Shown here piece after piece: positions 1-64,000 of a stretch of DNA of 64,000 nt. The notes below the pieces were generated by a model. It worked only from the letters and a program-made list of their open reading frames with translations. It had not been told where the DNA came from and made no database searches. The stretch is from Meiothermus ruber DSM 1279 (GTDB taxonomy: Bacteria; Deinococcota; Deinococci; Deinococcales; Thermaceae). How positions within the stretch are numbered: the stretch's first letter is position 1; every line of letters begins with the position of its first letter. Position numbers and translations under genes: made by a program. The DNA lies in the NCBI RefSeq assembly GCF_000024425.1, contig NC_013946.1:434001-498000 (forward strand), in the 5' to 3' direction.

Positions 1-837
1 GCGGCGTTCTTCGGCGAGGCGGCGCAGTTCGGCGGCAATGCGGCCCTGCAATACCTGCAACTCGGCCCGTAGCTGGGCCTGGGCCTGCAGGGTTTCGCGC
101 AGGATAATCTGCCGCCCGGCCTGCTGCCGTCGCAGGTTGGCCAGGGTGAGCTGCACCGTCTGTCGGTTCTGTGCCAGGGCAGTGATGCGCTGCTGCCGTT
201 CGGCCCGGCGTTCGCTGAGGGTATTGACGAGCAGCTCGAGCCGCACCCGTTCTTCATCTAGCTGGCGTACGGTGGTTTTGATGCGCTCCATCAGGTCGGT
301 TTGGTGCTGCCCCAACACCCCCACCCACCGGCTCCGCACCGATAAGTCGGTGAACGATTCGGCTCGCAAGAGGGGCAGATAGCGCCCGGCCCGCTCGCGG
401 TGCAGGCTCTGCAATAAGGCCGAAAGCCGCTCGCGGAGTCCCTCGAGCTCTTTTTGCAGGCTGGCTATGCGGGTCTCGGCTTGCTGCTTCTGGCTTTCCA
501 GCAGGGTGATCTGGCGGGTGAGCTCGGCCCGCTCGCGCTCGAGGCGGGTCATCTCGGCCTCTAGGCGGCGCAATTCCTGAATCTGCTGCTTGGTGGCTGC
601 ATCGAGGTTGGCCAGGTCGCGGTTGAGCTGCTCGATGCGCTGCTGTTGTAACTGAAGGAGCCGCCGGTTTTGCTCGGCCTGCTGCTGGAGCTGGTTCAGG
701 CTGCTCTGCCCGAGGGCCCAGGGTGGGAGAATCAGCAAAATGCCTGTAAGCCACAAGAGTGTGGCAATACCTCCAGCACCATAGCGGAAGCACAGGGCCG
801 GCAGTCTGGTTGGGTAGGGCCTTTGGGCTTGCCTCAT
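1..837 (-). CDS. EnvC-like coiled-coil protein, N-terminal part (cut by window edge)
   Basis: The frame is open for 279 codons from the ATG at 837 to the window edge, so the C-terminus is missing. Residues about 20-42 form a hydrophobic export signal ending near ALGQ. The rest is a long Gln/Glu/Arg-rich heptad coiled coil, as in the N-terminal half of EnvC-like murein hydrolase activators, which usually end in an M23 (LytM) domain. The ATG overlaps the ftsX stop codon (ATGA), so the two are translationally coupled. In characterised systems FtsX recruits EnvC-type proteins to switch on cell-wall cleavage at division. The EnvC call is inferred from the coiled coil and the neighbour; the M23 domain would lie outside the window. 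Confidence 0.75.
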   Translation of the reverse strand, partial: MRQAQRPYPTRLPALCFRYGAGGIATLLWLTGILLILPPWALGQSSLNQLQQQAEQNRRLLQLQQQRIEQLNRDLANLDAATKQQIQELRRLEAEMTRLERERAELTRQITLLESQKQQAETRIASLQKELEGLRERLSALLQSLHRERAGRYLPLLRAESFTDLSVRSRWVGVLGQHQTDLMERIKTTVRQLDEERVRLELLVNTLSERRAERQQRITALAQNRQTVQLTLANLRRQQAGRQIILRETLQAQAQLRAELQVLQGRIAAELRRLAEERR

Positions 838-1700
838 AAATCGGTCTCCCGCAGGTGGGCCCGGCTGGCCAGATAGGCCCCGGTGGCCCCCAGCAATACC
901 GCCAGTACTAGCATGGCCAGGGCGGCTCGAGCCAGGTCGCTATCGGCCAGTACGGGTACAAAAGGCAGCAGGTTTTGCAGGGCCTCTGCCAGAAAGCGAT
1001 AGGAAACCGTCCCCAGCCCCAACGCCACCAGGCCGGCGGCCAGGGTCAGCAGGGTTCCCTCAGCCACAAAGGGCCCCTGGATGAAGCGGCGGGTGGCCCC
1101 CACCAACTGCATGACCCGCAGCTCCTCGCGGCGGTTTTCGATGGATAGCCGAATGGTGCCCATTACGCTAAAAAGCGTATCCAGCAAAAGTAAAACCACC
1201 AGTATATTGACCGCTACCCGCAAGCCCGCCAGCACGCGAACCAACTGCTCGGTGAGCGCACCGCCGTACTCCACGCTATCGACGCCTTCCAAGCGGGCCA
1301 CCCTTCGCCCCACCTCACGCACCGCCTGGGCGTTGTTTAATTTGATGCGAATCGTGTCGGGAAGAGGGTTTTGGATAAACTCGCGGGCCTGGGCCAGGTA
1401 GGGGTAATCCAACTGCAAGGTGGCGAGGGCTTCTTCCTTGGTTTGCAGCCGGGCCTCGCTGACCTCCGGCCAGGTTTTGATCTGCTCGAGCAGGGCATCT
1501 ACCCGAGCCTCGGGTTTGAGGAAGGCGGCCACCTCCAGCTCGCGCTCGAGGGAGGCCACCACCCGATCCAGGTTCCACAGCAACAAACCCAGCAAGAACA
1601 GGAGTGAAAACGACACCAAGGCGGTAAAGAAGGTGGCTAGGGTGCTGGTGAGGTGTTGGCGCAACGACCGCAGGGCCTGGGAAAGGGCGTACACGACCAT
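834..1700 (-). CDS. ftsX: Cell division protein FtsX
   Basis: A 288-residue membrane protein of the FtsX family. It has a short cytoplasmic N-terminus, TM1 at about residues 21-45, an extracytoplasmic domain of about 110 residues, and three further TM segments. The segment around SIENRREELRVMQLVGAT is the family's cytoplasmic loop, which touches the ATPase FtsE. FtsEX couples ATP hydrolysis to activation of periplasmic peptidoglycan hydrolases, and the downstream coupled envC-like gene fits that partner. I chose the ATG at 1700 because longer frames upstream add a basic stretch unlike the family. No ftsE lies next to it: the upstream gene is divergent and unrelated. Confidence 0.9.
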   Translation of the reverse strand: MVVYALSQALRSLRQHLTSTLATFFTALVSFSLLFLLGLLLWNLDRVVASLERELEVAAFLKPEARVDALLEQIKTWPEVSEARLQTKEEALATLQLDYPYLAQAREFIQNPLPDTIRIKLNNAQAVREVGRRVARLEGVDSVEYGGALTEQLVRVLAGLRVAVNILVVLLLLDTLFSVMGTIRLSIENRREELRVMQLVGATRRFIQGPFVAEGTLLTLAAGLVALGLGTVSYRFLAEALQNLLPFVPVLADSDLARAALAMLVLAVLLGATGAYLASRAHLRETDL

Positions 1701-1861
1701 AGTGTATCGGCTGGGGGCTGTGGGTGGGTGAATTGCTGCTAAGTGTTTGCTTACAGGTTGCTGGGCCGATAGGGGTTTGCACCAAACCACGATGGTTTAC
1801 TGTGTAGAATAGGCTTGTTGTACGACCGCGGGCGGTTTTTGTAGCTACAGGAGGCCGGAAT

Positions 1862-2647
1862 GTGCTAAGTGGAGACCTGGCAGAGTTCCCCCTTTTGCGG
1901 CTCTTGGAGACCCTAATGGGGGCGGCCAGGGGTGGGGTTTTACGCATCGAGCACCCCAGTTTTGTGGGCAGTATCTACCTCGAGGGCGGGCACCCGGTAC
2001 ACGCCGAGGCCGGTAGGCTGCGGGGTTTAGAGGCCTTGGAGCTGCTGGCTGGCCTCAAATCGGCGCCGTTTTGCTTCGATTCTGAGCAGAATACCCGTGA
2101 GCGCAGCATTGAGCCTGGCCTCGAGACCCACCAGCTCATTGTGCATCAGTTTGAAGCCTGGAACGAGGTCAGCCTGCCCGATAACTGGACGCTGACGCTT
2201 CAAGCCTGCTCGATTCAGGGGCCAACCCAGCTCAGCCCCCTCGAGGCCAGCGTTTTGGCCCAGGTACAGGGGAAAAGCCTGGCCCAGGCCTTGATGAACG
2301 AGCGGCTTTCGCCCCTCGAGGCCGCTCAGGTGCTCAGCAAACTGCTGCGGTTGGGCTTGCTCGAGGCCCGGAACCACCTGGTAATTGAGCCGGAGCCTTT
2401 GGTGGTGCTCACTCTGTATGGTGGGGGGCAGGGGGTGGCCGCCATCGACGAGGAGCTGTTTGCGCGCTGGCAGGGCCTGGTAGGGGAGGGCTTTGTGTTG
2501 CGCTTGCGCACTAAAAACCAGGAAGCCACCCTGCGCCCGCAACCCCGCATCAACATGCAGGGCCGGGTTGGGTTGTTCGAGCGTGATCTGCGCCAACTGC
2601 GCCTCAGCCGGGGCGTATTGGTGGAAGTCTGGCCGGAGGCCAGGTAG
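1862..2647 (+). CDS. DUF4388 (PATAN-like) domain protein
   Basis: A 261-residue soluble protein starting at GTG, with an AGGAGG ribosome site at 1849-1854. Residues 1-75 match the DUF4388/PATAN pattern: LSGDLAEFPLLRLLETL, then a GVLRIE strand, a GSIYLEGG hairpin and a G.EAL.ELL helix. In other bacteria this fold occurs in response regulators and adaptors linked to type IV pili and gliding. The middle, rich in LSPLEA segments, looks like a winged helix. The C-terminal 70 residues are unassigned. The gene reads away from ftsX and is followed 14 bases on by the AGCS transporter. The exact role is unknown. Confidence 0.7.
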   Translation: MLSGDLAEFPLLRLLETLMGAARGGVLRIEHPSFVGSIYLEGGHPVHAEAGRLRGLEALELLAGLKSAPFCFDSEQNTRERSIEPGLETHQLIVHQFEAWNEVSLPDNWTLTLQACSIQGPTQLSPLEASVLAQVQGKSLAQALMNERLSPLEAAQVLSKLLRLGLLEARNHLVIEPEPLVVLTLYGGGQGVAAIDEELFARWQGLVGEGFVLRLRTKNQEATLRPQPRINMQGRVGLFERDLRQLRLSRGVLVEVWPEAR

Positions 2648-2661
2648 AACGAAGGCAGCTT

Positions 2662-4038
2662 ATGGATATACTCACGCTTAACGACTACGTCAATCGAGCG
2701 GTCTACGGCGAATGGATGATGCTGGTGTTCATCCTGGTGGGGCTATACCTCTCCTTGCGCACCGGCTTTCCGCAGTTGCTGCGGCTGGGGGTGGCGCTCC
2801 GTGAAACGCTGGGGGCTATTCGAGAGCGCTTCCTGAGCTTTGGAGGCCAGATCACGCCCTTCCAGGCTGCGATGGTGGCTATGTCGGCCACCATCGGAAC
2901 CGGGCACATCATCGGCATGGTGGGTGCAGTGGTGCTGGGGGGCCCCGGTGCGGTGCTGTGGATGTGGGTGGCCTACCTGGTGGGCATGGCCACCAAGTTT
3001 TCCGAGGCGGTTCTGGCGGTGCACTTTCGACGCCAGTACACCGATGGCTCGGTGTTGGGTGGCCCTATGGTGTATATCCGCTATGGCCTGGGCCGACGGA
3101 TGGCCTGGCTGGCGGCTTTGTTTGCCCTCTTTACCGCTATTGCTGCCTTTGGAATCGGCAACCTTTCCCAGTCTGGGGCGGTGGGGGCGGCCCTGGCGCA
3201 GGAATTCAACGTGCCGCCAGCGGTTACCGGCCTGCTGGTTGCGCTGCTGGTGGGAATTTTGCTGGCCGGCGGCATCCGTTCGGTGGCGCGCTTCGCCCAG
3301 ATGATCGTGCCCCTCAAGCTGGTGTTGTTTTTGCTGGCGATTCTGCCCCTTATTGTCATCCACCTCGAGAGCCTGCCCGCGGCCCTGGCGCTGGTGTTTT
3401 CCTCGGCCTTAAGCTTTCAAGCGGCCGCCGGGGGGGCTGCGGGGGCGGCGGTCTCGCTGGGCCTGGCCGAGATTCTAAAAGCAGGGGTGGGGCGGGGCAT
3501 CTTTGCCAATGAAGCCGGCCTGGGCTCGGCTGCCATTGCCCATGCACAGGCCCAGGTCGATCACCCGGTGCGGCAGGGTTTCTGGGGCCTTACGGAGATG
3601 CTCTTAAGCCTAACCGTGACCACCCTGATGGCCCTGACCTTTATCGCCAGCGGGCTCTGGCAACGCTTTTTGGGCGGCGACCGGGTGGAAGCGGCCCGTG
3701 CTTTGTTCGCCGAGCACCCGCTGGGGGTGGCCATGCTGGGCCTGATGCTGGCGGTTTTTGCCCTGGGAACCATGGTTTCCTGGGGGTTTTACGGTGAAGA
3801 AGGCGCGGCCTATCTGTTTGGCGAGGGCATCCGCTGGCCTTACCGCCTAACCTTTGTGACGTTTGCATTTGTGGGGCCGATGGGGGGTCTGGCGGCCCTG
3901 ACCAGCGTGGCCGATACCCTCAACGGTTTGATGGCCATCCCCAACCTGGTGGCCCTGCTGGCCCTGGGGGGGCTGGTGGGCCGGCTGGTGCGGGAGTTCT
4001 TCAGCGGAATGCCCTGGCAGCCGCCGGAGGAAGACTAG
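2662..4038 (+). CDS. AGCS family sodium:alanine (amino acid) symporter
   Basis: A 458-residue integral membrane protein of the alanine/glycine:cation symporter family (SSF-like fold), which imports small neutral amino acids with Na+ or H+. Family marks are the N-terminal LRTGFPQLLRLG segment, MSATIGTGHIIGM and the GIFANEAGLGSAAIAHA motif, the most conserved part of the family. About ten to eleven hydrophobic helices can be counted. Length is normal for AGCS (about 450-490). It follows the DUF4388 gene by 14 bases and is probably co-transcribed. The substrate cannot be read from sequence; alanine or glycine is the family default. Confidence 0.9.
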   Translation: MDILTLNDYVNRAVYGEWMMLVFILVGLYLSLRTGFPQLLRLGVALRETLGAIRERFLSFGGQITPFQAAMVAMSATIGTGHIIGMVGAVVLGGPGAVLWMWVAYLVGMATKFSEAVLAVHFRRQYTDGSVLGGPMVYIRYGLGRRMAWLAALFALFTAIAAFGIGNLSQSGAVGAALAQEFNVPPAVTGLLVALLVGILLAGGIRSVARFAQMIVPLKLVLFLLAILPLIVIHLESLPAALALVFSSALSFQAAAGGAAGAAVSLGLAEILKAGVGRGIFANEAGLGSAAIAHAQAQVDHPVRQGFWGLTEMLLSLTVTTLMALTFIASGLWQRFLGGDRVEAARALFAEHPLGVAMLGLMLAVFALGTMVSWGFYGEEGAAYLFGEGIRWPYRLTFVTFAFVGPMGGLAALTSVADTLNGLMAIPNLVALLALGGLVGRLVREFFSGMPWQPPEED

Positions 4039-4117
4039 GGCGCAAACCCGGTGATCGCCGGCCTAGTGGGCAAGCTGGTTTTCACCCAGGGTTGCATTCG
4101 CCGCGCAGGCTTGCCTG

Positions 4118-4123
4118 TACACT
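4118..4123 (+). promoter_or_regulatory. -10 box of ubiX (leaderless type)
   Basis: TACACT lies 6 bases before the ubiX ATG, and no Shine-Dalgarno sequence intervenes. A TTGCAT at 4092-4097 is the best -35, but the 20-base spacer is long. Confidence 0.45.
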
Positions 4124-4129
4124 TGGCGC

Positions 4130-4720
4130 ATGAGCGTACCCAAGCGACTGGTGGTGGGGCTTTCGGGCGCTTCGGGGATGCCCTACGCCCTGGATCTGCT
4201 GCAAACCCTGCGACGGGTGGGGGGGTTGGAAGTCCACCTGGTGATGAGCCAGGGGGCCAAGCGGGTGCTGGCGGAGGAGGCGGGGCTGAGCCTCGAGGCT
4301 GTGGAGGCCCTGGCCCATGTGGTGCACCGCAGCAGCGACCTGGGGGCCCCCATTGCCTCGGGGAGCTTTCGTACCCTGGGTATGGTGATTGTGCCGTGCA
4401 GTGCGACCACCCTGGCTAAGGTGGCCTACGGTCTGGCCGACAACCTCCTGACCCGGGCGGCCTATGTGACCCTCAAGGAGCGCCGCCCCCTGGTGCTGGT
4501 GCCGCGCGAGGCCCCGCTGCCTTTGCCGAGCCTCGAGGCCATGGTCAAAGCCACCCTGGCCGGGGCCACCATACTGCCGGCTGCCCCCGGCTTCTACCAC
4601 AAGCCCCAAACCATCGAGGATCTGCTGGCTTTTATGACCCAGCGCATTTTGGATCTGTTGGGGCTTGAGTACTCCAGGGCGCCGCGCTGGGGCGAGTTAC
4701 AGGAGCTCGAGCTCGACTAG
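4130..4720 (+). CDS. ubiX: Flavin prenyltransferase UbiX
   Basis: A 196-residue Rossmann-like flavoprotein. It joins a dimethylallyl group to reduced FMN to make the prenyl-FMN cofactor of UbiD-type decarboxylases. The N-terminal GLSGASGMPYALDLL loop and the block from ASGSFRTLGMVIVPCSA through RAAYVTLKERRPLVLVPREA are UbiX signatures; the Ser and Cys positions are those of the flavin site. No ubiD lies nearby. The 3' end overlaps the convergent uppP by four bases (shared CTAG). Confidence 0.93.
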   Translation: MSVPKRLVVGLSGASGMPYALDLLQTLRRVGGLEVHLVMSQGAKRVLAEEAGLSLEAVEALAHVVHRSSDLGAPIASGSFRTLGMVIVPCSATTLAKVAYGLADNLLTRAAYVTLKERRPLVLVPREAPLPLPSLEAMVKATLAGATILPAAPGFYHKPQTIEDLLAFMTQRILDLLGLEYSRAPRWGELQELELD

Positions 4721-5493
4721 CGCAGGAAAAACACCCCGTACACCACCCCGATCAGAATGCGGTAGATGGCGAAGGGTACAAAGCTGTTGCGGCTTACGAA
4801 GTCCAGGAGCCAGCGCACCGTAAGCAAAGCCGATATGAAAGCGGCCAGAAAACCCACGACCAGCAGACCCCAGCTATCGGCGCGGAACTGATCCATGTGG
4901 CGCACCAGGGAGAACCCGGTGGCCGAGAGCATGGTGGGCACGGCCAGGATGAAGGAGAACTCGGCGGCGGCCCGACGGGATAGCCCCAGGGCCATACCCC
5001 CCACGATGGTAGCCCCGCTGCGCGAGACCCCTGGCATCATGGCGAGGGCTTGCGACAGACCGATCAAAACGGCGTGCGGCACAGGCATTTGATTGACATC
5101 GTCGTAGCGCTTATGGTGTTGCAGCCAGCGATCCACGAACAGCAAAAGAATGCCCACGCCAACCAGATTAATCACCACAATTAGGTCGTTACCCAGGAAC
5201 ACGTTCTCAATCACATCGGCCAGTAAAAAACCCAGAATGCCAGTGGGAATAAAGGCCACAATAATGCGCTTCCAAACCTCTATATCCCGCAGAAAACGCT
5301 GAAAGTACAGGGCTAAAACAGCCAGAATGGCTCCTAGCTGGATAACCACGATGAAGCTTTTGATAAAAGGATCGTTTTCGATATCGAGCTGGAGCAGGTG
5401 AGCGGCTAGGGTAAGGTGGCCGGTGGAGGAGATGGGCAGGAACTCGGTTAAACCCTCCAGAATGCCCAGGATGAGCGCTTCAAAAATGGTCAC
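4717..5493 (-). CDS. uppP: Undecaprenyl-diphosphatase UppP (BacA)
   Basis: A 258-residue polytopic membrane enzyme that removes one phosphate from undecaprenyl diphosphate, recycling the lipid carrier of cell-wall synthesis. Motifs are EGLTEFLPISSTGHL near the N-terminus (catalytic Glu and Ser region) and PGVSRSGATIVGGM in the second half, plus the EFSFILAVP helix. I start at GTG 5493 because the protein then begins TIFEALILGILEG as in BacA; a TTG two codons upstream is the alternative. The frame is open much further upstream, but that part runs antisense to ispD and does not look like protein. Confidence 0.92.
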   Translation of the reverse strand: MTIFEALILGILEGLTEFLPISSTGHLTLAAHLLQLDIENDPFIKSFIVVIQLGAILAVLALYFQRFLRDIEVWKRIIVAFIPTGILGFLLADVIENVFLGNDLIVVINLVGVGILLLFVDRWLQHHKRYDDVNQMPVPHAVLIGLSQALAMMPGVSRSGATIVGGMALGLSRRAAAEFSFILAVPTMLSATGFSLVRHMDQFRADSWGLLVVGFLAAFISALLTVRWLLDFVSRNSFVPFAIYRILIGVVYGVFFLR

Positions 5494-5568
5494 GCCCAAG
5501 AGGATATCACGCCTAGATGAAGCCTGGCAGACAGCGGGGTGGCTATTTTTTGGGGTACGATTCCCAGC

Positions 5569-6201
5569 ATGAAGGTTTCGGTGCTGTTGCCGGCGGCCGG
5601 TTCGGGCGAACGAATCGGGCGGGGGCCCAAGGCTTTTTTGCGGGTGGGTGGGAAAACCCTGCTGGAATGGGCCCTCGAGGGTTTTGCCTGGGCCGATGAG
5701 GTGGTGGTGGCCCTCCCCCCGGGTTTTCGGATGGATGGCCTGAAAACCGTTCCAGGCGGACAAACCCGCCAACAGAGCGTGTTTAATCTGGTGCAGGCAG
5801 CCACCGGCGAGGTGGTCTTGGTGCACGATGTGGCCCGGCCCTTCGTGGTACGGTCGGCGGTGGAGCGGCTGCTGGAGGCCGTCCGGGCTACAGGCGCAGC
5901 CAGCCTGGTGGTGTCGGTGCCCGACACCCTGGTGCGGGAAGAGGCCGGGCGCTACGGAGAGGTGATCGCTCGCGAGCACCACCGGCTGGTGCAGACCCCC
6001 CAGGGCTTCCGCCGCGAGCTGCTATGGCAGGCCCACCAGCAGGCCCGGGCGGCCGGGATCGAATTTACCGATGATGCGCAGTTGGTTCGCTGGTTGGGTC
6101 ATCCGGTGGTGCTGGTGGAGGGCGACCGTCGGATGTTCAAGGTGACCTATCCCGAAGACCTGATTCTGGCAGAAGGGTTGGCGCAGGTATGGAACTGCTA
6201 G
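5569..6201 (+). CDS. ispD: 2-C-methyl-D-erythritol 4-phosphate cytidylyltransferase IspD
   Basis: A 210-residue nucleotidyltransferase, third step of the MEP isoprenoid pathway (MEP + CTP to CDP-ME). The N-terminal LPAAGSGERIGRGPKAFL is the family nucleotide-binding loop, and HDVARPFV and the TPQGF segment are also typical. I chose ATG 5569 over an in-frame GTG at 5539. A TACGAT box at 5556-5561 lies 7 bases upstream without a ribosome site, so it is probably leaderless. The last 13 bases overlap ispE, the enzyme for the next step, so the two are co-translated. Confidence 0.94.
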   Translation: MKVSVLLPAAGSGERIGRGPKAFLRVGGKTLLEWALEGFAWADEVVVALPPGFRMDGLKTVPGGQTRQQSVFNLVQAATGEVVLVHDVARPFVVRSAVERLLEAVRATGAASLVVSVPDTLVREEAGRYGEVIAREHHRLVQTPQGFRRELLWQAHQQARAAGIEFTDDAQLVRWLGHPVVLVEGDRRMFKVTYPEDLILAEGLAQVWNC

Positions 6202-7016
6202 CCCCGGCCAAGGTGAACCTGGGTCTTTCGGTGCTGGGCCGCCGCCCCGACGGCTACCACGAATTGCACACCCTGTTTGCAGCCCTGCGGGTGGGCGACC
6301 GCCTCTGGGTGGAGGCCATTCCCGAGGGAATTGAGCTGGAGGTGTGGGGCAGGGGCCTGCCCGCTGATACCAACAACCTGGTATACAAGGCGGCGCAGGC
6401 TTACCTGACGGCTGCTGGCTGGCCCGGTGGGGTGCGGGTGGTACTGGAAAAGAACCTGCCCCTGGCCGCGGGGCTGGGTGGGGGTTCCTCCGATGCGGCG
6501 GCGGTGCTGCGGGCTTTATCCCAGCTCTATCCATCCGCCCTCGAGCTGCCGGGGCTGGCCCTTGGGCTGGGGGCCGACGTGCCCTTTTTCCTGGGGCCGG
6601 GCCTGGCCGAAGGGCGGGGGGTGGGTGAACGACTGACCCCCCTGCCGCCCATCCGGGCTGCGCTGGTGCTGGTGAACCCGGGCATTGCGGTTTCGGCGGC
6701 TGAGGCCTACAAGGGCCTTACACCCGAGATGTGGCAGCCCGAACTGGATGTGGCGGGGGTGGTGGAAGCCATACAGGTGGGGGAGGAGCCCCCTTACTGG
6801 AATACGCTCGAGCGCTCCGTATTTCGCCTGCACCCCTACCTCGAGGCCCTCAAACAAGAGCTGTACCGCCTGGGGCTCAGGGGCGTGCTGATGTCGGGCT
6901 CGGGTTCTACCCTGTTTGGGCTGGCCCGTGATGGGGCCGAGGCCGGGTATCTGGCTGGGGTGCTGCGGGATAAGCACCCTGGGTTCTGGGTGGTCGCTAC
7001 CGAGACCGTAAGCTAA
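6189..7016 (+). CDS. ispE: 4-diphosphocytidyl-2-C-methyl-D-erythritol kinase IspE
   Basis: A 275-residue GHMP kinase that phosphorylates CDP-ME in the MEP pathway. The start PAKVNLGLSVLGRRPDGYH has the substrate-binding Lys and Tyr. LPLAAGLGGGSSDAAAVL is the GHMP ATP-binding loop and MSGSGSTLFGLA is the C-terminal glycine-rich motif. Length is normal. It overlaps ispD by 13 bases. The nearby uppP also acts on the polyprenyl lipid supply, though it is on the other strand. Confidence 0.95.
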   Translation: MELLAPAKVNLGLSVLGRRPDGYHELHTLFAALRVGDRLWVEAIPEGIELEVWGRGLPADTNNLVYKAAQAYLTAAGWPGGVRVVLEKNLPLAAGLGGGSSDAAAVLRALSQLYPSALELPGLALGLGADVPFFLGPGLAEGRGVGERLTPLPPIRAALVLVNPGIAVSAAEAYKGLTPEMWQPELDVAGVVEAIQVGEEPPYWNTLERSVFRLHPYLEALKQELYRLGLRGVLMSGSGSTLFGLARDGAEAGYLAGVLRDKHPGFWVVATETVS

Positions 7017-7020
7017 GCGC

Positions 7021-7049
7021 TGTACATTTGATGGTGTAAGCCGTATTAT
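7021..7049 (+). promoter_or_regulatory. Candidate promoter of the thiBP riboswitch transcript
   Basis: TGTACA (7021-7026), a 17-base spacer, then TATTAT (7044-7049), placed just before the riboswitch P1 stem. The -35 has four of six consensus bases. Confidence 0.45.
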
Positions 7050-7053
7050 CCGG

Positions 7054-7139
7054 GCGTCATCGGGGGTGCCTGGGCAGCCCAGGCTGAGAAACACCCTTTG
7101 AACCTGATGCGGTTTGTACCGCCGTAGGGAGCATGACGC
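7054..7139 (+). promoter_or_regulatory. TPP riboswitch (THI element)
   Basis: The conserved THI-box features are present in order: GGGGTGCC, CTGAGA, ACACCCTTTGAACCTGAT, then GTAGGGA. P1 pairs 7054-7060 (GCGTCAT) with 7133-7139 (ATGACGC). It precedes a thiamine transport gene, as expected. The family binds thiamine pyrophosphate and turns the downstream gene off. Confidence 0.96.
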
Positions 7140-7143
7140 GGAA

Positions 7144-7172
7144 CCCTCCCGATGACATGGAGGGATTTTTTT
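7144..7172 (+). terminator. Riboswitch-controlled terminator that also hides the thiB ribosome site
   Basis: CCCTCC (7144-7149) pairs with GGAGGG (7159-7164) around a 9-base loop and is followed by a run of seven T's. The 3' arm is the Shine-Dalgarno sequence of thiB, eight bases before its ATG. The competing antiterminator pairs GTCATCGGG (7056-7064, the 5' strand of P1) with CCCGATGAC (7148-7156). Confidence 0.85.
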
Positions 7173-8255
7173 ATGTACAGAACCCCAAAAGCTGGATGGT
7201 TGGTTGGGTTAGGTGCGCTGCTACTGCTGACGTTTGGGCTATGGCCCGCACGGGCGCAACAAACCACCCTGACCGTCCTGACCCACGATAGCTGGAGCCT
7301 CGACAAGAACCTGGTTGCCCGCTTCGAGCGGGAGAGCGGTATTCGGGTTCGCTTTCTGAAGGGCGGCGATGCCGGCGAGATGCTCAACAAAGCCATTCTG
7401 AGCAAAGGCGCCCCCATTGCTGATGTGATCTACGGCTTCGATAACACCATGCTCTCGCGCGCCCTCGAGGCTGATATCCTCCAGCCGTACCGCTCGCCGG
7501 AGCTGGCCAACCTGCGCCCTGAACTCCGGATTGACCAGACCTTCCGGGCCACGCCGGTGGACTTTGGCTATGTGGCCCTTAACTACGACCGGGATTTCTT
7601 CAAGGACAAGCCCCTGCCCCAGCGCTTCGCCGACCTGGCATTGCCGGAATTTGCCGGGCTGTTGGTGGTGCAGAACCCGGCTACCAGCTCGCCGGGGCTG
7701 GCTTTCCTGCTGGCCACCGTGGCGGCTTTTGGGGAGGATGGTTACCTGGACTTCTGGGAAAACCTGCGCAAGAACGGGGTGCGGGTGGTGAGCGGCTGGA
7801 GCGAGGCCTATTACACCCACTTCACCCGGGCCGGCGGCGACCGCCCGCTGGTGGTCTCGTACAGCACCAGCCCGGCCGCCGAACTGTACTACAGCGAGGC
7901 CCAGCCCAAGCCCACCGAACCCCCCACGGCCAACCTCTTCTTGCCCCGTAGCTCGTTTTTCCAGGTGGAGTATGTGGGCATTTTGAAGGGTACGCGCAAT
8001 CTGCGGGCGGCCCAGCGCTTTGTGGACTGGCTGGTTTCTAAGCCCGTACAAGAGAACATCCCCACCCAGATGTGGGTCTATCCGGCCCGGCAGGATGCCA
8101 GGCTGCCGGAGGTCTTCCGCTTTGCCCAGGTGCCCCCTGAGCCAGCCCGCCTGACGCCTCAGCAGATCGCAAACAACCGCGAGCGCTGGATTCGTGAGTG
8201 GACGCAGGTGGTGGTGCAAGGGCAGACGGCACAGGCGGTAAAGGCGCGGCGTTAG
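7173..8255 (+). CDS. thiB: Thiamine (TPP) ABC transporter substrate-binding protein ThiB
   Basis: A 360-residue periplasmic binding protein. Residues 1-30 are a signal peptide ending in ARAQQ. The mature protein begins with TLTVLTHDSWSLDKNLVARFE, the typical start of ThiB/TbpA, and contains GDAGEMLNKAI and VIYGFDNTMLSRALEADIL, also characteristic. I start at ATG 7173 because GGAGGG stands eight bases before it; the in-frame ATG 7152 lies inside the terminator loop. It forms an operon with thiP, under the TPP riboswitch. Confidence 0.93.
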   Translation: MYRTPKAGWLVGLGALLLLTFGLWPARAQQTTLTVLTHDSWSLDKNLVARFERESGIRVRFLKGGDAGEMLNKAILSKGAPIADVIYGFDNTMLSRALEADILQPYRSPELANLRPELRIDQTFRATPVDFGYVALNYDRDFFKDKPLPQRFADLALPEFAGLLVVQNPATSSPGLAFLLATVAAFGEDGYLDFWENLRKNGVRVVSGWSEAYYTHFTRAGGDRPLVVSYSTSPAAELYYSEAQPKPTEPPTANLFLPRSSFFQVEYVGILKGTRNLRAAQRFVDWLVSKPVQENIPTQMWVYPARQDARLPEVFRFAQVPPEPARLTPQQIANNRERWIREWTQVVVQGQTAQAVKARR

Positions 8256-8268
8256 GTTGGCTGCGGGT

Positions 8269-9798
8269 ATGGCAAAGGCCTCCCGCGCCGCCTCCTGGCT
8301 GGCCCTGCCGGTGCTGGTGTTCCTGGCCCTGGCGCTGCTGTACCCTTTGGGGCGCATTGTGGCCCTGGGCCTGACCGAGGGGTTTATCGCCACGCTGGGA
8401 GATCCCTACTACCGCTCGAGGCTGCTCTGGAGCCTGGCCTATGGCCTGGGTTCCTCCTTGCTTTGTATTGGGATGGCCCTGCCCCTGGCCTACGCTTTTC
8501 GCTACCGCTTCCCGGGCCGGGACTTCTGGCTGGCCTTCTCAGTGGTGCCCTTTGTGCTGCCCACCCTGGTGGTGGCCATGGGTTTTTTAAGTCTGGTGGG
8601 CCCCCGGGGTCTGCTGGGCATCAACCTGTACGACACCCCCTGGATTCTGTTCTGGGCCAGCCTGCTCTATAACCTGGGCCTGGTTTTGCGCCCCTTGGTG
8701 GCCCTGCTGCCCATGCTGAGCACCCCCCTGCAGGCAGCCCGCACCCTGGGGGCCAGCCCCATACGGGCCTACCTGCGGGTGGGGATACCCCTTTTGACCC
8801 CGGCCCTGCTGTCCGGCGGAAGCCTGGTGTTCTTGTTTAGCTTTACCAGTTTTGGTGTGCCCCTGCTGCTGGGAGGGCCGGGGTGGGCCACGCTCGAGGT
8901 AGCCACCTATCAGGCCCTGGCCCAGCGCCTGGCCTTCCCGGAAGCCAGCGCACTGGTACTGATGCAGCTCGTGGTGACCGGCCTGGTGCTGTGGTTGTAC
9001 CTGCGCTTGCAGACGGGGTGGGTGGTGGGGCTCGAGGGCGCCGAAGCCCCTCTACCCCTCATGAGGGGCCGCGCTTTGGCTCTGGCCATCGGTGTGGCTG
9101 GGGTTTTTTTGCTGCTGTATAGTCCCTTGCTGGCGCTGGTATGGCGGGCACTGGAGCGTCCTGGGGCCTGGCTATCGGTGTGGCGCAACCCCGACTTTAC
9201 CCCAGGCCTGCTGGCCTTGCAAAACACCCTGGCCTTTGCCGGGGTGGCCCTGCTGGGGGTGCTGCCCGTGGGTTTTTTGTACGCCTATGCAGTCTGGCGG
9301 GGGGCCCGCTGGCTGGATGGGCTGGGCCTGCTGCCCCTGATGGTCTCACCGGTGGCCCTGGGCCTGGGCTACCTGCTGGTCTACCCCGGGCTTAGGGGCT
9401 CCATCTGGCTTTTGATAGGGGCCTACATCCTGCTCAGCTACCCCTTGCTCACCCGCACCCTGTTGCCGGCCCTGCAGGGGCTGCCCCAGGGGGTGCTCGA
9501 GGCCGCCCGGGTGTTGGGGGCCTCACCCTGGCGGCGGTTTATAGGGGTGGAATGGCCCCTGGTTCGCCCCTCGACCACCGCCGGCCTGGCCCTGGCCCTG
9601 GCGGCCATCCTGGGGGAGTTTGGGGCCACCCTCACCCTGCAACGCCCGGAATGGGCCACCCTGTCCCTGGCCATCTACGAGCGCCTGGGCCGGCCTGGGG
9701 CCACCCCCTTTTACGAGGCGGTGGTGCTGGCGGTGGCGCTGATGGCGCTGTGCACGGTTTTGCTCCTGGGGTTGCAGAAGGGCACCTGGGAGCGCTGA
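8269..9798 (+). CDS. thiP: Thiamine ABC transporter permease ThiP (fused double permease)
   Basis: About 509 residues with two copies of the binding-protein-dependent permease domain, each of about six TM helices. The EAA loops lie at AARTLGASPIRAYLRVGIPLL and AARVLGASPWRRFIGVEWPL. This fused layout is that of ThiP and FbpB. The position right after thiB and the shared riboswitch make thiamine or TPP the likely substrate. I chose ATG 8269; a TTG at 8257, two bases after the thiB stop, is an alternative. No thiQ ATPase gene follows; the next gene is convergent. Confidence 0.9.
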   Translation: MAKASRAASWLALPVLVFLALALLYPLGRIVALGLTEGFIATLGDPYYRSRLLWSLAYGLGSSLLCIGMALPLAYAFRYRFPGRDFWLAFSVVPFVLPTLVVAMGFLSLVGPRGLLGINLYDTPWILFWASLLYNLGLVLRPLVALLPMLSTPLQAARTLGASPIRAYLRVGIPLLTPALLSGGSLVFLFSFTSFGVPLLLGGPGWATLEVATYQALAQRLAFPEASALVLMQLVVTGLVLWLYLRLQTGWVVGLEGAEAPLPLMRGRALALAIGVAGVFLLLYSPLLALVWRALERPGAWLSVWRNPDFTPGLLALQNTLAFAGVALLGVLPVGFLYAYAVWRGARWLDGLGLLPLMVSPVALGLGYLLVYPGLRGSIWLLIGAYILLSYPLLTRTLLPALQGLPQGVLEAARVLGASPWRRFIGVEWPLVRPSTTAGLALALAAILGEFGATLTLQRPEWATLSLAIYERLGRPGATPFYEAVVLAVALMALCTVLLLGLQKGTWER

Positions 9799-9833
9799 TT
9801 CTTCCCCAAGAAAACGCTATTGACTGCGCGGGG

Positions 9834-10808
9834 CTAAGCCCGCACCTCCCGCCGCTGGAAGAGCACGTAGGCCACGGCGAAGAGCCCTATGGTGAGGGCG
9901 ATCAGGCCCGTAAGCTGCGGCCAGGCCAGGAGGAAGCTCTGCCCCAGGGGAAGGGGTGAGCCCAGCAAGGCCCCCTCGAGCTGGCTGATGAGCACCGGCC
10001 CCAGGCTGCGCACCCCAGGGTTGAGCAGGGCCTGAATGGCCTCGGCGTACAGGGTGTTGGGCGAAAGGCGTGAGAAAGCCAGCAGGGCCTCGGTCTGGCG
10101 CAGCTCGCTCTCGGGGTTGAAGGGGTCGAAAGGGGCCACAGCCTGGGCCAGCAACTGGGCAATGATGCCCCAGAACAGCGCGAAGAAGAGCCAGACCGCA
10201 ATGGCCGCCAGCGCCGAGGTGGCGGCGCTGCGGAAGAGCACCGAGGTGACCAGGGCAATCCCCAGCCAGACCCCGGTATAGGCCAGGGTGGCCAGCAAGA
10301 AGAGCAACGCCCGCGCGACCTCCTCGCTGCTGGGGGGTACGCCCAGGAAGATCAGGCTCAGCCCCACCACCAGCAAAAACAGGGCCAGCAGGATCAGGGC
10401 TATAGTAGCCAGCCCGGCTAAAAACTTGCCCCACAGCAGGGCATCGCGGTAGATGGGCTGGGCCAGGATGCGCGAAAGGGTGTTGCGGCTGTACTCACCG
10501 TTGATGGCATCAAAACCCAGGGCAATGGCGGCCAGGGGCAAAAAAAAGCTCAGGAAGGCCACAAACGAGGGCAGCGGATCCTGGGCCGCAGTAAAAACCC
10601 GCAGCAGGAGGAAGGGGTCTTCGCTGATGGTCTGGCGCAGGGTCTGGGCCCCGGCATAGACCGCCCCCACCGCCGAGAGCAGGATGAGCACCTCCAGGAT
10701 GCGCATCCGGGTGCTGCTCAGGTGGTCGGCCATCTCCTTGAAGAAAACTGCCCACAGCCCCGTCCAGGGCGAGCCTTCACGGCGACGCGAGGTAGAGCTA
10801 TGCTGCAT
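9834..10808 (-). CDS. ABC-2 type transporter permease (NosY-like)
   Basis: A 324-residue membrane protein with an N-terminal [20 protein letters not shown] helix and about six TM helices, as in the ABC-2 permeases of the NosY/YhaP type. The [26 protein letters not shown] segment is the common cytoplasmic loop. The start overlaps the end of the ATPase gene by 11 bases and uses an AGGAGG inside it, so the two subunits are co-translated. Substrate unknown. The exoprotein gene at the head of the operon suggests a role at the cell surface. Confidence 0.88.
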
Positions 10809-11727
10809 GGCGCACCTCCTGGAAATAGCGGGCGTACACCTCGTCCAGACTGGGCTGCTCCAGCACCAGGCTCTGGAGGGCAGCCCCGGCCTCGAGCACG
10901 GCTTTAGCCACCTGGGGGCGGATGTCCTGGGTGGCTTCCAGCCGCAGCCCCTGCCCCTCGGCCTGCACCCGGCTCACCTCGGGCAGGGCCTGAAGCCGCT
11001 CGGCCAGGCCGTTTAGGGGGGTGGCCTCGAGGCGGATGCGGTAGGCACCCCCCAGAACCCGCTGGGCCAGCTCCTCCACCCGTCCCTCCAGCACCAGTTT
11101 TCCCTTGTGGAACAGCCCCACCCGGTCGCAGATGGCCTGCACCTGGTGCAGCAGGTGCGAGGAGAGCAGCACCGTAATGCCCTCGGACTTAAGGCTGCGG
11201 ATAATCTGCAGGAATTCCTGGGCGGCCTCGGGGTCCAGGCCCAGGGTGGGCTCGTCCAGGATCACCACCTTGGGCTCTTTAAGCAGCACCTCGGCCAGTC
11301 CCAGGCGCTGGCGCATACCCCGCGAAAAAGCACCCACCGGGCGGTGGGCCACCTCGGTCAGCCCCATGCGCTCCAGCACCCGCTCCATGCGGGCCTTGGC
11401 CAGGGCAGGGGGCAGCCCGTTGAGCCGGGCGATGTAGGAGAGGTTCTCCCAGGCGCTCATCTCGCCATAAAACCCCACCGAGTCGGGCAGGTAGCCCACC
11501 TGCCGCTTGAGCGAGAGCGGTTCGCGCGCCGGGTCGAGGCCCAGCACCCGCACCTGGCCCGCGCTGGGCTCGGTGAGGCCCAGGAGCATCAGGATGGTGG
11601 TGGTTTTGCCGGAGCCGTTGGGGCCCAGCAGGCCATACACCTCGCCTGCCTCGATGCGGAGCTCGAGGCCCTCCACCGCCACCACCCTGCCGTAGCGTTT
11701 GGTTAGGCCTTGGGTCTCGATGACCAT
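10798..11727 (-). CDS. ABC transporter ATP-binding protein
   Basis: A 309-residue ABC ATPase. Walker A is GPNGSGKTT at about residues 38-46, the signature is [16 protein letters not shown], Walker B is [16 protein letters not shown], and the H-loop is LLSSHLL. A C-terminal extension of about 90 residues, with [15 protein letters not shown] and a small alpha/beta domain, is typical for the DrrA/NosF/CcmA type that pairs with ABC-2 permeases. The ATG at 11727 has AGGAGGG before it. It lies 8 bases after the NEW3-protein gene. Confidence 0.93.
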
Positions 11728-11735
11728 GGGCCCTC

Positions 11736-12875
11736 CTAGCGCCGCCCAAAGCGTGAGACCGCGAACCCCACCGCACCGACCGCCACCGCAATCAGGGCCA
11801 CCCCGATCAGCCCCCACAGGGTGGAGGTCTGCACGGTCACCCGGTAATCGGCCGAGGCCTGGGCTCCTTCGGCGCTGGCCCGTAGGGTCAGCATGTAGTC
11901 GCCTGCAACGGCCCGGGAGGAGGGCTTGATGCGGGCGGTAACCTCCGACTCGGCCCCTGGGGCCAGCCGCTCGATCTTGTCGGGCTCAAACCTGACCTCC
12001 CAGCCCGAAGGCTCGCTGGCGGAAAGCTCGAGGTTCTCTGCCGGGGCGCTGCCGTTGTTCTTGACTACCAGCTTGATGGGGTTCTCACGCCCGGCATAGG
12101 CCCGCCCTGAGAGCCGCTCCTCCGGCGTGGAGAGGCTCAGCTCGACCTGGCCGGTGATATCCAGGTTCACGGCCAGCTCGGCCTTGGCCTCCCCGGCCAG
12201 GGCCCGCAGGGTAACGGCATAAACTTTGGCCTCCACCTGCCTGGGGGGGGTGACCTGAACCTCCAGATCGCGGCTTTCCCCGGCTTTTAAGGGCAGGCTG
12301 TTGATCTCCTGGCCGCCAAAGGCGGTGCTGAAGCTCACCCGGAAGTTCTCGGGGGCGTCGGCCTCGAGGTTGACCAGCAAATCCTGGTCGCTCTCGTTTC
12401 GAAGGGTAACCCGGTAGCGGAAGCTGGCGGTGGGGGTGCCTTTGAGCACGGGGAGCTCGGTCTCGAGGGATAGCCGCTTGGGCAGCACCTGGCCCAGCGT
12501 GAGGGCAATGGGGAGCTCGGCCCGTACCCCGCTGCCCTCGGCCACCAGCCGGAAGCGGTAGGTGCCGGCTCGCACGTTTTGCGGCGGTTCAAGCCGCAGG
12601 GAAAGGCTCTGCTCTCCATCGGGCAGCACATACACCGCGCCCACCACCCGGCCCCCGCCCAGCAGGCTGGCCTTCCAGCCCGGGGCCAGCTCGGCGACCC
12701 GCACCTGCACGGTCTGGGGCGGCAGGTTGTAGCCCTTGAGGGTGATGGGTAGGCTGATGGTTTCACCCAACCGCACGCTTTGCGAGGGGTAGGGCGTGTA
12801 CAGGGCCAGACCACGGAACCCCTGGGCCAGGCCCAGGCTCATCATCAGCAGCAAGAGCGCAAGTAGGCGTGGCAT
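11736..12875 (-). CDS. Secreted membrane-anchored protein with NEW3-type beta domains
   Basis: A 379-residue protein. It has a signal peptide (residues 1-18), three or more beta-sandwich repeats and a C-terminal TM helix with a basic tail (about residues 353-379, ending FGRR), so it would sit outside the cell anchored in the membrane. Phrases such as [20 protein letters not shown] and [24 protein letters not shown] are typical of NEW3/COG1470 proteins, which are often encoded beside ABC-2 exporters. GGAGG precedes the ATG. The downstream ATPase and permease genes are co-oriented and tightly spaced. The function is not known. Confidence 0.75.
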
Positions 12876-12932
12876 GCTTCACCTCCGCACGAAGTTTTTC
12901 ACCTGTGAATCTAGAAAAGAAAGATGAAATGT

Positions 12933-12960
12933 ACATTAAAAGCATAACGATACTTGACAA
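12933..12960 (-). promoter_or_regulatory. Candidate divergent promoter of the NEW3/ABC operon
   Basis: On the minus strand TTGTCA (12960-12955), a 16-base spacer, then TAATGT (12938-12933). The -35 overlaps that of the hsp20 promoter on the other strand. It is weaker than the hsp20 promoter. Confidence 0.4.
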
Positions 12961-12973
12961 TATTATGCTCAAC
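12953..12973 (+). promoter_or_regulatory. HAIR-like (HspR) operator candidate
   Basis: CTTGACA, seven bases, then GCTCAAC. The HspR operator HAIR is CTTGAGT-N7-ACTCAAG; ten of fourteen bases agree and the spacing is exact. It covers the -35 box of the hsp20 promoter. Confidence 0.5.
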
Positions 12974-12982
12974 TTTTATAAT
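12954..12982 (+). promoter_or_regulatory. Consensus sigma-A promoter of hsp20
   Basis: TTGACA (12954-12959), exactly 17 bases, TATAAT (12977-12982). Both boxes match the consensus perfectly, the only such pair I found in the window. Confidence 0.88.
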
Positions 12983-13033
12983 AAGCGACTGTAGGGAATC
13001 TGATAACAAAGCCCTACGAAAGGAGGTTTCAGT

Positions 13034-13501
13034 ATGCTGGACATTGTTCGGAACGTACCTGTTCAGACGATGCCTCTGCGGAGCTGGAATCTCTCGAGCG
13101 TAAACGACTTCTTCCATGAGTTCGACCGGCTCTGGAACGAGGTGACGACATCCCTGGGCAGCGCATGGCCCGCTGGTGTCTACCCCTACGATCTTTACGA
13201 GACTGGGGACAGCCTGGTGCTGGAGATGGCGGTGCCGGGCCTGCGCAAAGACGACCTCGAGGTACGCCTGGAAGGCAACCGGCTGACCATCCGGGGTACT
13301 TACCCAGAGGCCCAGGGCAGCGATGAGCGCCGCTACTGGTCGCGGGGTCTGCCGCGCGGCAGCTTCGTGCAGAGCCTGACCCTACCCGCCTCGGTGGAGG
13401 TGGACAAGATTCAGGCCACCATCACCGATGGCCTCCTGCGCCTGACCCTGCCCAAGGTGGAGCAGGCCCGCGTGCGCAAGATCGCCATCAGCGCGGCCTA
13501 A
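13034..13501 (+). CDS. hsp20: Small heat-shock protein, Hsp20/alpha-crystallin family
   Basis: A 155-residue chaperone. The N-terminal arm carries NDFFHEFDRLWNE. The alpha-crystallin domain spans about residues 45-140, with YDLYETGDSLVLEMAVPGL, LEVRLEGNRLTIRG and the GLLRLTLPK strand followed by the ARVRKIAIS tail, the usual I-x-I type end. These proteins hold unfolding proteins in large oligomers without ATP. AGGAGG lies eight bases before the ATG. A consensus promoter and a HAIR-like site upstream imply heat-inducible repression. Confidence 0.94.
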   Translation: MLDIVRNVPVQTMPLRSWNLSSVNDFFHEFDRLWNEVTTSLGSAWPAGVYPYDLYETGDSLVLEMAVPGLRKDDLEVRLEGNRLTIRGTYPEAQGSDERRYWSRGLPRGSFVQSLTLPASVEVDKIQATITDGLLRLTLPKVEQARVRKIAISAA

Positions 13502-13524
13502 GCAAGCCGGCTTTTCTCAAAGCG

Positions 13525-13558
13525 CAGCTCCATAGCTCATGGAGCTGTGTCATTTTTT
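13525..13558. terminator. Intrinsic terminator between hsp20 and the MFS gene
   Basis: A 9-bp stem CAGCTCCAT (13525-13533)/ATGGAGCTG (13539-13547) with a 5-base loop, then TGTCATTTTTT. It serves hsp20 and lies just past the stop of the convergent MFS gene. Confidence 0.8.
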
Positions 13559-14695
13559 AACTTGCAGGAGCCCGGCGAGCAGAGAAATCAGCACGGCCAG
13601 CCCCGCTACCGCCATAAAAGATACCCGCAGCGAGGTCACCTGGGCCACCAGGCCGATCAGGGGCGGCCCGCTCAAAAACCCCAGGTAGCCCAGCGTTGCC
13701 ACCGAAGCCAGCGCCACCCCGGGCTGCACCCCCGGCACCCTGCCGGCGGCGCTGAACACCAGGGGAAACAAGGTGCAGTAACCCAGCCCGATCAGCACAA
13801 AGCCCAGCATGGCGACCTCGGGGCGGTTGGTAACAAGCGTGGTTATGAAACCGCTGGCGGCCAGCAGGCCACCGGCTCGAGCCATCGCCACCGGCCCAAA
13901 CCGATGTATGAGGGCGTCGCCGCTCAGGCGGCCCACCACCATGGCCACCGAAAACGCCGAGAAGGCCAGCGCGGCCACGGCCTCGCTGGTGCCCATCTCG
14001 TGCTTCATGAATACCGCGCTCCAGTCGGCCACAGCCCCCTCGCCCAGGCCGGTGCAGAACACGATCAAGCCCAGGCCCAGCAGCACCCCTCGAGGCCAGA
14101 CAAAGCGCGGCCCGCTCGCGGCTGGTCGAACCTCGAGCAGGTATCGAGTGGCCGCCAGCATCAGCAGCCCCGTGACCAGGGCCGTCCAGGCAAAGAAGGG
14201 CAGCGGTGCCAGTCCGCCCGCTGCGGCGGCCCCTCCCAGGGCGGCCCCTACCAGGCCCCCCAGGCTAAACAGCGCATGGAAACTGGACATAATGGGCCGG
14301 GTGTAGCGTTTTTCAACCTCCACGGCCTGGGCGTTCATGGCGATGTCCATGGCCGCGTTGGCGAAGCCAAATACAAACAGAGCCAGGCCCAGCGCCCAGC
14401 CGTTGGGGGCCAGGGCCAGCAGGGGTAGCGCGGCGCAGTTGCTCATGGCGGCCCAGGCCAGCACCGGTCGGCTGCCCCAGCGCGCGATCAGCCAGCCGGT
14501 TAGGGGCATGGCCAGCACCAGTCCGATGGGGCCTCCCATCAGCACCAGGCCCAGCTCGCCGGCGTTCAGGCCTAGCTGCTGCTTGATGGCCGGAATGCGT
14601 GAAACCCAGGCGGCCAGCACCAGACCGCATATAAAAAAAGTTACATAGATGGCCTTCCGAGCCGGAGCGAGTTGATTGGGGGCTGCGGTACTCAA
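13550..14695 (-). CDS. MFS transporter
   Basis: A 381-residue major facilitator with about 12 TM helices. The loop after TM2 reads LTGWLIARWGSRPVLAWAA (MFS motif A type), and FANAAMDIAMNAQAVEVEKRY and MSSFHALFSLGGLVGAALGG resemble the YbjJ-like MFS subgroup. It starts at TTG 14695 with AAAGGA eight bases upstream; no closer ATG gives a full TM1. The substrate is unknown. The gene is separated by 29 bases from the next gene upstream, the cupin. Confidence 0.85.
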   Translation of the reverse strand: MSTAAPNQLAPARKAIYVTFFICGLVLAAWVSRIPAIKQQLGLNAGELGLVLMGGPIGLVLAMPLTGWLIARWGSRPVLAWAAMSNCAALPLLALAPNGWALGLALFVFGFANAAMDIAMNAQAVEVEKRYTRPIMSSFHALFSLGGLVGAALGGAAAAGGLAPLPFFAWTALVTGLLMLAATRYLLEVRPAASGPRFVWPRGVLLGLGLIVFCTGLGEGAVADWSAVFMKHEMGTSEAVAALAFSAFSVAMVVGRLSGDALIHRFGPVAMARAGGLLAASGFITTLVTNRPEVAMLGFVLIGLGYCTLFPLVFSAAGRVPGVQPGVALASVATLGYLGFLSGPPLIGLVAQVTSLRVSFMAVAGLAVLISLLAGLLQVKK

Positions 14696-14724
14696 CGGGT
14701 GTTCCTTTCTTGACGCATCGTCTC

Positions 14725-15225
14725 TTAGCGGGTCAGCCGTTCGATGAGGGGGCGGTGTTGCGGAAATTGCTGTACCAGGGCTCCGCGTTGGGCCAGCTCG
14801 AGGTCGGCGAACTCGAAGCCGGGGGCCATGGTGCAGCCTACCAGCGCATAGCTTCCAGGGGTGTCCAGGCTGGCGGCCAACCAGCAGCCGGCAGGAACCG
14901 TCGCCTGGAAGCGGTGCCCTTTGCTGGGATCAGGGCCCAGGGATAGCGACGAAAGCGTGCCTTGGGGTGAGATGAGCCACAGGGTCAGGGGAGCGCCGCT
15001 GTAGAAATGCCAGACTTCGTCGCTTTTGAGCCGGTGAAAGGCCGAAAAATCGGGGTGTTCGAGCAAAAAGTAGATGGCCGTGGAAAAAGTCCGCGGGCCG
15101 TCAAAACGGGGGGGTAGGTGAGGCTGCGCGATAAGCTCGCTGGATACGTAGGTCTGGCGATAGAAGCCACCCTCGAGATGGGGTTGCAGGCCAAGGTGCT
15201 CCACCCAGAATTTAGCGCTATACAT
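14725..15225 (-). CDS. Cupin DUF985 family protein
   Basis: A 166-residue cupin of the DUF985 (Cupin_5) family. LQPHLEGGFYRQTYVSSEL, FSTAIYFLLEHPDFSAFHRL, SDEVWHFYSGAPLTLWLI and VPAGCWLAASL are the family blocks; the His and Glu of these strands line the cupin pocket. I start at ATG 15225 because GGAGG stands six bases before it; a GTG at 15243 overlapping the previous stop is possible. The biochemical role of the family is not established. It is probably co-transcribed with the DUF2227 gene. Confidence 0.85.
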   Translation of the reverse strand: MYSAKFWVEHLGLQPHLEGGFYRQTYVSSELIAQPHLPPRFDGPRTFSTAIYFLLEHPDFSAFHRLKSDEVWHFYSGAPLTLWLISPQGTLSSLSLGPDPSKGHRFQATVPAGCWLAASLDTPGSYALVGCTMAPGFEFADLELAQRGALVQQFPQHRPLIERLTR

Positions 15226-15239
15226 GAGCAGCCTCCGGT

Positions 15240-15761
15240 TCACCGCTGGCGACGGCGCCTGTTTGCAAAGATCCGACCGCTATCAGGCCAGATGCCGTCG
15301 GCAATGAGATGCAACCATTGCGAGGCATAATACCCCAGAACCAGTGCCCAGATAACCTCCTGGGGTGGGGCCTTGAAGTGGGGTTGCAGGTGGATGTTCA
15401 GCCCCAGGTAGCTCGAGAGGGTGGTGAAGAACCAGTACACCAGCACGCCCATTGCGCCCAGGTACAGAATCCGGGTTAGGGGGCCCACCACCCAGGTGTG
15501 CGAAAGACCCCGATGGGTAAACATCCAGCCATAGGGCACCCAGAGCCAGCCCATCCAGCCCCAGCGCCCCTTGGCCCGCACCTGTTGCTCAGCCAGATCT
15601 AGGTCGGGGGTGATGAGGAAGGTTCCTAGCAGGTAGCTGCCCATAAAGGCCACCGCCACCGGCTGGGGAACCTCGAGGTCTTGCCGATAGACCCAGTAGG
15701 CGGCTGTGGCCAGTCCTAAGACGCTGAGATTGATGGCTTCGTGAACGCGACCCGAAGGCAC
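15240..15761 (-). CDS. DUF2227-type membrane protein
   Basis: A 173-residue membrane protein. PSGRVHEAIN at the N-terminus, TPDLDL, a THRGLSHTWVVGP segment and a late H-ADGIWP pattern give the repeated His/Asp residues of the DUF2227/membrane-bound hydrolase-like group, which may bind a metal. Four hydrophobic segments are visible. The start is GTG 15761. The stop overlaps the alternative GTG of the cupin gene. Function unknown. Confidence 0.7.
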   Translation of the reverse strand: MPSGRVHEAINLSVLGLATAAYWVYRQDLEVPQPVAVAFMGSYLLGTFLITPDLDLAEQQVRAKGRWGWMGWLWVPYGWMFTHRGLSHTWVVGPLTRILYLGAMGVLVYWFFTTLSSYLGLNIHLQPHFKAPPQEVIWALVLGYYASQWLHLIADGIWPDSGRIFANRRRRQR

Positions 15762-15990
15762 GGCTGTAGTTTACGTGTTTGGGGGAATAAGAGGGGCTCT
15801 TGATTCCCAATTGACCCTGGAGCGGCATCCCGGGTAGAGCGGCGATAAATTTGTTTTTATCAGAAATTTTGCACCAATATAGCAAATGGCGAAATCTGGA
15901 AAATCTAGAAAAATGCTGTTTTGAACAGGTTTAAAAACACAAACGGCTGCCTGGAAAAACCGGTCTCATCTTTAGCCTTCGGGGTTCTGG

Positions 15991-15996
15991 TAGACT
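15991..15996 (+). promoter_or_regulatory. -10 box of the tetR-carD operon (leaderless type)
   Basis: TAGACT lies 8 bases before the GTG at 16005 with no ribosome site between. The 220 bases upstream are A/T-rich and contain no gene that I can support. Confidence 0.45.
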
Positions 15997-16004
15997 TTGT
16001 AGCC

Positions 16005-16568
16005 GTGACCGTGGAGGCTCGGACTGCCCCCAAACGCGAAGCAATCCTCGAGGCAACCATCCGAGTGTTGAGGGATCGGGGGTTGTCGGGGCTCAAAGTC
16101 GAGGAGGTAGCCCGGGAAGCCGAGGTCGGCAAAGGCACGGTTTATCTCTACTTCCAAGATAAACAAGACCTGCTCAAGGCGCTGGTGGAACACCACACCT
16201 TTACCTACTACCGCAAGGTGGAGGAAGTGGTGAGCCGCGGTGGCCCCTTTCGTGAGCGCCTGGCCGAGGTGCTGCGACTTCGGGTGGACTGGGTGGAGGA
16301 GTGGCGCGGTTTGTGGGCGGCTGTAGCCCGAGAGGCCCAGCCTGAGGACACCACAGGCTGGCTCAGGGGTATGCACGAGCACTACCAGCGCTTGCTGGAG
16401 AGGCTGGTGCAGGAAGGTAAAGCCAGGGGGGAGGTGCGGTCTGAACTCGACACCTGCCTGACCGCCGCCAGCATTGCGGCCCTGGCCTGTAATCCCCAGC
16501 TCGAGTTTCCACGGGAAGCCTACCTCGAGCACCTGCTCGAGGTACTACTGAAAGGAGTGGCGTTGTGA
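16005..16568 (+). CDS. TetR family transcriptional regulator
   Basis: About 187 residues. The N-terminal TetR helix-turn-helix reads KREAILEATIRVLRDRGLSG, then VEEVAREAEVGKGTVYLYF, a near-perfect family match. The C-terminal ligand domain has no assigned ligand. I use GTG 16005; the frame is open 28 codons further up, but that part is low-quality coding. Its stop overlaps the carD start (GTGA), so the two are co-translated. Confidence 0.9.
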   Translation: MTVEARTAPKREAILEATIRVLRDRGLSGLKVEEVAREAEVGKGTVYLYFQDKQDLLKALVEHHTFTYYRKVEEVVSRGGPFRERLAEVLRLRVDWVEEWRGLWAAVAREAQPEDTTGWLRGMHEHYQRLLERLVQEGKARGEVRSELDTCLTAASIAALACNPQLEFPREAYLEHLLEVLLKGVAL

Positions 16569-17059
16569 GCGAATACCGTCCAGGAGACAAGGTTGTTTTG
16601 CCGCCGTATGGTGTAGGAGTGGTGGCGGGGATCGCCCAGCGTTCGGTGGCTGGCTCGGACAGAGCCTATTATCAAGTTGATTTCCCTGGAACCCGCTCGA
16701 AGGCTTATGTGCCCGTAGAAGCGCCGCAAACCACCCGTTTGCGTCGGGCCTTGTCGCCGGATCAGGTAAACGAGATTCTAGCCTTGCTACAAGAAGGCCG
16801 ACTGCCCCTGCCCCGTCAGTGGGCTGCCCGCCACCGCAAGACCACCGAGATCCTGGCCGATGGCGACCCTTTCCGCATTGCCACCCTGGCCGGTCAACTC
16901 CGGGCCTGGGAACTTGAAAAGGGCCTGCCCGATCTCGACCGTCAAGCCCTTCGCCGGGCCATGCACCTTCTGGCAGAGGAAATTTCGCAGGTGCTCGAGA
17001 TCACCCTCGACGAAGCCCGCAAGCTCTTCGAAGAAGCCGTGGGCGAGAGCCTAAACTAA
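16565..17059 (+). CDS. carD: RNA polymerase-binding transcription factor CarD
   Basis: A 164-residue CarD/CdnL protein. Residues 1-66 form the RNA-polymerase interaction domain (YRPGDKVVLPPYGVGVV). The helical C-terminal domain has the Trp at position 86 (RQWAARHRK), which in the Thermus protein wedges into the upstream edge of the promoter bubble. It stabilises open complexes and is global in action. The GTG start overlaps the stop of the tetR gene. Confidence 0.95.
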   Translation: MSEYRPGDKVVLPPYGVGVVAGIAQRSVAGSDRAYYQVDFPGTRSKAYVPVEAPQTTRLRRALSPDQVNEILALLQEGRLPLPRQWAARHRKTTEILADGDPFRIATLAGQLRAWELEKGLPDLDRQALRRAMHLLAEEISQVLEITLDEARKLFEEAVGESLN

Positions 17060-17075
17060 AAAAGCAAAACAACGC

Positions 17076-17107
17076 CAATCGGTAGGGCCGGCCGGCCCTA
17101 CCGATTG
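17076..17107. terminator. Bidirectional terminator between carD and apgM
   Basis: A perfect 32-base palindrome (16-bp arms, from CAATCGG to CCGATTG). The minus-strand side is followed by a T-rich tail (complement of 17058-17072), so it best serves apgM. The plus side has only a weak tail. Confidence 0.75.
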
Positions 17108-17119
17108 ATCTTAACAGCA

Positions 17120-18349
17120 CTAGGCGCCGTACTTTTGCAGCTTGCCGGCATGGGCTAGCAGCAAGGGCATCAGCTCCACCCCACGCAGGTGGCCCAGGCT
17201 GCCTCTGGCGGCCTCGTCCTCGGTGAAGCGCTGGGCGGCGTCGTTGCGGAGGTAGGGGCCATAGAGCAACAGCGGCACCGGGTGCCAGGAGTGGGCTTTC
17301 AAAACCGAAGGGGTGGAGTGGTCGCCGGTGATGGCCAGCACATCGGGCTTCAGGGCCAGCAGCTCGGGCAACAGGTGGTCAAAAAGCTCGACCTTATGCA
17401 CTTTTTCTTCAAAATTACCGTCCTCGCCGGTGCTGTCGGTTTTCTTGAAGTGCAGATAGAAGAAATCGTACTTGGCCCAGTTTTCCTGTAGGGCCTTTAC
17501 CTTGCCCTCTGGAGCGTCTTCCACCCCTTCCACCGGCAGCACCTCCATGCCCACCAGGCTGGCTACGCCTTTGTACATGGGGTAGCTGGCCACACAGGCC
17601 GCGTTTAGCTTGTAAACCTGGGCCATGCCGGGGAACCTGGGCTTTTCGGAGATGCCCCGGAAGAGCGCCCCGTTGATCTGCGGCTCGTCTCGCAATACCT
17701 CCTGGATGCGGGTGGTAAGGGTGTTGAGCACGCTGGCGGTTTTGGCGCTGGCGGTGTCGCCGGCCTCGAGGGCCTGGGCTTGCAGCGGGGCCACACCGGT
17801 TTTCTGGGGGTCGGTGTCGCTTACCTTGTCGCCCAGCCCTTCCCCACGCAAAATCACCACAAAGCGATGCTCGCTCTCGGTGTAGAAGGTTACCTGGACG
17901 CCGTTAATCTCGCGGATGGCGGTTTTCAGTCTGTTCACCACACGCACATTCTCCGCGTCGCTGGGGCGGCCTGCCCGGCGATCCTTGACCAGCCCGGCGG
18001 CATCCAGGGTGGCAAAGTTGCCGCGCACCGCCACGTCGCCGTCTTTGAAGTCGGCCCCAATCCCGATGGCCGAGAGCGCCCCGCGCCCCACCAGGTACTT
18101 GAAGGGGTCGTAGCCAAAGAGCGAGAGGTGGCCGGGGCCGGAACCGGGGGCCAGACCGGGGTAGACCGGGGTCAGGAGCCCCAGGGCGCTCTTCTGTGCC
18201 AGGGCATCCAGGTTGGGGGTATGCGCTGCGGCCAGCTCGGTGGGGCCGCCGGGGGTCTGGGGCAGGCCGCCTACGCCGTCCAGCACAACCAGGAGAATCT
18301 TGGTGGGGGTTTTTTGCGATAGCTCTGTGAGGATGGGGAGCATGTCCAT
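17120..18349 (-). CDS. apgM: Cofactor-independent phosphoglycerate mutase, archaeal type (ApgM)
   Basis: A 409-residue member of the alkaline phosphatase superfamily that interconverts 3- and 2-phosphoglycerate with two metal ions. [14 protein letters not shown] has the first metal Asp, [20 protein letters not shown] holds the nucleophile Ser/Thr region of the archaeal-type enzyme, and the later [24 protein letters not shown] block gives the remaining metal ligands. It is shorter than the bacterial GpmI (about 510). The enzyme makes the 2-phosphoglycerate that the kinase-like protein at 44516 could use. Confidence 0.92.
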
Positions 18350-18417
18350 GCGCCCATTCTACCGAGGGAGTAGCTGTGCGATAGATACGTGGGCCAGGTG
18401 CATGGCAGGTAGAGCCC

Positions 18418-18948
18418 TCAGTAAAAGATGGGGGGCCGGCTCGACATCCACTCCTCGGGTAGCAGGCTGTACATGTAAAAATCCCAGGGCTCTCCCCGGA
18501 TCCAGCGCCAGCGGCGCAGAAGCCCCTCGCGCTGGAAGCCCAGTTTTTCCAGCGCCCGCTGCGAGCGGGGGTTATGCACGTGGGCAATGGCCTGGATGCG
18601 GCGCAGATCCCAGGGCCCAAAGGCAAAATCGAAGAGCACCACCTTGGCCTCGGTGTTGATGCCACAGCCCCAGTAGGGCCGCCCCAGCCAGGTCTCGGTC
18701 TCGCCCAGCTTGTTGGGCCAGTCCAGGTGCAGCCCGATCACCCCCGCCGGCCTTCCCTCGGCCTCGATGATGAAAAAACCCTCCTTGGTCTGCAGATGCC
18801 CCAGGTACTGGTAGGTTTCGTCGGGGCTCTGGTGGGGGTTCCAGTAGACAAAGGGGGCCATCTCGGGGTCGGACATCAGCGCGAACAGCGCCTCGGTGTC
18901 CTCGAGCCGAGGGGGGCGGAGCAGAAGCCGGGGGCCGCGCAGTTCCAT
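18418..18948 (-). CDS. GNAT N-acetyltransferase (RimJ/RimL-like)
   Basis: A 176-residue Acetyltransf_3 protein. ELRGPRLLLRPPRLEDTEAL is the usual start, the middle strand holds GVIGLHLD, LGRPYWGCGINTEA is the acetyl-CoA loop variant of the RimJ group, and NPRSQRALEKLGFQREG is the C-terminal signature. Substrate unknown; the RimJ-like group often acetylates protein N-termini or small molecules. Confidence 0.87.
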   Translation of the reverse strand: MELRGPRLLLRPPRLEDTEALFALMSDPEMAPFVYWNPHQSPDETYQYLGHLQTKEGFFIIEAEGRPAGVIGLHLDWPNKLGETETWLGRPYWGCGINTEAKVVLFDFAFGPWDLRRIQAIAHVHNPRSQRALEKLGFQREGLLRRWRWIRGEPWDFYMYSLLPEEWMSSRPPIFY

Positions 18949-18965
18949 GTGTTCCTAGCATACGC

Positions 18966-18990
18966 AAAAAGACCCGCCGAAGCGGGTCTT
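18966..18990 (-). terminator. Intrinsic terminator of the subtilase gene
   Basis: Read on the minus strand: AAGACCCGC, loop TTCG, GCGGGTCTT then TTTTT. It lies 17 bases past the stop of the protease gene. Confidence 0.9.
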
Positions 18991-19007
18991 GGGGGTTGCC
19001 AGGTTCC

Positions 19008-21590
19008 TTACGGACGGTCAATGGTGATGACCGGTGAGATCCAGCTCTCCCAGTCGGCGGGGTTGCTCATCCTGCCGGTGGGCTTGAGCACCCGCAGTTG
19101 CAGCTTGTACTGCCCATCGGGCACAGCCTGGAACTCACTGGGCACCGGTATCTTGTTGCCGTAGACATCTTCTTTAGCGTACCTGGTGATGCGGGTGCCG
19201 TCCCAGGGAATGGCAAAGAATCCGTTGGCGCTGGAGTTGCGCGGGATGTACTCGCCGTAGTCGGCCCGGCTGTACTTGGGATGAATGGGGGCGTTGGTGG
19301 CCGCGTTCAGAATCACCATCTCGTAGACCTGGGCCCCGTGCTCGAAGTGGGCCAGCACCACTGGCAGGTCGTTGCCCTGCAGGGTGAAGGTGCCACCGCT
19401 GGGGAGCAGGTCGTAACCGGTGCCGGCGGCGTTAAGCTTGCCGAGCAGGGGGAAGCCTGCGGAGGCCGGGGTCAGAATCTGCACCGCCTGGTAGCCGCCC
19501 TGCATTCCTACGTAGGGCACGTTCATCATGAGGCCCGCGCCCACCGGCTGCAGGAGGATATAACCGCCAAACAGGCCCTTGTTGGGTAGGCCTGCGGGCG
19601 GGGTGATGGTGACCGTAAGCACGGCCTCACCCCGGGCCGGTACGGTGACCTGGGTGTGGCTAAAGCTCACCGTGGCTGGGGCAATGGCAAAGCTGGGGCT
19701 GTAGATGCTGCCGAAGGCCGAGGGGCCGGGCAGGTGGACGGGCCGGTAGATGAGCGGCACGTTGCTGCGGTTCTTCAGCACTAGCCGCTCGGTGTGGGTG
19801 CCGGCTTTCTCGGCAAAGGAGATGGCCGAGGGGGTCACGGTCACCCGGTTCTGCACCGCCGCCACGATGTCAATCATCCCTGCGCCCTCGCGGTAGCTGG
19901 TCTCGGGCAGGCCGGAGCTCGGGGCCAGGGCGAAGAGCTTGGGCATGGCGGTGTTTTGCAGGTACTTGCGCACCTCGCTGGGTTTTTGTGGGCCCCAGAA
20001 GGCGGGGTTGCCTTCTAGCAGCAGTGCCACCGCGCCGGCCACGTGCGGGGCCGACATCGAGGTGCCGCTCAGGATGGCGTAGCTGCCCTGCTCCAGGGGT
20101 ACCGCCGAGCGGATCAGGCCACCCGGAGCGCCCAGGTCGGGTTTAAGCTTCAGATCCTGGCTCAGACCCCAGGAGCTAAAGCTGGAGATCAGGTTGCCGG
20201 TGGGGTTGCTGACCTGGGTGGTGTCGGGTGTCCAGGTGAGGGTGGTGGGGCTGGTCAGGCCGCGCAGGGCCAGGCCATCGGCCTGGGAGATGCTGATGCC
20301 GAACTTGCCGGCCACACCGGCCACCCCACCGCCGGCAAACAGGCCGGGGGCGTTGTTGTGGATGATCACGCCCACCGCCCCAGCGGCCACGGCTTTCTGG
20401 TACTTTTCGTTGAAGGTGCAGGCCCCGCGTTCCATCAGGGCCACCTTGCCGTTGGGGTCGGCCAGCAGGGCATCGGCGTTGCAGCCCCGGCCCACCCAGA
20501 CCACCTCGGCGCTGGTGCCGCTGGTGGGGGGGGCTTCGGCCCCGCCCAGCACCAGGTAGCCCAGCGGGGCCCCGGTGGCATTGACCACAGCTTTCTGGGC
20601 ATTCACCGCAATGTTGTCGAAAGAGGCTACGCTCAGCACGCCCTCGGTGGCGGCAGGGTCGCCGGTAGCAAAGAGGCCCAGGTTGCCGTTGTTGCCGGCG
20701 GAGGCCACCACCACGGTGCCGCGTTTGACCATCTTGGTGATGGATTTGCCCAGCACGCTCCAGCCGAAGGGGGAGCCCAGGCTCATATTGACCACGTCCA
20801 TGCCGGCGGTCTCGGCCCGCTCGAGCGCGGCCAGGATCACGTCGTCACCGGTGGAACCCTCACAACCAAACACCTTGTAGGCGCCGAATTGAACCCCTGG
20901 GGCCACGCCGGTAATTTGGCTGTCCTTACCGCCCACAATCCCGGCCACATGGGTGCCGTGGCCGTCGCAGTCGTCGGGGTTGGGGTCGGGCACGGGGGTG
21001 GACTTCGCAGGGTCGGAGGCGTCGTAGGCATCGCCCACGAAGTCGTAGCCGTCCACGATTCGGCCCGCAAAAGCGGGGTGCTCGAGGTCGATACCCGAGT
21101 CGATGATGCCCACCTTGACCCCCCGCCCGGTCAGGCCCAGGTCGTTTTGCGCGATGTCGGCCCCGGTCTGGGTGATGGCGCTGGCCAGATCGGGGTTGGC
21201 TGCCTCACGCGGGGGAAGTTTGTAGGTGCCGATGGGGTAGACCCCTTCCACGCCTGGCAGGGTGTAGAGCAGTTTGCGGTTATTGCCCGGTACTTCTACG
21301 GAAAAGCCGTTGAAAAGCTGAGTGTAGGCGAACAGAATCTTGACCCCGGCGGCCTGGGCGGCCTGGCGGAAGGCGGCGTGCTGGGCCTGGATGCTCTGTA
21401 AGCTGATGCCGTCGCTTACAGCACCCCCGGAGAGCTCCACAAACCAGCGGGTGGGGGTTTCATCTACCATTGGGCTGGCGGGGGCCGGGGGTAGGGACGC
21501 GATGACCTCGAGGCTGGGTTTGCTGCTCCTGGGGCCCCCACAGGCTGCCAGTAGAGCCGACATCCCGACTAGCAAAAGTAGCTTTCGCAC
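19008..21590 (-). CDS. Surface subtilisin-like serine protease (lipoprotein, with PA domain)
   Basis: An 860-residue S8 protease. Residues 1-19 are a lipoprotein-type signal, with Cys at 17 (LLAACGG). The catalytic triad is D164 (VGIIDSGIDLEHP), H211 (DGHGTHVAGIVGG) and S511 (SGTSMSAPHVAGA); N300 (ASAGNNGN) is the oxyanion residue. A PA domain is inserted at about residues 335-450. The last 280 residues are beta-rich, as in C5a-peptidase/Fn3-like tails. It would degrade proteins outside the cell. A terminator follows; the 260 bases upstream are A/T-rich without a clear promoter. Confidence 0.93.
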   Translation of the reverse strand: MRKLLLLVGMSALLAACGGPRSSKPSLEVIASLPPAPASPMVDETPTRWFVELSGGAVSDGISLQSIQAQHAAFRQAAQAAGVKILFAYTQLFNGFSVEVPGNNRKLLYTLPGVEGVYPIGTYKLPPREAANPDLASAITQTGADIAQNDLGLTGRGVKVGIIDSGIDLEHPAFAGRIVDGYDFVGDAYDASDPAKSTPVPDPNPDDCDGHGTHVAGIVGGKDSQITGVAPGVQFGAYKVFGCEGSTGDDVILAALERAETAGMDVVNMSLGSPFGWSVLGKSITKMVKRGTVVVASAGNNGNLGLFATGDPAATEGVLSVASFDNIAVNAQKAVVNATGAPLGYLVLGGAEAPPTSGTSAEVVWVGRGCNADALLADPNGKVALMERGACTFNEKYQKAVAAGAVGVIIHNNAPGLFAGGGVAGVAGKFGISISQADGLALRGLTSPTTLTWTPDTTQVSNPTGNLISSFSSWGLSQDLKLKPDLGAPGGLIRSAVPLEQGSYAILSGTSMSAPHVAGAVALLLEGNPAFWGPQKPSEVRKYLQNTAMPKLFALAPSSGLPETSYREGAGMIDIVAAVQNRVTVTPSAISFAEKAGTHTERLVLKNRSNVPLIYRPVHLPGPSAFGSIYSPSFAIAPATVSFSHTQVTVPARGEAVLTVTITPPAGLPNKGLFGGYILLQPVGAGLMMNVPYVGMQGGYQAVQILTPASAGFPLLGKLNAAGTGYDLLPSGGTFTLQGNDLPVVLAHFEHGAQVYEMVILNAATNAPIHPKYSRADYGEYIPRNSSANGFFAIPWDGTRITRYAKEDVYGNKIPVPSEFQAVPDGQYKLQLRVLKPTGRMSNPADWESWISPVITIDRP

Positions 21591-21843
21591 ACGAACTCCT
21601 TTTGGGTTTTTACGCAGACAAAGCTTTTATTGACCTGTTCCCACGAACTTTGCTTAAATAGCCAATAGTCAACCAATCAACCCCCCCTTTCTGAGAACTC
21701 TCTGTGAAGACATCTGCAATCCTATCGCTTTTAGTGCGGGGAGAGGGTAACCCGCCACAGTTACTTAGACGTTTCATCAAGACGGGATTCGTTACAGCTT
21801 ATTTTTTTATTGCCAGCACCGAATTGTGCGGCATCGGCTATGA

Positions 21844-23286
<1,443 letters not shown>

Positions 23287-23289
23287 GCG

Positions 23290-23997
23290 ATGCCGAAAGT
23301 ACCAAAGGCTACCAGCCCAAAGCCGAAGGACAAAGCGCAGGGCTCGAGCGGGAGGGAATCGCTCAAAGCCAAAAAGCAACGGGCCCAGCGAATTCTGGCG
23401 GTTATGGAGCAGCTCTACCCGCAGGCCGCCACCGAGCTACAGCACAAGAACCCCTTTGAGCTGCTAATTGCCACGGTGCTCTCGGCCCAGGCCACCGACG
23501 CCTCGGTGAACAAGGCCACCCCGGCCCTCTTCCAGCGCTACCCCGATGCGTTTGCCCTGGCCCAGGCCACACCCGAAGAGGTGGAGCCCTACATCAAGAC
23601 CATCGGCCTGTACCGTTCCAAGGCCAGGAATATCGTGCTGCTGGCCCGCCGCCTGGTGGAGCAGCACGGGGGGGAGGTGCCAGTGGACAAGGCCAAGCTG
23701 CGCGCGCTGCCGGGGGTGGGCTGGAAGACCGCCACGGTGGTGCTGGGGGCGGCCTTTGGGGTGCCGGGGATTGCGGTGGACACCCACCTGACCCGCCTGG
23801 CCGCCCGGCTGGGCTTGTCGGCCCAGAAAGACCCCGAGAAAATCGGGGGCGACCTCGAGCGCCTCTTCCCCAAGGAGAAGTGGGTGTTTGTGCACCACGC
23901 GCTGATTCTTTTTGGCCGCTACCGCTGTACAGCCCGTAAGCCGCAGTGCCCGGGCTGCCCCCTGTACGACGACTGCCTGAGCCAAGGGGCTTGGTAG
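23290..23997 (+). CDS. nth: Endonuclease III (DNA glycosylase/AP lyase)
   Basis: A 235-residue HhH-GPD glycosylase that removes oxidised pyrimidines in base-excision repair. The helix-hairpin-helix reads LPGVGWKTATVVLG with catalytic K146, then VDTHLTRLAARL with D164. The [4Fe-4S] ligands C213, C220, C223 and C229 have the canonical C-X6-C-X2-C-X5-C spacing. A basic N-terminal tail of about 30 residues precedes the domain. The gene starts 3 bases after proS and is probably coupled to it. Confidence 0.95.
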   Translation: MPKVPKATSPKPKDKAQGSSGRESLKAKKQRAQRILAVMEQLYPQAATELQHKNPFELLIATVLSAQATDASVNKATPALFQRYPDAFALAQATPEEVEPYIKTIGLYRSKARNIVLLARRLVEQHGGEVPVDKAKLRALPGVGWKTATVVLGAAFGVPGIAVDTHLTRLAARLGLSAQKDPEKIGGDLERLFPKEKWVFVHHALILFGRYRCTARKPQCPGCPLYDDCLSQGAW

Positions 23998-24003
23998 CCG
24001 GAA

Positions 24004-24237
24004 TCAGTCTTCCCAGCGCCGGACTTTTTGGGGCAACCGGCGCCAGCGCCTGGGGCGAAAACGGGCCTCCAGGCGCCGCCAGCCATAGGCCAGCGCCCCC
24101 ACCAGGCCTGCGCCCACCGCCAGCACCCACAAGGTGGTGATGAGCCAAAGCACCAGGAACAAACCCACCGTTCCAGCCAGCAGTAGTATCAACACCCCCA
24201 GGGGGCCCTGTGGAAGCCTGAACTGAAACTGCCTCAC
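24004..24237 (-). CDS. Small membrane protein of unknown function
   Basis: A 77-residue protein with one long or two short TM segments (about residues 12-52), then an Arg-rich cytoplasmic tail (WRRLEARFRPRRWRRLPQK). It starts at GTG 24237 with TACCCT 7 bases upstream and no ribosome site, the leaderless layout. Its end is 6 bases from the convergent nth stop. I do not recognise the family. Confidence 0.55.
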   Translation of the reverse strand: MRQFQFRLPQGPLGVLILLLAGTVGLFLVLWLITTLWVLAVGAGLVGALAYGWRRLEARFRPRRWRRLPQKVRRWED

Positions 24238-24379
24238 ACCAGACAGGGTAAAATAAAAGGGATGAGGAGGGTGATGGCCCGGGCGCTCGAGCCCGGCCCG
24301 GCCTTGGCGACAAGAGGGGTGGAATCGGTGTGATTTTTTGGCCGCCTTCTGCCGGGGTGTGGCCTATAATGCGCTCTAT

Positions 24380-25342
24380 ATGCCGGGCTCCGACAGCCTA
24401 CCCATGGTGTTCACTGCGGCCCTGACCGACCCGGGTCGCAAGCGGGCCCTCAACGAGGATGCGGTTACCCAACTAGTAACGCCCTACGGCGGTATTTTTA
24501 TTGTGGCCGACGGTATGGGGGGCCACCGCACCGGCGAGGTGGCCTCGCAGATGGCCGTCAGTCAGATATTGGAGATTCTCAGACATAAGGAGCCCTCGCC
24601 CCAAGGCCTGCTCGAGGCTTACGAGGCTGCCAACGAGGCCATCTATCTGGCCGGACAGAAGCCCGAGTCGCGGGGGATGGGCACCACCTGCACAACCCTC
24701 TGGCTCGACCTGCCCTATGCCCTGATCGCCCATGTGGGCGACTCGAGGGCCTACCTGCTGCGCGACGGCGAGCTTATGCAACTCACCCAGGATCACTCCT
24801 GGGTGGCCGATCGGGTACGGCAGGGCCTGCTCAGCGAAGAAGAAGCCCGCAACCACCGCTGGCGGAACGTGATCACCAACGCCCTGGGCTCCTTCTCCAG
24901 CGCGCGGGTGGATCTGGTGGGCCTGAAGGTGCGCCCTGGCGATGTGTTTTTACTCTGCTCCGACGGCCTCAGCGGGGTGCTGGAAGACAGGGTGCTGGCC
25001 GAGATGATCCTGACCAATCCCCCTGAGCCGGCGGTGGTTAAGCTGGTGAAGCTGGCCAACGACTGGGGAGGCCCCGACAACATCAGCGCGGTGGTGGTGA
25101 CGATTGGCAGCCAGGTGGCTGAGAATCCCAGGCCCTACGCTTTGCCCCTGGAAGCCAGTGAGGGGCGCCCTGTGCGACTGCAAAGCGGCAGCGACCCCGA
25201 GGTGCTCACCACCCAGATTGTCGAACCGGAGAGGAAGGTCACTTTCTGGCAGCGCTGGGGTAGTCTGATTCTGCTCCTGCTGTGGTTTGGTCTACTGGGC
25301 TTTGTTCTGTTCAACCAATTTGGTACAGGGTCTACCCCGTGA
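24380..25342 (+). CDS. PP2C-type Ser/Thr protein phosphatase with C-terminal TM anchor
   Basis: 320 residues. The PPM/PP2C motifs are DPGRKRALNEDAV, VADGMGGHRTGEVAS (metal Asp and Gly), AHVGDSRAYLL, LLCSDGLSGVL and GGPDNISAVVV. After a linker, a TM helix (LILLLLWFGLLGFVLFNQF) anchors it with the phosphatase in the cytoplasm. It removes phosphate from Ser/Thr, usually opposing a Hanks-type kinase; none is in the window. TATAAT at 24365-24370 is 9 bases before the ATG, with no ribosome site. Confidence 0.92.
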   Translation: MPGSDSLPMVFTAALTDPGRKRALNEDAVTQLVTPYGGIFIVADGMGGHRTGEVASQMAVSQILEILRHKEPSPQGLLEAYEAANEAIYLAGQKPESRGMGTTCTTLWLDLPYALIAHVGDSRAYLLRDGELMQLTQDHSWVADRVRQGLLSEEEARNHRWRNVITNALGSFSSARVDLVGLKVRPGDVFLLCSDGLSGVLEDRVLAEMILTNPPEPAVVKLVKLANDWGGPDNISAVVVTIGSQVAENPRPYALPLEASEGRPVRLQSGSDPEVLTTQIVEPERKVTFWQRWGSLILLLLWFGLLGFVLFNQFGTGSTP

Positions 25343-25391
25343 AGGACATTTTTCCATCCCCAACTGCCTACAATGCGGCGCGGGGGTGGGT

Positions 25392-25796
25392 ATGCCTATC
25401 CAGTGGAGTCAACAATATGAAGTAGGAGACCCTCGCACCGATCGTCAGCACCAGAACCTTTTTGAGTACGTCAACCGCATCGAACAACTGATTGAGCAGG
25501 GCAGAGCCGGGCGGCTCAACTCCCAAGAGGTGGAGCATCTGTTTATTTTTTTGGATGCCTATGTGAACACGCACTTTGCCTATGAGGAGCTGTGCATGAC
25601 CTTGCGCGGTTGCAAGATGGCGCAGAAAAACAAAGAGGCCCACGACAGGTTTCTGAAATTCTGGGCGGAGTTTAGCCGTGCGCATACGCCGCAGAACATC
25701 ACGGTCGCTGCGCTGGAGACCCTGCGCACCACGCTGGCTGGCTGGCTTACCCAGCATATCTGCAAAATAGATGTGGCCCTGCGGCAGACCACCTAA
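25392..25796 (+). CDS. Bacteriohemerythrin-like protein lacking one iron ligand
   Basis: A 134-residue four-helix protein. The diiron ligands can be placed as H20 (DRQHQNL), H61 and E65 (HFAYEE), H84 (EAHDRF), H122 and D127 (QHICKID). The position four residues before H84, His in the family (H-x3-H), is Asn80 here. Hemerythrins bind O2 or store iron. I start at ATG 25392, giving the family N-terminus [16 protein letters not shown] at 25369-25374 is a candidate -10. Its stop overlaps the convergent trmB by 4 bases. Confidence 0.85.
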
Positions 25797-26713
25797 TAGG
25801 AGCGCTGCACCACCCGGAGCCCCTGGCCCTCGAGCCAGCCCACCAGCCACTCCACCGCGGCTTTGACCCCCGCGGTGCTCAGGGGTGCGCCAAAGCGGCC
25901 GATGCCCACATACAGGCCGTGGGCGCTGGGGCGAACCTCCAGGAGCACATCCTGAATGAGATCTTCCTCCTCGAGGTGGGCGTGGAAGTAATAGCCGCCT
26001 TCAGGGCCAAGGGCGCGGGCGGCCTCGAGCAGCACCGCCGTACCCCCTTCAAAGCGAACCACGGTTTTCTCGAAGCTTTCAAGTTCGGGCAGCGTACCGG
26101 ACATCAGGGCATGGGGCATAGGGTACCTCGGAAGGGGCGGCCAGGGGGTGGGGTCTTCGGCGACCTTGCGGAACACCGCATGATAAAACTGGCGGCCCTG
26201 CGCTTTCCATTTGAGTGCGTACTTGGTGGTGAGGTGGTGCTCGGGGGGTGGAGGGGTCTCGATCTCGAAAAGCCCGCTGGCCCGGCCCTCGGCCTGGGCG
26301 AACCTCCAGTACTCCTCGTGATCGGTGGTAAGGAGCAGCTCACCCCCTGCGGCCAGGCGGGTGGAAAGGCGTCGAAAGAAGCTTTGCTGCAAGAGGCGGT
26401 TTTCCTGGTGCTTGGACTTGGGCCAGGGGTCGGGAAAGTTGACATAGACCCGTTGCAGGCTCTGGGGGGCGATCAGGTTGCGCAGGGCGAAGCCGGCTGT
26501 GCCGTGATAAACCTGCACGTTGGTGATGCCCTCACGCCGCAAGCGCTTGAGGGCCCGGGCCACCGAGCCCGCTGAAATCTCCACCCCCAGGATGCGCCAT
26601 TGGGGGTGCAGGCGGGCCACCTGAGCGGTAAAGCGCCCGTCGCCAAAACCGACCTCGAGCACCTGCGGTGCCGCGGGCAGGGGAAACTCGGTCTCGCCCA
26701 GACGAATCAACAC
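25793..26713 (-). CDS. trmB: tRNA (guanine-N7-)-methyltransferase TrmB
   Basis: A 306-residue SAM-dependent methyltransferase that makes m7G46 in t[19 protein letters not shown] is the SAM loop, and [19 protein letters not shown] is the TrmB signature; both are complete. It is longer than E. coli TrmB (239) by a C-terminal domain of about 100 residues, a feature I recall from Thermus/Deinococcus homologues. It starts at GTG 26713, 8 bases after TATAAT on the minus strand (26727-26722): a leaderless promoter. Confidence 0.93.
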
Positions 26714-26756
26714 AAGGGGCTATTATACCCACAGGGGTGGTAGACTCGAGCCAACT

Positions 26757-27431
26757 ATGGTGGATGTGGGCCTCGAGCAAGCCTTTGCCAAGGTGCGGGC
26801 TTTTTTGGAGGGCGATTTTGAACACCCCGGCCTGACCCTCTACGATTTGCAGAACCTGGTTGGCTACAACAGCCGTCTCAAAACCGATGGTCCGCTCTCG
26901 TATACCATGCCGCCTGAGCCGGCCCTGAGCGGGGTGGCGGCGGTACGGCTGTACTACTACCCCAAAGACCCCGAGGTCAACCTGATTGTCGAGATAGAAG
27001 ACAAGACCCGCAAGCGCCACCTGCGCCACTTTAAGTGGAACGGTGTCTCCTGGACAGCGGCCCGGGGTCTTAAGGCCGACCTGACAGCCACCCGCGAGGT
27101 GCTGCCCTCTATCGAAGAAGTGGGCGGTGACTTCTTTCTGGGCTACGCCTCCGAGGAGGCCAAGGAGCTGGCCGAGGCCATCCGGCGCGGGGAGGCCGCG
27201 GGGGCCAAATACATGCTGTGCACACGCGACAACACCCGCATCTTTTATGCGCCTACCAGCTCACCCCCGGCGGTGCCCTGCCCGCGTTGCGGCAACACCA
27301 ACATGATCTTCAAAACCCTCACCCTGGCCACCCCTGAGGATCGCATCGAGGCCATTTTGCGTGAACAACGGGCTTTGCGCACGGCGCTGGAGGATTTGCT
27401 GCTGTACTTGAAACGCAAGCTTGGGCCGTGA
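26757..27431 (+). CDS. Unknown protein with CxxC zinc-knuckle segment
   Basis: A 224-residue soluble protein that I do not recognise. Near the C-terminus CPRCGNTNMIF forms one half of a zinc ribbon, and a lone Cys (MLCTRD) stands 40 residues earlier. The last 40 residues are an amphipathic helix (EAILREQRALRTALEDLLLYL). TAGACT (26741-26746) lies 10 bases before the ATG, without a ribosome site. It is divergent from trmB, with about 40 bases between the starts. Confidence 0.6.
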   Translation: MVDVGLEQAFAKVRAFLEGDFEHPGLTLYDLQNLVGYNSRLKTDGPLSYTMPPEPALSGVAAVRLYYYPKDPEVNLIVEIEDKTRKRHLRHFKWNGVSWTAARGLKADLTATREVLPSIEEVGGDFFLGYASEEAKELAEAIRRGEAAGAKYMLCTRDNTRIFYAPTSSPPAVPCPRCGNTNMIFKTLTLATPEDRIEAILREQRALRTALEDLLLYLKRKLGP

Positions 27432-27509
27432 TGGGCCAGCTTTTGTGAAATACTAAAAAACCCTGTCTGGCACAGACTTGCTTAGATCATTATTTATCAT
27501 TTGGTAAAA

Positions 27510-27532
27510 GTTTTTTATGAGCCGTAAAAAAC
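27510..27532. repeat. Inverted repeat upstream of aceE
   Basis: GTTTTTTA (27510-27517), seven bases, TAAAAAAC (27525-27532), a perfect 8-bp inverted repeat in the 210-base A/T-rich gap before aceE. It may be an operator. The rest of this gap (27432-27642) holds a weak promoter candidate, TTGGCC-N16-TAATGT at 27547-27574. Confidence 0.4.
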
Positions 27533-27642
27533 ATACTTCCTTACGATTGGCCGGCCTGGAATCTGCTGTAATGTAAGATTGATGACAAAGAACCGCCACC
27601 AAAAGCTGAAAACCGACTGGCCGGAACCGGAAGGAGTATCCC

Positions 27643-30366
27643 ATGGTTGAAGACCGCGAACTGATCGCCGCCCGGGCAGAGCTATCTGCTGAGGAGCAGG
27701 TCAAGCTAGAAGACCTCGAGAACCAGGAGTGGCGCGAGAGCCTCGAGTACGTTCTGCGCACTGCCGGGCGCGACCGGGTGGCGCAGCTCATGGAGATGCT
27801 CGAGAACTACGCCTACCGCAACGGGGTGGTCATCCACGACAAGGTCAACACGCCTTACGTAAACACCATCTCGCTGGAGCACCAGCCCCCCTACCCGGGC
27901 GACCTCGAGCTCGAGCAGCGCATCGCCAATATCCTGCGCTGGAACACCATCGCCATTGTGCAGCAGGCCAACAAAAAATCCGACGGTATCGGCGGGCACA
28001 TCGCCACCTACGCCAGCATCGCCGAGCTGATGGAGATGGGCTTCAACCACTTTTTCCGTGGGCACGACGCCCCCGACCGCGACCTGGTCTTCTACCAGGG
28101 GCATATGTCGCCGGGGGTGTATGCCCGCAGCTACCTGGAGGGCCGCCTGACCGAGGACGATCTGGGCAAGTTCCGCCGCGAACTTTTGGGCGGGCCGGGC
28201 CGGGGTCTTTCCAGCTACCCCCACCCCTGGCTGATGCCCGACTACTGGGAGTTCCCCACCGTTAGCATGGGTCTGGGGCCCATACAGGCCATCTACCAGG
28301 CCCGCTTCATGCGCTACCTGGAAGACCGGGGCCTCAAACCCAAGACCAACGCCAAGGTCTGGGCCTTTTTAGGCGATGGCGAACAGGACGAGGTCGAAAC
28401 CCTGGGGGCTTTGCGGGTGGCCGCGAGCGAGGAGCTCGACAACCTGATCTTCGTGATCAACGCCAACCTGCAGCGCCTCGACGGGCCGGTGCGCGGCAAC
28501 TCCAAGGTCATCCAGGAGCTCGAGAGCGTCTACCGGGGCAACGGCTGGAACGTGATCAAGGTGGTCTGGGGTAGCGCCTGGGACGAGCTGTTTGCCAAAG
28601 ACACCGAAGGCGTGCTGCTCGAGCGCATGGAGCAGCTCGTGGACGGCGAGAGCCAGCGCTACGCGGCCTACGGCGGTAAGGAGCTGCGCGAGAAGTTCTT
28701 CAACACCCCCGCCCTCAAAAAACTGATCGAGGGCCTGAGCGACGAAGACCTCGACCGCCTGACCCTTTCGCGCGGGGGCCACGACAACCGCAAGATCTAC
28801 GCCGCCTATAAAGCCGCTGTGGAGCACCGCGGCTCGCCCACCGTCATCATCGCCCGCACCGTCAAGGGCTACTGCCTGGGGCCCACCGCTCAGGCCAAGA
28901 ACGTGGCCCACCAGGTCAAGAAACTCACCCTGGAAGACCTGCGGGAGGCGCGGGATCACCTGGGCATTCCCATCCCCGACGAAGACCTGGAGAAGACCCC
29001 CTTCTACCACCCCGGCAAGGATTCGCCGGAGGTCAGGTACATGCTCGAGCGCCGTAAAGCCCTGGGCGGCCTGATTCCCGAGCGGCGGGTGCGCGAATAC
29101 CGGCTCAAAACCCCCGATCTGGCCTTCTTCGAGGAGTTCCTGGCAGGCTCCGGCGGGCGCGAAATCTCCACCACCATGGCCTTCGTGCGCATGCTGACTA
29201 AGCTGGTGCGCCACCCCGAGGTGGGCAAATACATCGTGCCCATCGTGCCCGACGAGGCCCGTACCTTTGGCATGGAGGGCGTGATCAGCTCGGTGGGCAT
29301 CTACTCGCCCAAGGGCCAGCTCTACACCCCGGTGGACGCCGGCACCGTGACCGTCTACCGTGAGTCCGAGACCGGCCAACTGCTGCAGGAGGGCATCAAC
29401 GAGGCCGGGGCCATGAGCAGCTTCATCGCCGCTGGAACTGCCTACGCCCACCACGGCATTCCCACCATCCCCTTTTACATCTACTACTCGATGTTTGGCC
29501 TCCAGCGGGTGGGCGACCTGGTCTGGGCGGCGGCCGATCAGCGCACCAAAGGCTTCTTGCTGGGGGCTACCGCGGGCCGCACCACCCTGAACGGCGAGGG
29601 CCTGCAGCACGAGGACGGCCACAGCCACGTGCTGGCCCTGCCGGTGCCCAACATGCCGGCCTACGACCCGGCTTTCGCCTACGAGCTGGCGGTCATCCTG
29701 CAGGATGGGATGAAGCGCATGTACCAGGACGGTGAGGACATCTTCTACTACATCACCCTGATGAACGAGAACTATGTCCAGCCGGCCATGCCCGAGCCGC
29801 GCGAGGAAACCCGCCAGGGCATCCTGAAGGGCCTGTATTTGTTCAAGAAGAGCGAGCTGAAAAAGCCCAAGGCCAGGGTGCAGCTCCTGGGCAGCGGCAC
29901 CATCCTGAACGAGGTGATCAAAGCAGCGGAGATGCTGGAGCGGGATTATGGCATCGCCGCCGACATCTGGAGCGCCACCAGCTACAAGACCCTCTACTAC
30001 GAGGCCCTCGAGACCGCCCGCACCAACCGCCTTAACCCCAGCAGCAAGCCCAGGCTGTCCTATGTGGCCCAGTGCCTGAATCCCACCGAAGGCCCCATCG
30101 TGGCGGCCTCGGACTACATGAAGGCCCTGCCCGATCTGCTCTCGGGCTACCTGAACCGGCCCATCCACAGCCTTGGCACCGATGGTTTTGGGCGTTCCGA
30201 AACCCGCGAGGCTTTGCGCGACTTCTTCGAAGTGGACGCCAAACATGTGGTGATAACAGCCCTTTCGGCGTTGCGCGGCGAGGGTAAGGTCAGTGCCAGC
30301 ACCTTTACCGAGGCCATCAAGAAGCTTGGCATTGACCCTAAGCGGGAGCACCCCCACAAACGCTAA
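27643..30366 (+). CDS. aceE: Pyruvate dehydrogenase E1 component (homodimeric type)
   Basis: A 907-residue thiamine diphosphate enzyme that decarboxylates pyruvate and acetylates the E2 lipoyl group. The ThDP motif is [12 protein letters not shown] followed by [38 protein letters not shown] and the C-terminal [19 protein letters not shown] are also AceE signatures. Length agrees with the E. coli enzyme (887). AAGGAG precedes the ATG at good spacing. aceF follows after 35 bases, so both are in one operon. Confidence 0.96.
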
Positions 30367-30401
30367 AAGTTAGCTTGTTGGTGCGATATACGGGAGCGAA
30401 C

Positions 30402-31697
30402 ATGGCTGAATTGAAACTACCCGATCTAGGCGATAACGTAACCTCCGCTGTGGTGGTGGGGGTCTTGATCAAGGAAGGCGATACCATTGCGGCAGGGCAG
30501 CCGGTGTTGGAACTGGAAACCGACAAGGCTGTGATGGAGGCCCCTGCCTCCGAGGGGGGGACGGTTTCCAAGGTTCTGGTCAAGCCCGGCGACGAGGTGA
30601 AAAGCGGACAGGTAATTGCGGTGCTGGGGGATGCCGCGCCCAGCGCAGAGAAGCAGGAACCCAAAGAGAAACAAGAACCCAAAGAGGAAAAGGCCGCACC
30701 GGCCCCTGCCCCGACCCCGGCGCCCGCGGCCACCCCATCCGCTCCCGCAGCCGCACCCAGGCCGCCGGCTTCGGCGGCGCCGGCGGGCCAGCGCAGGCTG
30801 ATTCCGGCGGCCCCCAGCGTGCGCAGGCTGGCGCGGGAGATGGGCATCAACCTGATGGAGGTGGTGGGCAGCGGCCCGGCCTACCGCATCTCGGAGAACG
30901 ACCTCAAGCGTTTCGCGGCGGGGGAAGCTCCAACCACCGCAGCGCCGCAACCCTCCAGCGCGCCTGCCCTGCCCGACTTTAGCAAGTTTGGGCCGGTGCG
31001 CCGCGAGGCCATGTCGGGGGTTCGCCGGGCCACCGTGCGCAGCATGGCCCAGGCCTGGAGCACCATCCCCATGGTGACCCATTTCGACCGGGCCGACATC
31101 ACCGAGATGGAGGCCCTGCGCAAGCGGATGGCCCCCAGGGCCGAGCAGCGGGGCGCCAAGGTTACCATGACCGCCATCCTGCTCAAAATTGCTGCGGCGG
31201 CCCTCAAGCAGTTCCCCAAGTTCAACGCCTCGATTGATACGGCGAGCAACGAAATCATCTACAAGGACTACATCCATATCGGTGTGGCGGTGGACACCCC
31301 CACGGGCCTGCTGGTGCCGGTGGTGCGCGACGTGGACAAGAAGGGGGTGATTGCCCTGGCTAAAGAGCTGGGCGAGATTGCCGCCAAAGCCCGCGAGCGC
31401 AAGCTAACCCCGGAGGAGATGCAAGGGGCTACCTTCACCATCTCCAACCTAGGCGGTATTGGCGGTACGGGCTTTACCCCCATCGTCAACTGGCCTGAGG
31501 TGGCTATTATGGGCGTCTCGCGCAGCAGCATGGAGCCGGTCTGGAGCGCCGAAAAGGGCGTGTTTGAACCCAGGAACATCATGCCCTTCTCGCTCTCCTA
31601 CGACCACCGCCTGATTGACGGGGCCGACGCGGCTCGTTTCTGCCGCTTTGTGGCCGAGCTGCTGGAAGATCCCTTCTTGCTAGGGTTTGAGGGCTAA
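30402..31697 (+). CDS. aceF: Pyruvate dehydrogenase E2 component (dihydrolipoamide acetyltransferase)
   Basis: 431 residues. One lipoyl domain (1-78) with K42 in [10 protein letters not shown], a Pro/Ala/Lys-rich hinge (about 85-130), a peripheral subunit-binding domain with [21 protein letters not shown], a second hinge, then the catalytic domain, whose [15 protein letters not shown] carries the active His and Asp. E. coli AceF has three lipoyl domains, this has one. No E3 gene follows; a terminator does. I start at ATG 30402 with GGGAGC upstream. Confidence 0.95.
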
Positions 31698-31712
31698 CCT
31701 TTAGCTTTGGGT

Positions 31713-31743
31713 GGGAGGGTCGGCTCCAGCCGACCCTCCCTTT
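31713..31743. terminator. Terminator between aceF and cmk
   Basis: A perfect 13-bp stem GGGAGGGTCGGCT (31713-31725)/AGCCGACCCTCCC (31728-31740) with a very short loop, then TTT. It can serve both convergent operons. Confidence 0.75.
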
Positions 31744-31746
31744 CAG

Positions 31747-32370
31747 CTAGGAAAGGGGGTGGATGTGCTCGAGCACCCTCTGCACCACCCCATCCAGGTC
31801 GAGGTGGCTGGTGTCCAGGATGATGGCGTCCCTGGCCGGGTCGCTCTGGCGCTTATCGGCCTCGTCGCGCCGGATGATTTCGGTCAGCACGGTGTCGAAG
31901 GCGGCGCCCCGCTCGGGAACGCGGCGCTGGGCCCGTACCTCGGGGCTGGCGGTGAGGTAGAACTTGTAGCGGGCCTGGGGAAACACCGCGCTGCCCATGT
32001 CGCGCCCGTCCACCACGAAAGGGGGCGGAATCTGGCGCAGCACCTGGTTGACGTATTCCCGGATGGCCGGGCGCACGGCTACCGCTGAGACAATCTGGTC
32101 TACCTCGAGGCTGTGCAAAGCCTTGCTCACCTCGCGGCCGTCCAGGAAAACCAGGTTCTGGGTGGGGGTGGGCTGGAGCTCGAGGCGGTGCTTCGCCAAG
32201 CGTGTCTCTACCTCCTCGGCAGAAACGTTCTCGAGCAAGCACATCAGGGCCACCGCCCGGTACAACAGGCCGCTGGAGATGTAGGGAATGCCCAGGTGCT
32301 GGGCGACCCGCTGGGCCACGCTGGTCTTGCCCGAGGCGGAGGGGCCATCTATGGTGATGATCTCTGTCAT
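31747..32370 (-). CDS. cmk: Cytidylate kinase
   Basis: A 206-residue P-loop kinase that phosphorylates CMP and dCMP. IITIDGPSASGKTSVAQRVA is the Walker A loop, GLLYRAVALMCL the substrate helix, VVDGRDMGSAVFPQA the middle motif, and RRDEADKRQSDPARDA the lid. I start at ATG 32370, which gives the family N-terminus. It lies 47 bases downstream of aroA, an association common in bacteria. Confidence 0.94.
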   Translation of the reverse strand: MTEIITIDGPSASGKTSVAQRVAQHLGIPYISSGLLYRAVALMCLLENVSAEEVETRLAKHRLELQPTPTQNLVFLDGREVSKALHSLEVDQIVSAVAVRPAIREYVNQVLRQIPPPFVVDGRDMGSAVFPQARYKFYLTASPEVRAQRRVPERGAAFDTVLTEIIRRDEADKRQSDPARDAIILDTSHLDLDGVVQRVLEHIHPLS

Positions 32371-32417
32371 GCGCTTGTGGGGTTGCTGGTCTCGTGCTGC
32401 GCTCAAGGCCAAAATCC

Positions 32418-33698
32418 TTACTTTTTACCTGCGAGCCGTTCCAGGTCTTCCCAGAAGCTTGGGAAGCTGATGCTGGCCCACTCGGCGTCCTGCACCGTGA
32501 CCCCTTTGGGCAGGCCACACACCGCAAAAGCCATGGCGATGCGATGGTCGTGGAAGGGCTCAACCAGACCGCCCCCCGCCACGTGGCCGCCGCGAATCCG
32601 CAGCCAGTCGGGGCCGGCCTCGACCGGAACGCCCAGGTTTTGCAGGTTTTTGGCGATGGCCGCTACCCGGTCGGACTCCTTGACCCGCAGTTCCTCGAGG
32701 CCCGGAATATAGGTCTCGCCCGCGGCCCAGGCCGCCGCCGCTGCCAGGATGGGCACCTCGTCCACCATCAGCGGGATGAGCTGGGGATCCACCACTACAC
32801 CCCGGAGCTGGGAGGAGCGGGCCCGGATCCAGCCCACCGGCTCGCCGTCCTGCCCTTCGGTCACTTCCCAGCTCAGGTCGGCCCCCATCTCTTTGAGCAC
32901 CGTCAGCAGCCCGGTGCGGGTGGGGTTGAGGCCCACGCCCTCCAAGGTCACCTCCGAATCGGGGGTGATCAGGGCGGCCACGATAAAAAAGGCCGCGCTG
33001 CTGAAATCGCCGGGCACGGTGAGGTCTTTGGCGGCAAAGGGCTCGGCCCGGCGGGTGCGGATCAGGCGGCCTTCCACCTCGATGGGCAGGCCGTAGTGCC
33101 TGAAGACCCGCTCGGTGTGGTCGCGGGTGGGGGCGGGTTCTACCACCTCGGTGTCTTCCTCGGCAAAGAGCCCGGCCAGCAGCAGGGCACTCTTGACCTG
33201 GGCACTGGCCACCGGCAGCTCGTAGTGGATGCCCCGCAGCCCGCCGCCCCGGATGGCCAGGGGGGCTAGCTGGCCGTTCTCGCGGCCTTCGATGCGGGCG
33301 CCCATCTGCCGCAAGGGGAGGGTCACCCGGCCCATGGGCCGCCGCCGGAGCGAGGCATCGCCGGTGAGTACCGCGAATGTTTCCTGCCCTGACAAAAGCC
33401 CGGCCACCAGCCGCATCAGGGTGCCGGCGTTGCCACAGTCGAGCACGTCGCCGGGTTCTTTGAGCCGAAGGCCCACCCCTTTGATGTGAAAGTGCTGGCC
33501 CTGCTCGGTAATTTCGGCCCCAAGCTGGCGCATTACCTGGGCGGTGGAGAGGGTGTCGCCGGCCTTGAGCGGGTAGTAAAGCGTGCTTTCGCCCTGGGCC
33601 AGCGCGCCCAGCATGAGGCCGCGGTGCGTGACCGACTTGTCGCCGGGAACCCGGAGGGTGCCCTTGAGGGAGGGGGTGGGGGGGATGAGCCGTTCCAT
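32418..33698 (-). CDS. aroA: 3-phosphoshikimate 1-carboxyvinyltransferase (EPSP synthase)
   Basis: A 426-residue shikimate pathway enzyme joining PEP and shikimate-3-phosphate. VPGDKSVTHRGLMLGALA is the N-terminal motif (Lys and Asp of the active site), LDCGNAGTLMRLVAGLL the PEP site, SAQVKSALLLAGLFA the second lobe, and ELRVKESDRVAAIAKNL the late motif. TATAAT on the minus strand (33717-33712) stands 13 bases before the ATG. An upstream extension of 11 codons is possible but overlaps the promoter. cmk follows. Confidence 0.95.
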   Translation of the reverse strand: MERLIPPTPSLKGTLRVPGDKSVTHRGLMLGALAQGESTLYYPLKAGDTLSTAQVMRQLGAEITEQGQHFHIKGVGLRLKEPGDVLDCGNAGTLMRLVAGLLSGQETFAVLTGDASLRRRPMGRVTLPLRQMGARIEGRENGQLAPLAIRGGGLRGIHYELPVASAQVKSALLLAGLFAEEDTEVVEPAPTRDHTERVFRHYGLPIEVEGRLIRTRRAEPFAAKDLTVPGDFSSAAFFIVAALITPDSEVTLEGVGLNPTRTGLLTVLKEMGADLSWEVTEGQDGEPVGWIRARSSQLRGVVVDPQLIPLMVDEVPILAAAAAWAAGETYIPGLEELRVKESDRVAAIAKNLQNLGVPVEAGPDWLRIRGGHVAGGGLVEPFHDHRIAMAFAVCGLPKGVTVQDAEWASISFPSFWEDLERLAGKK

Positions 33699-33819
33699 AA
33701 GTCCAACCGGGATTATAGCCTGTACGCGCAACCGGCCCGAGGTCTTGGGGCATTGATTTTTTCCGCTGCGAGGAGGGGGTTGGCGAATAGCATACTCACT
33801 TGGCTGGGTGATTTGCCGT

Positions 33820-33825
33820 TATAGT
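33820..33825 (+). promoter_or_regulatory. -10 box of nrnA (leaderless type)
   Basis: TATAGT lies 8 bases before the nrnA ATG at 33834; no convincing -35 or ribosome site is present. Confidence 0.45.
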
Positions 33826-33833
33826 GGGGTGTC

Positions 33834-34811
33834 ATGGATGATGCACACAACGCCCCTGAGCCCCGTTACTGGGAGAAGATTCGAACCGTGGCCGACACCC
33901 TGCGGGAACTCGAGGGCCCCATCATCGTGGTCTCGCACGTAGACCCCGATGGCGACGCCATAGGCTCGTCGCTGGGGCTCTTTCGAGCCCTGCAAGCCCT
34001 GGACAAGAAAGTGACCTGGATTGCCGACCCTCCGCGGTTTCTGCGGTTTTTGGTGCGGGAAGACGAGTACAGCGACCCCATCCAGCACGTGCCGGAGGGG
34101 GCCACCCTAGTGGTGCTGGACTCGGCGGAGCCCAGCCGGGTGGCGGGCGCGCCGGTGGAGGGATTCGTGATCAACATTGACCACCACGGCACCAACCCGC
34201 GCTTTGGCTACCTTTCGGTGGTGGATCCCTCCAAGGCTGCCACCGCCCAGATTGTCAAGGATCTGATTGACGCGCTGGGGGTCACCTGGACGCCCGAAAT
34301 TGCCACCCCGGTGCTCACCGGCCTGATTACCGATACCGGCAACTTTCGCTTTGCCAACACCACCCCCGAGGTGCTGCACACCGCCGCCGAGCTGGTGGGG
34401 TATGGGGTGCGGCTGGCTGAGCTCACCGACCGATTGCAGTGGCGCCCGGTGAGCTACTTCAAGGTGATGGGGGCGGTGCTTTCCACGGTGGGGTTCCACT
34501 TTGGAGGCCTGCTGGTGACGGCCCATATGCCCAGCGGGATTAACGTGGAAGACTCCGACGACTTTGTGGGCATCATCCGCTACGCCGAAGGCAGCCAGAT
34601 TGCGGTTTTTTTGCGCGAGCGCGAGGAAGGCGTGAAGATCAGCATCCGCAGCCGCGGCGGGGTCTCGGCCCAGGCGGTGGCGGTCAAGCTGGGCGGCGGG
34701 GGCCACGTGCCGGCGGCAGGGGCCACCCTGCGCGGTCTGACCCTGGAAGAGGCCTACCCCAGGGTGCTGGCGGCGGTGGAGGAAGAGCTCCGGCGGGCGG
34801 GCTACCTGTAG
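33834..34811 (+). CDS. nrnA: DHH/DHHA1 phosphoesterase, NrnA-like
   Basis: A 325-residue manganese enzyme of the NrnA group, which degrades very short RNA (nanoRNA) and dephosphorylates pAp. VVSHVDPDGDAIGSSLGL gives metal ligands, VLDSAEPSRV the next Asp, INIDHHGTNPRFG the DHH motif, GLITDTGNFRFANT the following block, and LGGGGHVPAAGATLRG the DHHA1 substrate site. Length is normal. The terminator at 34874-34899 closes the gene. Confidence 0.92.
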   Translation: MDDAHNAPEPRYWEKIRTVADTLRELEGPIIVVSHVDPDGDAIGSSLGLFRALQALDKKVTWIADPPRFLRFLVREDEYSDPIQHVPEGATLVVLDSAEPSRVAGAPVEGFVINIDHHGTNPRFGYLSVVDPSKAATAQIVKDLIDALGVTWTPEIATPVLTGLITDTGNFRFANTTPEVLHTAAELVGYGVRLAELTDRLQWRPVSYFKVMGAVLSTVGFHFGGLLVTAHMPSGINVEDSDDFVGIIRYAEGSQIAVFLREREEGVKISIRSRGGVSAQAVAVKLGGGGHVPAAGATLRGLTLEEAYPRVLAAVEEELRRAGYL

Positions 34812-34873
34812 CACGGCCCTTTGGAGAAGCTGCTCGTAGACTGAACCGGCCCTGCGCAACGCGCGAAGGCTTC

Positions 34874-34900
34874 AACAGCCGCAGTCCGATGCGGCTGTTT
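34874..34900 (+). terminator. Terminator of nrnA
   Basis: A 10-bp stem AACAGCCGCA (34874-34883)/TGCGGCTGTT (34890-34899) with a 6-base loop. The T tail is short (TTTG). Confidence 0.7.
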
Positions 34901-34915
34901 GCTCCTGTACTTATC

Positions 34916-34944
34916 TTGACGATGACCCTTCCAGCCCATACCAT
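34916..34944 (+). promoter_or_regulatory. Promoter of the SAM riboswitch/metY transcript
   Basis: TTGACG (34916-34921), 17 bases, TACCAT (34939-34944), about 33 bases before the riboswitch P1 stem. Confidence 0.65.
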
Positions 34945-34976
34945 TGCATAGAACCTTACCCGCCCAGGGTAAGCAG

Positions 34977-35130
34977 TTCTTCTATCCAGAGCAGCGGAGG
35001 GAACGGCCCGATGAAGCTGCGGCAACCTGCGGGGGCAATCGCCCATTACCGAGAAACCCCCGCGCTTGGTGCCAAATCCGCCCCGGTGTCGCTAGGCACA
35101 GCAAAGGCACCAGGGGAAAGATGGAAGAAG
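34977..35130 (+). promoter_or_regulatory. SAM-I riboswitch (S box)
   Basis: S-box core: CCAGAGCAGCGGAGGGA, ACGGCCC, GATGAAGCTGCGGCAACC, then GGTGCCAAATCC. P1 pairs TTCTTCTATC (34977-34986) with GATGGAAGAA (35120-35129), one G-U pair. It stands before a methionine pathway operon. Confidence 0.95.
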
Positions 35131-35168
35131 GGAAAAAAAGCCCTTCTTCGAGCAGGACTGAAGGAGGG
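35124..35168 (+). promoter_or_regulatory. Translational expression platform of the SAM riboswitch
   Basis: CCCTTCTTC (35141-35149) can pair either with GAAGAAGGG (35124-35132), whose first six bases belong to P1, or with GAAGGAGGG (35160-35168), which is the metY ribosome site four bases before the ATG. The two helices exclude each other. Confidence 0.85.
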
Positions 35169-35171
35169 TAG

Positions 35172-37305
<2,134 letters not shown>

Positions 37306-37413
37306 CTTTTCCCCAGGCCACAAATGGGAGCAAAATGGAGGGGCATGCAAACCTCGACAGCGGCGCCAACTACCCAAAGCCTGACCCGTTTAAGTGCTGA
37401 TTCACGGGTGCTT

Positions 37414-38565
37414 ATGCGCGGTTTGCTTTTTACGCCCTCGGTTCCTCGCTATGTGGCCGCCAGGCTGTTGGGTAAGCGCTACCCGTCCAGGGCGCTTTCC
37501 CTGCAACTGGTTACCCTGCCCGAGCCCGAACGGCCCGCGGGTTTTGAGCGCCTCAAGGTGCGGTTGTCGGGCATCTGTGGGAGCGACCTAGCTTTGCTCT
37601 ACGGTAAACAGGCCCCCACCCTTTCCGGGATGTTTTCTTTCCCAGCGATCCTGGGGCACGAAATTCTGGCCGAGCTGGGTGGGGTGCGGGTGGTGGTCAA
37701 TCCGGTGCTGGCCTGCCTCGAGCGCGGCCTGCCGGACTGCCCGGCCTGCGCCAGGGGCGACGACCACCTCTGCTTCAACGTGGCTGAAGGCAACTTCGGC
37801 CCCGGTATGCTGGGCTTCTGCAAAGACCTGGGGGGTGGCTGGGCCCAGCGCATGGTAGCCCACCGCGAGCGCATTTTCCCCATTGCCGAAAGCGTGCCCG
37901 ATGAGCGGGCCGTGCTGGCTGAACCGGCGGCGGTGGTGCTGCACGGGCTGCGGCAGGCCTGGGGCGAAGGTAAACCCTGGCCCAACCCGGCGGTTCATCG
38001 TATGCACTGGCCCGCTCAGATACTGGTCATCGGGGCCGGAACCATCGGCCTGCTGGCCGTCAAAATGCTGCGTGTGCTGGGGTTCGAGGGGCCTTTGTGG
38101 GCGGTGGCCCGCCACCCCCGCCAGGCCGAGCTGGCCCGGCAGTTGGGCGCCAGCCAGGTCTTTCCCTCTGCCCAAGCGGCCCAACAAGCCGCCGGCGCCC
38201 GGCGTTACCGGGGTATTCTGGGGTCTACCGCCTGGCGGGGCGGTTTTGAGGGGGTGGTGGAAGCCTCGGGCTCCCCCAGGGGTTTACAGGAGGCTAGCTG
38301 GGCTGTGCAGGAGGGGGGGCGGGTCTTGCTGCTAGGGGCCCCGGCCACCGCCTTGCACGACTTTTCGCCCTACTGGTTCCGCGAGGTGGGCCTGGTGGGG
38401 AGCTATGCCTATAGCTGGGACGACTTTGCTCAGGCGGTCAAGCTGCTGCCCGAGCTGGAGGGTGTGGAGGCCATGGTCACCCACAAATTTGGCCTCGAGG
38501 CCTGGCCCGAGGCCATCAAAACCGCGGCCACCCGGCGGGGCATCAAGGTGGTGTTCAAACCCTAA
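37414..38565 (+). CDS. Zinc-dependent alcohol dehydrogenase family (MDR) oxidoreductase
   Basis: About 383 residues. Catalytic zinc ligands are in SGICGSDLALLYGK and LGHEIL, structural zinc Cys in CLERGLPDCPACARGDDHLC, and the NAD(P) loop is GAGTIGLLAVKML. Two features differ from usual members: an insert around ILGSTAWRGGFEG and loss of strict spacing in the structural Cys cluster. The substrate is unknown. I chose ATG 37414 to give the family-like MRGLLFTP; ATG 37345 with GGAGGGG before it is a serious alternative that adds 23 residues. Confidence 0.8.
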   Translation: MRGLLFTPSVPRYVAARLLGKRYPSRALSLQLVTLPEPERPAGFERLKVRLSGICGSDLALLYGKQAPTLSGMFSFPAILGHEILAELGGVRVVVNPVLACLERGLPDCPACARGDDHLCFNVAEGNFGPGMLGFCKDLGGGWAQRMVAHRERIFPIAESVPDERAVLAEPAAVVLHGLRQAWGEGKPWPNPAVHRMHWPAQILVIGAGTIGLLAVKMLRVLGFEGPLWAVARHPRQAELARQLGASQVFPSAQAAQQAAGARRYRGILGSTAWRGGFEGVVEASGSPRGLQEASWAVQEGGRVLLLGAPATALHDFSPYWFREVGLVGSYAYSWDDFAQAVKLLPELEGVEAMVTHKFGLEAWPEAIKTAATRRGIKVVFKP

Positions 38566-38718
38566 CTGCTTTTCTAAGGGCCCTACGCGCGGCTTTGTCG
38601 CTTGGTTTGTCATGGAAACAGCGTTTTTCGAGAGCCTATTGGCGCTGCTGTAGGAGCCCCTGAAAATCGCTCAAACGGTCATGCCCGTCGGAAGGGCAGG
38701 GGTGCATCGGGAGGGTTT

Positions 38719-39117
38719 ATGACAGGGGATAAGTCGGTAAGAGATTGGGCCGCCATCGCCCTGGGGGCGGTGGTGTTGCTGGGTTTTGCGGCCCTGGTGG
38801 TGTATATGTTGGGTCTGCTCACTGCCGACGAAACCACCTGGGGCCGGGCGCTGTACCTGTTTGCCGGCGTGGAGGCCATTGCCTTCGCGGCCGCGGGATA
38901 CCTCTTTGGTCGGGAGGTGCACCGTGCCCGGGCCGAGCAGGCCGAGGCTCGAGCCCACCACGCCGAAGAGCAGTGGCAGCGGTGGAGCCGGCGGGCCCTC
39001 GAGGCCGAGGCCAAAGGCCAGAGCCTGAGCACCACGATAGCCCTGTGGGCCCAGCAGCATCCCGAGCTGGCGCCGGCAGCCCAGATGGCCCAGCGGCTTT
39101 TCCCGGACAGGCCCTGA
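38719..39117 (+). CDS. Small two-TM membrane protein with coiled-coil tail
   Basis: A 132-residue protein: TM1 at about 12-34, TM2 at about 45-63, then an Ala/Glu/Arg-rich helix (AEQAEARAHHAEEQWQRWSRRALEAE) and a short C-terminal domain. GGGAGG precedes the ATG. The family and function are unknown. In the 150 bases upstream I see no gene and no clear promoter. Confidence 0.6.
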   Translation: MTGDKSVRDWAAIALGAVVLLGFAALVVYMLGLLTADETTWGRALYLFAGVEAIAFAAAGYLFGREVHRARAEQAEARAHHAEEQWQRWSRRALEAEAKGQSLSTTIALWAQQHPELAPAAQMAQRLFPDRP

Positions 39118-39160
39118 GGTGGGCCTTTTGCCCGCATGGGGTTTTGCGCTACTCTAAAGT

Positions 39161-39571
39161 ATGCCCATTCGCGAGTTCCGCATGGCCGATTACACGAGCG
39201 TACTGGCCCTCTGGCAAGGCGCGGGCCTGGAGCTCAACCCCTCGGATAGCTTCGAGGGTCTACAGAAGAAGCTCGAGCGCGACCCCGATCTGTTCTTGGT
39301 GGTCGAGGAGGACGGCCAGATTCTGGGGGCCTTGCTGGCCGGTTACGACGGGCGGCGGGGCTGGCTGTACCACATGGCTATTCACCCCTTCGGCCAGGGG
39401 CAGGGCTGGGGCAAGCGGATGATGGAGGAGCTCGAGGCCCGCCTCAAAGCCAAGGGCTGCCAGAAGCTGAACCTGCTGGTGGAGCCCTCCTACACCGGGG
39501 CCCAGGACTTCTTCGAACGGCTTGGCTACCGCCGCGACGACCTGATCTTCATGGAGAAGTGGCTGGACTGA
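39161..39571 (+). CDS. GNAT N-acetyltransferase (YpeA-like)
   Basis: A 136-residue single-domain GNAT. IREFRMADYTSVLALWQGAG is the usual start, GWLYHMAIHPFGQGQGWGKRMMEEL the acetyl-CoA loop (Q/R-x-x-G-x-G/A), and KLNLLVEPSYTGAQDFFERLGYRRDD the C-terminal strand. TACTCT stands 5 bases before the ATG, without a ribosome site. Substrate unknown. Confidence 0.88.
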   Translation: MPIREFRMADYTSVLALWQGAGLELNPSDSFEGLQKKLERDPDLFLVVEEDGQILGALLAGYDGRRGWLYHMAIHPFGQGQGWGKRMMEELEARLKAKGCQKLNLLVEPSYTGAQDFFERLGYRRDDLIFMEKWLD

Positions 39572-39614
39572 AGATTCAGCCACAGGCCCATCGGCATTCT
39601 GCCTCAGGCGGGCG

Positions 39615-39620
39615 TAGAAT
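39615..39620 (+). promoter_or_regulatory. -10 box of cax (leaderless type)
   Basis: TAGAAT stands 7 bases before the cax ATG; the intervening bases are mostly C, so no ribosome site exists. Confidence 0.5.
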
Positions 39621-39627
39621 GGCCCCC

Positions 39628-40695
39628 ATGTGGAACTACATTTTGCTGGGCTTTGTGCCGCTGGCAGTCGCCCTGGAAGTCCTGCATGCGCCGGCGGTCT
39701 GGATTTTTCTGGTATCGGCCCTGGCTTTGCTGCCGCTGGCGGGTCTGATGGGCCGGGCCACCGAGGAGCTGGCCGCGCGCGCGGGTAGCACGGTGGGGGG
39801 TCTGCTCAACGCCACTTTTGGCAACGCGGCGGAGCTGATTATCGCCATCGTGGCGTTGCTGGCGGGCAAAATTGAAGTGGTGAAGGCCAGCATCACCGGC
39901 TCGATCCTCTCCAACCTGCTGCTGGTGCTGGGGCTCTCGATTTTTATGGGGGGCCTGCGCCACAGCACCCAGCGCTTCAACGCCCAGGCCGCAGGGGTGA
40001 TGACCTCGCTGCTGACCCTCACCCTAATTGCCTTCCTGCTTCCGGCTTTCTTCGACCTGGCCGAGCGGGGCTTCTTTAAGGTGCTCGACCCCGCGCTGCC
40101 CGACCAGATGTTTAGCCTGGCTACTGCCGGGGTGCTCATCCTGATTTACCTTGCCAACATCTACTTTTCCCTCAGAACCCACAAAGACATGGTCTCGGGC
40201 CTGTCCGATGAGGCCCACCATGAGGCCCACTGGAGCCTACCGGTGGCGGTGGGGGTGTTGGCAGCGGCCACGGTGGGGGTGGCGGTGATGGCCGAGTTTT
40301 TGGTGGGGAGCCTCGAGGAGGCCACCCAAGCCCTGGGGCTTTCGGAGTTCTTTGTGGGCATCATCTTGATTCCGCTGGTGGGCAATGCCGCTGAGCACTT
40401 CGCGGCGGTGGTCTTCGCCATGAAAAACAAGATGGATCTAGCGGTGCAGATCGCGGTGGGCTCTTCCCTGCAGATTGCCCTTTTGGTCGCGCCCATTCTG
40501 GTGATTGTGGGCTATCTGGCGGGCCGTCCGATGGATCTGGTCTTCCAGAACCCTCTGGAGCTGGCCGCCCTGGCGGCCTCGATCCTGGCGACCAACGCGG
40601 TGGTGCGGGATGGAGAAAGCCACTGGCTGGAGGGGGTGATGCTTTTGGGGGTGTATGCGCTGCTGGGTTTTGCCTTCTTTTTCACGCCAAAATAG
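39628..40695 (+). CDS. cax: Calcium/proton exchanger (CaCA family)
   Basis: A 355-residue antiporter with 11 predicted TM helices in two homologous halves. Each half has its Cax alpha repeat: LNATFGNAAELIIAIVAL and LIPLVGNAAEHFAAVVFAM, with the Glu residues that bind Ca2+. Acidic/His-rich SDEAHHEAHW lies in the central loop. It exports Ca2+ against H+ entry. Length is normal for bacterial Cax. An upstream in-frame extension of 23 codons overlaps the promoter, so I reject it. Confidence 0.94.
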   Translation: MWNYILLGFVPLAVALEVLHAPAVWIFLVSALALLPLAGLMGRATEELAARAGSTVGGLLNATFGNAAELIIAIVALLAGKIEVVKASITGSILSNLLLVLGLSIFMGGLRHSTQRFNAQAAGVMTSLLTLTLIAFLLPAFFDLAERGFFKVLDPALPDQMFSLATAGVLILIYLANIYFSLRTHKDMVSGLSDEAHHEAHWSLPVAVGVLAAATVGVAVMAEFLVGSLEEATQALGLSEFFVGIILIPLVGNAAEHFAAVVFAMKNKMDLAVQIAVGSSLQIALLVAPILVIVGYLAGRPMDLVFQNPLELAALAASILATNAVVRDGESHWLEGVMLLGVYALLGFAFFFTPK

Positions 40696-40704
40696 CAGGC
40701 CGTG

Positions 40705-41337
40705 CTAGAAGCGCAGGTCAATGTTTATTGGTTCTTGTGCTTTCCTTTTGCTTTCCAAAGCCCCGCCCACAATGGTAAGTGCGATGCCCACCATCAGGTA
40801 TACGTCGCCCAGGCTGATTACGTTGGTGTAGCCCAGCACCCGCACCGGGATGATGTCGGCCAGGAACCATAGCTGTGTGGAGCCGTCCATCAGGGTATGA
40901 ACCGCGTCGTACTGCTGCTGAAGTTTGGGGATGTAGGACTCCAGCCCCACCCTGTAGAGCGCCTCGCTGCTTACGGGCATATGCCCCCGGTTGGCAAAAA
41001 TGACCAGCGCATTACAGAAAAGGCCCAGCCCCACAAACCACAGCCCGCGCAGATGGGTGTTGGCCCACAAGCCGTAGCCCACCAGCACCAGCACCAGGGT
41101 TTTTGCCAGCGGGCCGGCAATTTCGGGTGCTACCAGACCGCGAACGGTGGCAAAGGCCAGGCCCCCTTCCAGCAGCGCTGCTGCTACGAAGGCCCAGGCC
41201 GATCGGAGCTCGAGGTTGGCGATGTCGCGGAGGCTGGCCCGGAATGCGAGGGCGAGGGCCACGCCGATAAGTGCGCTGGCAAGGTATAGCGTCGTAGAAA
41301 TTCCCCCCGATCCTTCCAGATAGGGCTTTCGAGCCAC
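40705..41337 (-). CDS. DUF5317 family membrane protein
   Basis: A 210-residue membrane protein with about five TM segments. NRGHMPVSSEAL and TNVISLGDVYLMVGIALTIVG fit the DUF5317 pattern; the function of the family is not known. The GTG at 41337 places its start 154 bases inside the HD-GYP gene. The N-terminal 13 residues do not look like family sequence, so the true start may be further in: no ATG is available, but an ATT after GGAAGG near 41300 is conceivable. Confidence 0.65.
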   Translation of the reverse strand: MARKPYLEGSGGISTTLYLASALIGVALALAFRASLRDIANLELRSAWAFVAAALLEGGLAFATVRGLVAPEIAGPLAKTLVLVLVGYGLWANTHLRGLWFVGLGLFCNALVIFANRGHMPVSSEALYRVGLESYIPKLQQQYDAVHTLMDGSTQLWFLADIIPVRVLGYTNVISLGDVYLMVGIALTIVGGALESKRKAQEPINIDLRF

Positions 41338-42590
41338 AAGGCCTCGAAGTGCCGCACCAACTGCGGGTCGAACTGCCGCCCCGCTTGCATGATTATCTCA
41401 TTAAGGGCTTCCTGGGGTGTTTTGGCCGGGCTGTAGGCCCGGCCCGCGGTCATGGCCTCGTAGGCGTCGGCTAGCGCCACGATACGCGCCCAGAGCGGAA
41501 TTTGCTCCTCCCTAAGCCGGCTGGGGTAGCCGCTGCCATCCCAGCGCTCGTGGTGGTGCACGATAACGTTTTGTACCTCCTGGGGTAGTCGGCTGCGCAT
41601 GGGGTGGAGCACCTCGAGGCCCTTCTTGGGGTGGCTCCTGATGAGCTCAAATTCCTCCGGGGTTAGCTTGCCCGGCTTCAGCAGGATGGAGTCCGGGATG
41701 GCCACCTTGCCGATATCGTGTATACGGGCCGCATAGGTGATGCGCTTTACATCCTGCTCGTCGAAGCCCATCCGCTTGGCGATGCTGCCGGCGATGGCCG
41801 CCACCCGCTCGGAGTGCAGCCGGGTGAAGGGATCTTTGGCGTCCAGGGCCGCCACCAGCACCTCGATGGTGTCGTCGAAGGCCGCCTCGATCTTCACCTT
41901 TTCATCCCAGTAGAAGCGCGAGAAGTAGAGCAAAAGCATCATAAAGAGCACCGTAAACCCGCCCCAGCCCCAGATGAGGGGGGTCTGGTAGGCCTTGGCC
42001 AGCAGCAGGCCGATGGGGGCCTGGAGCAGGTAGCTCACCCAGAGCCAACTATAGTTTTCAAACCAGACCTTGCGCAGGCTGGCCCCGCTGGCCAGATGAA
42101 TTACGTAGGTGACGCTCCCGACGTTCACAAAAAAGTACACCAGCGAGGCGACCAGGATCCCCGCGGCCTCCTGCAGGTAGGGGTGGGCGCCGAGGTGGGC
42201 CTGCGCCCAGCCCCAGGCCAGGCCGGCCAGGCTGGTGGCCAGGCCCGACTGGGTGCGGTTGAAGAGGTCCTTGTACCAGGTGTAGCCGGGTCGGCCAAAG
42301 TCTCTGTTGAAGCTAAAAACAAACACCAGGCCCGCGGCCAGCCAGGGGGGAAAGAGGGTGACAGCGGCCAGGGCCACCACGAAGGCGTGGGACATGGAGG
42401 CGCTGAAGGGCAGGGCCACATGGGCTCGCCTGGCAATGACGATTAGGGCGGCCCAGAAGACCAGGTCCAGGGGGTTGGGGGCGTAGGGGCCGAAGGGCAG
42501 CAGGAGGTAGAGCAGCCCAGCAAAAGCCGCCAGCAGCACCAGCAGGAAGAGCAGAACGCGCAGAGGAGGCATGGGGAGCGGCGCCTTCAC
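41184..42590 (-). CDS. HD-GYP domain membrane phosphodiesterase
   Basis: 468 residues. Seven to eight TM helices (about 10-245) form a sensor-like part, followed by an HD-GYP domain: LHSERVAAIA, ARIHDIGKVAIPDSIL, HHHERWDGSGYPSRL and LADAYEAMTAGRAYSP. This domain hydrolyses cyclic di-GMP and related dinucleotides. TAGACT is 6 bases before GTG 42590 on the minus strand with no ribosome site. The last 33 residues are Pro/Ser-rich and overlap the DUF5317 gene, so they look like read-through rather than a domain. Confidence 0.9.
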   Translation of the reverse strand: MKAPLPMPPLRVLLFLLVLLAAFAGLLYLLLPFGPYAPNPLDLVFWAALIVIARRAHVALPFSASMSHAFVVALAAVTLFPPWLAAGLVFVFSFNRDFGRPGYTWYKDLFNRTQSGLATSLAGLAWGWAQAHLGAHPYLQEAAGILVASLVYFFVNVGSVTYVIHLASGASLRKVWFENYSWLWVSYLLQAPIGLLLAKAYQTPLIWGWGGFTVLFMMLLLYFSRFYWDEKVKIEAAFDDTIEVLVAALDAKDPFTRLHSERVAAIAGSIAKRMGFDEQDVKRITYAARIHDIGKVAIPDSILLKPGKLTPEEFELIRSHPKKGLEVLHPMRSRLPQEVQNVIVHHHERWDGSGYPSRLREEQIPLWARIVALADAYEAMTAGRAYSPAKTPQEALNEIIMQAGRQFDPQLVRHFEALWLESPIWKDRGEFLRRYTLPAHLSAWPSPSHSGPASATSPTSSSDRPGPS

Positions 42591-42620
42591 CCCCCTAGTC
42601 TAGGGCAGAGACCAAAGCAA

Positions 42621-42649
42621 GCGGGTGCGGTTTGCACCACCGCACCCGC
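42621..42649 (-). terminator. Terminator-like hairpin after the 29-residue peptide gene
   Basis: An 11-bp stem GCGGGTGCGGT (42621-42631)/ACCGCACCCGC (42639-42649). The minus-side tail TTGCTTTGG is a weak T tract. Confidence 0.55.
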
Positions 42650-42664
42650 ACGAGCGTTACGTAG

Positions 42665-42754
42665 TTACTGCCACTGAGTATCGGCGCCGACGGCTACGGC
42701 CAGGGCAACCAGGGCGGCGATCAGGGTGGCGATCTTGAAGGCGAGCTTCTTCAT
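42665..42754 (-). CDS. 29-residue membrane peptide
   Basis: ATG at 42754 and TAA at 42665-42667 encode 29 residues: MKKLAFKIATL, then Ile/Ala/Leu/Val-rich residues, ending GADTQWQ. It has a Lys-rich start, one hydrophobic segment (about 9-22) and a short polar end, so it is either a tiny TM peptide or a bare signal sequence. AGGAGGAGG stands 6 bases before the ATG, the strongest ribosome site in the window, and a hairpin follows. No family is known to me. Confidence 0.65.
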   Translation of the reverse strand: MKKLAFKIATLIAALVALAVAVGADTQWQ

Positions 42755-42816
42755 AATTTCCTCCTCCTAGACGATGTGGAAGCGCTTTTGTTTTTTGACT
42801 TCCAACCTTGGAGAAG

Positions 42817-42846
42817 ACAATACACCACCCCCCTGTGTGCGGTCAA
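42817..42846 (-). promoter_or_regulatory. Candidate promoter of the 29-residue peptide gene
   Basis: On the minus strand TTGACC (42846-42841), 18 bases, TATTGT (42822-42817). The -35 is almost exactly the loop of the inverted repeat at 42832-42856. GGTGTATTGT occurs again at 42900-42891. Confidence 0.5.
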
Positions 42847-42856
42847 TGCACACAGG
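42832..42856. repeat. Inverted repeat over a -35 box, likely operator
   Basis: CCTGTGTGC (42832-42840), GGTCAAT, GCACACAGG (42848-42856): a perfect 9-bp inverted repeat. The 250-base gap 42755-43004 holds this, a promoter, a second copy of ACAATACACC (42891-42900) and a CTGTCT/AGACAG pair near 42904-42930, but no gene. Confidence 0.6.
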
Positions 42857-42976
42857 AATACGTGCACTTGGTTTACAATGTGCTTAAGCCACAATACACC
42901 CCAACTGTCTCTCGCCTACCGAAGTAGACAGCTCTAGCTTAGAAGCAATCCACAGACTGGGCTGTGATATTTGCAC

Positions 42977-42995
42977 CACCCGGCCCGACCGGGTG
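42977..42995 (-). terminator. Hairpin after the 114-residue unknown gene
   Basis: CACCCGG (42977-42983)/CCGGGTG (42989-42995), loop 5. The minus-strand tail has no long T run, so termination strength is uncertain. Confidence 0.45.
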
Positions 42996-43004
42996 TTACG
43001 CGCC

Positions 43005-43349
43005 TCAGGAGAGGGCTATGTCGAAGGTGGTCTGGTCGAGGGTGAGCTCGAGCCGGTGTGCGGTTAGGTCACCTACGGCCAGGCGGAAGCCCGCTTTGGG
43101 GGTCAGCTCCGTGGTTTGCAGGGGGACGCCCTGGGGGTTCAGCAGCGTGGCTGTGCCGGTGCTAAACGAAACCCCATCTTCGTGCAGCACCTGCCCGACC
43201 AGAAAGGCTTGCTGGCCGTTTTGCTTGTAGCTGAGGTCGAGGTAGTAGTCGGCAGCCAAGTAGAGCTTGCTCCAGCCGGTTCCGGTGGTGGTGCGTAAGC
43301 CGGATGGGTTGCGTTCTGATGTCATGATGAGAATAGCCGCCTGCTTCAT
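43005..43349 (-). CDS. Unknown small protein, beta-rich
   Basis: A 114-residue protein, start ATG 43349 with AAGGTGG before it. It has an N-terminal basic stretch, then a beta-rich domain: KLYLAADYYLDLSYKQNGQ, FLVGQVLHEDG, GTATLLNPQGVPLQTTELT, GFRLAVGDLTAHRLELTL. This resembles the small prealbumin-like/carboxypeptidase regulatory-like fold found in proteins encoded beside ECF sigma or HTH regulators. The neighbour at 43485 is a sigma-region-4-like regulator, divergently encoded. I cannot assign a function. Confidence 0.55.
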   Translation of the reverse strand: MKQAAILIMTSERNPSGLRTTTGTGWSKLYLAADYYLDLSYKQNGQQAFLVGQVLHEDGVSFSTGTATLLNPQGVPLQTTELTPKAGFRLAVGDLTAHRLELTLDQTTFDIALS

Positions 43350-43449
43350 AGCTTCCACCTTTTCAATGCTGCGCTGGGTACTGCAACGTTCAGTGGATGT
43401 GCATGGCATAAATCCGAACCAGGGTGCTTTGTGGCACCCTTTGTGTCAT

Positions 43450-43455
43450 TATAAT
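43450..43455 (+). promoter_or_regulatory. -10 box of the sigma-like regulator gene
   Basis: Perfect TATAAT, 29 bases before the ATG at 43485. A weak -35 (TTTGTG at 43428-43433) is spaced 16 bases. Confidence 0.5.
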
Positions 43456-43484
43456 CTAAAACGGTAGGAGAGTTCCTAGCACGT

Positions 43485-44153
43485 ATGCCCAAAAAGACGC
43501 CGGGACAATATTTTCTGAGCAAGGGTATATCGCCGAGCCAACTGGCCGATCGCCTCGAGCAACTCTATCCCCTCGAGCGCGAGGTCTTGCTGGCCCGGGC
43601 ATCGGGCGAGACCCTGCGGGCCATTGGGGGGCGGCTCGACCTGACCCCTGAAGGGGTGCGCCAGGTGGAGATTCGCGCCCTCAAAAAACTCCGTGAAGAA
43701 GACGATACCGCGCAAATTCAGGGCCGTCGTTTTCGCCTGGCTGTTGAACAGCGCCTGGGAGTACCGCTGGAGAAAGCGGTTGAGGGATTGCCCGAACCCC
43801 AGCCCATGCTGGTTTTAGCCTATGCCCGGGGCGAACCGCTGGCCGATCTGGCCCCTACCCTGGGGTTGAGCATCACCGAGGCCACCGCCCTGCGTGACCA
43901 GGCGGTGGCGTGCTTGCTGGGTGAGGATCGGGGCTCGAGGGCCGGCAAGTGGGCCGAGCTAAAAGCAGCGGTAGCAGCAGCCTTAATCGAGAGTCCGCTC
44001 ACCTACGACGACCTCGAGGCCCGCTTTCCTATGTCCCGCCGACGCCTGATGAAGCTGATGCAGGAGCTGGTGAACGAAGGCCGGGCCGAGCTGAGCGATG
44101 AGTACCCGTTCCGCTTTTTGGGGGTTAAACCGCCCCAACGGGCTTTGGACTGA
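43485..44153 (+). CDS. Sigma-70 region 4-like HTH regulator
   Basis: A 222-residue DNA-binding protein. Residues about 20-72 match sigma-70 region 4: LEQLYPLEREVLLARASGETLRAIG, LTPEGVRQVEIRALKKLRE. Residues about 100-145 look like a second, weaker copy (LPEPQPMLVLAYARG, LGLSITEATALRDQAVACLL). A winged-helix-like end follows (LTYDDLEARFPMSRRRLMKL). There is no region 2, so it is not a normal sigma factor by itself. AGGAGAG precedes the ATG. The divergent unknown gene at 43005 may be its partner (inference). Confidence 0.75.
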   Translation: MPKKTPGQYFLSKGISPSQLADRLEQLYPLEREVLLARASGETLRAIGGRLDLTPEGVRQVEIRALKKLREEDDTAQIQGRRFRLAVEQRLGVPLEKAVEGLPEPQPMLVLAYARGEPLADLAPTLGLSITEATALRDQAVACLLGEDRGSRAGKWAELKAAVAAALIESPLTYDDLEARFPMSRRRLMKLMQELVNEGRAELSDEYPFRFLGVKPPQRALD

Positions 44154-44176
44154 GCCGGTAAGAAGAACCCTATTGA

Positions 44177-44213
44177 AAACCCCCTTTATGCGCTCTTTGC
44201 ATAAAGGGGGTTT
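44177..44213 (+). terminator. Strong intrinsic terminator after the sigma-like gene
   Basis: A 15-bp stem AAACCCCCTTTATGC (44177-44191)/GCATAAAGGGGGTTT (44199-44213) with a 7-base loop; it can act in both directions and also lies downstream of the tRNA genes. Confidence 0.85.
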
Positions 44214-44226
44214 CTCGTGCTGAACG

Positions 44227-44303
44227 TGGTGGGCGCGATTGGACTCGAACCAACGACCCCTACCGTGTCAAGGTAGTGCTCTAGCCATCTGAGCTACGCG
44301 CCC
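44227..44303 (-). tRNA. tRNA-Val (anticodon GAC)
   Basis: On the minus strand: acceptor GGGCGCG/CGCGCCC, D-arm with AGCTCAG, anticodon arm CTACC-TTGACAC-GGTAG with GAC, T-arm TTGGTTCGAGTCCAA, encoded CCA at the end. 77 bases. Second in a tRNA operon after tRNA-Cys. Confidence 0.96.
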
Positions 44304-44351
44304 GCAGGGGGCTTCAATCCGGTATTCTCGCCAGAACAAGCAGAGAACCTT

Positions 44352-44426
<75 letters not shown>

Positions 44427-44461
44427 ACACCGGCTGCCCCTCGAGGGGTTCAGCAACCGTT

Positions 44462-44491
44462 AGGTTAGCACCTGTGAATAGGGTGTGTCAA
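44462..44491 (-). promoter_or_regulatory. Promoter of the tRNA-Cys/tRNA-Val operon
   Basis: On the minus strand TTGACA (44491-44486), 18 bases, TAACCT (44467-44462), 36 bases before tRNA-Cys. It is back to back with the TACGAT box of the 44516 gene. Confidence 0.65.
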
Positions 44492-44515
44492 ACCTTTTTC
44501 GGGTACGATTGAACC

Positions 44516-45946
44516 GTGCGCGAAGTCTTTATCAAGACACCGGGGGGGTTTCGCTGGCCCTTTTCCAAGGGGCTTTTGGTGGAGTCCATGATGATGGCGG
44601 GCCTCAAGATGGAGCCGGCCATGTCGGTGGCCCATACCATCGAAGAACAACTGCGCTCCCGCAAAAAGCCAGAAGTTACTGCCCTGGCGCTCAAGAAGAT
44701 GCTGATTCAAGAGGTGGAGAAAAACTTTGGCCCCGAGATGGCCGAACGGCTCAGGGGCCAGACCCAGGCCTTTGAAGACATCGTGGTTCGGGAGGGCTAC
44801 CGCCGCCGGCCCTTCTCCAAAGGGGTGCTGGTGCGCAGCCTGGAGGATGCAGGGTTTTCTATGCGCGAGGCTCAGACCATTGCCCGCTCGCTGGAGAACC
44901 GCCTGCGCCGCAGCGGGGTGCGCTCGATTGATGCCGATGAGCTGGAGCGGCGTATTGCAGCCGAGATCGAGGAACTATTTGGGCCTGCGGCCAGGAACCG
45001 CTACGCCGGAAGGCAGGCCCTGGCTGGGGAAATTTTTGTGGAGGAAGGGGAAGGTGAGCCGCGGGTGCCTTTCTCCAAAGGGGTACTGGCCCAGTCGGTA
45101 ATGGCGGTGGGGCTATCGCCCGATGCGGCCTACCGGCTGGCCCGCGATGTGGAACGCCGCTTGCGCGATAGCGGTTCGACTGTGGTCAAGCGCGACTACC
45201 TGCGTAAAGCGGTCTCGGAAGAGCTCATGGAGGAAGCCGGGGAAGAGGTGGCCCGGCGCTACCACCTGTTGCGCAGCATCCGGCGGGCTGTGAAGCCGGT
45301 GCATCTGCTGATTGGGGGGGTGGCCGGGGTGGGGAAGAGTGTGCTGGCCTCAGCGCTGGCCTACCGGCTGGGCATCACCCGTATGATTTCGACCGATGCG
45401 GTGCGGGAGATCCTGCGGGCCACCATCCCCAAAGACCTGCTGCCCACCCTGCACACCAGCAGCTTTGAGTCGTGGCGGGTGCTGGCTACGCCCCAGAAAG
45501 CCGAACCCAGCGCGGCGCTGGTAATGCAGGGGTTCCGCGACCAGGTCTCGAGGGTGGCGGTGGGGCTGCGGGCCATCCAGGAGCGCAGCGCCCGGGAGAA
45601 AACCTCGCTGGTGGTGGAGGGCGTGCACGTGGTGCCGGGCTACATGACCCACCAGTACCAGCACGAGGTCATACAGATTCCCATCATGCTGGTGCTCGAG
45701 GACGAGGCCCTGCACCGCGACCGTTTTGCCCTGCGCGAGCGGGAGACCGGGGGGTCGCGCACTAGTGGGGCTTATGCGCAGTACTTCAGTGAAATTCGCC
45801 TTATCCAGCAGCATCTGATTGAGCTGGCTCGAGGTGCCGGGGTTCCCCTTATTCCGGCCGAGAACCTGGATCGGGCCATTGACAAAGGCCTCGAGGTGAT
45901 CGTAGACCGGCTGCAAGAGGCCTATTTCGATGTGGTGCAGGGGTAG
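44516..45946 (+). CDS. 2-phosphoglycerate kinase-like protein with three ATP-cone domains
   Basis: 476 residues. Three ATP-cone copies start at PFSKG motifs at residues 15, 99 and 185. A P-loop kinase domain follows, with GGVAGVGKSVLASALAYRLG (Walker A 267-275), STDAVREILRATIP and VVEGVHVVPGY. This domain order is that of archaeal 2-phosphoglycerate kinase, which makes 2,3-bisphosphoglycerate for cyclic DPG in methanogens; I recall only one ATP-cone there. The start is GTG 44516 with TACGAT 6 bases before it, leaderless type. The true product in a bacterium is uncertain; regulation by ATP/ADP through the cones is inferred. Confidence 0.8.
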   Translation: MREVFIKTPGGFRWPFSKGLLVESMMMAGLKMEPAMSVAHTIEEQLRSRKKPEVTALALKKMLIQEVEKNFGPEMAERLRGQTQAFEDIVVREGYRRRPFSKGVLVRSLEDAGFSMREAQTIARSLENRLRRSGVRSIDADELERRIAAEIEELFGPAARNRYAGRQALAGEIFVEEGEGEPRVPFSKGVLAQSVMAVGLSPDAAYRLARDVERRLRDSGSTVVKRDYLRKAVSEELMEEAGEEVARRYHLLRSIRRAVKPVHLLIGGVAGVGKSVLASALAYRLGITRMISTDAVREILRATIPKDLLPTLHTSSFESWRVLATPQKAEPSAALVMQGFRDQVSRVAVGLRAIQERSAREKTSLVVEGVHVVPGYMTHQYQHEVIQIPIMLVLEDEALHRDRFALRERETGGSRTSGAYAQYFSEIRLIQQHLIELARGAGVPLIPAENLDRAIDKGLEVIVDRLQEAYFDVVQG

Positions 45947-45998
45947 CCAGGCTCATACGTCACATACCCGGGCCGGATGGGCAAGGTAGGCTCGAGGG

Positions 45999-46934
45999 GT
46001 GAGCGAGCAGATTCAGATCAAGGGACTTCCGGCCATCCCGCCCCTGGGCATTGGCACCTGGCAGTGGGGCGACCGGCTGGTCTGGGGCTACGGCAATGGC
46101 TACCAGGCAGGCGATACCGAGGCGGCCTACCGGGCGGCCTTGCAGGGTGGGGTGCGGCTTTTTGACACTGCCGAGTTCTATGGTTTTGGTCTTTCGGAAA
46201 GGCTAATCGGGCGCTACCGCCAGGCCTACGAACCCAAGCCCCTGGTGGTGAGCAAGCTATTTCCCTACCCCTGGCGCTTCTCCCGCAAGACGCTGTTTGC
46301 CGCGCTTAAAAAAAGCCTGCAGCGCCTGCAGATGCAGCAGCTAGATCTGTACCTGCTGCACTGGCCCTGGAAGCCGGTTCCGCTCGAGCAGTGGGCGCTT
46401 TCGCTGGCCGAAGCCTACGAACAGGGGCTGACCCGGGCGGTGGGGGTCTCCAACCATAACCTCCAGCAGCTTGAACGCGTGGCTAAGGTACTTGATCAGC
46501 ACCGGGTGCCGCTGGCGGTCAACCAGGTGGAGTACCACCTGCTCGAGCGCAAACCTGAACGAACGGGCCTTCTACGCGCCATGCAGGCCGAGGGTATCGT
46601 GCTGATGGCCTATAGCCCGCTGGCTATGGGCTGGCTAACCGGCAAGTACGGCCTGGACAACCCCCCACCAGGCCGCTACCGGGCCCAGCGCTATGTCACC
46701 CGCAAGGCCCAGATTCCCGCACTGCTCCAGGCTCTTAACGAGATCGCCGAATCGCTGGGGGCCACCCCCGCCCAGGTGGCCCTGCGCTGGTGCATACAAA
46801 AAGGCACCCTGCCCATTCCGGGTGCCAAAAACGCGTGCCAGGCCGAGGGAAACGCAGGGGCTTTGCGAATCTGCCTTTCCGAGGCGCAGATGGCCCGGCT
46901 GGATGCCTTGAGCGGTGGGGAAGGGCCGGGCTAG
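45999..46934 (+). CDS. Aldo/keto reductase
   Basis: A 311-residue TIM-barrel NADPH oxidoreductase. The catalytic tetrad can be placed: Asp and Tyr in FDTAEFYGFGLSERLIG, Lys in VVSKLFPYPW, His in YLLHWPWKP. VGVSNHNLQQLERV and the C-terminal IPIPGAKNACQAEGNAGAL cofactor loop are typical. The start is GTG 45999, with TAGGCT 6 bases upstream. Substrate unknown. It converges with the glucokinase gene and overlaps it by 4 bases. Confidence 0.9.
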   Translation: MSEQIQIKGLPAIPPLGIGTWQWGDRLVWGYGNGYQAGDTEAAYRAALQGGVRLFDTAEFYGFGLSERLIGRYRQAYEPKPLVVSKLFPYPWRFSRKTLFAALKKSLQRLQMQQLDLYLLHWPWKPVPLEQWALSLAEAYEQGLTRAVGVSNHNLQQLERVAKVLDQHRVPLAVNQVEYHLLERKPERTGLLRAMQAEGIVLMAYSPLAMGWLTGKYGLDNPPPGRYRAQRYVTRKAQIPALLQALNEIAESLGATPAQVALRWCIQKGTLPIPGAKNACQAEGNAGALRICLSEAQMARLDALSGGEGPG

Positions 46935-47833
46935 AGCTCACCCACCTCGATGGCCGCGGTCAGGGCCGCCCCCAGCAGCCCGGCCTCGCTGCCCAGCTTG
47001 GCCAGGTGGAGGGGTGGGGTGATCCAGTTCTCCATGTAGCGCTGGTAGCTGCGCTGCACCTCCTCGAGGTAGGCCGGCCCTGCGTTGAGGGCCACCCCAC
47101 CCCCCAGCACCACCACCTCGGGGTCGTAGCACTTGACCAGCGAGGCCAGCGCGATGCCCACCCAGCTTGCGGCCTGCAGCACGATGCGGCTGGCCCGGGG
47201 GTCGCCCTGCTGGAACAGCGCGAACAGCTCGCGGGTGTTCATCTCGCGCTTGAAGGAGGCCAGGGCCATGCGCTCCATGGCCGGGCCGGTGGCCAGGGCC
47301 TCGAGGCAGCCATCCAGTCCGCAGCCGCACGAGGGGCCGCCCGGCTGCATGGTGATGTGCCCGATCTCGCCTCCCTGCCCGTTTACGCCGCGCAGCACCT
47401 TGTTGCCCCAGACAAAGCCGCCCCCTACCCCGGTCGAGACCGTCATGTAGAGGGTGCTTTCGGCGCCCTGGGCGGCCCCCAGCTTGTGCTCGGCCAGGGC
47501 CGCGGCGTTGGCGTCGTTTTCCATGTAGACCTTGTAGCCGGTGGCCTGCTCGAGCCGCTCCACAATGGGGAAATCGGTAAAGTTGGCGATGTTGGGAGCA
47601 AACTTGATCCGGCCCCGCTTGAAGTCGAGGGGCCCCGGCGTGCCCAGGCCGATGGCCTGCACCGCCACGCCCGAGGCCTCGATGGCCGCCTTGGCAGCCT
47701 GGGCCATGGCCTCGATCACGGCCTGGCCGCCTTCTTCTGGCGTGGGTACGGTCACCTTGGTCTTAATCACGCCCTCGCTGAACACCCCGGCCATGATCTT
47801 GGTTCCGCCTAGATCAATTCCCACTACGCTCAT
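46931..47833 (-). CDS. glk: ROK family sugar kinase, probable glucokinase
   Basis: A 300-residue ROK kinase. GIDLGGTKIMAG is the phosphate loop, NDANAAALAE and TVSTGVGGGFVWG the ROK sugar site, GEIGHITMQPGG plus CGCGLDGCLEALATGPAM the zinc-binding signature, and LGGGVALNAG the adenosine motif. ROK glucokinases phosphorylate glucose with ATP. AAGGAG precedes the ATG. It overlaps the upstream DUF2007-like gene by ATGA. Confidence 0.9.
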   Translation of the reverse strand: MSVVGIDLGGTKIMAGVFSEGVIKTKVTVPTPEEGGQAVIEAMAQAAKAAIEASGVAVQAIGLGTPGPLDFKRGRIKFAPNIANFTDFPIVERLEQATGYKVYMENDANAAALAEHKLGAAQGAESTLYMTVSTGVGGGFVWGNKVLRGVNGQGGEIGHITMQPGGPSCGCGLDGCLEALATGPAMERMALASFKREMNTRELFALFQQGDPRASRIVLQAASWVGIALASLVKCYDPEVVVLGGGVALNAGPAYLEEVQRSYQRYMENWITPPLHLAKLGSEAGLLGAALTAAIEVGEL

Positions 47834-48099
47834 GACGCTTCTCCTTGGTGGTCTCGCTCGAGAATCAGGGTGGCCTCGTGGTAGAGGGCCTCGGGCACCC
47901 AGAGGCTCACATCCCCGGTGTAGGTGCCCATGTAGGCTTCGGGCAGGCTAAAGGGGGTCTCGAGGTGAACCGGAATCTGGTGCACTTCCAGCCGGGCCTT
48001 GAGCCCCTCGGCCACCACCCTGGGGGCCGATAGGAACAGCACGTACGACACTTCCCCAATCCGGCGACGGGGGAGGGAGGGGTCTACTGCATCATTCAT
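47830..48099 (-). CDS. DUF2007-like small protein
   Basis: An 89-residue protein. [32 protein letters not shown], then [17 protein letters not shown], fits the DUF2007 (putative signal-transducing, ferredoxin-like) pattern of strand-helix-strand plus a final helix. The stop overlaps the glk start, so the pair is co-translated. Function unknown. Confidence 0.6.
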
Positions 48100-48235
48100 C
48101 GGCTAACAGCATAACAGCGTCAATACCCCAAGATTATCTAGCCCCGTCCCCTGGCCTGTCGCTGCGAACCGGGTTTTCCCGTTCGAACACGTGCCGGGGG
48201 CCCCAGGATGAGGGGGAAATTGGTGCTGGAGCACG

Positions 48236-48241
48236 TAGACT
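48236..48241 (+). promoter_or_regulatory. -10 box of comM (leaderless type)
   Basis: TAGACT is 7 bases before the comM ATG. Confidence 0.45.
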
Positions 48242-48248
48242 GAAGGGC

Positions 48249-49292
48249 ATGTTGGCGCAGGTACGCACCTACAGTCTGTTCGGCCTCGAGGCCCAGCCCA
48301 TCACGGTCGAGGTGGATGTTTCGCAGGGCATGCCTTTCTATGCGGTGGTGGGCCTGCCCGACAAGGCCGTGGAGGAGTCGCGCGAGCGGGTGCGGGCGGC
48401 CCTCAAGAACGCCGGGTTTCCCTACCCCCAGGGGCGGGTGGTGATCAACCTGGCCCCGGCCGAGCTGCGCAAAGAAGGCACCCACTACGACCTGCCCATC
48501 GCGCTGGGGCTGCTCTGTGCGCAGGGGGTCATTCCGCTCGAGGCCCTGCAAGGCTTTGCGGCGGCGGGTGAGCTGGGCCTGGACGGTGAGCTGCGCGCGG
48601 TGCCCGGCGCGGTGAACCTGGCGTTGGGGGCCTACCAGGAGGGCTACCGACTCCTGATGCCCCAGGCCTCGGCCCAGGAGGCCGCCCTCATCGAGGGGGT
48701 GCAGGTGTTTGGGGCGGCCCACCTGGCCCAGGTGGTGCGCTTCTTGCAAGGCCAGGAAGACCTGGCCCCCGCCCGTCCCAGCCCGGAGCCTGAACCTGCT
48801 GAAGCAGCCCTCGACCTGCTGGACGTGAAGGGCCAGGCCAAGGCCAAGCGGGCCCTGGAAATTGCCGCAGCCGGCGCCCACCACCTGCTCATGACCGGTA
48901 CCCCCGGCTCGGGCAAGACCATGCTGGCCAAGCGCATGGTGGGGCTGCTCCCACCCTTGCAAAACCAGGAGGCGCTCGAGGTCACCCGTATTCATTCCGC
49001 TGCTGGACGGCTCTTGCGCGGTCTGATCCGAACCCCGCCCTTCCGCAGCCCCCACCACACCGTCTCCGACGCGGGCCTGATTGGCGGGGGCACCATCCCC
49101 AAACCCGGTGAGATTTCCCTGGCCCACCGGGGGGTGCTCTTCCTGGACGAGTTCCCCGAGTTTTCCCGCGATGCCCTGGAGGTGCTGCGCCAGCCCCTGG
49201 AGGACGGGGTGGTGACCATCTCGCGGGCCCGGGCCAGCTTCACCTATCCCGCGCGGTTTTTGTTGATTGCGGCCATGAACCCCTGCCCGTGT
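48249..49292 (+). pseudogene. comM: comM (YifB/Mg-chelatase-like AAA+ helicase), 5' part interrupted by a mobile element
   Basis: About 348 codons match ComM: N-terminal [42 protein letters not shown], Walker [32 protein letters not shown], Walker [12 protein letters not shown] and IAAMNPCPC. The family then continues with Gly and a further 150 or so residues including the sensor and C-terminal domain, but here the frame departs after the Cys at 49290-49292 and ends at 49409 in unrelated sequence. ComM is a branch-migration helicase of natural transformation. The rest of the gene is not in the window. Confidence 0.92.
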
Positions 49293-50778
49293 GAGGTGCA
49301 ATCTGCCCGAACCGGTAATGTACTTCAACTTCAACTTCTCCCTTCCCTGGCCGTACCGTCACCCTTTCTACCAGCTCCCGCGCCACCGCCTGTTTCTCTT
49401 CCAGGGTAAGGCGGTCAAGCCGATCGTGCAGGTGGGCCGAGAGGCTCTCCAGGGAGTGAAGGGCTACCTTGCGCTGGCGCTCGACGATGGAACGCTGCCG
49501 GGCTGATTCCACGCTCGCCTGGACTTCCCGGACGCGGGCGTCCAGATCCTCGAGGCGGGCGTAGTAGGTTTCCTTTTCCATCCCTCCCTCAAGATAAAGA
49601 TCCAGCAGGCGGGCCCGGGCTTCGAAGAGGGCCTGCAAGCGTCTTTCCAGCAGGGAGACTTCATGGCTTTCCGGGGACTCCTCATTTATGAAAGCCTGCA
49701 AGGCCTCGCCAGGGTTGAGCAGGAAGGAGCGGATGTCGTGCCAGATCCTCTCTTCCAGGTCTGCCCTGCGCACGTGCGGAGCGGTACATCTCATCTCAGG
49801 AATGGGAGACGCCTGACGGTTGGTTCGCCCCACGCACGCGTAGTAGTCGGCTGATCCGACGTAAGCGCGCCCGCACATCCCGCAGCGGATAAGCCCCTTT
49901 AGCAGGTACACGCTCCTCGCGTTGCGGGTAGCGAAGAGAGCGTTACGGGTTAGCTGCTCCTGTACAGCTTCGAAAAGGGTAGGTTCCACGATGGGAGGCA
50001 CTGCCACCTTCACCAACTCTGGCTGGGGTTTGGTGGTGCGCTTACCATAGGTGTACTCGCCAATATAGGTGCGGTTCTTGAGGATTCTCAGTACCCCACC
50101 ACCGCGCCAGACTCCGGCAGTGCGCTTACCACGTACCCCTCGACCGTCTCGACGGTACTTGGGGGGGATTCCCAGTCGATTGAGTTCCTGGGCTACCCGC
50201 TCGGTGCTCCAGCCCCGTTCGGCCACCCAGGCAAACATCTGCTGCACCACCGCCGCCTCCTCGGGCAAAGGAGCCAGGCGACCGTCTTCGACGGTGTAGC
50301 CATAGGGCACGATGCCACCGAGGTACTTTCCCATCCGGGCAGCTTTGTGCATGCCCAGGCGGCTGCGTTCGGCAAAGGTGTCGCGCTCCCACTCAGCGAA
50401 GACGGCCATGATCCCCAGCACCGCCTTGCCGATGGGGGTGGTGGTGTTGATATTCGGCTCGGAGTAGCTCATGAGTCCCACCCCACACCGCTCCAGCCGC
50501 TCGATGAGGTCGTAGGCCAGGCGCACCTTGCGGGCCAGGCGGTCAAGGCGATAGACCAGCACCACCATAAAACGCTTCTCCTGAGCATCCGCGAGCAGGC
50601 GGGTCAGGGCAGGCCGATCCTCCTGGGCTCCTGAGTAGCCGGGGTCGGTGTAGGTTTTGACCACCTCATACCCCAGAGCTTCGGCCCAGCGCGTGAGCAC
50701 CTCCTGCTGAGCCTCGAGGGAGTAGCGCTCGACCTGCTCCTCGGTGGAAACACGGGTATAGAGAGCGCAAAGCTTCAT
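49240..50778 (-). CDS. Large serine recombinase (integrase)
   Basis: 512 residues. The resolvase domain has catalytic S11 (YTRVSTEEQ), and [19 protein letters not shown] and [17 protein letters not shown] supply the conserved Arg residues. The recombinase domain follows ([28 protein letters not shown]), then a zinc ribbon ([11 protein letters not shown] plus two later Cys) and a coiled coil (about 380-470). It integrates and excises the element. The ATG overlaps the repressor stop (ATGA). The last 17 or so codons lie in comM DNA beyond the junction, so its C-terminus would change on excision. Confidence 0.95.
49284..49297. other. Left attachment junction (attL) of the inserted element within comM
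   Basis: The point where comM stops matching lies at about 49290-49293, in TGCCCGTGTGAG. The large serine recombinase gene ends across it. The exact crossover dinucleotide cannot be fixed without the right end. Confidence 0.75.
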
Positions 50779-51491
50779 ACGTGACGGAACTCCCCGTGGA
50801 TGACACCCACCGGGACAGGGTACATAGCGGCTTTCTTACCGGAGGGGGGCTGGAGAGAGCCGTCCGGCAGGAGCCAGTACACCGCCCCCATCCCGCTGAC
50901 TGGCCGCACCAGCCGGGGCTCCGGGGGTAGGCGGTACAGCAGGGGTCGTCGGATTTCCTCGACGAAACCGAGCAGGGCGATGCCTCTCTCCCGGGCGGGT
51001 TTCCGCTCCACCACCAGCACCGAGCCCTCGACCAGGCTGAGATCCTCAGATCGAAGTACGTCCTGCTCCAGTATGGCCAGGAAGAAGTTGGTGTAGCTGG
51101 GCCGGGTGGGAAGCAATCGGGTGTCGAAATGGCTGCGCGTGGACGCTTCCTCCCCAGCACAGGCCAGGGTCAGCGATGAGTAGTAGGGCAGCGGGGTGAT
51201 GCCGGGGGCGGAAGGGGTGAACTCCTCGGTCGGGCCCTCCCCCAACAAAAAGTCTATGGAGGGGAGGTGAAGCGTGCGCAACAACGCGTGCAAACGGCCC
51301 ACGCTCACGTCCCTGAGGTCGTGATTGCCCTGCTCGAGTTTGGCGATCAGGGAAGGAGACACACCAGCAGCCAGGGCCAACGCCTCACGAGAGAGGCCCA
51401 GCTTTTCTCGCCTGGTCTGCAATAGTCGCCCCCAGTCAGGTGTGACGTTTTCAGGGGTAAGGGAGGCAGTACGGAAGCTTTTCTTAGGCAT
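50775..51491 (-). CDS. XRE-family repressor with CI/LexA-like C-terminal part
   Basis: A 238-residue protein. The helix-turn-helix at about residues 22-75 reads LQTRREKLGLSREALALAAG then VSPSLIAKLEQGN. The C-terminal half resembles the S24 fold by pattern (DLSLVEGSVLVVERK, RGIALLGFVEEI, YRLPPEP), but I do not see a clear catalytic Ser/Lys pair, so self-cleavage is doubtful. It is encoded with, and coupled to, the recombinase gene, and divergent from the Cro-like gene. TAAAAT stands 6 bases before its ATG on the minus strand. Confidence 0.85.
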   Translation of the reverse strand: MPKKSFRTASLTPENVTPDWGRLLQTRREKLGLSREALALAAGVSPSLIAKLEQGNHDLRDVSVGRLHALLRTLHLPSIDFLLGEGPTEEFTPSAPGITPLPYYSSLTLACAGEEASTRSHFDTRLLPTRPSYTNFFLAILEQDVLRSEDLSLVEGSVLVVERKPARERGIALLGFVEEIRRPLLYRLPPEPRLVRPVSGMGAVYWLLPDGSLQPPSGKKAAMYPVPVGVIHGEFRHV

Positions 51492-51509
51492 GGGAGTATT
51501 TTATTGCAT

Positions 51510-51521
51510 GTAATATATTGT
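51510..51521. promoter_or_regulatory. Operator O1 of the CI/Cro switch
   Basis: GTAATATATTGT, eleven of twelve bases identical to O2. It overlaps the -35 of the cro-side promoter. Confidence 0.7.
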
Positions 51522-51546
51522 CTTATAGAAGGTAATATATTACTAT
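51518..51546 (+). promoter_or_regulatory. Promoter of the Cro-like gene
   Basis: TTGTCT (51518-51523), 17 bases, TACTAT (51541-51546), 7 bases before the ATG at 51554: a leaderless promoter. O1 covers its -35 and O2 its -10. Confidence 0.65.
51532..51543. promoter_or_regulatory. Operator O2 of the CI/Cro switch
   Basis: GTAATATATTAC, a perfect 12-base palindrome. Its centre is exactly 22 bases (two helical turns) from that of O1. Confidence 0.75.
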
Positions 51547-51553
51547 CAAACCT

Positions 51554-51808
51554 ATGGAGCGCCCCAACATTATTCGCCGGTTGAGGAAGCAGGCGGGCCT
51601 CAGCCAGGAGGCGCTGGCGGTGGAAGCAGGGATCACCGTTTCGCTGCTGACAAAGTACGAGCGGGGCGAGGTGCGACGGCCCTCGCTGGTATGCAGCCGC
51701 AAGCTGGCCAGGGCGCTGGCACTGCGGCTGGGTGTGAGCGAGGAACGCCTGCTGATGCGGATCGCGGAGGAGTTCGAATGCCAGCCCAGCGACGACGCAT
51801 CCGCTTAG
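51554..51808 (+). CDS. Cro-like XRE-family HTH protein
   Basis: An 84-residue protein, almost all helix-turn-helix: IIRRLRKQAGLSQEALAVEAG then ITVSLLTKYERGEVRRPS, then helix 5 with ARALALRLGVSEERLL. It is divergent from the repressor over a 62-base switch region with two operators. Leaderless start at ATG 51554. It is the first gene of the element's rightward unit. Confidence 0.85.
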   Translation: MERPNIIRRLRKQAGLSQEALAVEAGITVSLLTKYERGEVRRPSLVCSRKLARALALRLGVSEERLLMRIAEEFECQPSDDASA

Positions 51809-51892
51809 TGCGTCACTACAGCGAAAGTGGAGATTTTTCTCATCTTGTCCGGCGAGCCCTGGAAATTGTGCTAGCGTCAGGAGATAACCAGG

Positions 51893-52333
51893 GTGCGCAG
51901 GGCGCACCAGAACACTATGCAAATGGAGAGAGACCTGTTTTTGCTGATACCCCGCCACAAGGGTTTGGCGTTGAGCCTTCCTGCGGGCAGGATCACGGAA
52001 CTGCTGCGCTTTGCTCAGGGGATGTTGGCACGACTCCCGGACACCAGACCTGCGCCGGATATCGCCGTCGAACTGGAAGGTATGGGGATGATGCTGCACC
52101 CGCTGGCCCTGCTCCCTGACCCGATCCGGGAGTTGCTGGAGATGACCGGCAGGGCCCGCTGTGTCTGTCAGGCGTTGGGCATTGAAATGGGCGGGCGGCT
52201 ACTGGTGTCTGTGGGGCTGGCGTGGCTTGAGGTTCAGGTCTGGCGCGGAGAGAGCCTGGAGGTGCTCTGCCACGAGCTGGAGGAAGAAACCGATGACGAA
52301 GGACGCCCTGACCCAGTCCATCGAGGACGTTGA
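51893..52333 (+). CDS. Unknown element protein
   Basis: A 146-residue soluble protein that I do not recognise. It is Leu-rich and helical in the middle (GRITELLRFAQGMLARLP, PDPIRELLEMTGRARCVCQALG), with an acidic end (CHELEEETDDEGR). GTG 51893 has AGGAG 9 bases before it; ATG 51917 is an alternative. It overlaps the next gene by 41 bases, which suggests coupling to replication functions. Confidence 0.55.
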   Translation: MRRAHQNTMQMERDLFLLIPRHKGLALSLPAGRITELLRFAQGMLARLPDTRPAPDIAVELEGMGMMLHPLALLPDPIRELLEMTGRARCVCQALGIEMGGRLLVSVGLAWLEVQVWRGESLEVLCHELEEETDDEGRPDPVHRGR

Positions 52334-53234
52334 CCTGCCTGCGCTGGTGGCCGAACTCTGGCCGGAGTCGGGGGCCAGGCCAGGGAAAGCGGGCATCTGT
52401 CGGGCGGTGTGGCGGGGGGACACGCACCCCTCGCTTTCGCTTTTTCAGGCGCGGGGGGTGTGGTTCTGGAAAGACCACGCCACCGGGGAGAGCGGCAATG
52501 CCTTTCACCTGCTTCTCAAGGCGGGGATGAGCAAGGAGGCGGCGGCGGCATTGCTCAAGGCCCGGGCCGGTAGCGGCGGCGGGGCCGTGACCCATGAGGC
52601 CAGCATCAAATGCCGAGCAAGCCCCCGCCCTGTGCGGGGCCTTACCCCGACGGAGAGGAGGGCCCTCGAGGCGGCCCAGCAGCGCCTCGACGAGGAGGCC
52701 ATACGCGGACGGGGCATCACCCTCGAGCAGGCCCGGCGGGTGGGGCTGGGCAAGAGCCGTCAGGGTGACCTGGTGATCCCCATCCTGGGGCCCACCGGGG
52801 AGGTGCAGGCCATCAAGGCCAGGCTGCGCGAGCCCAGGGAGGGTTTCCGCTACCGCTACCTGACCCCCGAGCGAGGGGCGCCCGCCTGGTACTCCCCCGG
52901 TTTCGGGCAGGATGCAGGCCGACCCGTGATCGTGATGGAGGGGGAGCTCAACGCCATCACCAGTTGGTTTGCCCTGGAGGGTCGGGCCGACCTGCTGGGC
53001 ATTCCCGGCGTGGAGGGCCGGGTGCCCTGGGAGGGCCTGACAGGCCGCCGGGTCTACCTCTATGCCGACGGAGACCCCGGCGGACGCAGGGCGATAGAGC
53101 GCTGGAAGGAGGAAGGGCAGGCTGGGGGAGTTGCGATGTTTGTCCTGGAACCCCTGGAGGGCGGACTCGACGCCTGTGAATACGCCGCCCGGTGGGGGCA
53201 GCAGGGTTTGGCCGGGCAACTGTTGCAGGAATAA
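52293..53234 (+). CDS. Primase-like protein: degenerate CHC2 zinc finger plus TOPRIM
   Basis: A 313-residue protein. Residues about 25-85 follow the DnaG zinc-finger pattern (WRGDTHPSLSLFQARGVWFWKDHATGESGNAFHLLLKAG), but the paired Cys ligands are absent. Residues about 205-290 form a TOPRIM domain with VIVMEGELNAITSW (catalytic Glu) and YLYADGDPGGRRAIERW (metal Asp pair). Such proteins pair with a helicase in phages and mobile elements, and the next gene is such an ATPase. GGAGGAAG precedes the ATG. The degenerate finger makes priming activity uncertain. Confidence 0.8.
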   Translation: MTKDALTQSIEDVDLPALVAELWPESGARPGKAGICRAVWRGDTHPSLSLFQARGVWFWKDHATGESGNAFHLLLKAGMSKEAAAALLKARAGSGGGAVTHEASIKCRASPRPVRGLTPTERRALEAAQQRLDEEAIRGRGITLEQARRVGLGKSRQGDLVIPILGPTGEVQAIKARLREPREGFRYRYLTPERGAPAWYSPGFGQDAGRPVIVMEGELNAITSWFALEGRADLLGIPGVEGRVPWEGLTGRRVYLYADGDPGGRRAIERWKEEGQAGGVAMFVLEPLEGGLDACEYAARWGQQGLAGQLLQE

Positions 53235-53278
53235 AAAATACACCCCACCCCGCCAGGTGGGATGCAAAGGAGTTCTGT

Positions 53279-55222
53279 ATGGTCAAGAGTATACCACCCG
53301 TACATCAAGACTTTATAAGCCCGGTAGAGCTTGAGGAGGTTCTGCCCGGCCATCCCCGCTACCGCATCCAGCAAGGGCGCATTGAGATGGCCCGGCTGGA
53401 AGGGCGGGGTGAGCATCGGACTGTTGTCTACGTGCCGCTTTGCAACTTTGCCTGTCGCATCCGGCGGGAGGTGCGCTACACGGATGGGGTGCAGGACGAG
53501 CTGCTGTTCGAGCTCGAGGGCTCCACCGCAGCCGGCCCCCTTCCGTCCGCCCGGGTGCGCTCGAGCGAGTTTGCTGCGATGCACTGGCCGGTGCGGGAGT
53601 GGGGGGCCCGGGCCATCGTGACGCCGGGACATGGGGTCAAAGACCATCTTCGCGCCGCCATCCAACACCTGAGCACCCCTGAGCAGGCCACGGTCTACGC
53701 CCACACCGGCTGGGTTCGGCAGGGCGGGGATTGGGTGTACCTGCACGCCGGGGGCGGCATCGGGCCGGAGGGCAGCGTGGAGGGCCTCGAGGTGGATCTC
53801 CCCCCCGAACTGAGCGGCTTCGCCCTGCCCCAACCGCCCACCGGCGAGGCCGAACCGGAGGCGCACCGGCGGCTGCTGGCAATGCTGGAGGCAGGCCCCC
53901 GGCGGGTCACCTGGCCCCTTTTGCTCTATGCCCTGGGAGCACCCATCAACCACCCGCTGGGCAGCCTGTACGTTGCCGGGCTGACCGGGGCCCGCAAGAC
54001 CAGCCTGGCCCTGCTGGTGCAGGCGTTGTGGGGGCACACTGCCCCGCACCCGCCGACGAACTGGGAGGGCACGGCGAACGCCCTGGAGGCCCTGGCCTTC
54101 GCGGCCAAGGATGCCCTGCTGCTGATTGACGACTACGCCCCCACCGGACATGAGGGCAAGCAGAAGGAGCTCCAGGGTAAGGCCGCCCGGATTCTGCGCA
54201 ACCAGGGCAACGCCACGGGGCGGGCGCGGATGCGCTCGGACGGACGGATGCAGCCCGACCGGGCCCCCCGGGGCAGCCTGCTGGTCACCGGCGAGGATCT
54301 GCCCCCCGGCCACAGCGTGCGGGCGCGGTGCCTGATCCTCGAGCTAACCCCGGGCGAGGTGAACCTGGAGGCGCTCACCCGGCTGCAAAACCAGGCGGCG
54401 GGGTTTCCCCTGGCCCTGGCCGCCTGGGTGCGCTGGCTGGCCGGGCGGCTGGAGGGGGTGCGGCAGCAGGTGCGGCTTCGCACCGGCGAGCTGCGCTCAT
54501 GCTATCCAGCCGCCCACGGACGCACCACCGACGCCCTGGCCCGGCTTCAGGCAGTGTGGGAGATCGTGCGGGCTTACTGGCTCGAGGTGGGGGTCATCTC
54601 CCCGGCGGAGGCGGAGCGGTTCACGCGGGAGGTGGAGGCCGTCCTGCATGAGGTGGGGGAGGCGCAGCAGGGCTACCAGAGCGACATGAACCCGGTGGAG
54701 CGCTTCATCCCGCTGGTGCTGGGGCTCCTGAGCAGCGGGCGGGCCCACCTGGGCAACCGCCATGACGCCCAGACCCCCCCTGCCGAACCCGAGCGGTGGG
54801 GCTGGCAGGCCCGGGCGGACGGGTGGGTGCCCCAGGGGCCGCTGGTGGGCTGGGTGGATGCCCAGGGCATATACCTGGAACCCACCGCCGCCTACGCCGC
54901 GCTGAACCGCCTGGCGGCGGAGAGCGGGGAGCCGCTCCCTACCCCCCGCACCCTGTGGAAGCGGTTGGGCGAGCGGGGGGTGATCCGCTCGCAACAGCGG
55001 GGTGGGCGGGTGCGCTACGGGGTGGGGGTGCGGATTCAGGGCACGACCCGTGACGTGGTGCAAATTCCAGGGGGTGTCCTCGCCAAAACTCCCAACAGTC
55101 CCAACATGGGGCAAAATACTGTCCTGGACGACACAAAAGACGTTGGGAGAAAACCGGCTGTTGGGAGTTCAGTTTGTCCCAACGGCGAGGGGGAGGTGGG
55201 GGCGTATGAGGTGGAACTCTAG
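53279..55222 (+). CDS. DUF927-type replicative helicase-like ATPase
   Basis: 647 residues. The core has Walker A GLTGARKTSLA at about 232-242, Walker B ALLLIDDYAPTGHEGKQ at about 280, then RMRSDGRMQPDRAPRGSLLVTGEDLP as sensor-like segment, all typical of DUF927 proteins in phages and integrative elements. The C-terminal 150 residues look like a winged-helix DNA-binding part (TPRTLWKRLGERGVIRSQQRGGRVRYG). AAAGGAG precedes the ATG. The iteron cluster starts inside the last 45 codons and continues past the stop. Confidence 0.85.
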   Translation: MVKSIPPVHQDFISPVELEEVLPGHPRYRIQQGRIEMARLEGRGEHRTVVYVPLCNFACRIRREVRYTDGVQDELLFELEGSTAAGPLPSARVRSSEFAAMHWPVREWGARAIVTPGHGVKDHLRAAIQHLSTPEQATVYAHTGWVRQGGDWVYLHAGGGIGPEGSVEGLEVDLPPELSGFALPQPPTGEAEPEAHRRLLAMLEAGPRRVTWPLLLYALGAPINHPLGSLYVAGLTGARKTSLALLVQALWGHTAPHPPTNWEGTANALEALAFAAKDALLLIDDYAPTGHEGKQKELQGKAARILRNQGNATGRARMRSDGRMQPDRAPRGSLLVTGEDLPPGHSVRARCLILELTPGEVNLEALTRLQNQAAGFPLALAAWVRWLAGRLEGVRQQVRLRTGELRSCYPAAHGRTTDALARLQAVWEIVRAYWLEVGVISPAEAERFTREVEAVLHEVGEAQQGYQSDMNPVERFIPLVLGLLSSGRAHLGNRHDAQTPPAEPERWGWQARADGWVPQGPLVGWVDAQGIYLEPTAAYAALNRLAAESGEPLPTPRTLWKRLGERGVIRSQQRGGRVRYGVGVRIQGTTRDVVQIPGGVLAKTPNSPNMGQNTVLDDTKDVGRKPAVGSSVCPNGEGEVGAYEVEL

Positions 55223-55496
55223 TGGGGTGTCCTATCGCCAGGAGTCCCAACAGTCCCAACAGGTTGATGGATTTGCGTGCTGGACGACGAAAAAGCGTTG
55301 GGAGAAGGGGCGGCTTGCAGGGGCAAAAACGGCGATTTTCTCCCAACGCACCGGAATCACGTCCAGCACGGGGAAAGAGGCTAATGAAGTGGGAGGTGGG
55401 GGGAGGACTGGCCCTACATCGGCAGATGGTGGGAAAATGCTGTTCAGGAAGTGGAAAGGGCGGTTCGGCGGGAAGAGGTGTTGGGAGTGTTGGGAG
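55089..55496. repeat. Iteron-like cluster, eleven GTTGGG/CCCAAC motifs
   Basis: Copies begin at 55089, 55098, 55142, 55159, 55176, 55244, 55253, 55297, 55340, 55479 and 55488. Three pairs are tandem with a period of exactly 9 bases. A CGTGCTGGAC/GTCCAGCACG inverted pair (about 55276-55379) lies in the same stretch. The gap between genes, 55223-55514, has no ORF with protein-like composition. Position beside primase and helicase genes suggests an origin or partition site. Confidence 0.7.
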
Positions 55497-55514
55497 TTCT
55501 GAACGGAGGGTGCG

Positions 55515-55871
55515 ATGAGTCCTTGGGGGGTGCTGCTACGGATGGTGCCGGAGGTGACGGCGAAGCTAAAGGGGCTGGGGTGTCGCAGGCTGCGGTGGTT
55601 GGTGGACGGGGAGGTGGTCTACTGGGCGCTGCTGGTGCCGGAGGAGGCCGACCTGGAGGCCCACGCCCGGTTTCCGGGGATGCCGCAGCAAAGCCTGGAG
55701 GGGTGGTTGAGGGAGTTGCTCGAGCGCTTCGAGGCGGGCTGGCCCCAGGCCCGGGTGGTGGAAATCCTGGGGGTCTGGCCTGACCGGTTGGAGCGGGTGG
55801 TGCGGGTATTCCCAAAGGGGCCGGGGGTTTCCCTTTCCGAGGAATGCTATGCTGATCCGTCCTCGGGCTAA
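55515..55871 (+). CDS. Unknown element protein (118 residues, first of two)
   Basis: A 118-residue protein, ATG 55515 with GGAGGG before it. It is helical at the ends, with VTAKLKGLGCRRLRWLVDGEVVYWALL, then an acidic segment and LERFEAGWPQARVVEILGVWP. I know no homologue. The 3' end overlaps the next gene by 23 bases in another frame. Confidence 0.55.
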   Translation: MSPWGVLLRMVPEVTAKLKGLGCRRLRWLVDGEVVYWALLVPEEADLEAHARFPGMPQQSLEGWLRELLERFEAGWPQARVVEILGVWPDRLERVVRVFPKGPGVSLSEECYADPSSG

Positions 55872-56205
55872 AATCGTGGCGCTCTCGCTCAGGATGCCGC
55901 CAGGGGCTATCGTGGTAAGGGCTTGCCACGATGCCGAGCTTTTCCTCTCGAGGCCCGTGGAGGCCGGGGGGGAGGTGTGGCGGGAGGTGCGGGTGCGGGA
56001 GCGGGAGGGCTTTCGTACCCTCTACGAGCTTGTGGCCGAGGGCAGGTTCGAGGAGCGGCTGTTGAAGAGCCGGGTGCAGTTCGAGAAAATACAAGAAGGT
56101 TCCAGGGTCTACTATGTGTGGCGGCTGGGCCGACCGCGTGGGGTGAGCGATAAGGAGGTGGACGGGCTTGATCTTGAAGCTGAACGGGATGATTGGCGAG
56201 CGTGA
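55849..56205 (+). CDS. Unknown element protein (118 residues, second of two)
   Basis: ATG 55849 with GAGGA before it. A small alpha/beta protein with alternating Arg/Glu: VEAGGEVWREVRVREREGFRTLYELVAEGRFEERL. The end is acidic. It overlaps both neighbours (23 and 38 bases), so the unit 55515-56416 is one transcript. Function unknown. Confidence 0.55.
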   Translation: MLIRPRAKIVALSLRMPPGAIVVRACHDAELFLSRPVEAGGEVWREVRVREREGFRTLYELVAEGRFEERLLKSRVQFEKIQEGSRVYYVWRLGRPRGVSDKEVDGLDLEAERDDWRA

Positions 56206-56416
56206 GGTGTTCCGGTCGTATCGGGGCCTGGGTGAATGGTTTGTGCGCCAGCCGAATATTCACACCTTCCAGGCGGTGCACCGCGCTGAGGACGGCAGGG
56301 AAACGGTGATCGGAAGCTACGCCAGCTTTGACGAGGCTTTCTGGGCGGCGGATCGGGCAGCGGATGAGGCCCACCAGGAGTTCGTTGGGGAAGCGGAGGA
56401 TGGCCTGCCGTTCTAG
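56168..56416 (+). CDS. Unknown element protein (82 residues)
   Basis: TTG 56168 has a strong AAGGAGGT seven bases before it; ATG 56189 lies within and has none, so I prefer the TTG. The sequence has SYRGLGEWFVRQPNIHTFQAVHRAED, then an acidic helix, as in small proteins that handle nucleic acids or bind partners. No family recognised. A terminator follows. Confidence 0.5.
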   Translation: MILKLNGMIGEREVFRSYRGLGEWFVRQPNIHTFQAVHRAEDGRETVIGSYASFDEAFWAADRAADEAHQEFVGEAEDGLPF

Positions 56417-56452
56417 CGGGCGATCCTAAGATAACGTCGCAACAAGCTGAGG

Positions 56453-56483
56453 CCGCCCCGGGAGGCCGGGCGGTTCATTTTTT
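56453..56483 (+). terminator. Intrinsic terminator of the 55515-56416 unit
   Basis: CCGCCC (56453-56458)/GGGCGG (56468-56473), then TTCATTTTTT. Confidence 0.75.
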
Positions 56484-56526
56484 GGTGACAGAGTGTGTTG
56501 GCATTCTCGGTAACAGGATGTTGTCA

Positions 56527-56532
56527 TATAAT
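56527..56532 (+). promoter_or_regulatory. -10 box of the VirB9-like gene (leaderless type)
   Basis: Perfect TATAAT, 6 bases before the ATG at 56539; no ribosome site. Confidence 0.6.
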
Positions 56533-56538
56533 GCCTGT

Positions 56539-57357
56539 ATGAAGGTAATAAGTTATTGCAAACAACTGGCCCTGGTGTTCATGCTGCTCACGCCGCTGGC
56601 GATGGGCCAGTCGGTGCTCAAGACCTACTACGCCGATGACCTCACGCGGGTTCCGGGGGTGATCGAGGTCAGCCCCGGCTTTACCACGGTGCTGGACTTC
56701 TGGGACACGGTGAGCACCCTGGCCTCGGCCAAGGGCGAGCTTCTGCGGGTGGAGAGCGCCGGGCCGCGCATCCTGGTTTCGGCCACCCAGAAGGCCGGGC
56801 AGACCGACCTGGTGGTGGAGGTGGCCGGGCGCACCCTGCTTTTCACCCTCAAGATCGGGCCGGGGGTGGGGCCCCGGCGCTATGTGATCGAGCTTTCCCG
56901 GCGCAGCAGCGTGAGCGCACCGGCGAGCGCCTACGTCCCACCGGCGAGCCCGGCCCCGAGCAGCCCGGCCCCGCAGGCCGCACAGCCGCCGCAGAGCGCA
57001 CCTCTGAACCCGGAGGCGGTGCGGTTTACCACCACCGCCCAGGTGCCCTCGGATGGGAAGGGCACGGTGACGATCTTCTTCACCCTGGAGAACCGGGGAA
57101 ACCGCACGCTGGCGGCGGACCCCGGAAGGCTGGTGATCACCCAGGGCGGCAACCGGCTCTCCTACAGCCTCAAGCGAGAGCCTCTGAAGACCCTGGTCAA
57201 CCCCGGTGAGGCCCTTTCGGGCCTCATCACGCTGGAGGGGGCCCGGGCCGGGGAGATCGGGCTGGAGTGGGGGTTGGTGGAGATCGGCAGCGGGCGGCAA
57301 TTCGCCCTCAAGCGCTCGGTGATGGCGGGTACGCGGATCGAGCTCGAGGGGCGATGA
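56539..57357 (+). CDS. Exported protein, possible VirB9/TrbG-like T4SS component
   Basis: A 272-residue protein. Signal peptide (1-23, ending AMGQ), then an N-terminal beta domain (VIEVSPGFTTVLDFWDTV, RILVSATQKAGQTDLVVEVAGRTLLFTLKIG) with the pattern of VirB9/CagX and pilus N-domains, a Pro/Ala/Ser-rich linker (about 137-165), and a second beta domain. VirB9 proteins line the outer part of conjugation channels. The assignment rests on pattern only and is tentative. The 3' end overlaps the next gene (ATGA). Confidence 0.5.
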   Translation: MKVISYCKQLALVFMLLTPLAMGQSVLKTYYADDLTRVPGVIEVSPGFTTVLDFWDTVSTLASAKGELLRVESAGPRILVSATQKAGQTDLVVEVAGRTLLFTLKIGPGVGPRRYVIELSRRSSVSAPASAYVPPASPAPSSPAPQAAQPPQSAPLNPEAVRFTTTAQVPSDGKGTVTIFFTLENRGNRTLAADPGRLVITQGGNRLSYSLKREPLKTLVNPGEALSGLITLEGARAGEIGLEWGLVEIGSGRQFALKRSVMAGTRIELEGR

Positions 57358-57920
57358 GTCTGGCCGAGAAGCACCGGCGGTTCATCTGTAGTCTCCACCT
57401 ACGAGGGCCGATGCTGGTGGAGGAGGTGCTTGAGCGAATACCTCGCGCCACCTTCTACGATCTGGTCAAGCGGAAGTATCTGGTGATAGTCCCTACGGTC
57501 ATTGGCCGGGCGGTGGTGGTGGGCCCCAGGGGGCGGGTCGAAGTGCTCTCCATGACCCGCTTCTACCGCCCCAGGGCCACGGCGGTGGCGGATGCGGTGC
57601 TCTTGCGGCGGGCGATTCGGATTGCCGAGCGGGAGGGCTGGCGCTTCGTGGGGCGAAACCCCCGGGGGCGGATCGCCTTCATGGGCCGCAACGGGGAGCG
57701 GCTCATGCTGATTGCCAGCTTGCGGGCGTACAGCACCCGCAGCCTCAGAAACACCCTCAAGCGCATGGGATGGTACAGCCGCAGGAAGCAGGGAGAGGCC
57801 GAGGGGGTGCGGGTGTACCACCCCTACCCCAGGCGGTTTGACCGGATGGTGAAGGAGGGGGGGCTGGAGGTGAGGGCGCTGAGCGAAATCTTGCCCCCGG
57901 ATGTGGATGCTGAGGAGTAA
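57354..57920 (+). CDS. Unknown element protein with repeated C-terminal module
   Basis: A 188-residue protein, start ATG overlapping the previous stop. The N-terminus resembles a winged helix (RGPMLVEEVLERIPRATFYDLVKRKYL). From residue about 105 (RGRIAFMGRNGERLMLI, then AYSTRSLRNTLKRMGWYSR) the sequence recurs at 60216-60455. The Arg-rich, aromatic C-terminal part suggests nucleic-acid binding (inference). Family unknown. Confidence 0.55.
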   Translation: MSLAEKHRRFICSLHLRGPMLVEEVLERIPRATFYDLVKRKYLVIVPTVIGRAVVVGPRGRVEVLSMTRFYRPRATAVADAVLLRRAIRIAEREGWRFVGRNPRGRIAFMGRNGERLMLIASLRAYSTRSLRNTLKRMGWYSRRKQGEAEGVRVYHPYPRRFDRMVKEGGLEVRALSEILPPDVDAEE

Positions 57921-57937
57921 GGGAGGGGTAAGAGCAG

Positions 57938-57978
57938 GCAAAAAAGAACCCCCCAGAGAAAAGGATCGTCTCTGAGGA
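57938..57978 (-). terminator. Terminator of the 85-residue gene, first copy of a recurrent element
   Basis: Minus strand: CAGAGA/TCTCTG stem, then GGGGGGTTCTTTTTTGC. The same GCAAAAAAGAAC element occurs at 59403 and 60472. Confidence 0.6.
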
Positions 57979-57994
57979 GAAGAAGGACTGAGGG

Positions 57995-58252
57995 CTACTC
58001 AGCTACTCGGCCTAGAAACCAACCTCTAGCGGTTGGGATGAGAATCTCATCGCCCGGGAGGAACTCGTGTTCCTCCACTATTACCGGCTCGATGGCGGAG
58101 ACGCTCACTTCCTCTGCAAGGTCGGCGGTGGAGCGGTCAAAGATCGCTCCACGATCCAGCAGTTTCCTGCCAGCGCTGTCGCTGAGGTCGGTAAATCTGA
58201 TGACCTTTACACCCCTGGCGTTGAGCAGCCTGAACGTGGTAACCTTGTACAC
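57995..58252 (-). CDS. Unknown element protein (85 residues)
   Basis: GTG 58252 with AAAGGA before it. It has a beta-rich small domain: VTTFRLLNARGVKVIRF, then LLDRGAIFDRSTADLAEEVS and LPGDEILIPTARGWFLGRV. It lies antiparallel between two plus-strand units. No family known. Confidence 0.5.
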   Translation of the reverse strand: MYKVTTFRLLNARGVKVIRFTDLSDSAGRKLLDRGAIFDRSTADLAEEVSVSAIEPVIVEEHEFLPGDEILIPTARGWFLGRVAE

Positions 58253-58266
58253 GCAGTTTCCTTTCC

Positions 58267-58312
58267 GACGAAGAGGCCCGGGCCGCCAAGCACAGGGTCT
58301 CTTCGTCTTTTT
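58267..58312 (+). terminator. Terminator-like hairpin in the divergent gap
   Basis: A 13-bp stem GACGAAGAGGCCC (58267-58279)/GGGTCTCTTCGTC (58295-58307, one G-U), then TTTTT. It is directed to the plus strand, in the 5' leader of the minus-strand gene. Confidence 0.65.
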
Positions 58313-58438
58313 GGACAAGAGACCTGTTGCCGATGTGCCTGGGCCGGGTCTTGCGGAGAGAACCCGTTCCAAGGTCACGCTTTCAAGGTACGCTGAGGCA
58401 ATCCCTCGCCTATCATGGTAAGAGGAGGAGGAAAGGCA

Positions 58439-58729
58439 ATGCAAGTTGCGGATAAGGTGGTGCTGGTAACCCTGTACCCTGACCGGCCCATGAGCGGGGC
58501 CGAGGCCGAGGAGTGGGCGGCGGGCAGGCTGCAAGCGCAGCTTCCGCTCGAGGCGTTTGAGGATGGGAAGCCCCTGCCGCCGGTGGCGGTGGTGCAGGAG
58601 GGACAGACGGTAGGCTTCCTGGAAGGGGCAAGGCTCCTGACGGATACCCACGCAGGGTTGCGGCTGGTAGGGGTCGCGGGCCGGTGGGAGGGACAGAACG
58701 TGAGCGGGATGATCAACCTGGATGGCTAG
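58439..58729 (+). CDS. Unknown element protein (96 residues)
   Basis: ATG 58439 after AGGAGGAAAGG. A small protein with a VADKVVLVTLYP strand, an acidic helix (GAEAEEWAAGRLQAQL) and LTDTHAGLRLVGVAGRW. The first six codons and the ribosome site recur at 59435. It overlaps the next gene by 8 bases. Family unknown. Confidence 0.5.
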   Translation: MQVADKVVLVTLYPDRPMSGAEAEEWAAGRLQAQLPLEAFEDGKPLPPVAVVQEGQTVGFLEGARLLTDTHAGLRLVGVAGRWEGQNVSGMINLDG

Positions 58730-59393
58730 AGGGGAGCTAGACCAGCTTCACAACCACGCCCTCAACGAGGGGGTGAAGATGATGGGTGAGCGGTACGGCC
58801 TCGAGGCGGCGGACGGGGCCATCATCCGCCCCACCCTCGAGGCGGCGATGGAGGTGCTGCCCCTACCGCACCAACGTTTCGTACAGGAGCACCTGGACTA
58901 CTACCGGCGGCGTTTTTCGGTCATGGAAAAGGAAGGGGCAGAGGCGGTGCTGGTGGTGTGGAGCCTGGAAGAGCCGCTGGTTCGGATGATGGGCCTGGGC
59001 CAGATGCCTGACCTCGTGCGGCTCCCCTGGGTCGGGAGCCGGCCCCTGCGGAAAGACTTCCGGGATGCGCCGGTGCTCACGCGGCAGGAGGCCCTGCGAC
59101 AGATTGCCCATATCCTGCAAGCAGAGGGCTTTACCCCACAGGAGGAGCCGGTGCTGCTGCCCCCTGAATCCGACCAATTGGCAGTCGAGGTAGCGGCCCG
59201 GCTGCGGCTGGTGGCCGAGGGGCGGAGCCTGGAAGACACCGCCCGGCTGCTGGTGGAGCGTAACCGGGCCCGCTGGGAGCAGGAGGGGGAGGCCCCGCAG
59301 GCGGTGGCAGTGGTGGACGTGGGAGGCCCCCTCCCGGTGATGCTGGCCTTTGACGATCCCCGCCCCCTCGTGTGGGGAGGGGCGGTGGCATAG
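58722..59393 (+). CDS. Unknown element protein, paralogue A
   Basis: A 223-residue protein closely related to the one at 60934. Conserved blocks: PHQRF-QEHLDYYRRR, VVWSLEEPLV, RLPWV-RPL, HIL-AEG-TP-EEP-LLPPE, and AVAVVDVGGP-PVMLAFDDPRPLVW at the end. It is soluble, acidic, and has no motif that I can tie to a catalytic family. Two copies within 2.2 kb suggest selection for dosage or variation. Confidence 0.6.
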   Translation: MARGELDQLHNHALNEGVKMMGERYGLEAADGAIIRPTLEAAMEVLPLPHQRFVQEHLDYYRRRFSVMEKEGAEAVLVVWSLEEPLVRMMGLGQMPDLVRLPWVGSRPLRKDFRDAPVLTRQEALRQIAHILQAEGFTPQEEPVLLPPESDQLAVEVAARLRLVAEGRSLEDTARLLVERNRARWEQEGEAPQAVAVVDVGGPLPVMLAFDDPRPLVWGGAVA

Positions 59394-59402
59394 GCCTGCA
59401 CA

Positions 59403-59432
59403 GCAAAAAAGAACCCCCCGGAGAAGGAGGGG
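59403..59432. repeat. Second copy of the recurrent GCAAAAAAGAAC element
   Basis: GCAAAAAAGAACCCCCCGGAG at 59403-59423; no minus-strand gene lies to its right, so this copy may be a relic of the duplication. Confidence 0.5.
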
Positions 59433-59434
59433 CA

Positions 59435-59533
59435 ATGCAAGTTGCAAAGGATCTCAAGGCCAAGCTCTATCTGGCTGCCAGCCGGGCTGCTTTTCAAGAA
59501 CTACAGCAGATCAAAACACAACTGACCGCGTAA
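59435..59533 (+). CDS. 32-residue peptide
   Basis: ATG 59435 to TAA 59531-59533, 32 residues: MQVAKDLKAKLYLAASR, then AAFQELQQIKTQLTA. It would be one amphipathic helix. GAAGGAGGGG stands before the ATG. The first four codons are identical with those of the gene at 58439. It may be a cut-down copy of that gene or a real small protein. Confidence 0.5.
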   Translation: MQVAKDLKAKLYLAASRAAFQELQQIKTQLTA

Positions 59534-59560
59534 GGTGAGTTACTAAATAGGAGGAATACA

Positions 59561-60199
59561 GTGCGAGTGGCAGTGTTTCCCAGCTTCCTGACAGGTGACC
59601 AGATTGAAGCATGGCTCGCTCGAGGCGTCACGGCGGAACTTGACCGGGCCACTGTGAGCGACCCTTCTCCCAGGCCGGTGAGGCTGCCCGTTTATAAAGG
59701 CGAGGAGGCCGGGGGTGTTCTGGAAGGGCGGCTGGTAGGTCTTGAAGAAGGTGTCCTGGTTGTCGAAGGAACCTATGAAGGGCTGCCGGTGCGGGTGGCG
59801 GTATCCCGGGAGGAGATAGCCCGCCAGTTCGACCTGGAGGATACCCCACTCTACCTGTGGCGGCCCCTGCAACTTCCCGAGGCGGCGTGGGCAGCGTGGC
59901 AGGCCGACCTTGCGCGACTTGGCCTGCTGGACAGGGCCGGGCTTCTGGGGGCTGCCAAAGATGGCGGCCCGCTCTGCCGCGCCGAACCCACCCCGGAGAA
60001 CGCCTGGGTCTTCTGGCTGGCAGCCTGGCGGTTTGGAAGCCGGGTAGGGCTCGACCTGGGAATGCGGCAGGAACCCTTCGAGCGGGCTTTTGCCGCACTC
60101 AAAGAACGCCTGCCGGAGCTACCCGAAGCGCTGCTCGAGCGCAGCCGGGAGGCTCTGGGCTGGGGGAAGGAAGAGCTGCGGGAGCTTCGGGCAAAATAG
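59561..60199 (+). CDS. Unknown element protein (212 residues)
   Basis: GTG 59561 with AGGAGG eight bases before it. An N-terminal beta part (VAVFPSFLTGDQIEAWLARGV, GVLVVEGTYEGLPVRVAVSREE) then a helical half (QADLARLGLLDRAGLL, EPFERAFAALKERLPELP). Composition is like its neighbours. Directly at its end (60197) the partial copy of the 57354 gene begins, so this may be the edge of a duplication. Confidence 0.5.
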   Translation: MRVAVFPSFLTGDQIEAWLARGVTAELDRATVSDPSPRPVRLPVYKGEEAGGVLEGRLVGLEEGVLVVEGTYEGLPVRVAVSREEIARQFDLEDTPLYLWRPLQLPEAAWAAWQADLARLGLLDRAGLLGAAKDGGPLCRAEPTPENAWVFWLAAWRFGSRVGLDLGMRQEPFERAFAALKERLPELPEALLERSREALGWGKEELRELRAK

Positions 60200-60455
60200 G
60201 GGGCGCATCGCCTTCATGCGCCGGGACGGAGAACGGTTGATCCTGATAACGAGCTTGCGAGCGTACAGCACCCGCAGCCTCAAGAACACCCTCAAGCGCA
60301 TGGGATGGTACAGCCGAAGCAAGCAGGGTGAGGCGGAATGGGTGCGGGTCTACCACCCCTACCCGAAGCGGTTTGACCGGATGGAGCGGGAGGGGGGTCT
60401 GGAAGTAAGACCGGTGAGCGAAATCTTACCCCCGGAAGTTAATGGTGAGGAGTGA
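60199..60455 (+). pseudogene. Partial copy of the 57354 gene
   Basis: From GRIAFM onward the translation repeats residues about 105-188 of the 57354 protein with few changes (LITSLRAYSTRSLKNTLK). At nucleotide level a stretch of about 55 bases (57727-57780 and 60260-60313) has one or two differences. The N-terminal half is missing. An internal ATG at 60216 could still give 79 residues. Confidence 0.75.
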
Positions 60456-60471
60456 GGGGGGGCAAGAAAGG

Positions 60472-60516
60472 GCAAAAAAGAACCTCCCGAAGATAAGGAC
60501 TATCCTCGGAAGGGAA
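60472..60516 (-). terminator. Terminator of the 87-residue gene, third copy of the recurrent element
   Basis: Minus strand: CCGAGGATA/TATCTTCGG stem with a bulge, then GAGGTTCTTTTTTGC. Confidence 0.6.
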
Positions 60517-60527
60517 GGACGGACGAG

Positions 60528-60791
60528 CTAGGCCAGCATCAGCATCCAGCGAGAGTTCCGGCCAGGGCGCTCTGGCAGGGGCCAGGCAACGAGGTCGCCT
60601 GAGCGGACAGACTTCCCCACCTCACTCGCCTCGATGCCACAAAGGCGGAGGAAGGGCAGGACCCGGGGCGCTGCCTTGACCGGGTAGAGGCTGGTGAGGC
60701 TCAGAAGTTTTTCTTCGGTGCATACCTCAAAGAAGGTTAACTGAGCCCGCAGCTCCGCCGGGGGCTCTTCGGCAAGGATGACAAGGCGCAT
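60528..60791 (-). CDS. Unknown element protein (87 residues)
   Basis: ATG 60791 with AAAGGAG before it. It starts with MRLVILAEEPPAELRAQL, the middle has LPFLRLCGIEASEVGKSV and the end RSGDLVAWPLPERPG. It occupies the same place in the second gene block as the 85-residue gene in the first; similarity between the two is at best weak. Confidence 0.5.
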   Translation of the reverse strand: MRLVILAEEPPAELRAQLTFFEVCTEEKLLSLTSLYPVKAAPRVLPFLRLCGIEASEVGKSVRSGDLVAWPLPERPGRNSRWMLMLA

Positions 60792-60933
60792 TGTTGCTCC
60801 TTTCTTGCGCGAAAAGCTCCCCCTGGCCCAGGGAACCCTCGCGCGAAGGCGACGGATTCCCTGGAACGCCGGACGGCCAGAACCGGTTTTCAATGTGCTC
60901 GAGCTGACCCGCTCAAGTAAGATGATAGCAAAG

Positions 60934-61611
60934 ATGCGAGCAGAATTAACTGACCTCTTTGATCGCAGCCTGTCCAGCGGTGTGCGGATGGTGGCCGAGC
61001 GGTATGGGCTCGAGGCGGAAGCAGCAGACGGAGCCCTCACCCGGCCCACGCTGGAAGCTGCCCTGGAAGCAGTCCCCCCACCGCACCAACGCTTTATGCA
61101 GGAACATCTGGACTATTACCGGCGGCGTCTATCGGTACTGGAGAAGGAGAGGGCGGAAGCGGCGCTGGTGGTGTGGAGCCTGGAAGAGCCGCTGGTCTGG
61201 CTCACCGGTATAGTCGATATGCTCGAAGTGGAGCGCCTGCCGTGGGTGCGCGGCAGGCCCTTGAAGGAGGGCTTCAGGGATGCACCCCCCCTGCTCACGC
61301 CGGGCGAGACCCTGCGGCAGGTGGTGCACATACTGAAAGCCGAGGGCTATACCCCGCGAGAGGAACCGAGGCTGCTCCCCCCAGAACCCCATCGCCTGGT
61401 GGAGGTGGTGACGCCCCGGCTGCGGGTCATTGCCCAGGGGCGAACCCTCGAGGAGAGCGCCCGGCTGGTGGTGGAGCGGACCATGACCCGGTGGAAGGAG
61501 GAGGGGGAGTGCCCCCAGGCGGTAGCGGTCGTGGACGTGGGCGGCCCGATTCCGGTGATGCTGGCCTTTGACGATCCCCGCCCCCTGGTGTGGGCGGAGG
61601 CGGGGGCCTGA
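60934..61611 (+). CDS. Unknown element protein, paralogue B
   Basis: A 225-residue paralogue of the 58722 protein; nearly all conserved blocks are shared, so I use ATG 60934 to match its start (MRAELTDLFDRSLSSGVRM against MARGELDQLHNHALNEGVKM). ATG 60922 is four codons upstream. TAAGAT at 60918-60923 may be a -10. The last 25 residues are almost identical in both copies. Function unknown. Confidence 0.6.
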   Translation: MRAELTDLFDRSLSSGVRMVAERYGLEAEAADGALTRPTLEAALEAVPPPHQRFMQEHLDYYRRRLSVLEKERAEAALVVWSLEEPLVWLTGIVDMLEVERLPWVRGRPLKEGFRDAPPLLTPGETLRQVVHILKAEGYTPREEPRLLPPEPHRLVEVVTPRLRVIAQGRTLEESARLVVERTMTRWKEEGECPQAVAVVDVGGPIPVMLAFDDPRPLVWAEAGA

Positions 61612-61659
61612 ATCTTGCCCCCGCCCGCGTGACCCCAGGCTCCCGAAGGGGGCAAGGGA

Positions 61660-62247
61660 CTACCACCAGGGCGCAGCCAGCACGAACCGTCCATCCAGCC
61701 CGAAGGGGGCCAGCCTCTCCCGCAGGCTGGCGGCCTTCCTTTCCGTGGGAGCGCCCCAATACTGCCCCACGAAGCGCAGGGCAAAGGTCTGCACCTTGCG
61801 CTGGAGCAGGCCCAGGGAGTAGCTTCCCGCGTCGTATTCAATCGCAAAGGGGCCCAGCCTGCTGTACCAGTAGGCATCGGGTTGCTCACGGTAGTGGATG
61901 CGGTGGGTGTCGGTACGCCAGTCGCCCACCGCAGCCCCCAGGATGTGCCGCATCTCCCCCACCCCGGCCAGGTGGCGCAGCAGGGGCGGCCCCAGGCGGC
62001 TGACCCAGAGGTAAGGGGTGTAGAAGCGTACCTCCATAAGCCGGTTGGCGTGGTGCGAGGGGTTCAGCACCGCCCGCACTACGAAGAGGCCCATCTCGTG
62101 GGCCTCCTTCTCCGAGGGAACCACCCCGTAGTGACGCAACAACTGGCCCTCACTGAGGGCCAGGTCGCAGCGTATGGTGGTACGGATGCGCTCGAGGATC
62201 TCCCGGCGCTCACTTCCCCGTAGCGGCGTCTTGACCTGGAACAACAA
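61660..62247 (-). CDS. Unknown element protein (195 residues)
   Basis: TTG 62247 with GGAGGT about ten bases before it. Features: RGSERREILERIRTTIRCDLALS helix, VRAVLNPSHHANRLMEVRFY, HRIHYREQPDAYWYSRLGPFAIEYDAG. The last block resembles the pattern of phage or conjugative MobA-associated DNA-relaxation proteins, which I cannot confirm. It overlaps the VirB10-like gene by 38 bases and is probably co-translated with it. Confidence 0.55.
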   Translation of the reverse strand: MLFQVKTPLRGSERREILERIRTTIRCDLALSEGQLLRHYGVVPSEKEAHEMGLFVVRAVLNPSHHANRLMEVRFYTPYLWVSRLGPPLLRHLAGVGEMRHILGAAVGDWRTDTHRIHYREQPDAYWYSRLGPFAIEYDAGSYSLGLLQRKVQTFALRFVGQYWGAPTERKAASLRERLAPFGLDGRFVLAAPWW

Positions 62248-63958
62248 GGATCACCACCTCCGTTCCTTTCTCGGCCTGGGCGACCCGTACTACCGCCTTC
62301 TTGTCCTGCTGAAGGGCAAACAGGTTGGCCAGGCTTCCGGCCATGAATAGTTCGAGGGGGGGCGTTTGCGAGGACTGCGCCACACCCCCGCCCGGCAGCA
62401 CAGTCACGCTCTTGGCCTGGGAGGCGGCGGTGACGTAATCGCTCACCCCGCGCAACGACCCCCGGATCAGGTCGGCGGCGATGGAGGGGGCTTCCTCACG
62501 CACTTTAGCTGCCACCCCTAGCGTCCCCTCGGCGTCGAGGAGGGTTGCGCTGACCGCGTACTCCCGGCCATCCTTGATGACCCGGGTGAGCTTCCCCTTG
62601 AGGCGGCGGGTCTCATCCAGAGTGACCTCCCCCACCCAGGTCGAGCCGTCCTCGGCGTCTATCGCTACTGCCCCCGGCGTCCCCTCGGCGATGAGCACCC
62701 CCACCCCCAGGCGGCCCTTGAGGCGGGTGCCCAGGGTGTAGGGAGCCGCTGGAGGGGTGGCCGCAGCCGCCGGGGCGGAGGGCTGGGCCGGAGGGAAAGC
62801 CGGGGCCTGCGCCGGGAAGCCCGGCACCGAGGAGGGCGCAGCCGCGCTTGGAGGCGTCCCCACCGGGGCCTGGGCCTGGGGCCCTCCCACCAGGTAGAAG
62901 CTACCGCCCTGCCCGCCCTGGCCTTCCACCGAGCGCACCGCGAAGGTGGATTGGGTTTCCTTCTTGAGGGTCAGGCCGCCGCCGGGGGCGTTGCTGGCGC
63001 TGGCAGAGGCGGACGGCACCGGCTGGCCTTGCAGGCTCGCCGCCACATCCTCGGCCACGCTCCCGGTGATGGGGCGGGAGGAGGGCCCGGAGGCGGATGG
63101 AGCCGCCGGACGGCTCAGGGTGAGGGGCTGCGCTCCCTGGCTCCCCCCACCCGTGTAAAGGGTGAGGGGCTGGGACGACGCAGGGGTGGCGGTGTTGGTG
63201 TTGGAGCCGGTGGTGGGTGCGGTGGTGCTACCACCGGATGCAGGCTGTACCGCCCCAGGGCTGGCGGCGTAGAGGGTGAGAGGCTGGGGCGGGGCCGGTT
63301 GCGTTACGCCGCCGGTGGTTGAAGTACCCGTCGGAGGGGTGGAAGCCGGATACCCTGAAGGAGGGGGTGGCACCTCAGAGTAGCCCGAGGGAGGCGGGGG
63401 CACGCTGGAGGAGTCCGAGGCGGACGACTGAGCGTTCCCCTGAGCGTTCCCCGGCTCGCTTCCGGGAGCGGTGGGGCTGTCCTGGGCAGCGGTGCTCCCG
63501 GCCTGGGTCTGGGTGGTTTCCGGTGCGGAGGGAGCCTCTGGAGCGGGGGTCGGTTTGGGTGCGGTTGCCACCGGCAGCGGCAGGCCGCCCTGGGCGGCCT
63601 TGGTCTCCCGGGTGGAGAGGGCAAACCACAGGGAGGTGGCTACCACCAGGCCCAGAAAGCCCACCGCAATCTGCTTGGGGCGGGAGGGCACCCACTCCCC
63701 GGTGAGCTCGTCGTAGCGATCCAGCAGCCGGTGCTTGAGGGAGAGGAAGAAGCTACGTCGTGCCACCGCCCGGGCGGTCTCCTCTTCCGGGGTGGGCAGG
63801 TCGTCGAAGAGCACCCCCGACTCGAGCAGATCCGCCAGTTCAGGATTCTCTTTACGCAAGCGGAGCAGCAGTTCGTCGAAGGCCGGGTCGGTGGGCGGAG
63901 GGACTGGATTTTTCAGCGCAGCCTCCACCTGCTTTTTTACCTCTGGGTCAAGGCGCAT
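62210..63958 (-). CDS. VirB10/TrbI-like T4SS protein (tentative)
   Basis: 582 residues: a cytoplasmic N-terminus of 95, one TM helix (96-115), a Pro/Ser/Thr/Gly-rich stretch of about 300 residues with three QPLTL repeats, and a C-terminal domain (about 430-580; TLGTRLKGRLGVGVLIAEG, VTLDETRRLKGKLTRVIKDG, AADLIRGSLRGVSDYV). This architecture, one TM then a Pro-rich spacer then a beta-domain, is that of VirB10/TrbI, which spans the envelope in conjugation systems. TATAAT is 8 bases before the ATG, with no ribosome site. Confidence 0.6.
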   Translation of the reverse strand: MRLDPEVKKQVEAALKNPVPPPTDPAFDELLLRLRKENPELADLLESGVLFDDLPTPEEETARAVARRSFFLSLKHRLLDRYDELTGEWVPSRPKQIAVGFLGLVVATSLWFALSTRETKAAQGGLPLPVATAPKPTPAPEAPSAPETTQTQAGSTAAQDSPTAPGSEPGNAQGNAQSSASDSSSVPPPPSGYSEVPPPPSGYPASTPPTGTSTTGGVTQPAPPQPLTLYAASPGAVQPASGGSTTAPTTGSNTNTATPASSQPLTLYTGGGSQGAQPLTLSRPAAPSASGPSSRPITGSVAEDVAASLQGQPVPSASASASNAPGGGLTLKKETQSTFAVRSVEGQGGQGGSFYLVGGPQAQAPVGTPPSAAAPSSVPGFPAQAPAFPPAQPSAPAAAATPPAAPYTLGTRLKGRLGVGVLIAEGTPGAVAIDAEDGSTWVGEVTLDETRRLKGKLTRVIKDGREYAVSATLLDAEGTLGVAAKVREEAPSIAADLIRGSLRGVSDYVTAASQAKSVTVLPGGGVAQSSQTPPLELFMAGSLANLFALQQDKKAVVRVAQAEKGTEVVILVVPGQDAATGK

Positions 63959-63961
63959 ATG

Positions 63962-63973
63962 GTAATATTATAT
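63962..63973. promoter_or_regulatory. -10 region of the VirB10-like operon with operator-like sequence
   Basis: GTAATATTATAT agrees with the first eight or so bases of operators O1/O2, and contains the minus-strand TATAAT. GGTAATAA recurs 20 bases on. It may bind the element's repressor. Confidence 0.4.
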
Positions 63974-64000
63974 TGCCCACAATGGGTAATAAAAAATCGT

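Follow-up and report, generated by a model that had tools for sequence, protein, structure and literature searches.

A predicted HspR operator on the -35 box of a perfect hsp20 promoter in Meiothermus ruber, and its recurrence before heat-shock genes of related genomes

The closest described system is that of Deinococcus radiodurans, in which HspR represses hsp20, genes of the dnaK operon, clpB, lonB and ftsH (Schmid 2005, as cited in the available portions of PMC2687793 and PMC6888292) and binds to HAIR sites (PMC6888292, same portions). In Streptomyces, the operator is symmetric (CTTGAGT-N7-ACTCAAG, the canonical HAIR motif in the accessible part of PMC6102357; also given as TTGAGY-N7-ACTCAA), the targets covered by the portions available include dnaK, clpB and lon, and DnaK acts as co-repressor of HspR until heat releases it (PMC6032397, available sections). 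In Helicobacter pylori, HspR works with HrcA as a partner: at groES and dnaK, HrcA binds over the core promoter and HspR upstream of it (PMC6032397, in part); HspR also represses the operon that encodes it, and its binding extends over 70-80 bp (PMC6102357 and PMC6032397, in part).

We find that this known HspR/HAIR control system extends to Meiothermus. As in D. radiodurans, a member of the same phylum, the sites lie near the promoters of hsp20, dnaK and clpB, and, as in Streptomyces, their geometry is 7-N7-7. In contrast to both, the left arm reads CTTGAYA; relative to D. radiodurans, Meiothermus further differs in a two-domain HspR chain and in ffh as an added candidate target, whereas ftsH, an HspR target in D. 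radiodurans according to the sources above, is seen in the Meiothermus set only beside dnaK, as its divergent neighbour. Our literature search found no study of HspR in Meiothermus or Thermus thermophilus, and the 2025 Life Sci Alliance paper on Deinococcus-Thermus promoters (PMC12340547) mentions neither Meiothermus, HspR, hsp20 nor heat shock. The results provide a variant of the HspR operator, together with a likely heat-shock regulon, for Meiothermus and its relatives.

The hsp20 promoter and its divergent neighbour

The predicted operator occupies positions 12953..12973 of the plus strand of the window (the whole 64,000-nucleotide stretch analysed here) and consists of CTTGACA (12953-12959), the spacer ATATTAT (12960-12966) and GCTCAAC (12967-12973). 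An earlier, sequence-only reading had credited it with the exact HspR geometry and 10 of 14 canonical bases, and both statements proved correct on recount. It had also placed the site on the -35 box of a perfect hsp20 promoter and, in fact, the left arm holds TTGACA (12954..12959, plus strand), followed after 17 nt by the -10 box TATAAT (12977..12982, plus strand). TTGACA-N17-TATAAT (12954-12982) is the sole perfect instance both in the window and in the whole 3,097,457-base genome, where the reversed control pattern occurs at 0 places. That this unique promoter lies beneath a repressor is the second unexpected point of our analysis, alongside the candidate target ffh described below, and would make it a natural tight-off, strong-on promoter of a thermophile.

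Downstream of the -10 box, we infer a transcription start such that the predicted mRNA opens directly with a terminal hairpin (12989..13020, plus strand), formed by TGTAGGG (12990-12996) and CCCTACG (13012-13018). Its folding energy of -9.1 kcal/mol was matched by 0 of 200 shuffles, and the hairpin may shield the mRNA at its 5' end. The hairpin is followed by the Shine-Dalgarno sequence AGGAGG (13021..13026, plus strand) and by hsp20 itself (13034..13501, plus strand), which encodes a small heat-shock protein of 155 aa (PF00011 HSP20, 72.7 bits) with its ATG at 13034, 52 nt past the -10 box. No Rfam family matched positions 12700-13600 at E up to 1. A 5'-terminal hairpin built from other letters is kept in further genera (L017, L018, L019, L020 and L025); the hsp20 leaders of family f4 and of genus g5, which we take to be Thermus, are too short for one.

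On the minus strand, the divergent operon begins with the gene of a NEW3-domain protein (PF10633; 11736..12875) and includes the ORF of an ABC transporter ATPase (PF00005; 10798..11817, true start probably near 11730) and an ABC-2 permease (PF12679; 9834..10808). The sequence-only reading had seen a divergent promoter overlapping the HspR site and had proposed that the operon may share the control; in our results the promoter is not established and the shared control is not supported. The weak candidate promoter, TTGTCA-N16-TAATGT (12933..12960, minus strand, with TTGTCA at 12960-12955 and TAATGT at 12938-12933), reaches a score of 9.3; the best scores of shuffled sequence have a median of 8.1 and a 95% level of 12.2. 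The candidate is absent from the list of a consensus promoter scan. Among the best four matches listed for each of 11 Meiothermus sequences, its score is 9.3 in 5 and 5.1 in a further 4. We note that the palindrome alone yields -35-like hexamers on both strands.

The candidate promoter overlaps a conserved block, TTTTAATGTACATTTCATCTTTCTTTTCTAG (12911..12941, minus strand), which lies upstream of NEW3 and is kept also where hsp20 is not a neighbour. In 14 aligned sequences from both contexts, the block has the form TTnAT...TTCAT...CTAG, with two sequences departing at CTAG or TTCAT; it probably holds the promoter and regulatory sequences of the NEW3/ABC operon. The elements TTnAT and TTCAT stand about 11 bp apart, followed by CTAG (L388-L403); direct repeats at 11 bp resemble response-regulator sites.

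A single operator serving both directions, through which HspR would repress the NEW3/ABC operon as well, nevertheless draws on several observations: NEW3 is the divergent neighbour at 9/9 Meiothermus hsp20A places with the exact site, ATTA within the candidate -10 does not vary among 11 Meiothermus sequences, and two genomes of one genus (G020 and G023) retain a 13/14 site before NEW3, facing away from it into a stretch with no hsp20. However, 12 of the 14 genomes in which NEW3 lies apart from hsp20 carry no HAIR-like site there above the level of shuffles. The invariant ATTA, for its part, belongs to the NEW3 block kept in both contexts; since the block includes the candidate -10, the NEW3 promoter is probably nearer its gene, with the HspR site outside. 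Together with a promoter score inside the shuffled range, these points make the shared control unlikely, and we prefer the reading in which the operator serves hsp20. The palindromes of G020 and G023 (loci L391 and L393) are possibly either relics of an hsp20 gene that has moved or real NEW3 operators.

Operator conservation and the likely regulon

Measured against the canonical motif, the hsp20 site does not stand out. At a threshold of at least 10/14, the canonical HAIR occurs at 15 places in the window against 12.1 expected (sd 2.6) under a first-order Markov null for the 64-kb window; a 10/14 match is therefore at chance level, and the motif match alone is no evidence. This agrees with an explanation in which a strong -35 box incidentally produces the resemblance to HAIR, with four of the ten matches due to TTGACA and the others to chance. 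The operator's left arm also departs from CTTGAGT at both inner positions. What settles the identity of the site is instead the comparison across the genome and its relatives. Against the lineage variant CTTGAYA-N7-RCTCAAS, the hsp20 site scores 14/14, and the two runners-up in the window score 12; among the 82 TTGAC sites of the window, the full 7/7 right arm is found only here.

The right arm and the C preceding TTGACA are unneeded by sigma-70 and yet kept in several families, and they thereby allow a test that selection on the -35 box does not affect. We examined 27 hsp20 loci of the 30 fetched and found TTGACA before hsp20 in 25 of them (L029 and L030 being without). In these 25, the right arm at the exact spacing matches RCTCAAS at 7/7 in 10, 6/7 in 7 and 5/7 in 8, so that every TTGACA-bearing promoter (25/25) has at least 5/7 and the site is, as the sequence-only reading implied, kept before hsp20 in relatives; a second, non-promoter TTGACA in L009 scored 2 and was left out of the count. 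The preceding C is kept in 23/25. Two Meiothermus orthologues (L012 and L015) have a degraded site, and in two hsp20 loci of genus g5 the right arm reads GCGCAGG. This retention, and the presence of the same motif outside the -35 at dnaK, 4 nt upstream of it, argue against a -35 by-product, which we regard as very improbable. By comparison of sequences, CTTGACA-N7-GCTCAAC at 12953-12973 is almost certainly an HspR operator, on the grounds of its full match to the variant consensus, the related hsp20 promoters and the recurrence of the site throughout the regulon.

This recurrence emerged from a first search with CTTGA-N11-TCAAG, one mismatch allowed, which returned a set of like sites before heat-shock genes. 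The variant CTTGAYA-N7-RCTCAAS was derived from the sites of the own genome, and 60 other genomes served as a hold-out. In the own genome the variant occurs exactly 6 times, before dnaK, clpB, groES-groEL, two hsp20 genes and ffh; the exact variant thus stands before both dnaK and clpB, the two genes at which the sequence-only reading had proposed to look for it. Across all 61 genomes it has 111 occurrences and the reversed pattern 2; of the 111, 105 lie in the 60 hold-out genomes. At least one exact variant site is present in 36/61 genomes, with 0/14 in genus g5. The surroundings of 110 of the 111 places are distinct, and at 107 of these 110 a gene of one of seven classes follows, read in the direction of the pattern: ClpB (31), DnaK (24), GroEL (15), Hsp20B (14), Hsp20A (10), Ffh (8) and Lon (5). 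The genes were named by family search, with the DnaK, ClpB, GroEL and Lon pieces ending at the locus edge and some of them scoring below the whole-protein cut-off. Since the places are orthologues of one another, their counts do not represent independent events; the seven gene classes do. The three places without any of the classes (L127, L166 and L223, with L166 close to a contig end) are about the number expected from the control. Used as a genome search pattern, the symmetric TTGAGY-N7-RCTCAA gave no useful signal (89 places against 78 reversed in 61 genomes). A near-canonical site, CTTGAGTGAACTTTGCTCAAG, stands before lon (L042).

The position of the operator varies among the targets. It covers the -35 box at both hsp20 genes and at clpB, surrounds it at ffh, and lies further upstream at groES than the 4 nt seen at dnaK; in this it resembles the HspR sites at groES and dnaK of H. 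pylori. At clpB, the -10 box (CATAAT) stands only 9 nt before the ATG (L062, 1501 onward; G000:C1:872910), so the clpB mRNA probably has little or no leader. In the draft genome G005, two HAIR-type promoters lie about 830 bases apart before clpB-like starts (L220, 1201 and 2031), which suggests a duplicated clpB start.

At groES-groEL (L041, 1590-1616), the HAIR-type site is followed by a degenerate CIRCE (13/18), which suggests, by analogy with H. pylori, dual control by HspR and HrcA. CIRCE has the form TTAGCACTC-N9-GAGTGCTAA. That hsp20 should itself be under HrcA/CIRCE and not HspR can practically be set aside: the genome does encode HrcA (59 bits, cut-off 22.2) and groES has its CIRCE beside the HAIR, but the best CIRCE match near hsp20, considered and rejected as an operator, is 9/18, and the best in the window (13/18) is at 44465.

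ffh as a candidate target

At ffh, a HAIR-type palindrome surrounds the -35 box (L066, 1501-1521; G000:C1:999508-999528). Among Meiothermus and genera g2 and g4, all 17 genomes with an identified ffh (a search of G005 for ffh found none) have a site upstream that scores 11 to 14/14 against the variant, and 0 to 6 of 200 shuffles attained these scores; the site reads TTGATATTGACACRCTCAA in most. In six genomes of g5, g3 and f4, good conservation is confined to the right half, and in six of families f2, f3 and f5 no HAIR-like site was found upstream of ffh. The -35 box within the palindrome accounts for part of the conservation, but neither TTGAT, upstream of the box, nor CTCAA, in the spacer, belongs to the promoter motif. 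On the strength of these comparisons, we lean slightly towards an HspR regulon that includes ffh, the GTPase of the SRP, in Meiothermus and its sister genera, which would tie membrane-protein targeting to the chaperone-sensing repressor of hsp20, dnaK and clpB.

As a candidate HspR target, ffh is an unexpected part of the regulon. In the available portions of the two papers that mention HspR, ffh and heat shock together, and in that of PMC6032397, we saw no link between HspR and ffh, and the paper on the HspR regulon of S. coelicolor mentions neither ffh nor 'signal recognition'. If ffh is truly a target, protein folding and protein targeting would be controlled via a common sensor in this lineage.

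The fused HspR and its proposed action

The hspR gene that the sequence-only reading would have to presuppose is present. A single open frame (G000:C1:969353-970078) passes the HspR family models, reaching 242 bits with NF047375, whose cut-off is 105, and 400 bits with NF047377, whose cut-off is 300, and two of the four MerR_1 matches in the genome are its tandem halves. Judged by these matches, the repressor is a two-domain, single-chain HspR. We note that NF047377 is named 'HspR, fused homodimer type', so that the fused form is already known to NCBI curators, and we found no difference between it and the Meiothermus protein.

In Streptomyces, hspR is located in the dnaK operon. In Meiothermus, unlike Streptomyces, the gene preceding hspR is a malic-enzyme gene (PF03949), not dnaK. 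The best score upstream of hspR is 9/14, and thus no site for self-control by HAIR was found before the gene, in contrast to the autoregulation of H. pylori HspR.

The presence of hspR, the sites before dnaK and clpB, and the conservation at related hsp20 genes together support the control of hsp20 by HspR that had been proposed from the window. We consider it very probable that HspR represses hsp20 through this operator and that heat releases it, with binding, repression, DnaK feedback and release deduced from the sequences compared. In the proposed mechanism, the two MerR-type DNA-binding domains of one HspR chain would bind both arms of the operator, the left arm being the -35 box, and the bound repressor would sterically keep RNA polymerase off an ideal sigma-70 promoter. 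Upon heat, unfolded proteins would most likely, by analogy with Streptomyces, draw off the co-repressor DnaK, HspR would be released, and the hsp20 promoter would fire at full strength. The same repressor and type of site would act at dnaK, clpB, groES-groEL and the second hsp20 gene, and probably at ffh and lon.

The HspR proteins of M. ruber and Meiothermus taiwanensis share 98% identity. An AlphaFold model of the latter (pLDDT 74, pTM 0.54) shows two winged-helix domains with a long helix after each; how the halves are placed relative to each other is modelled with too little certainty to demonstrate a pseudo-dimer. The fused form is found across Meiothermus and its sister genera, in several g5 genomes and in further families. 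In family f3 (Trueperaceae), eight genomes have a single-domain HspR. We considered whether the asymmetry of the operator reflects the fusion and rejected this, because the single-domain f3 genomes also have CTTGAYA-type sites at clpB; at dnaK, the left arm of the f3 sites is TTGATA or TTGACA in 5/8 and TTGAG in 3/8.

In some g5 genomes, one HspR domain or none was counted, one remnant being at a contig end (L162). We do not claim a loss of hspR in g5, as the repeats are nearly identical there and draft assemblies can collapse such repeats; a HAIR-like site before dnaK is still present in 15/15 g5 and g3 genomes examined. The two HspR repeats form separate clades in Meiothermus and near genera and are nearly identical within each protein in g5 and f4. 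The near-identical halves in g5 (L109, L112 and L114) and the diverged halves in Meiothermus suggest gene conversion in one lineage and specialisation in the other.
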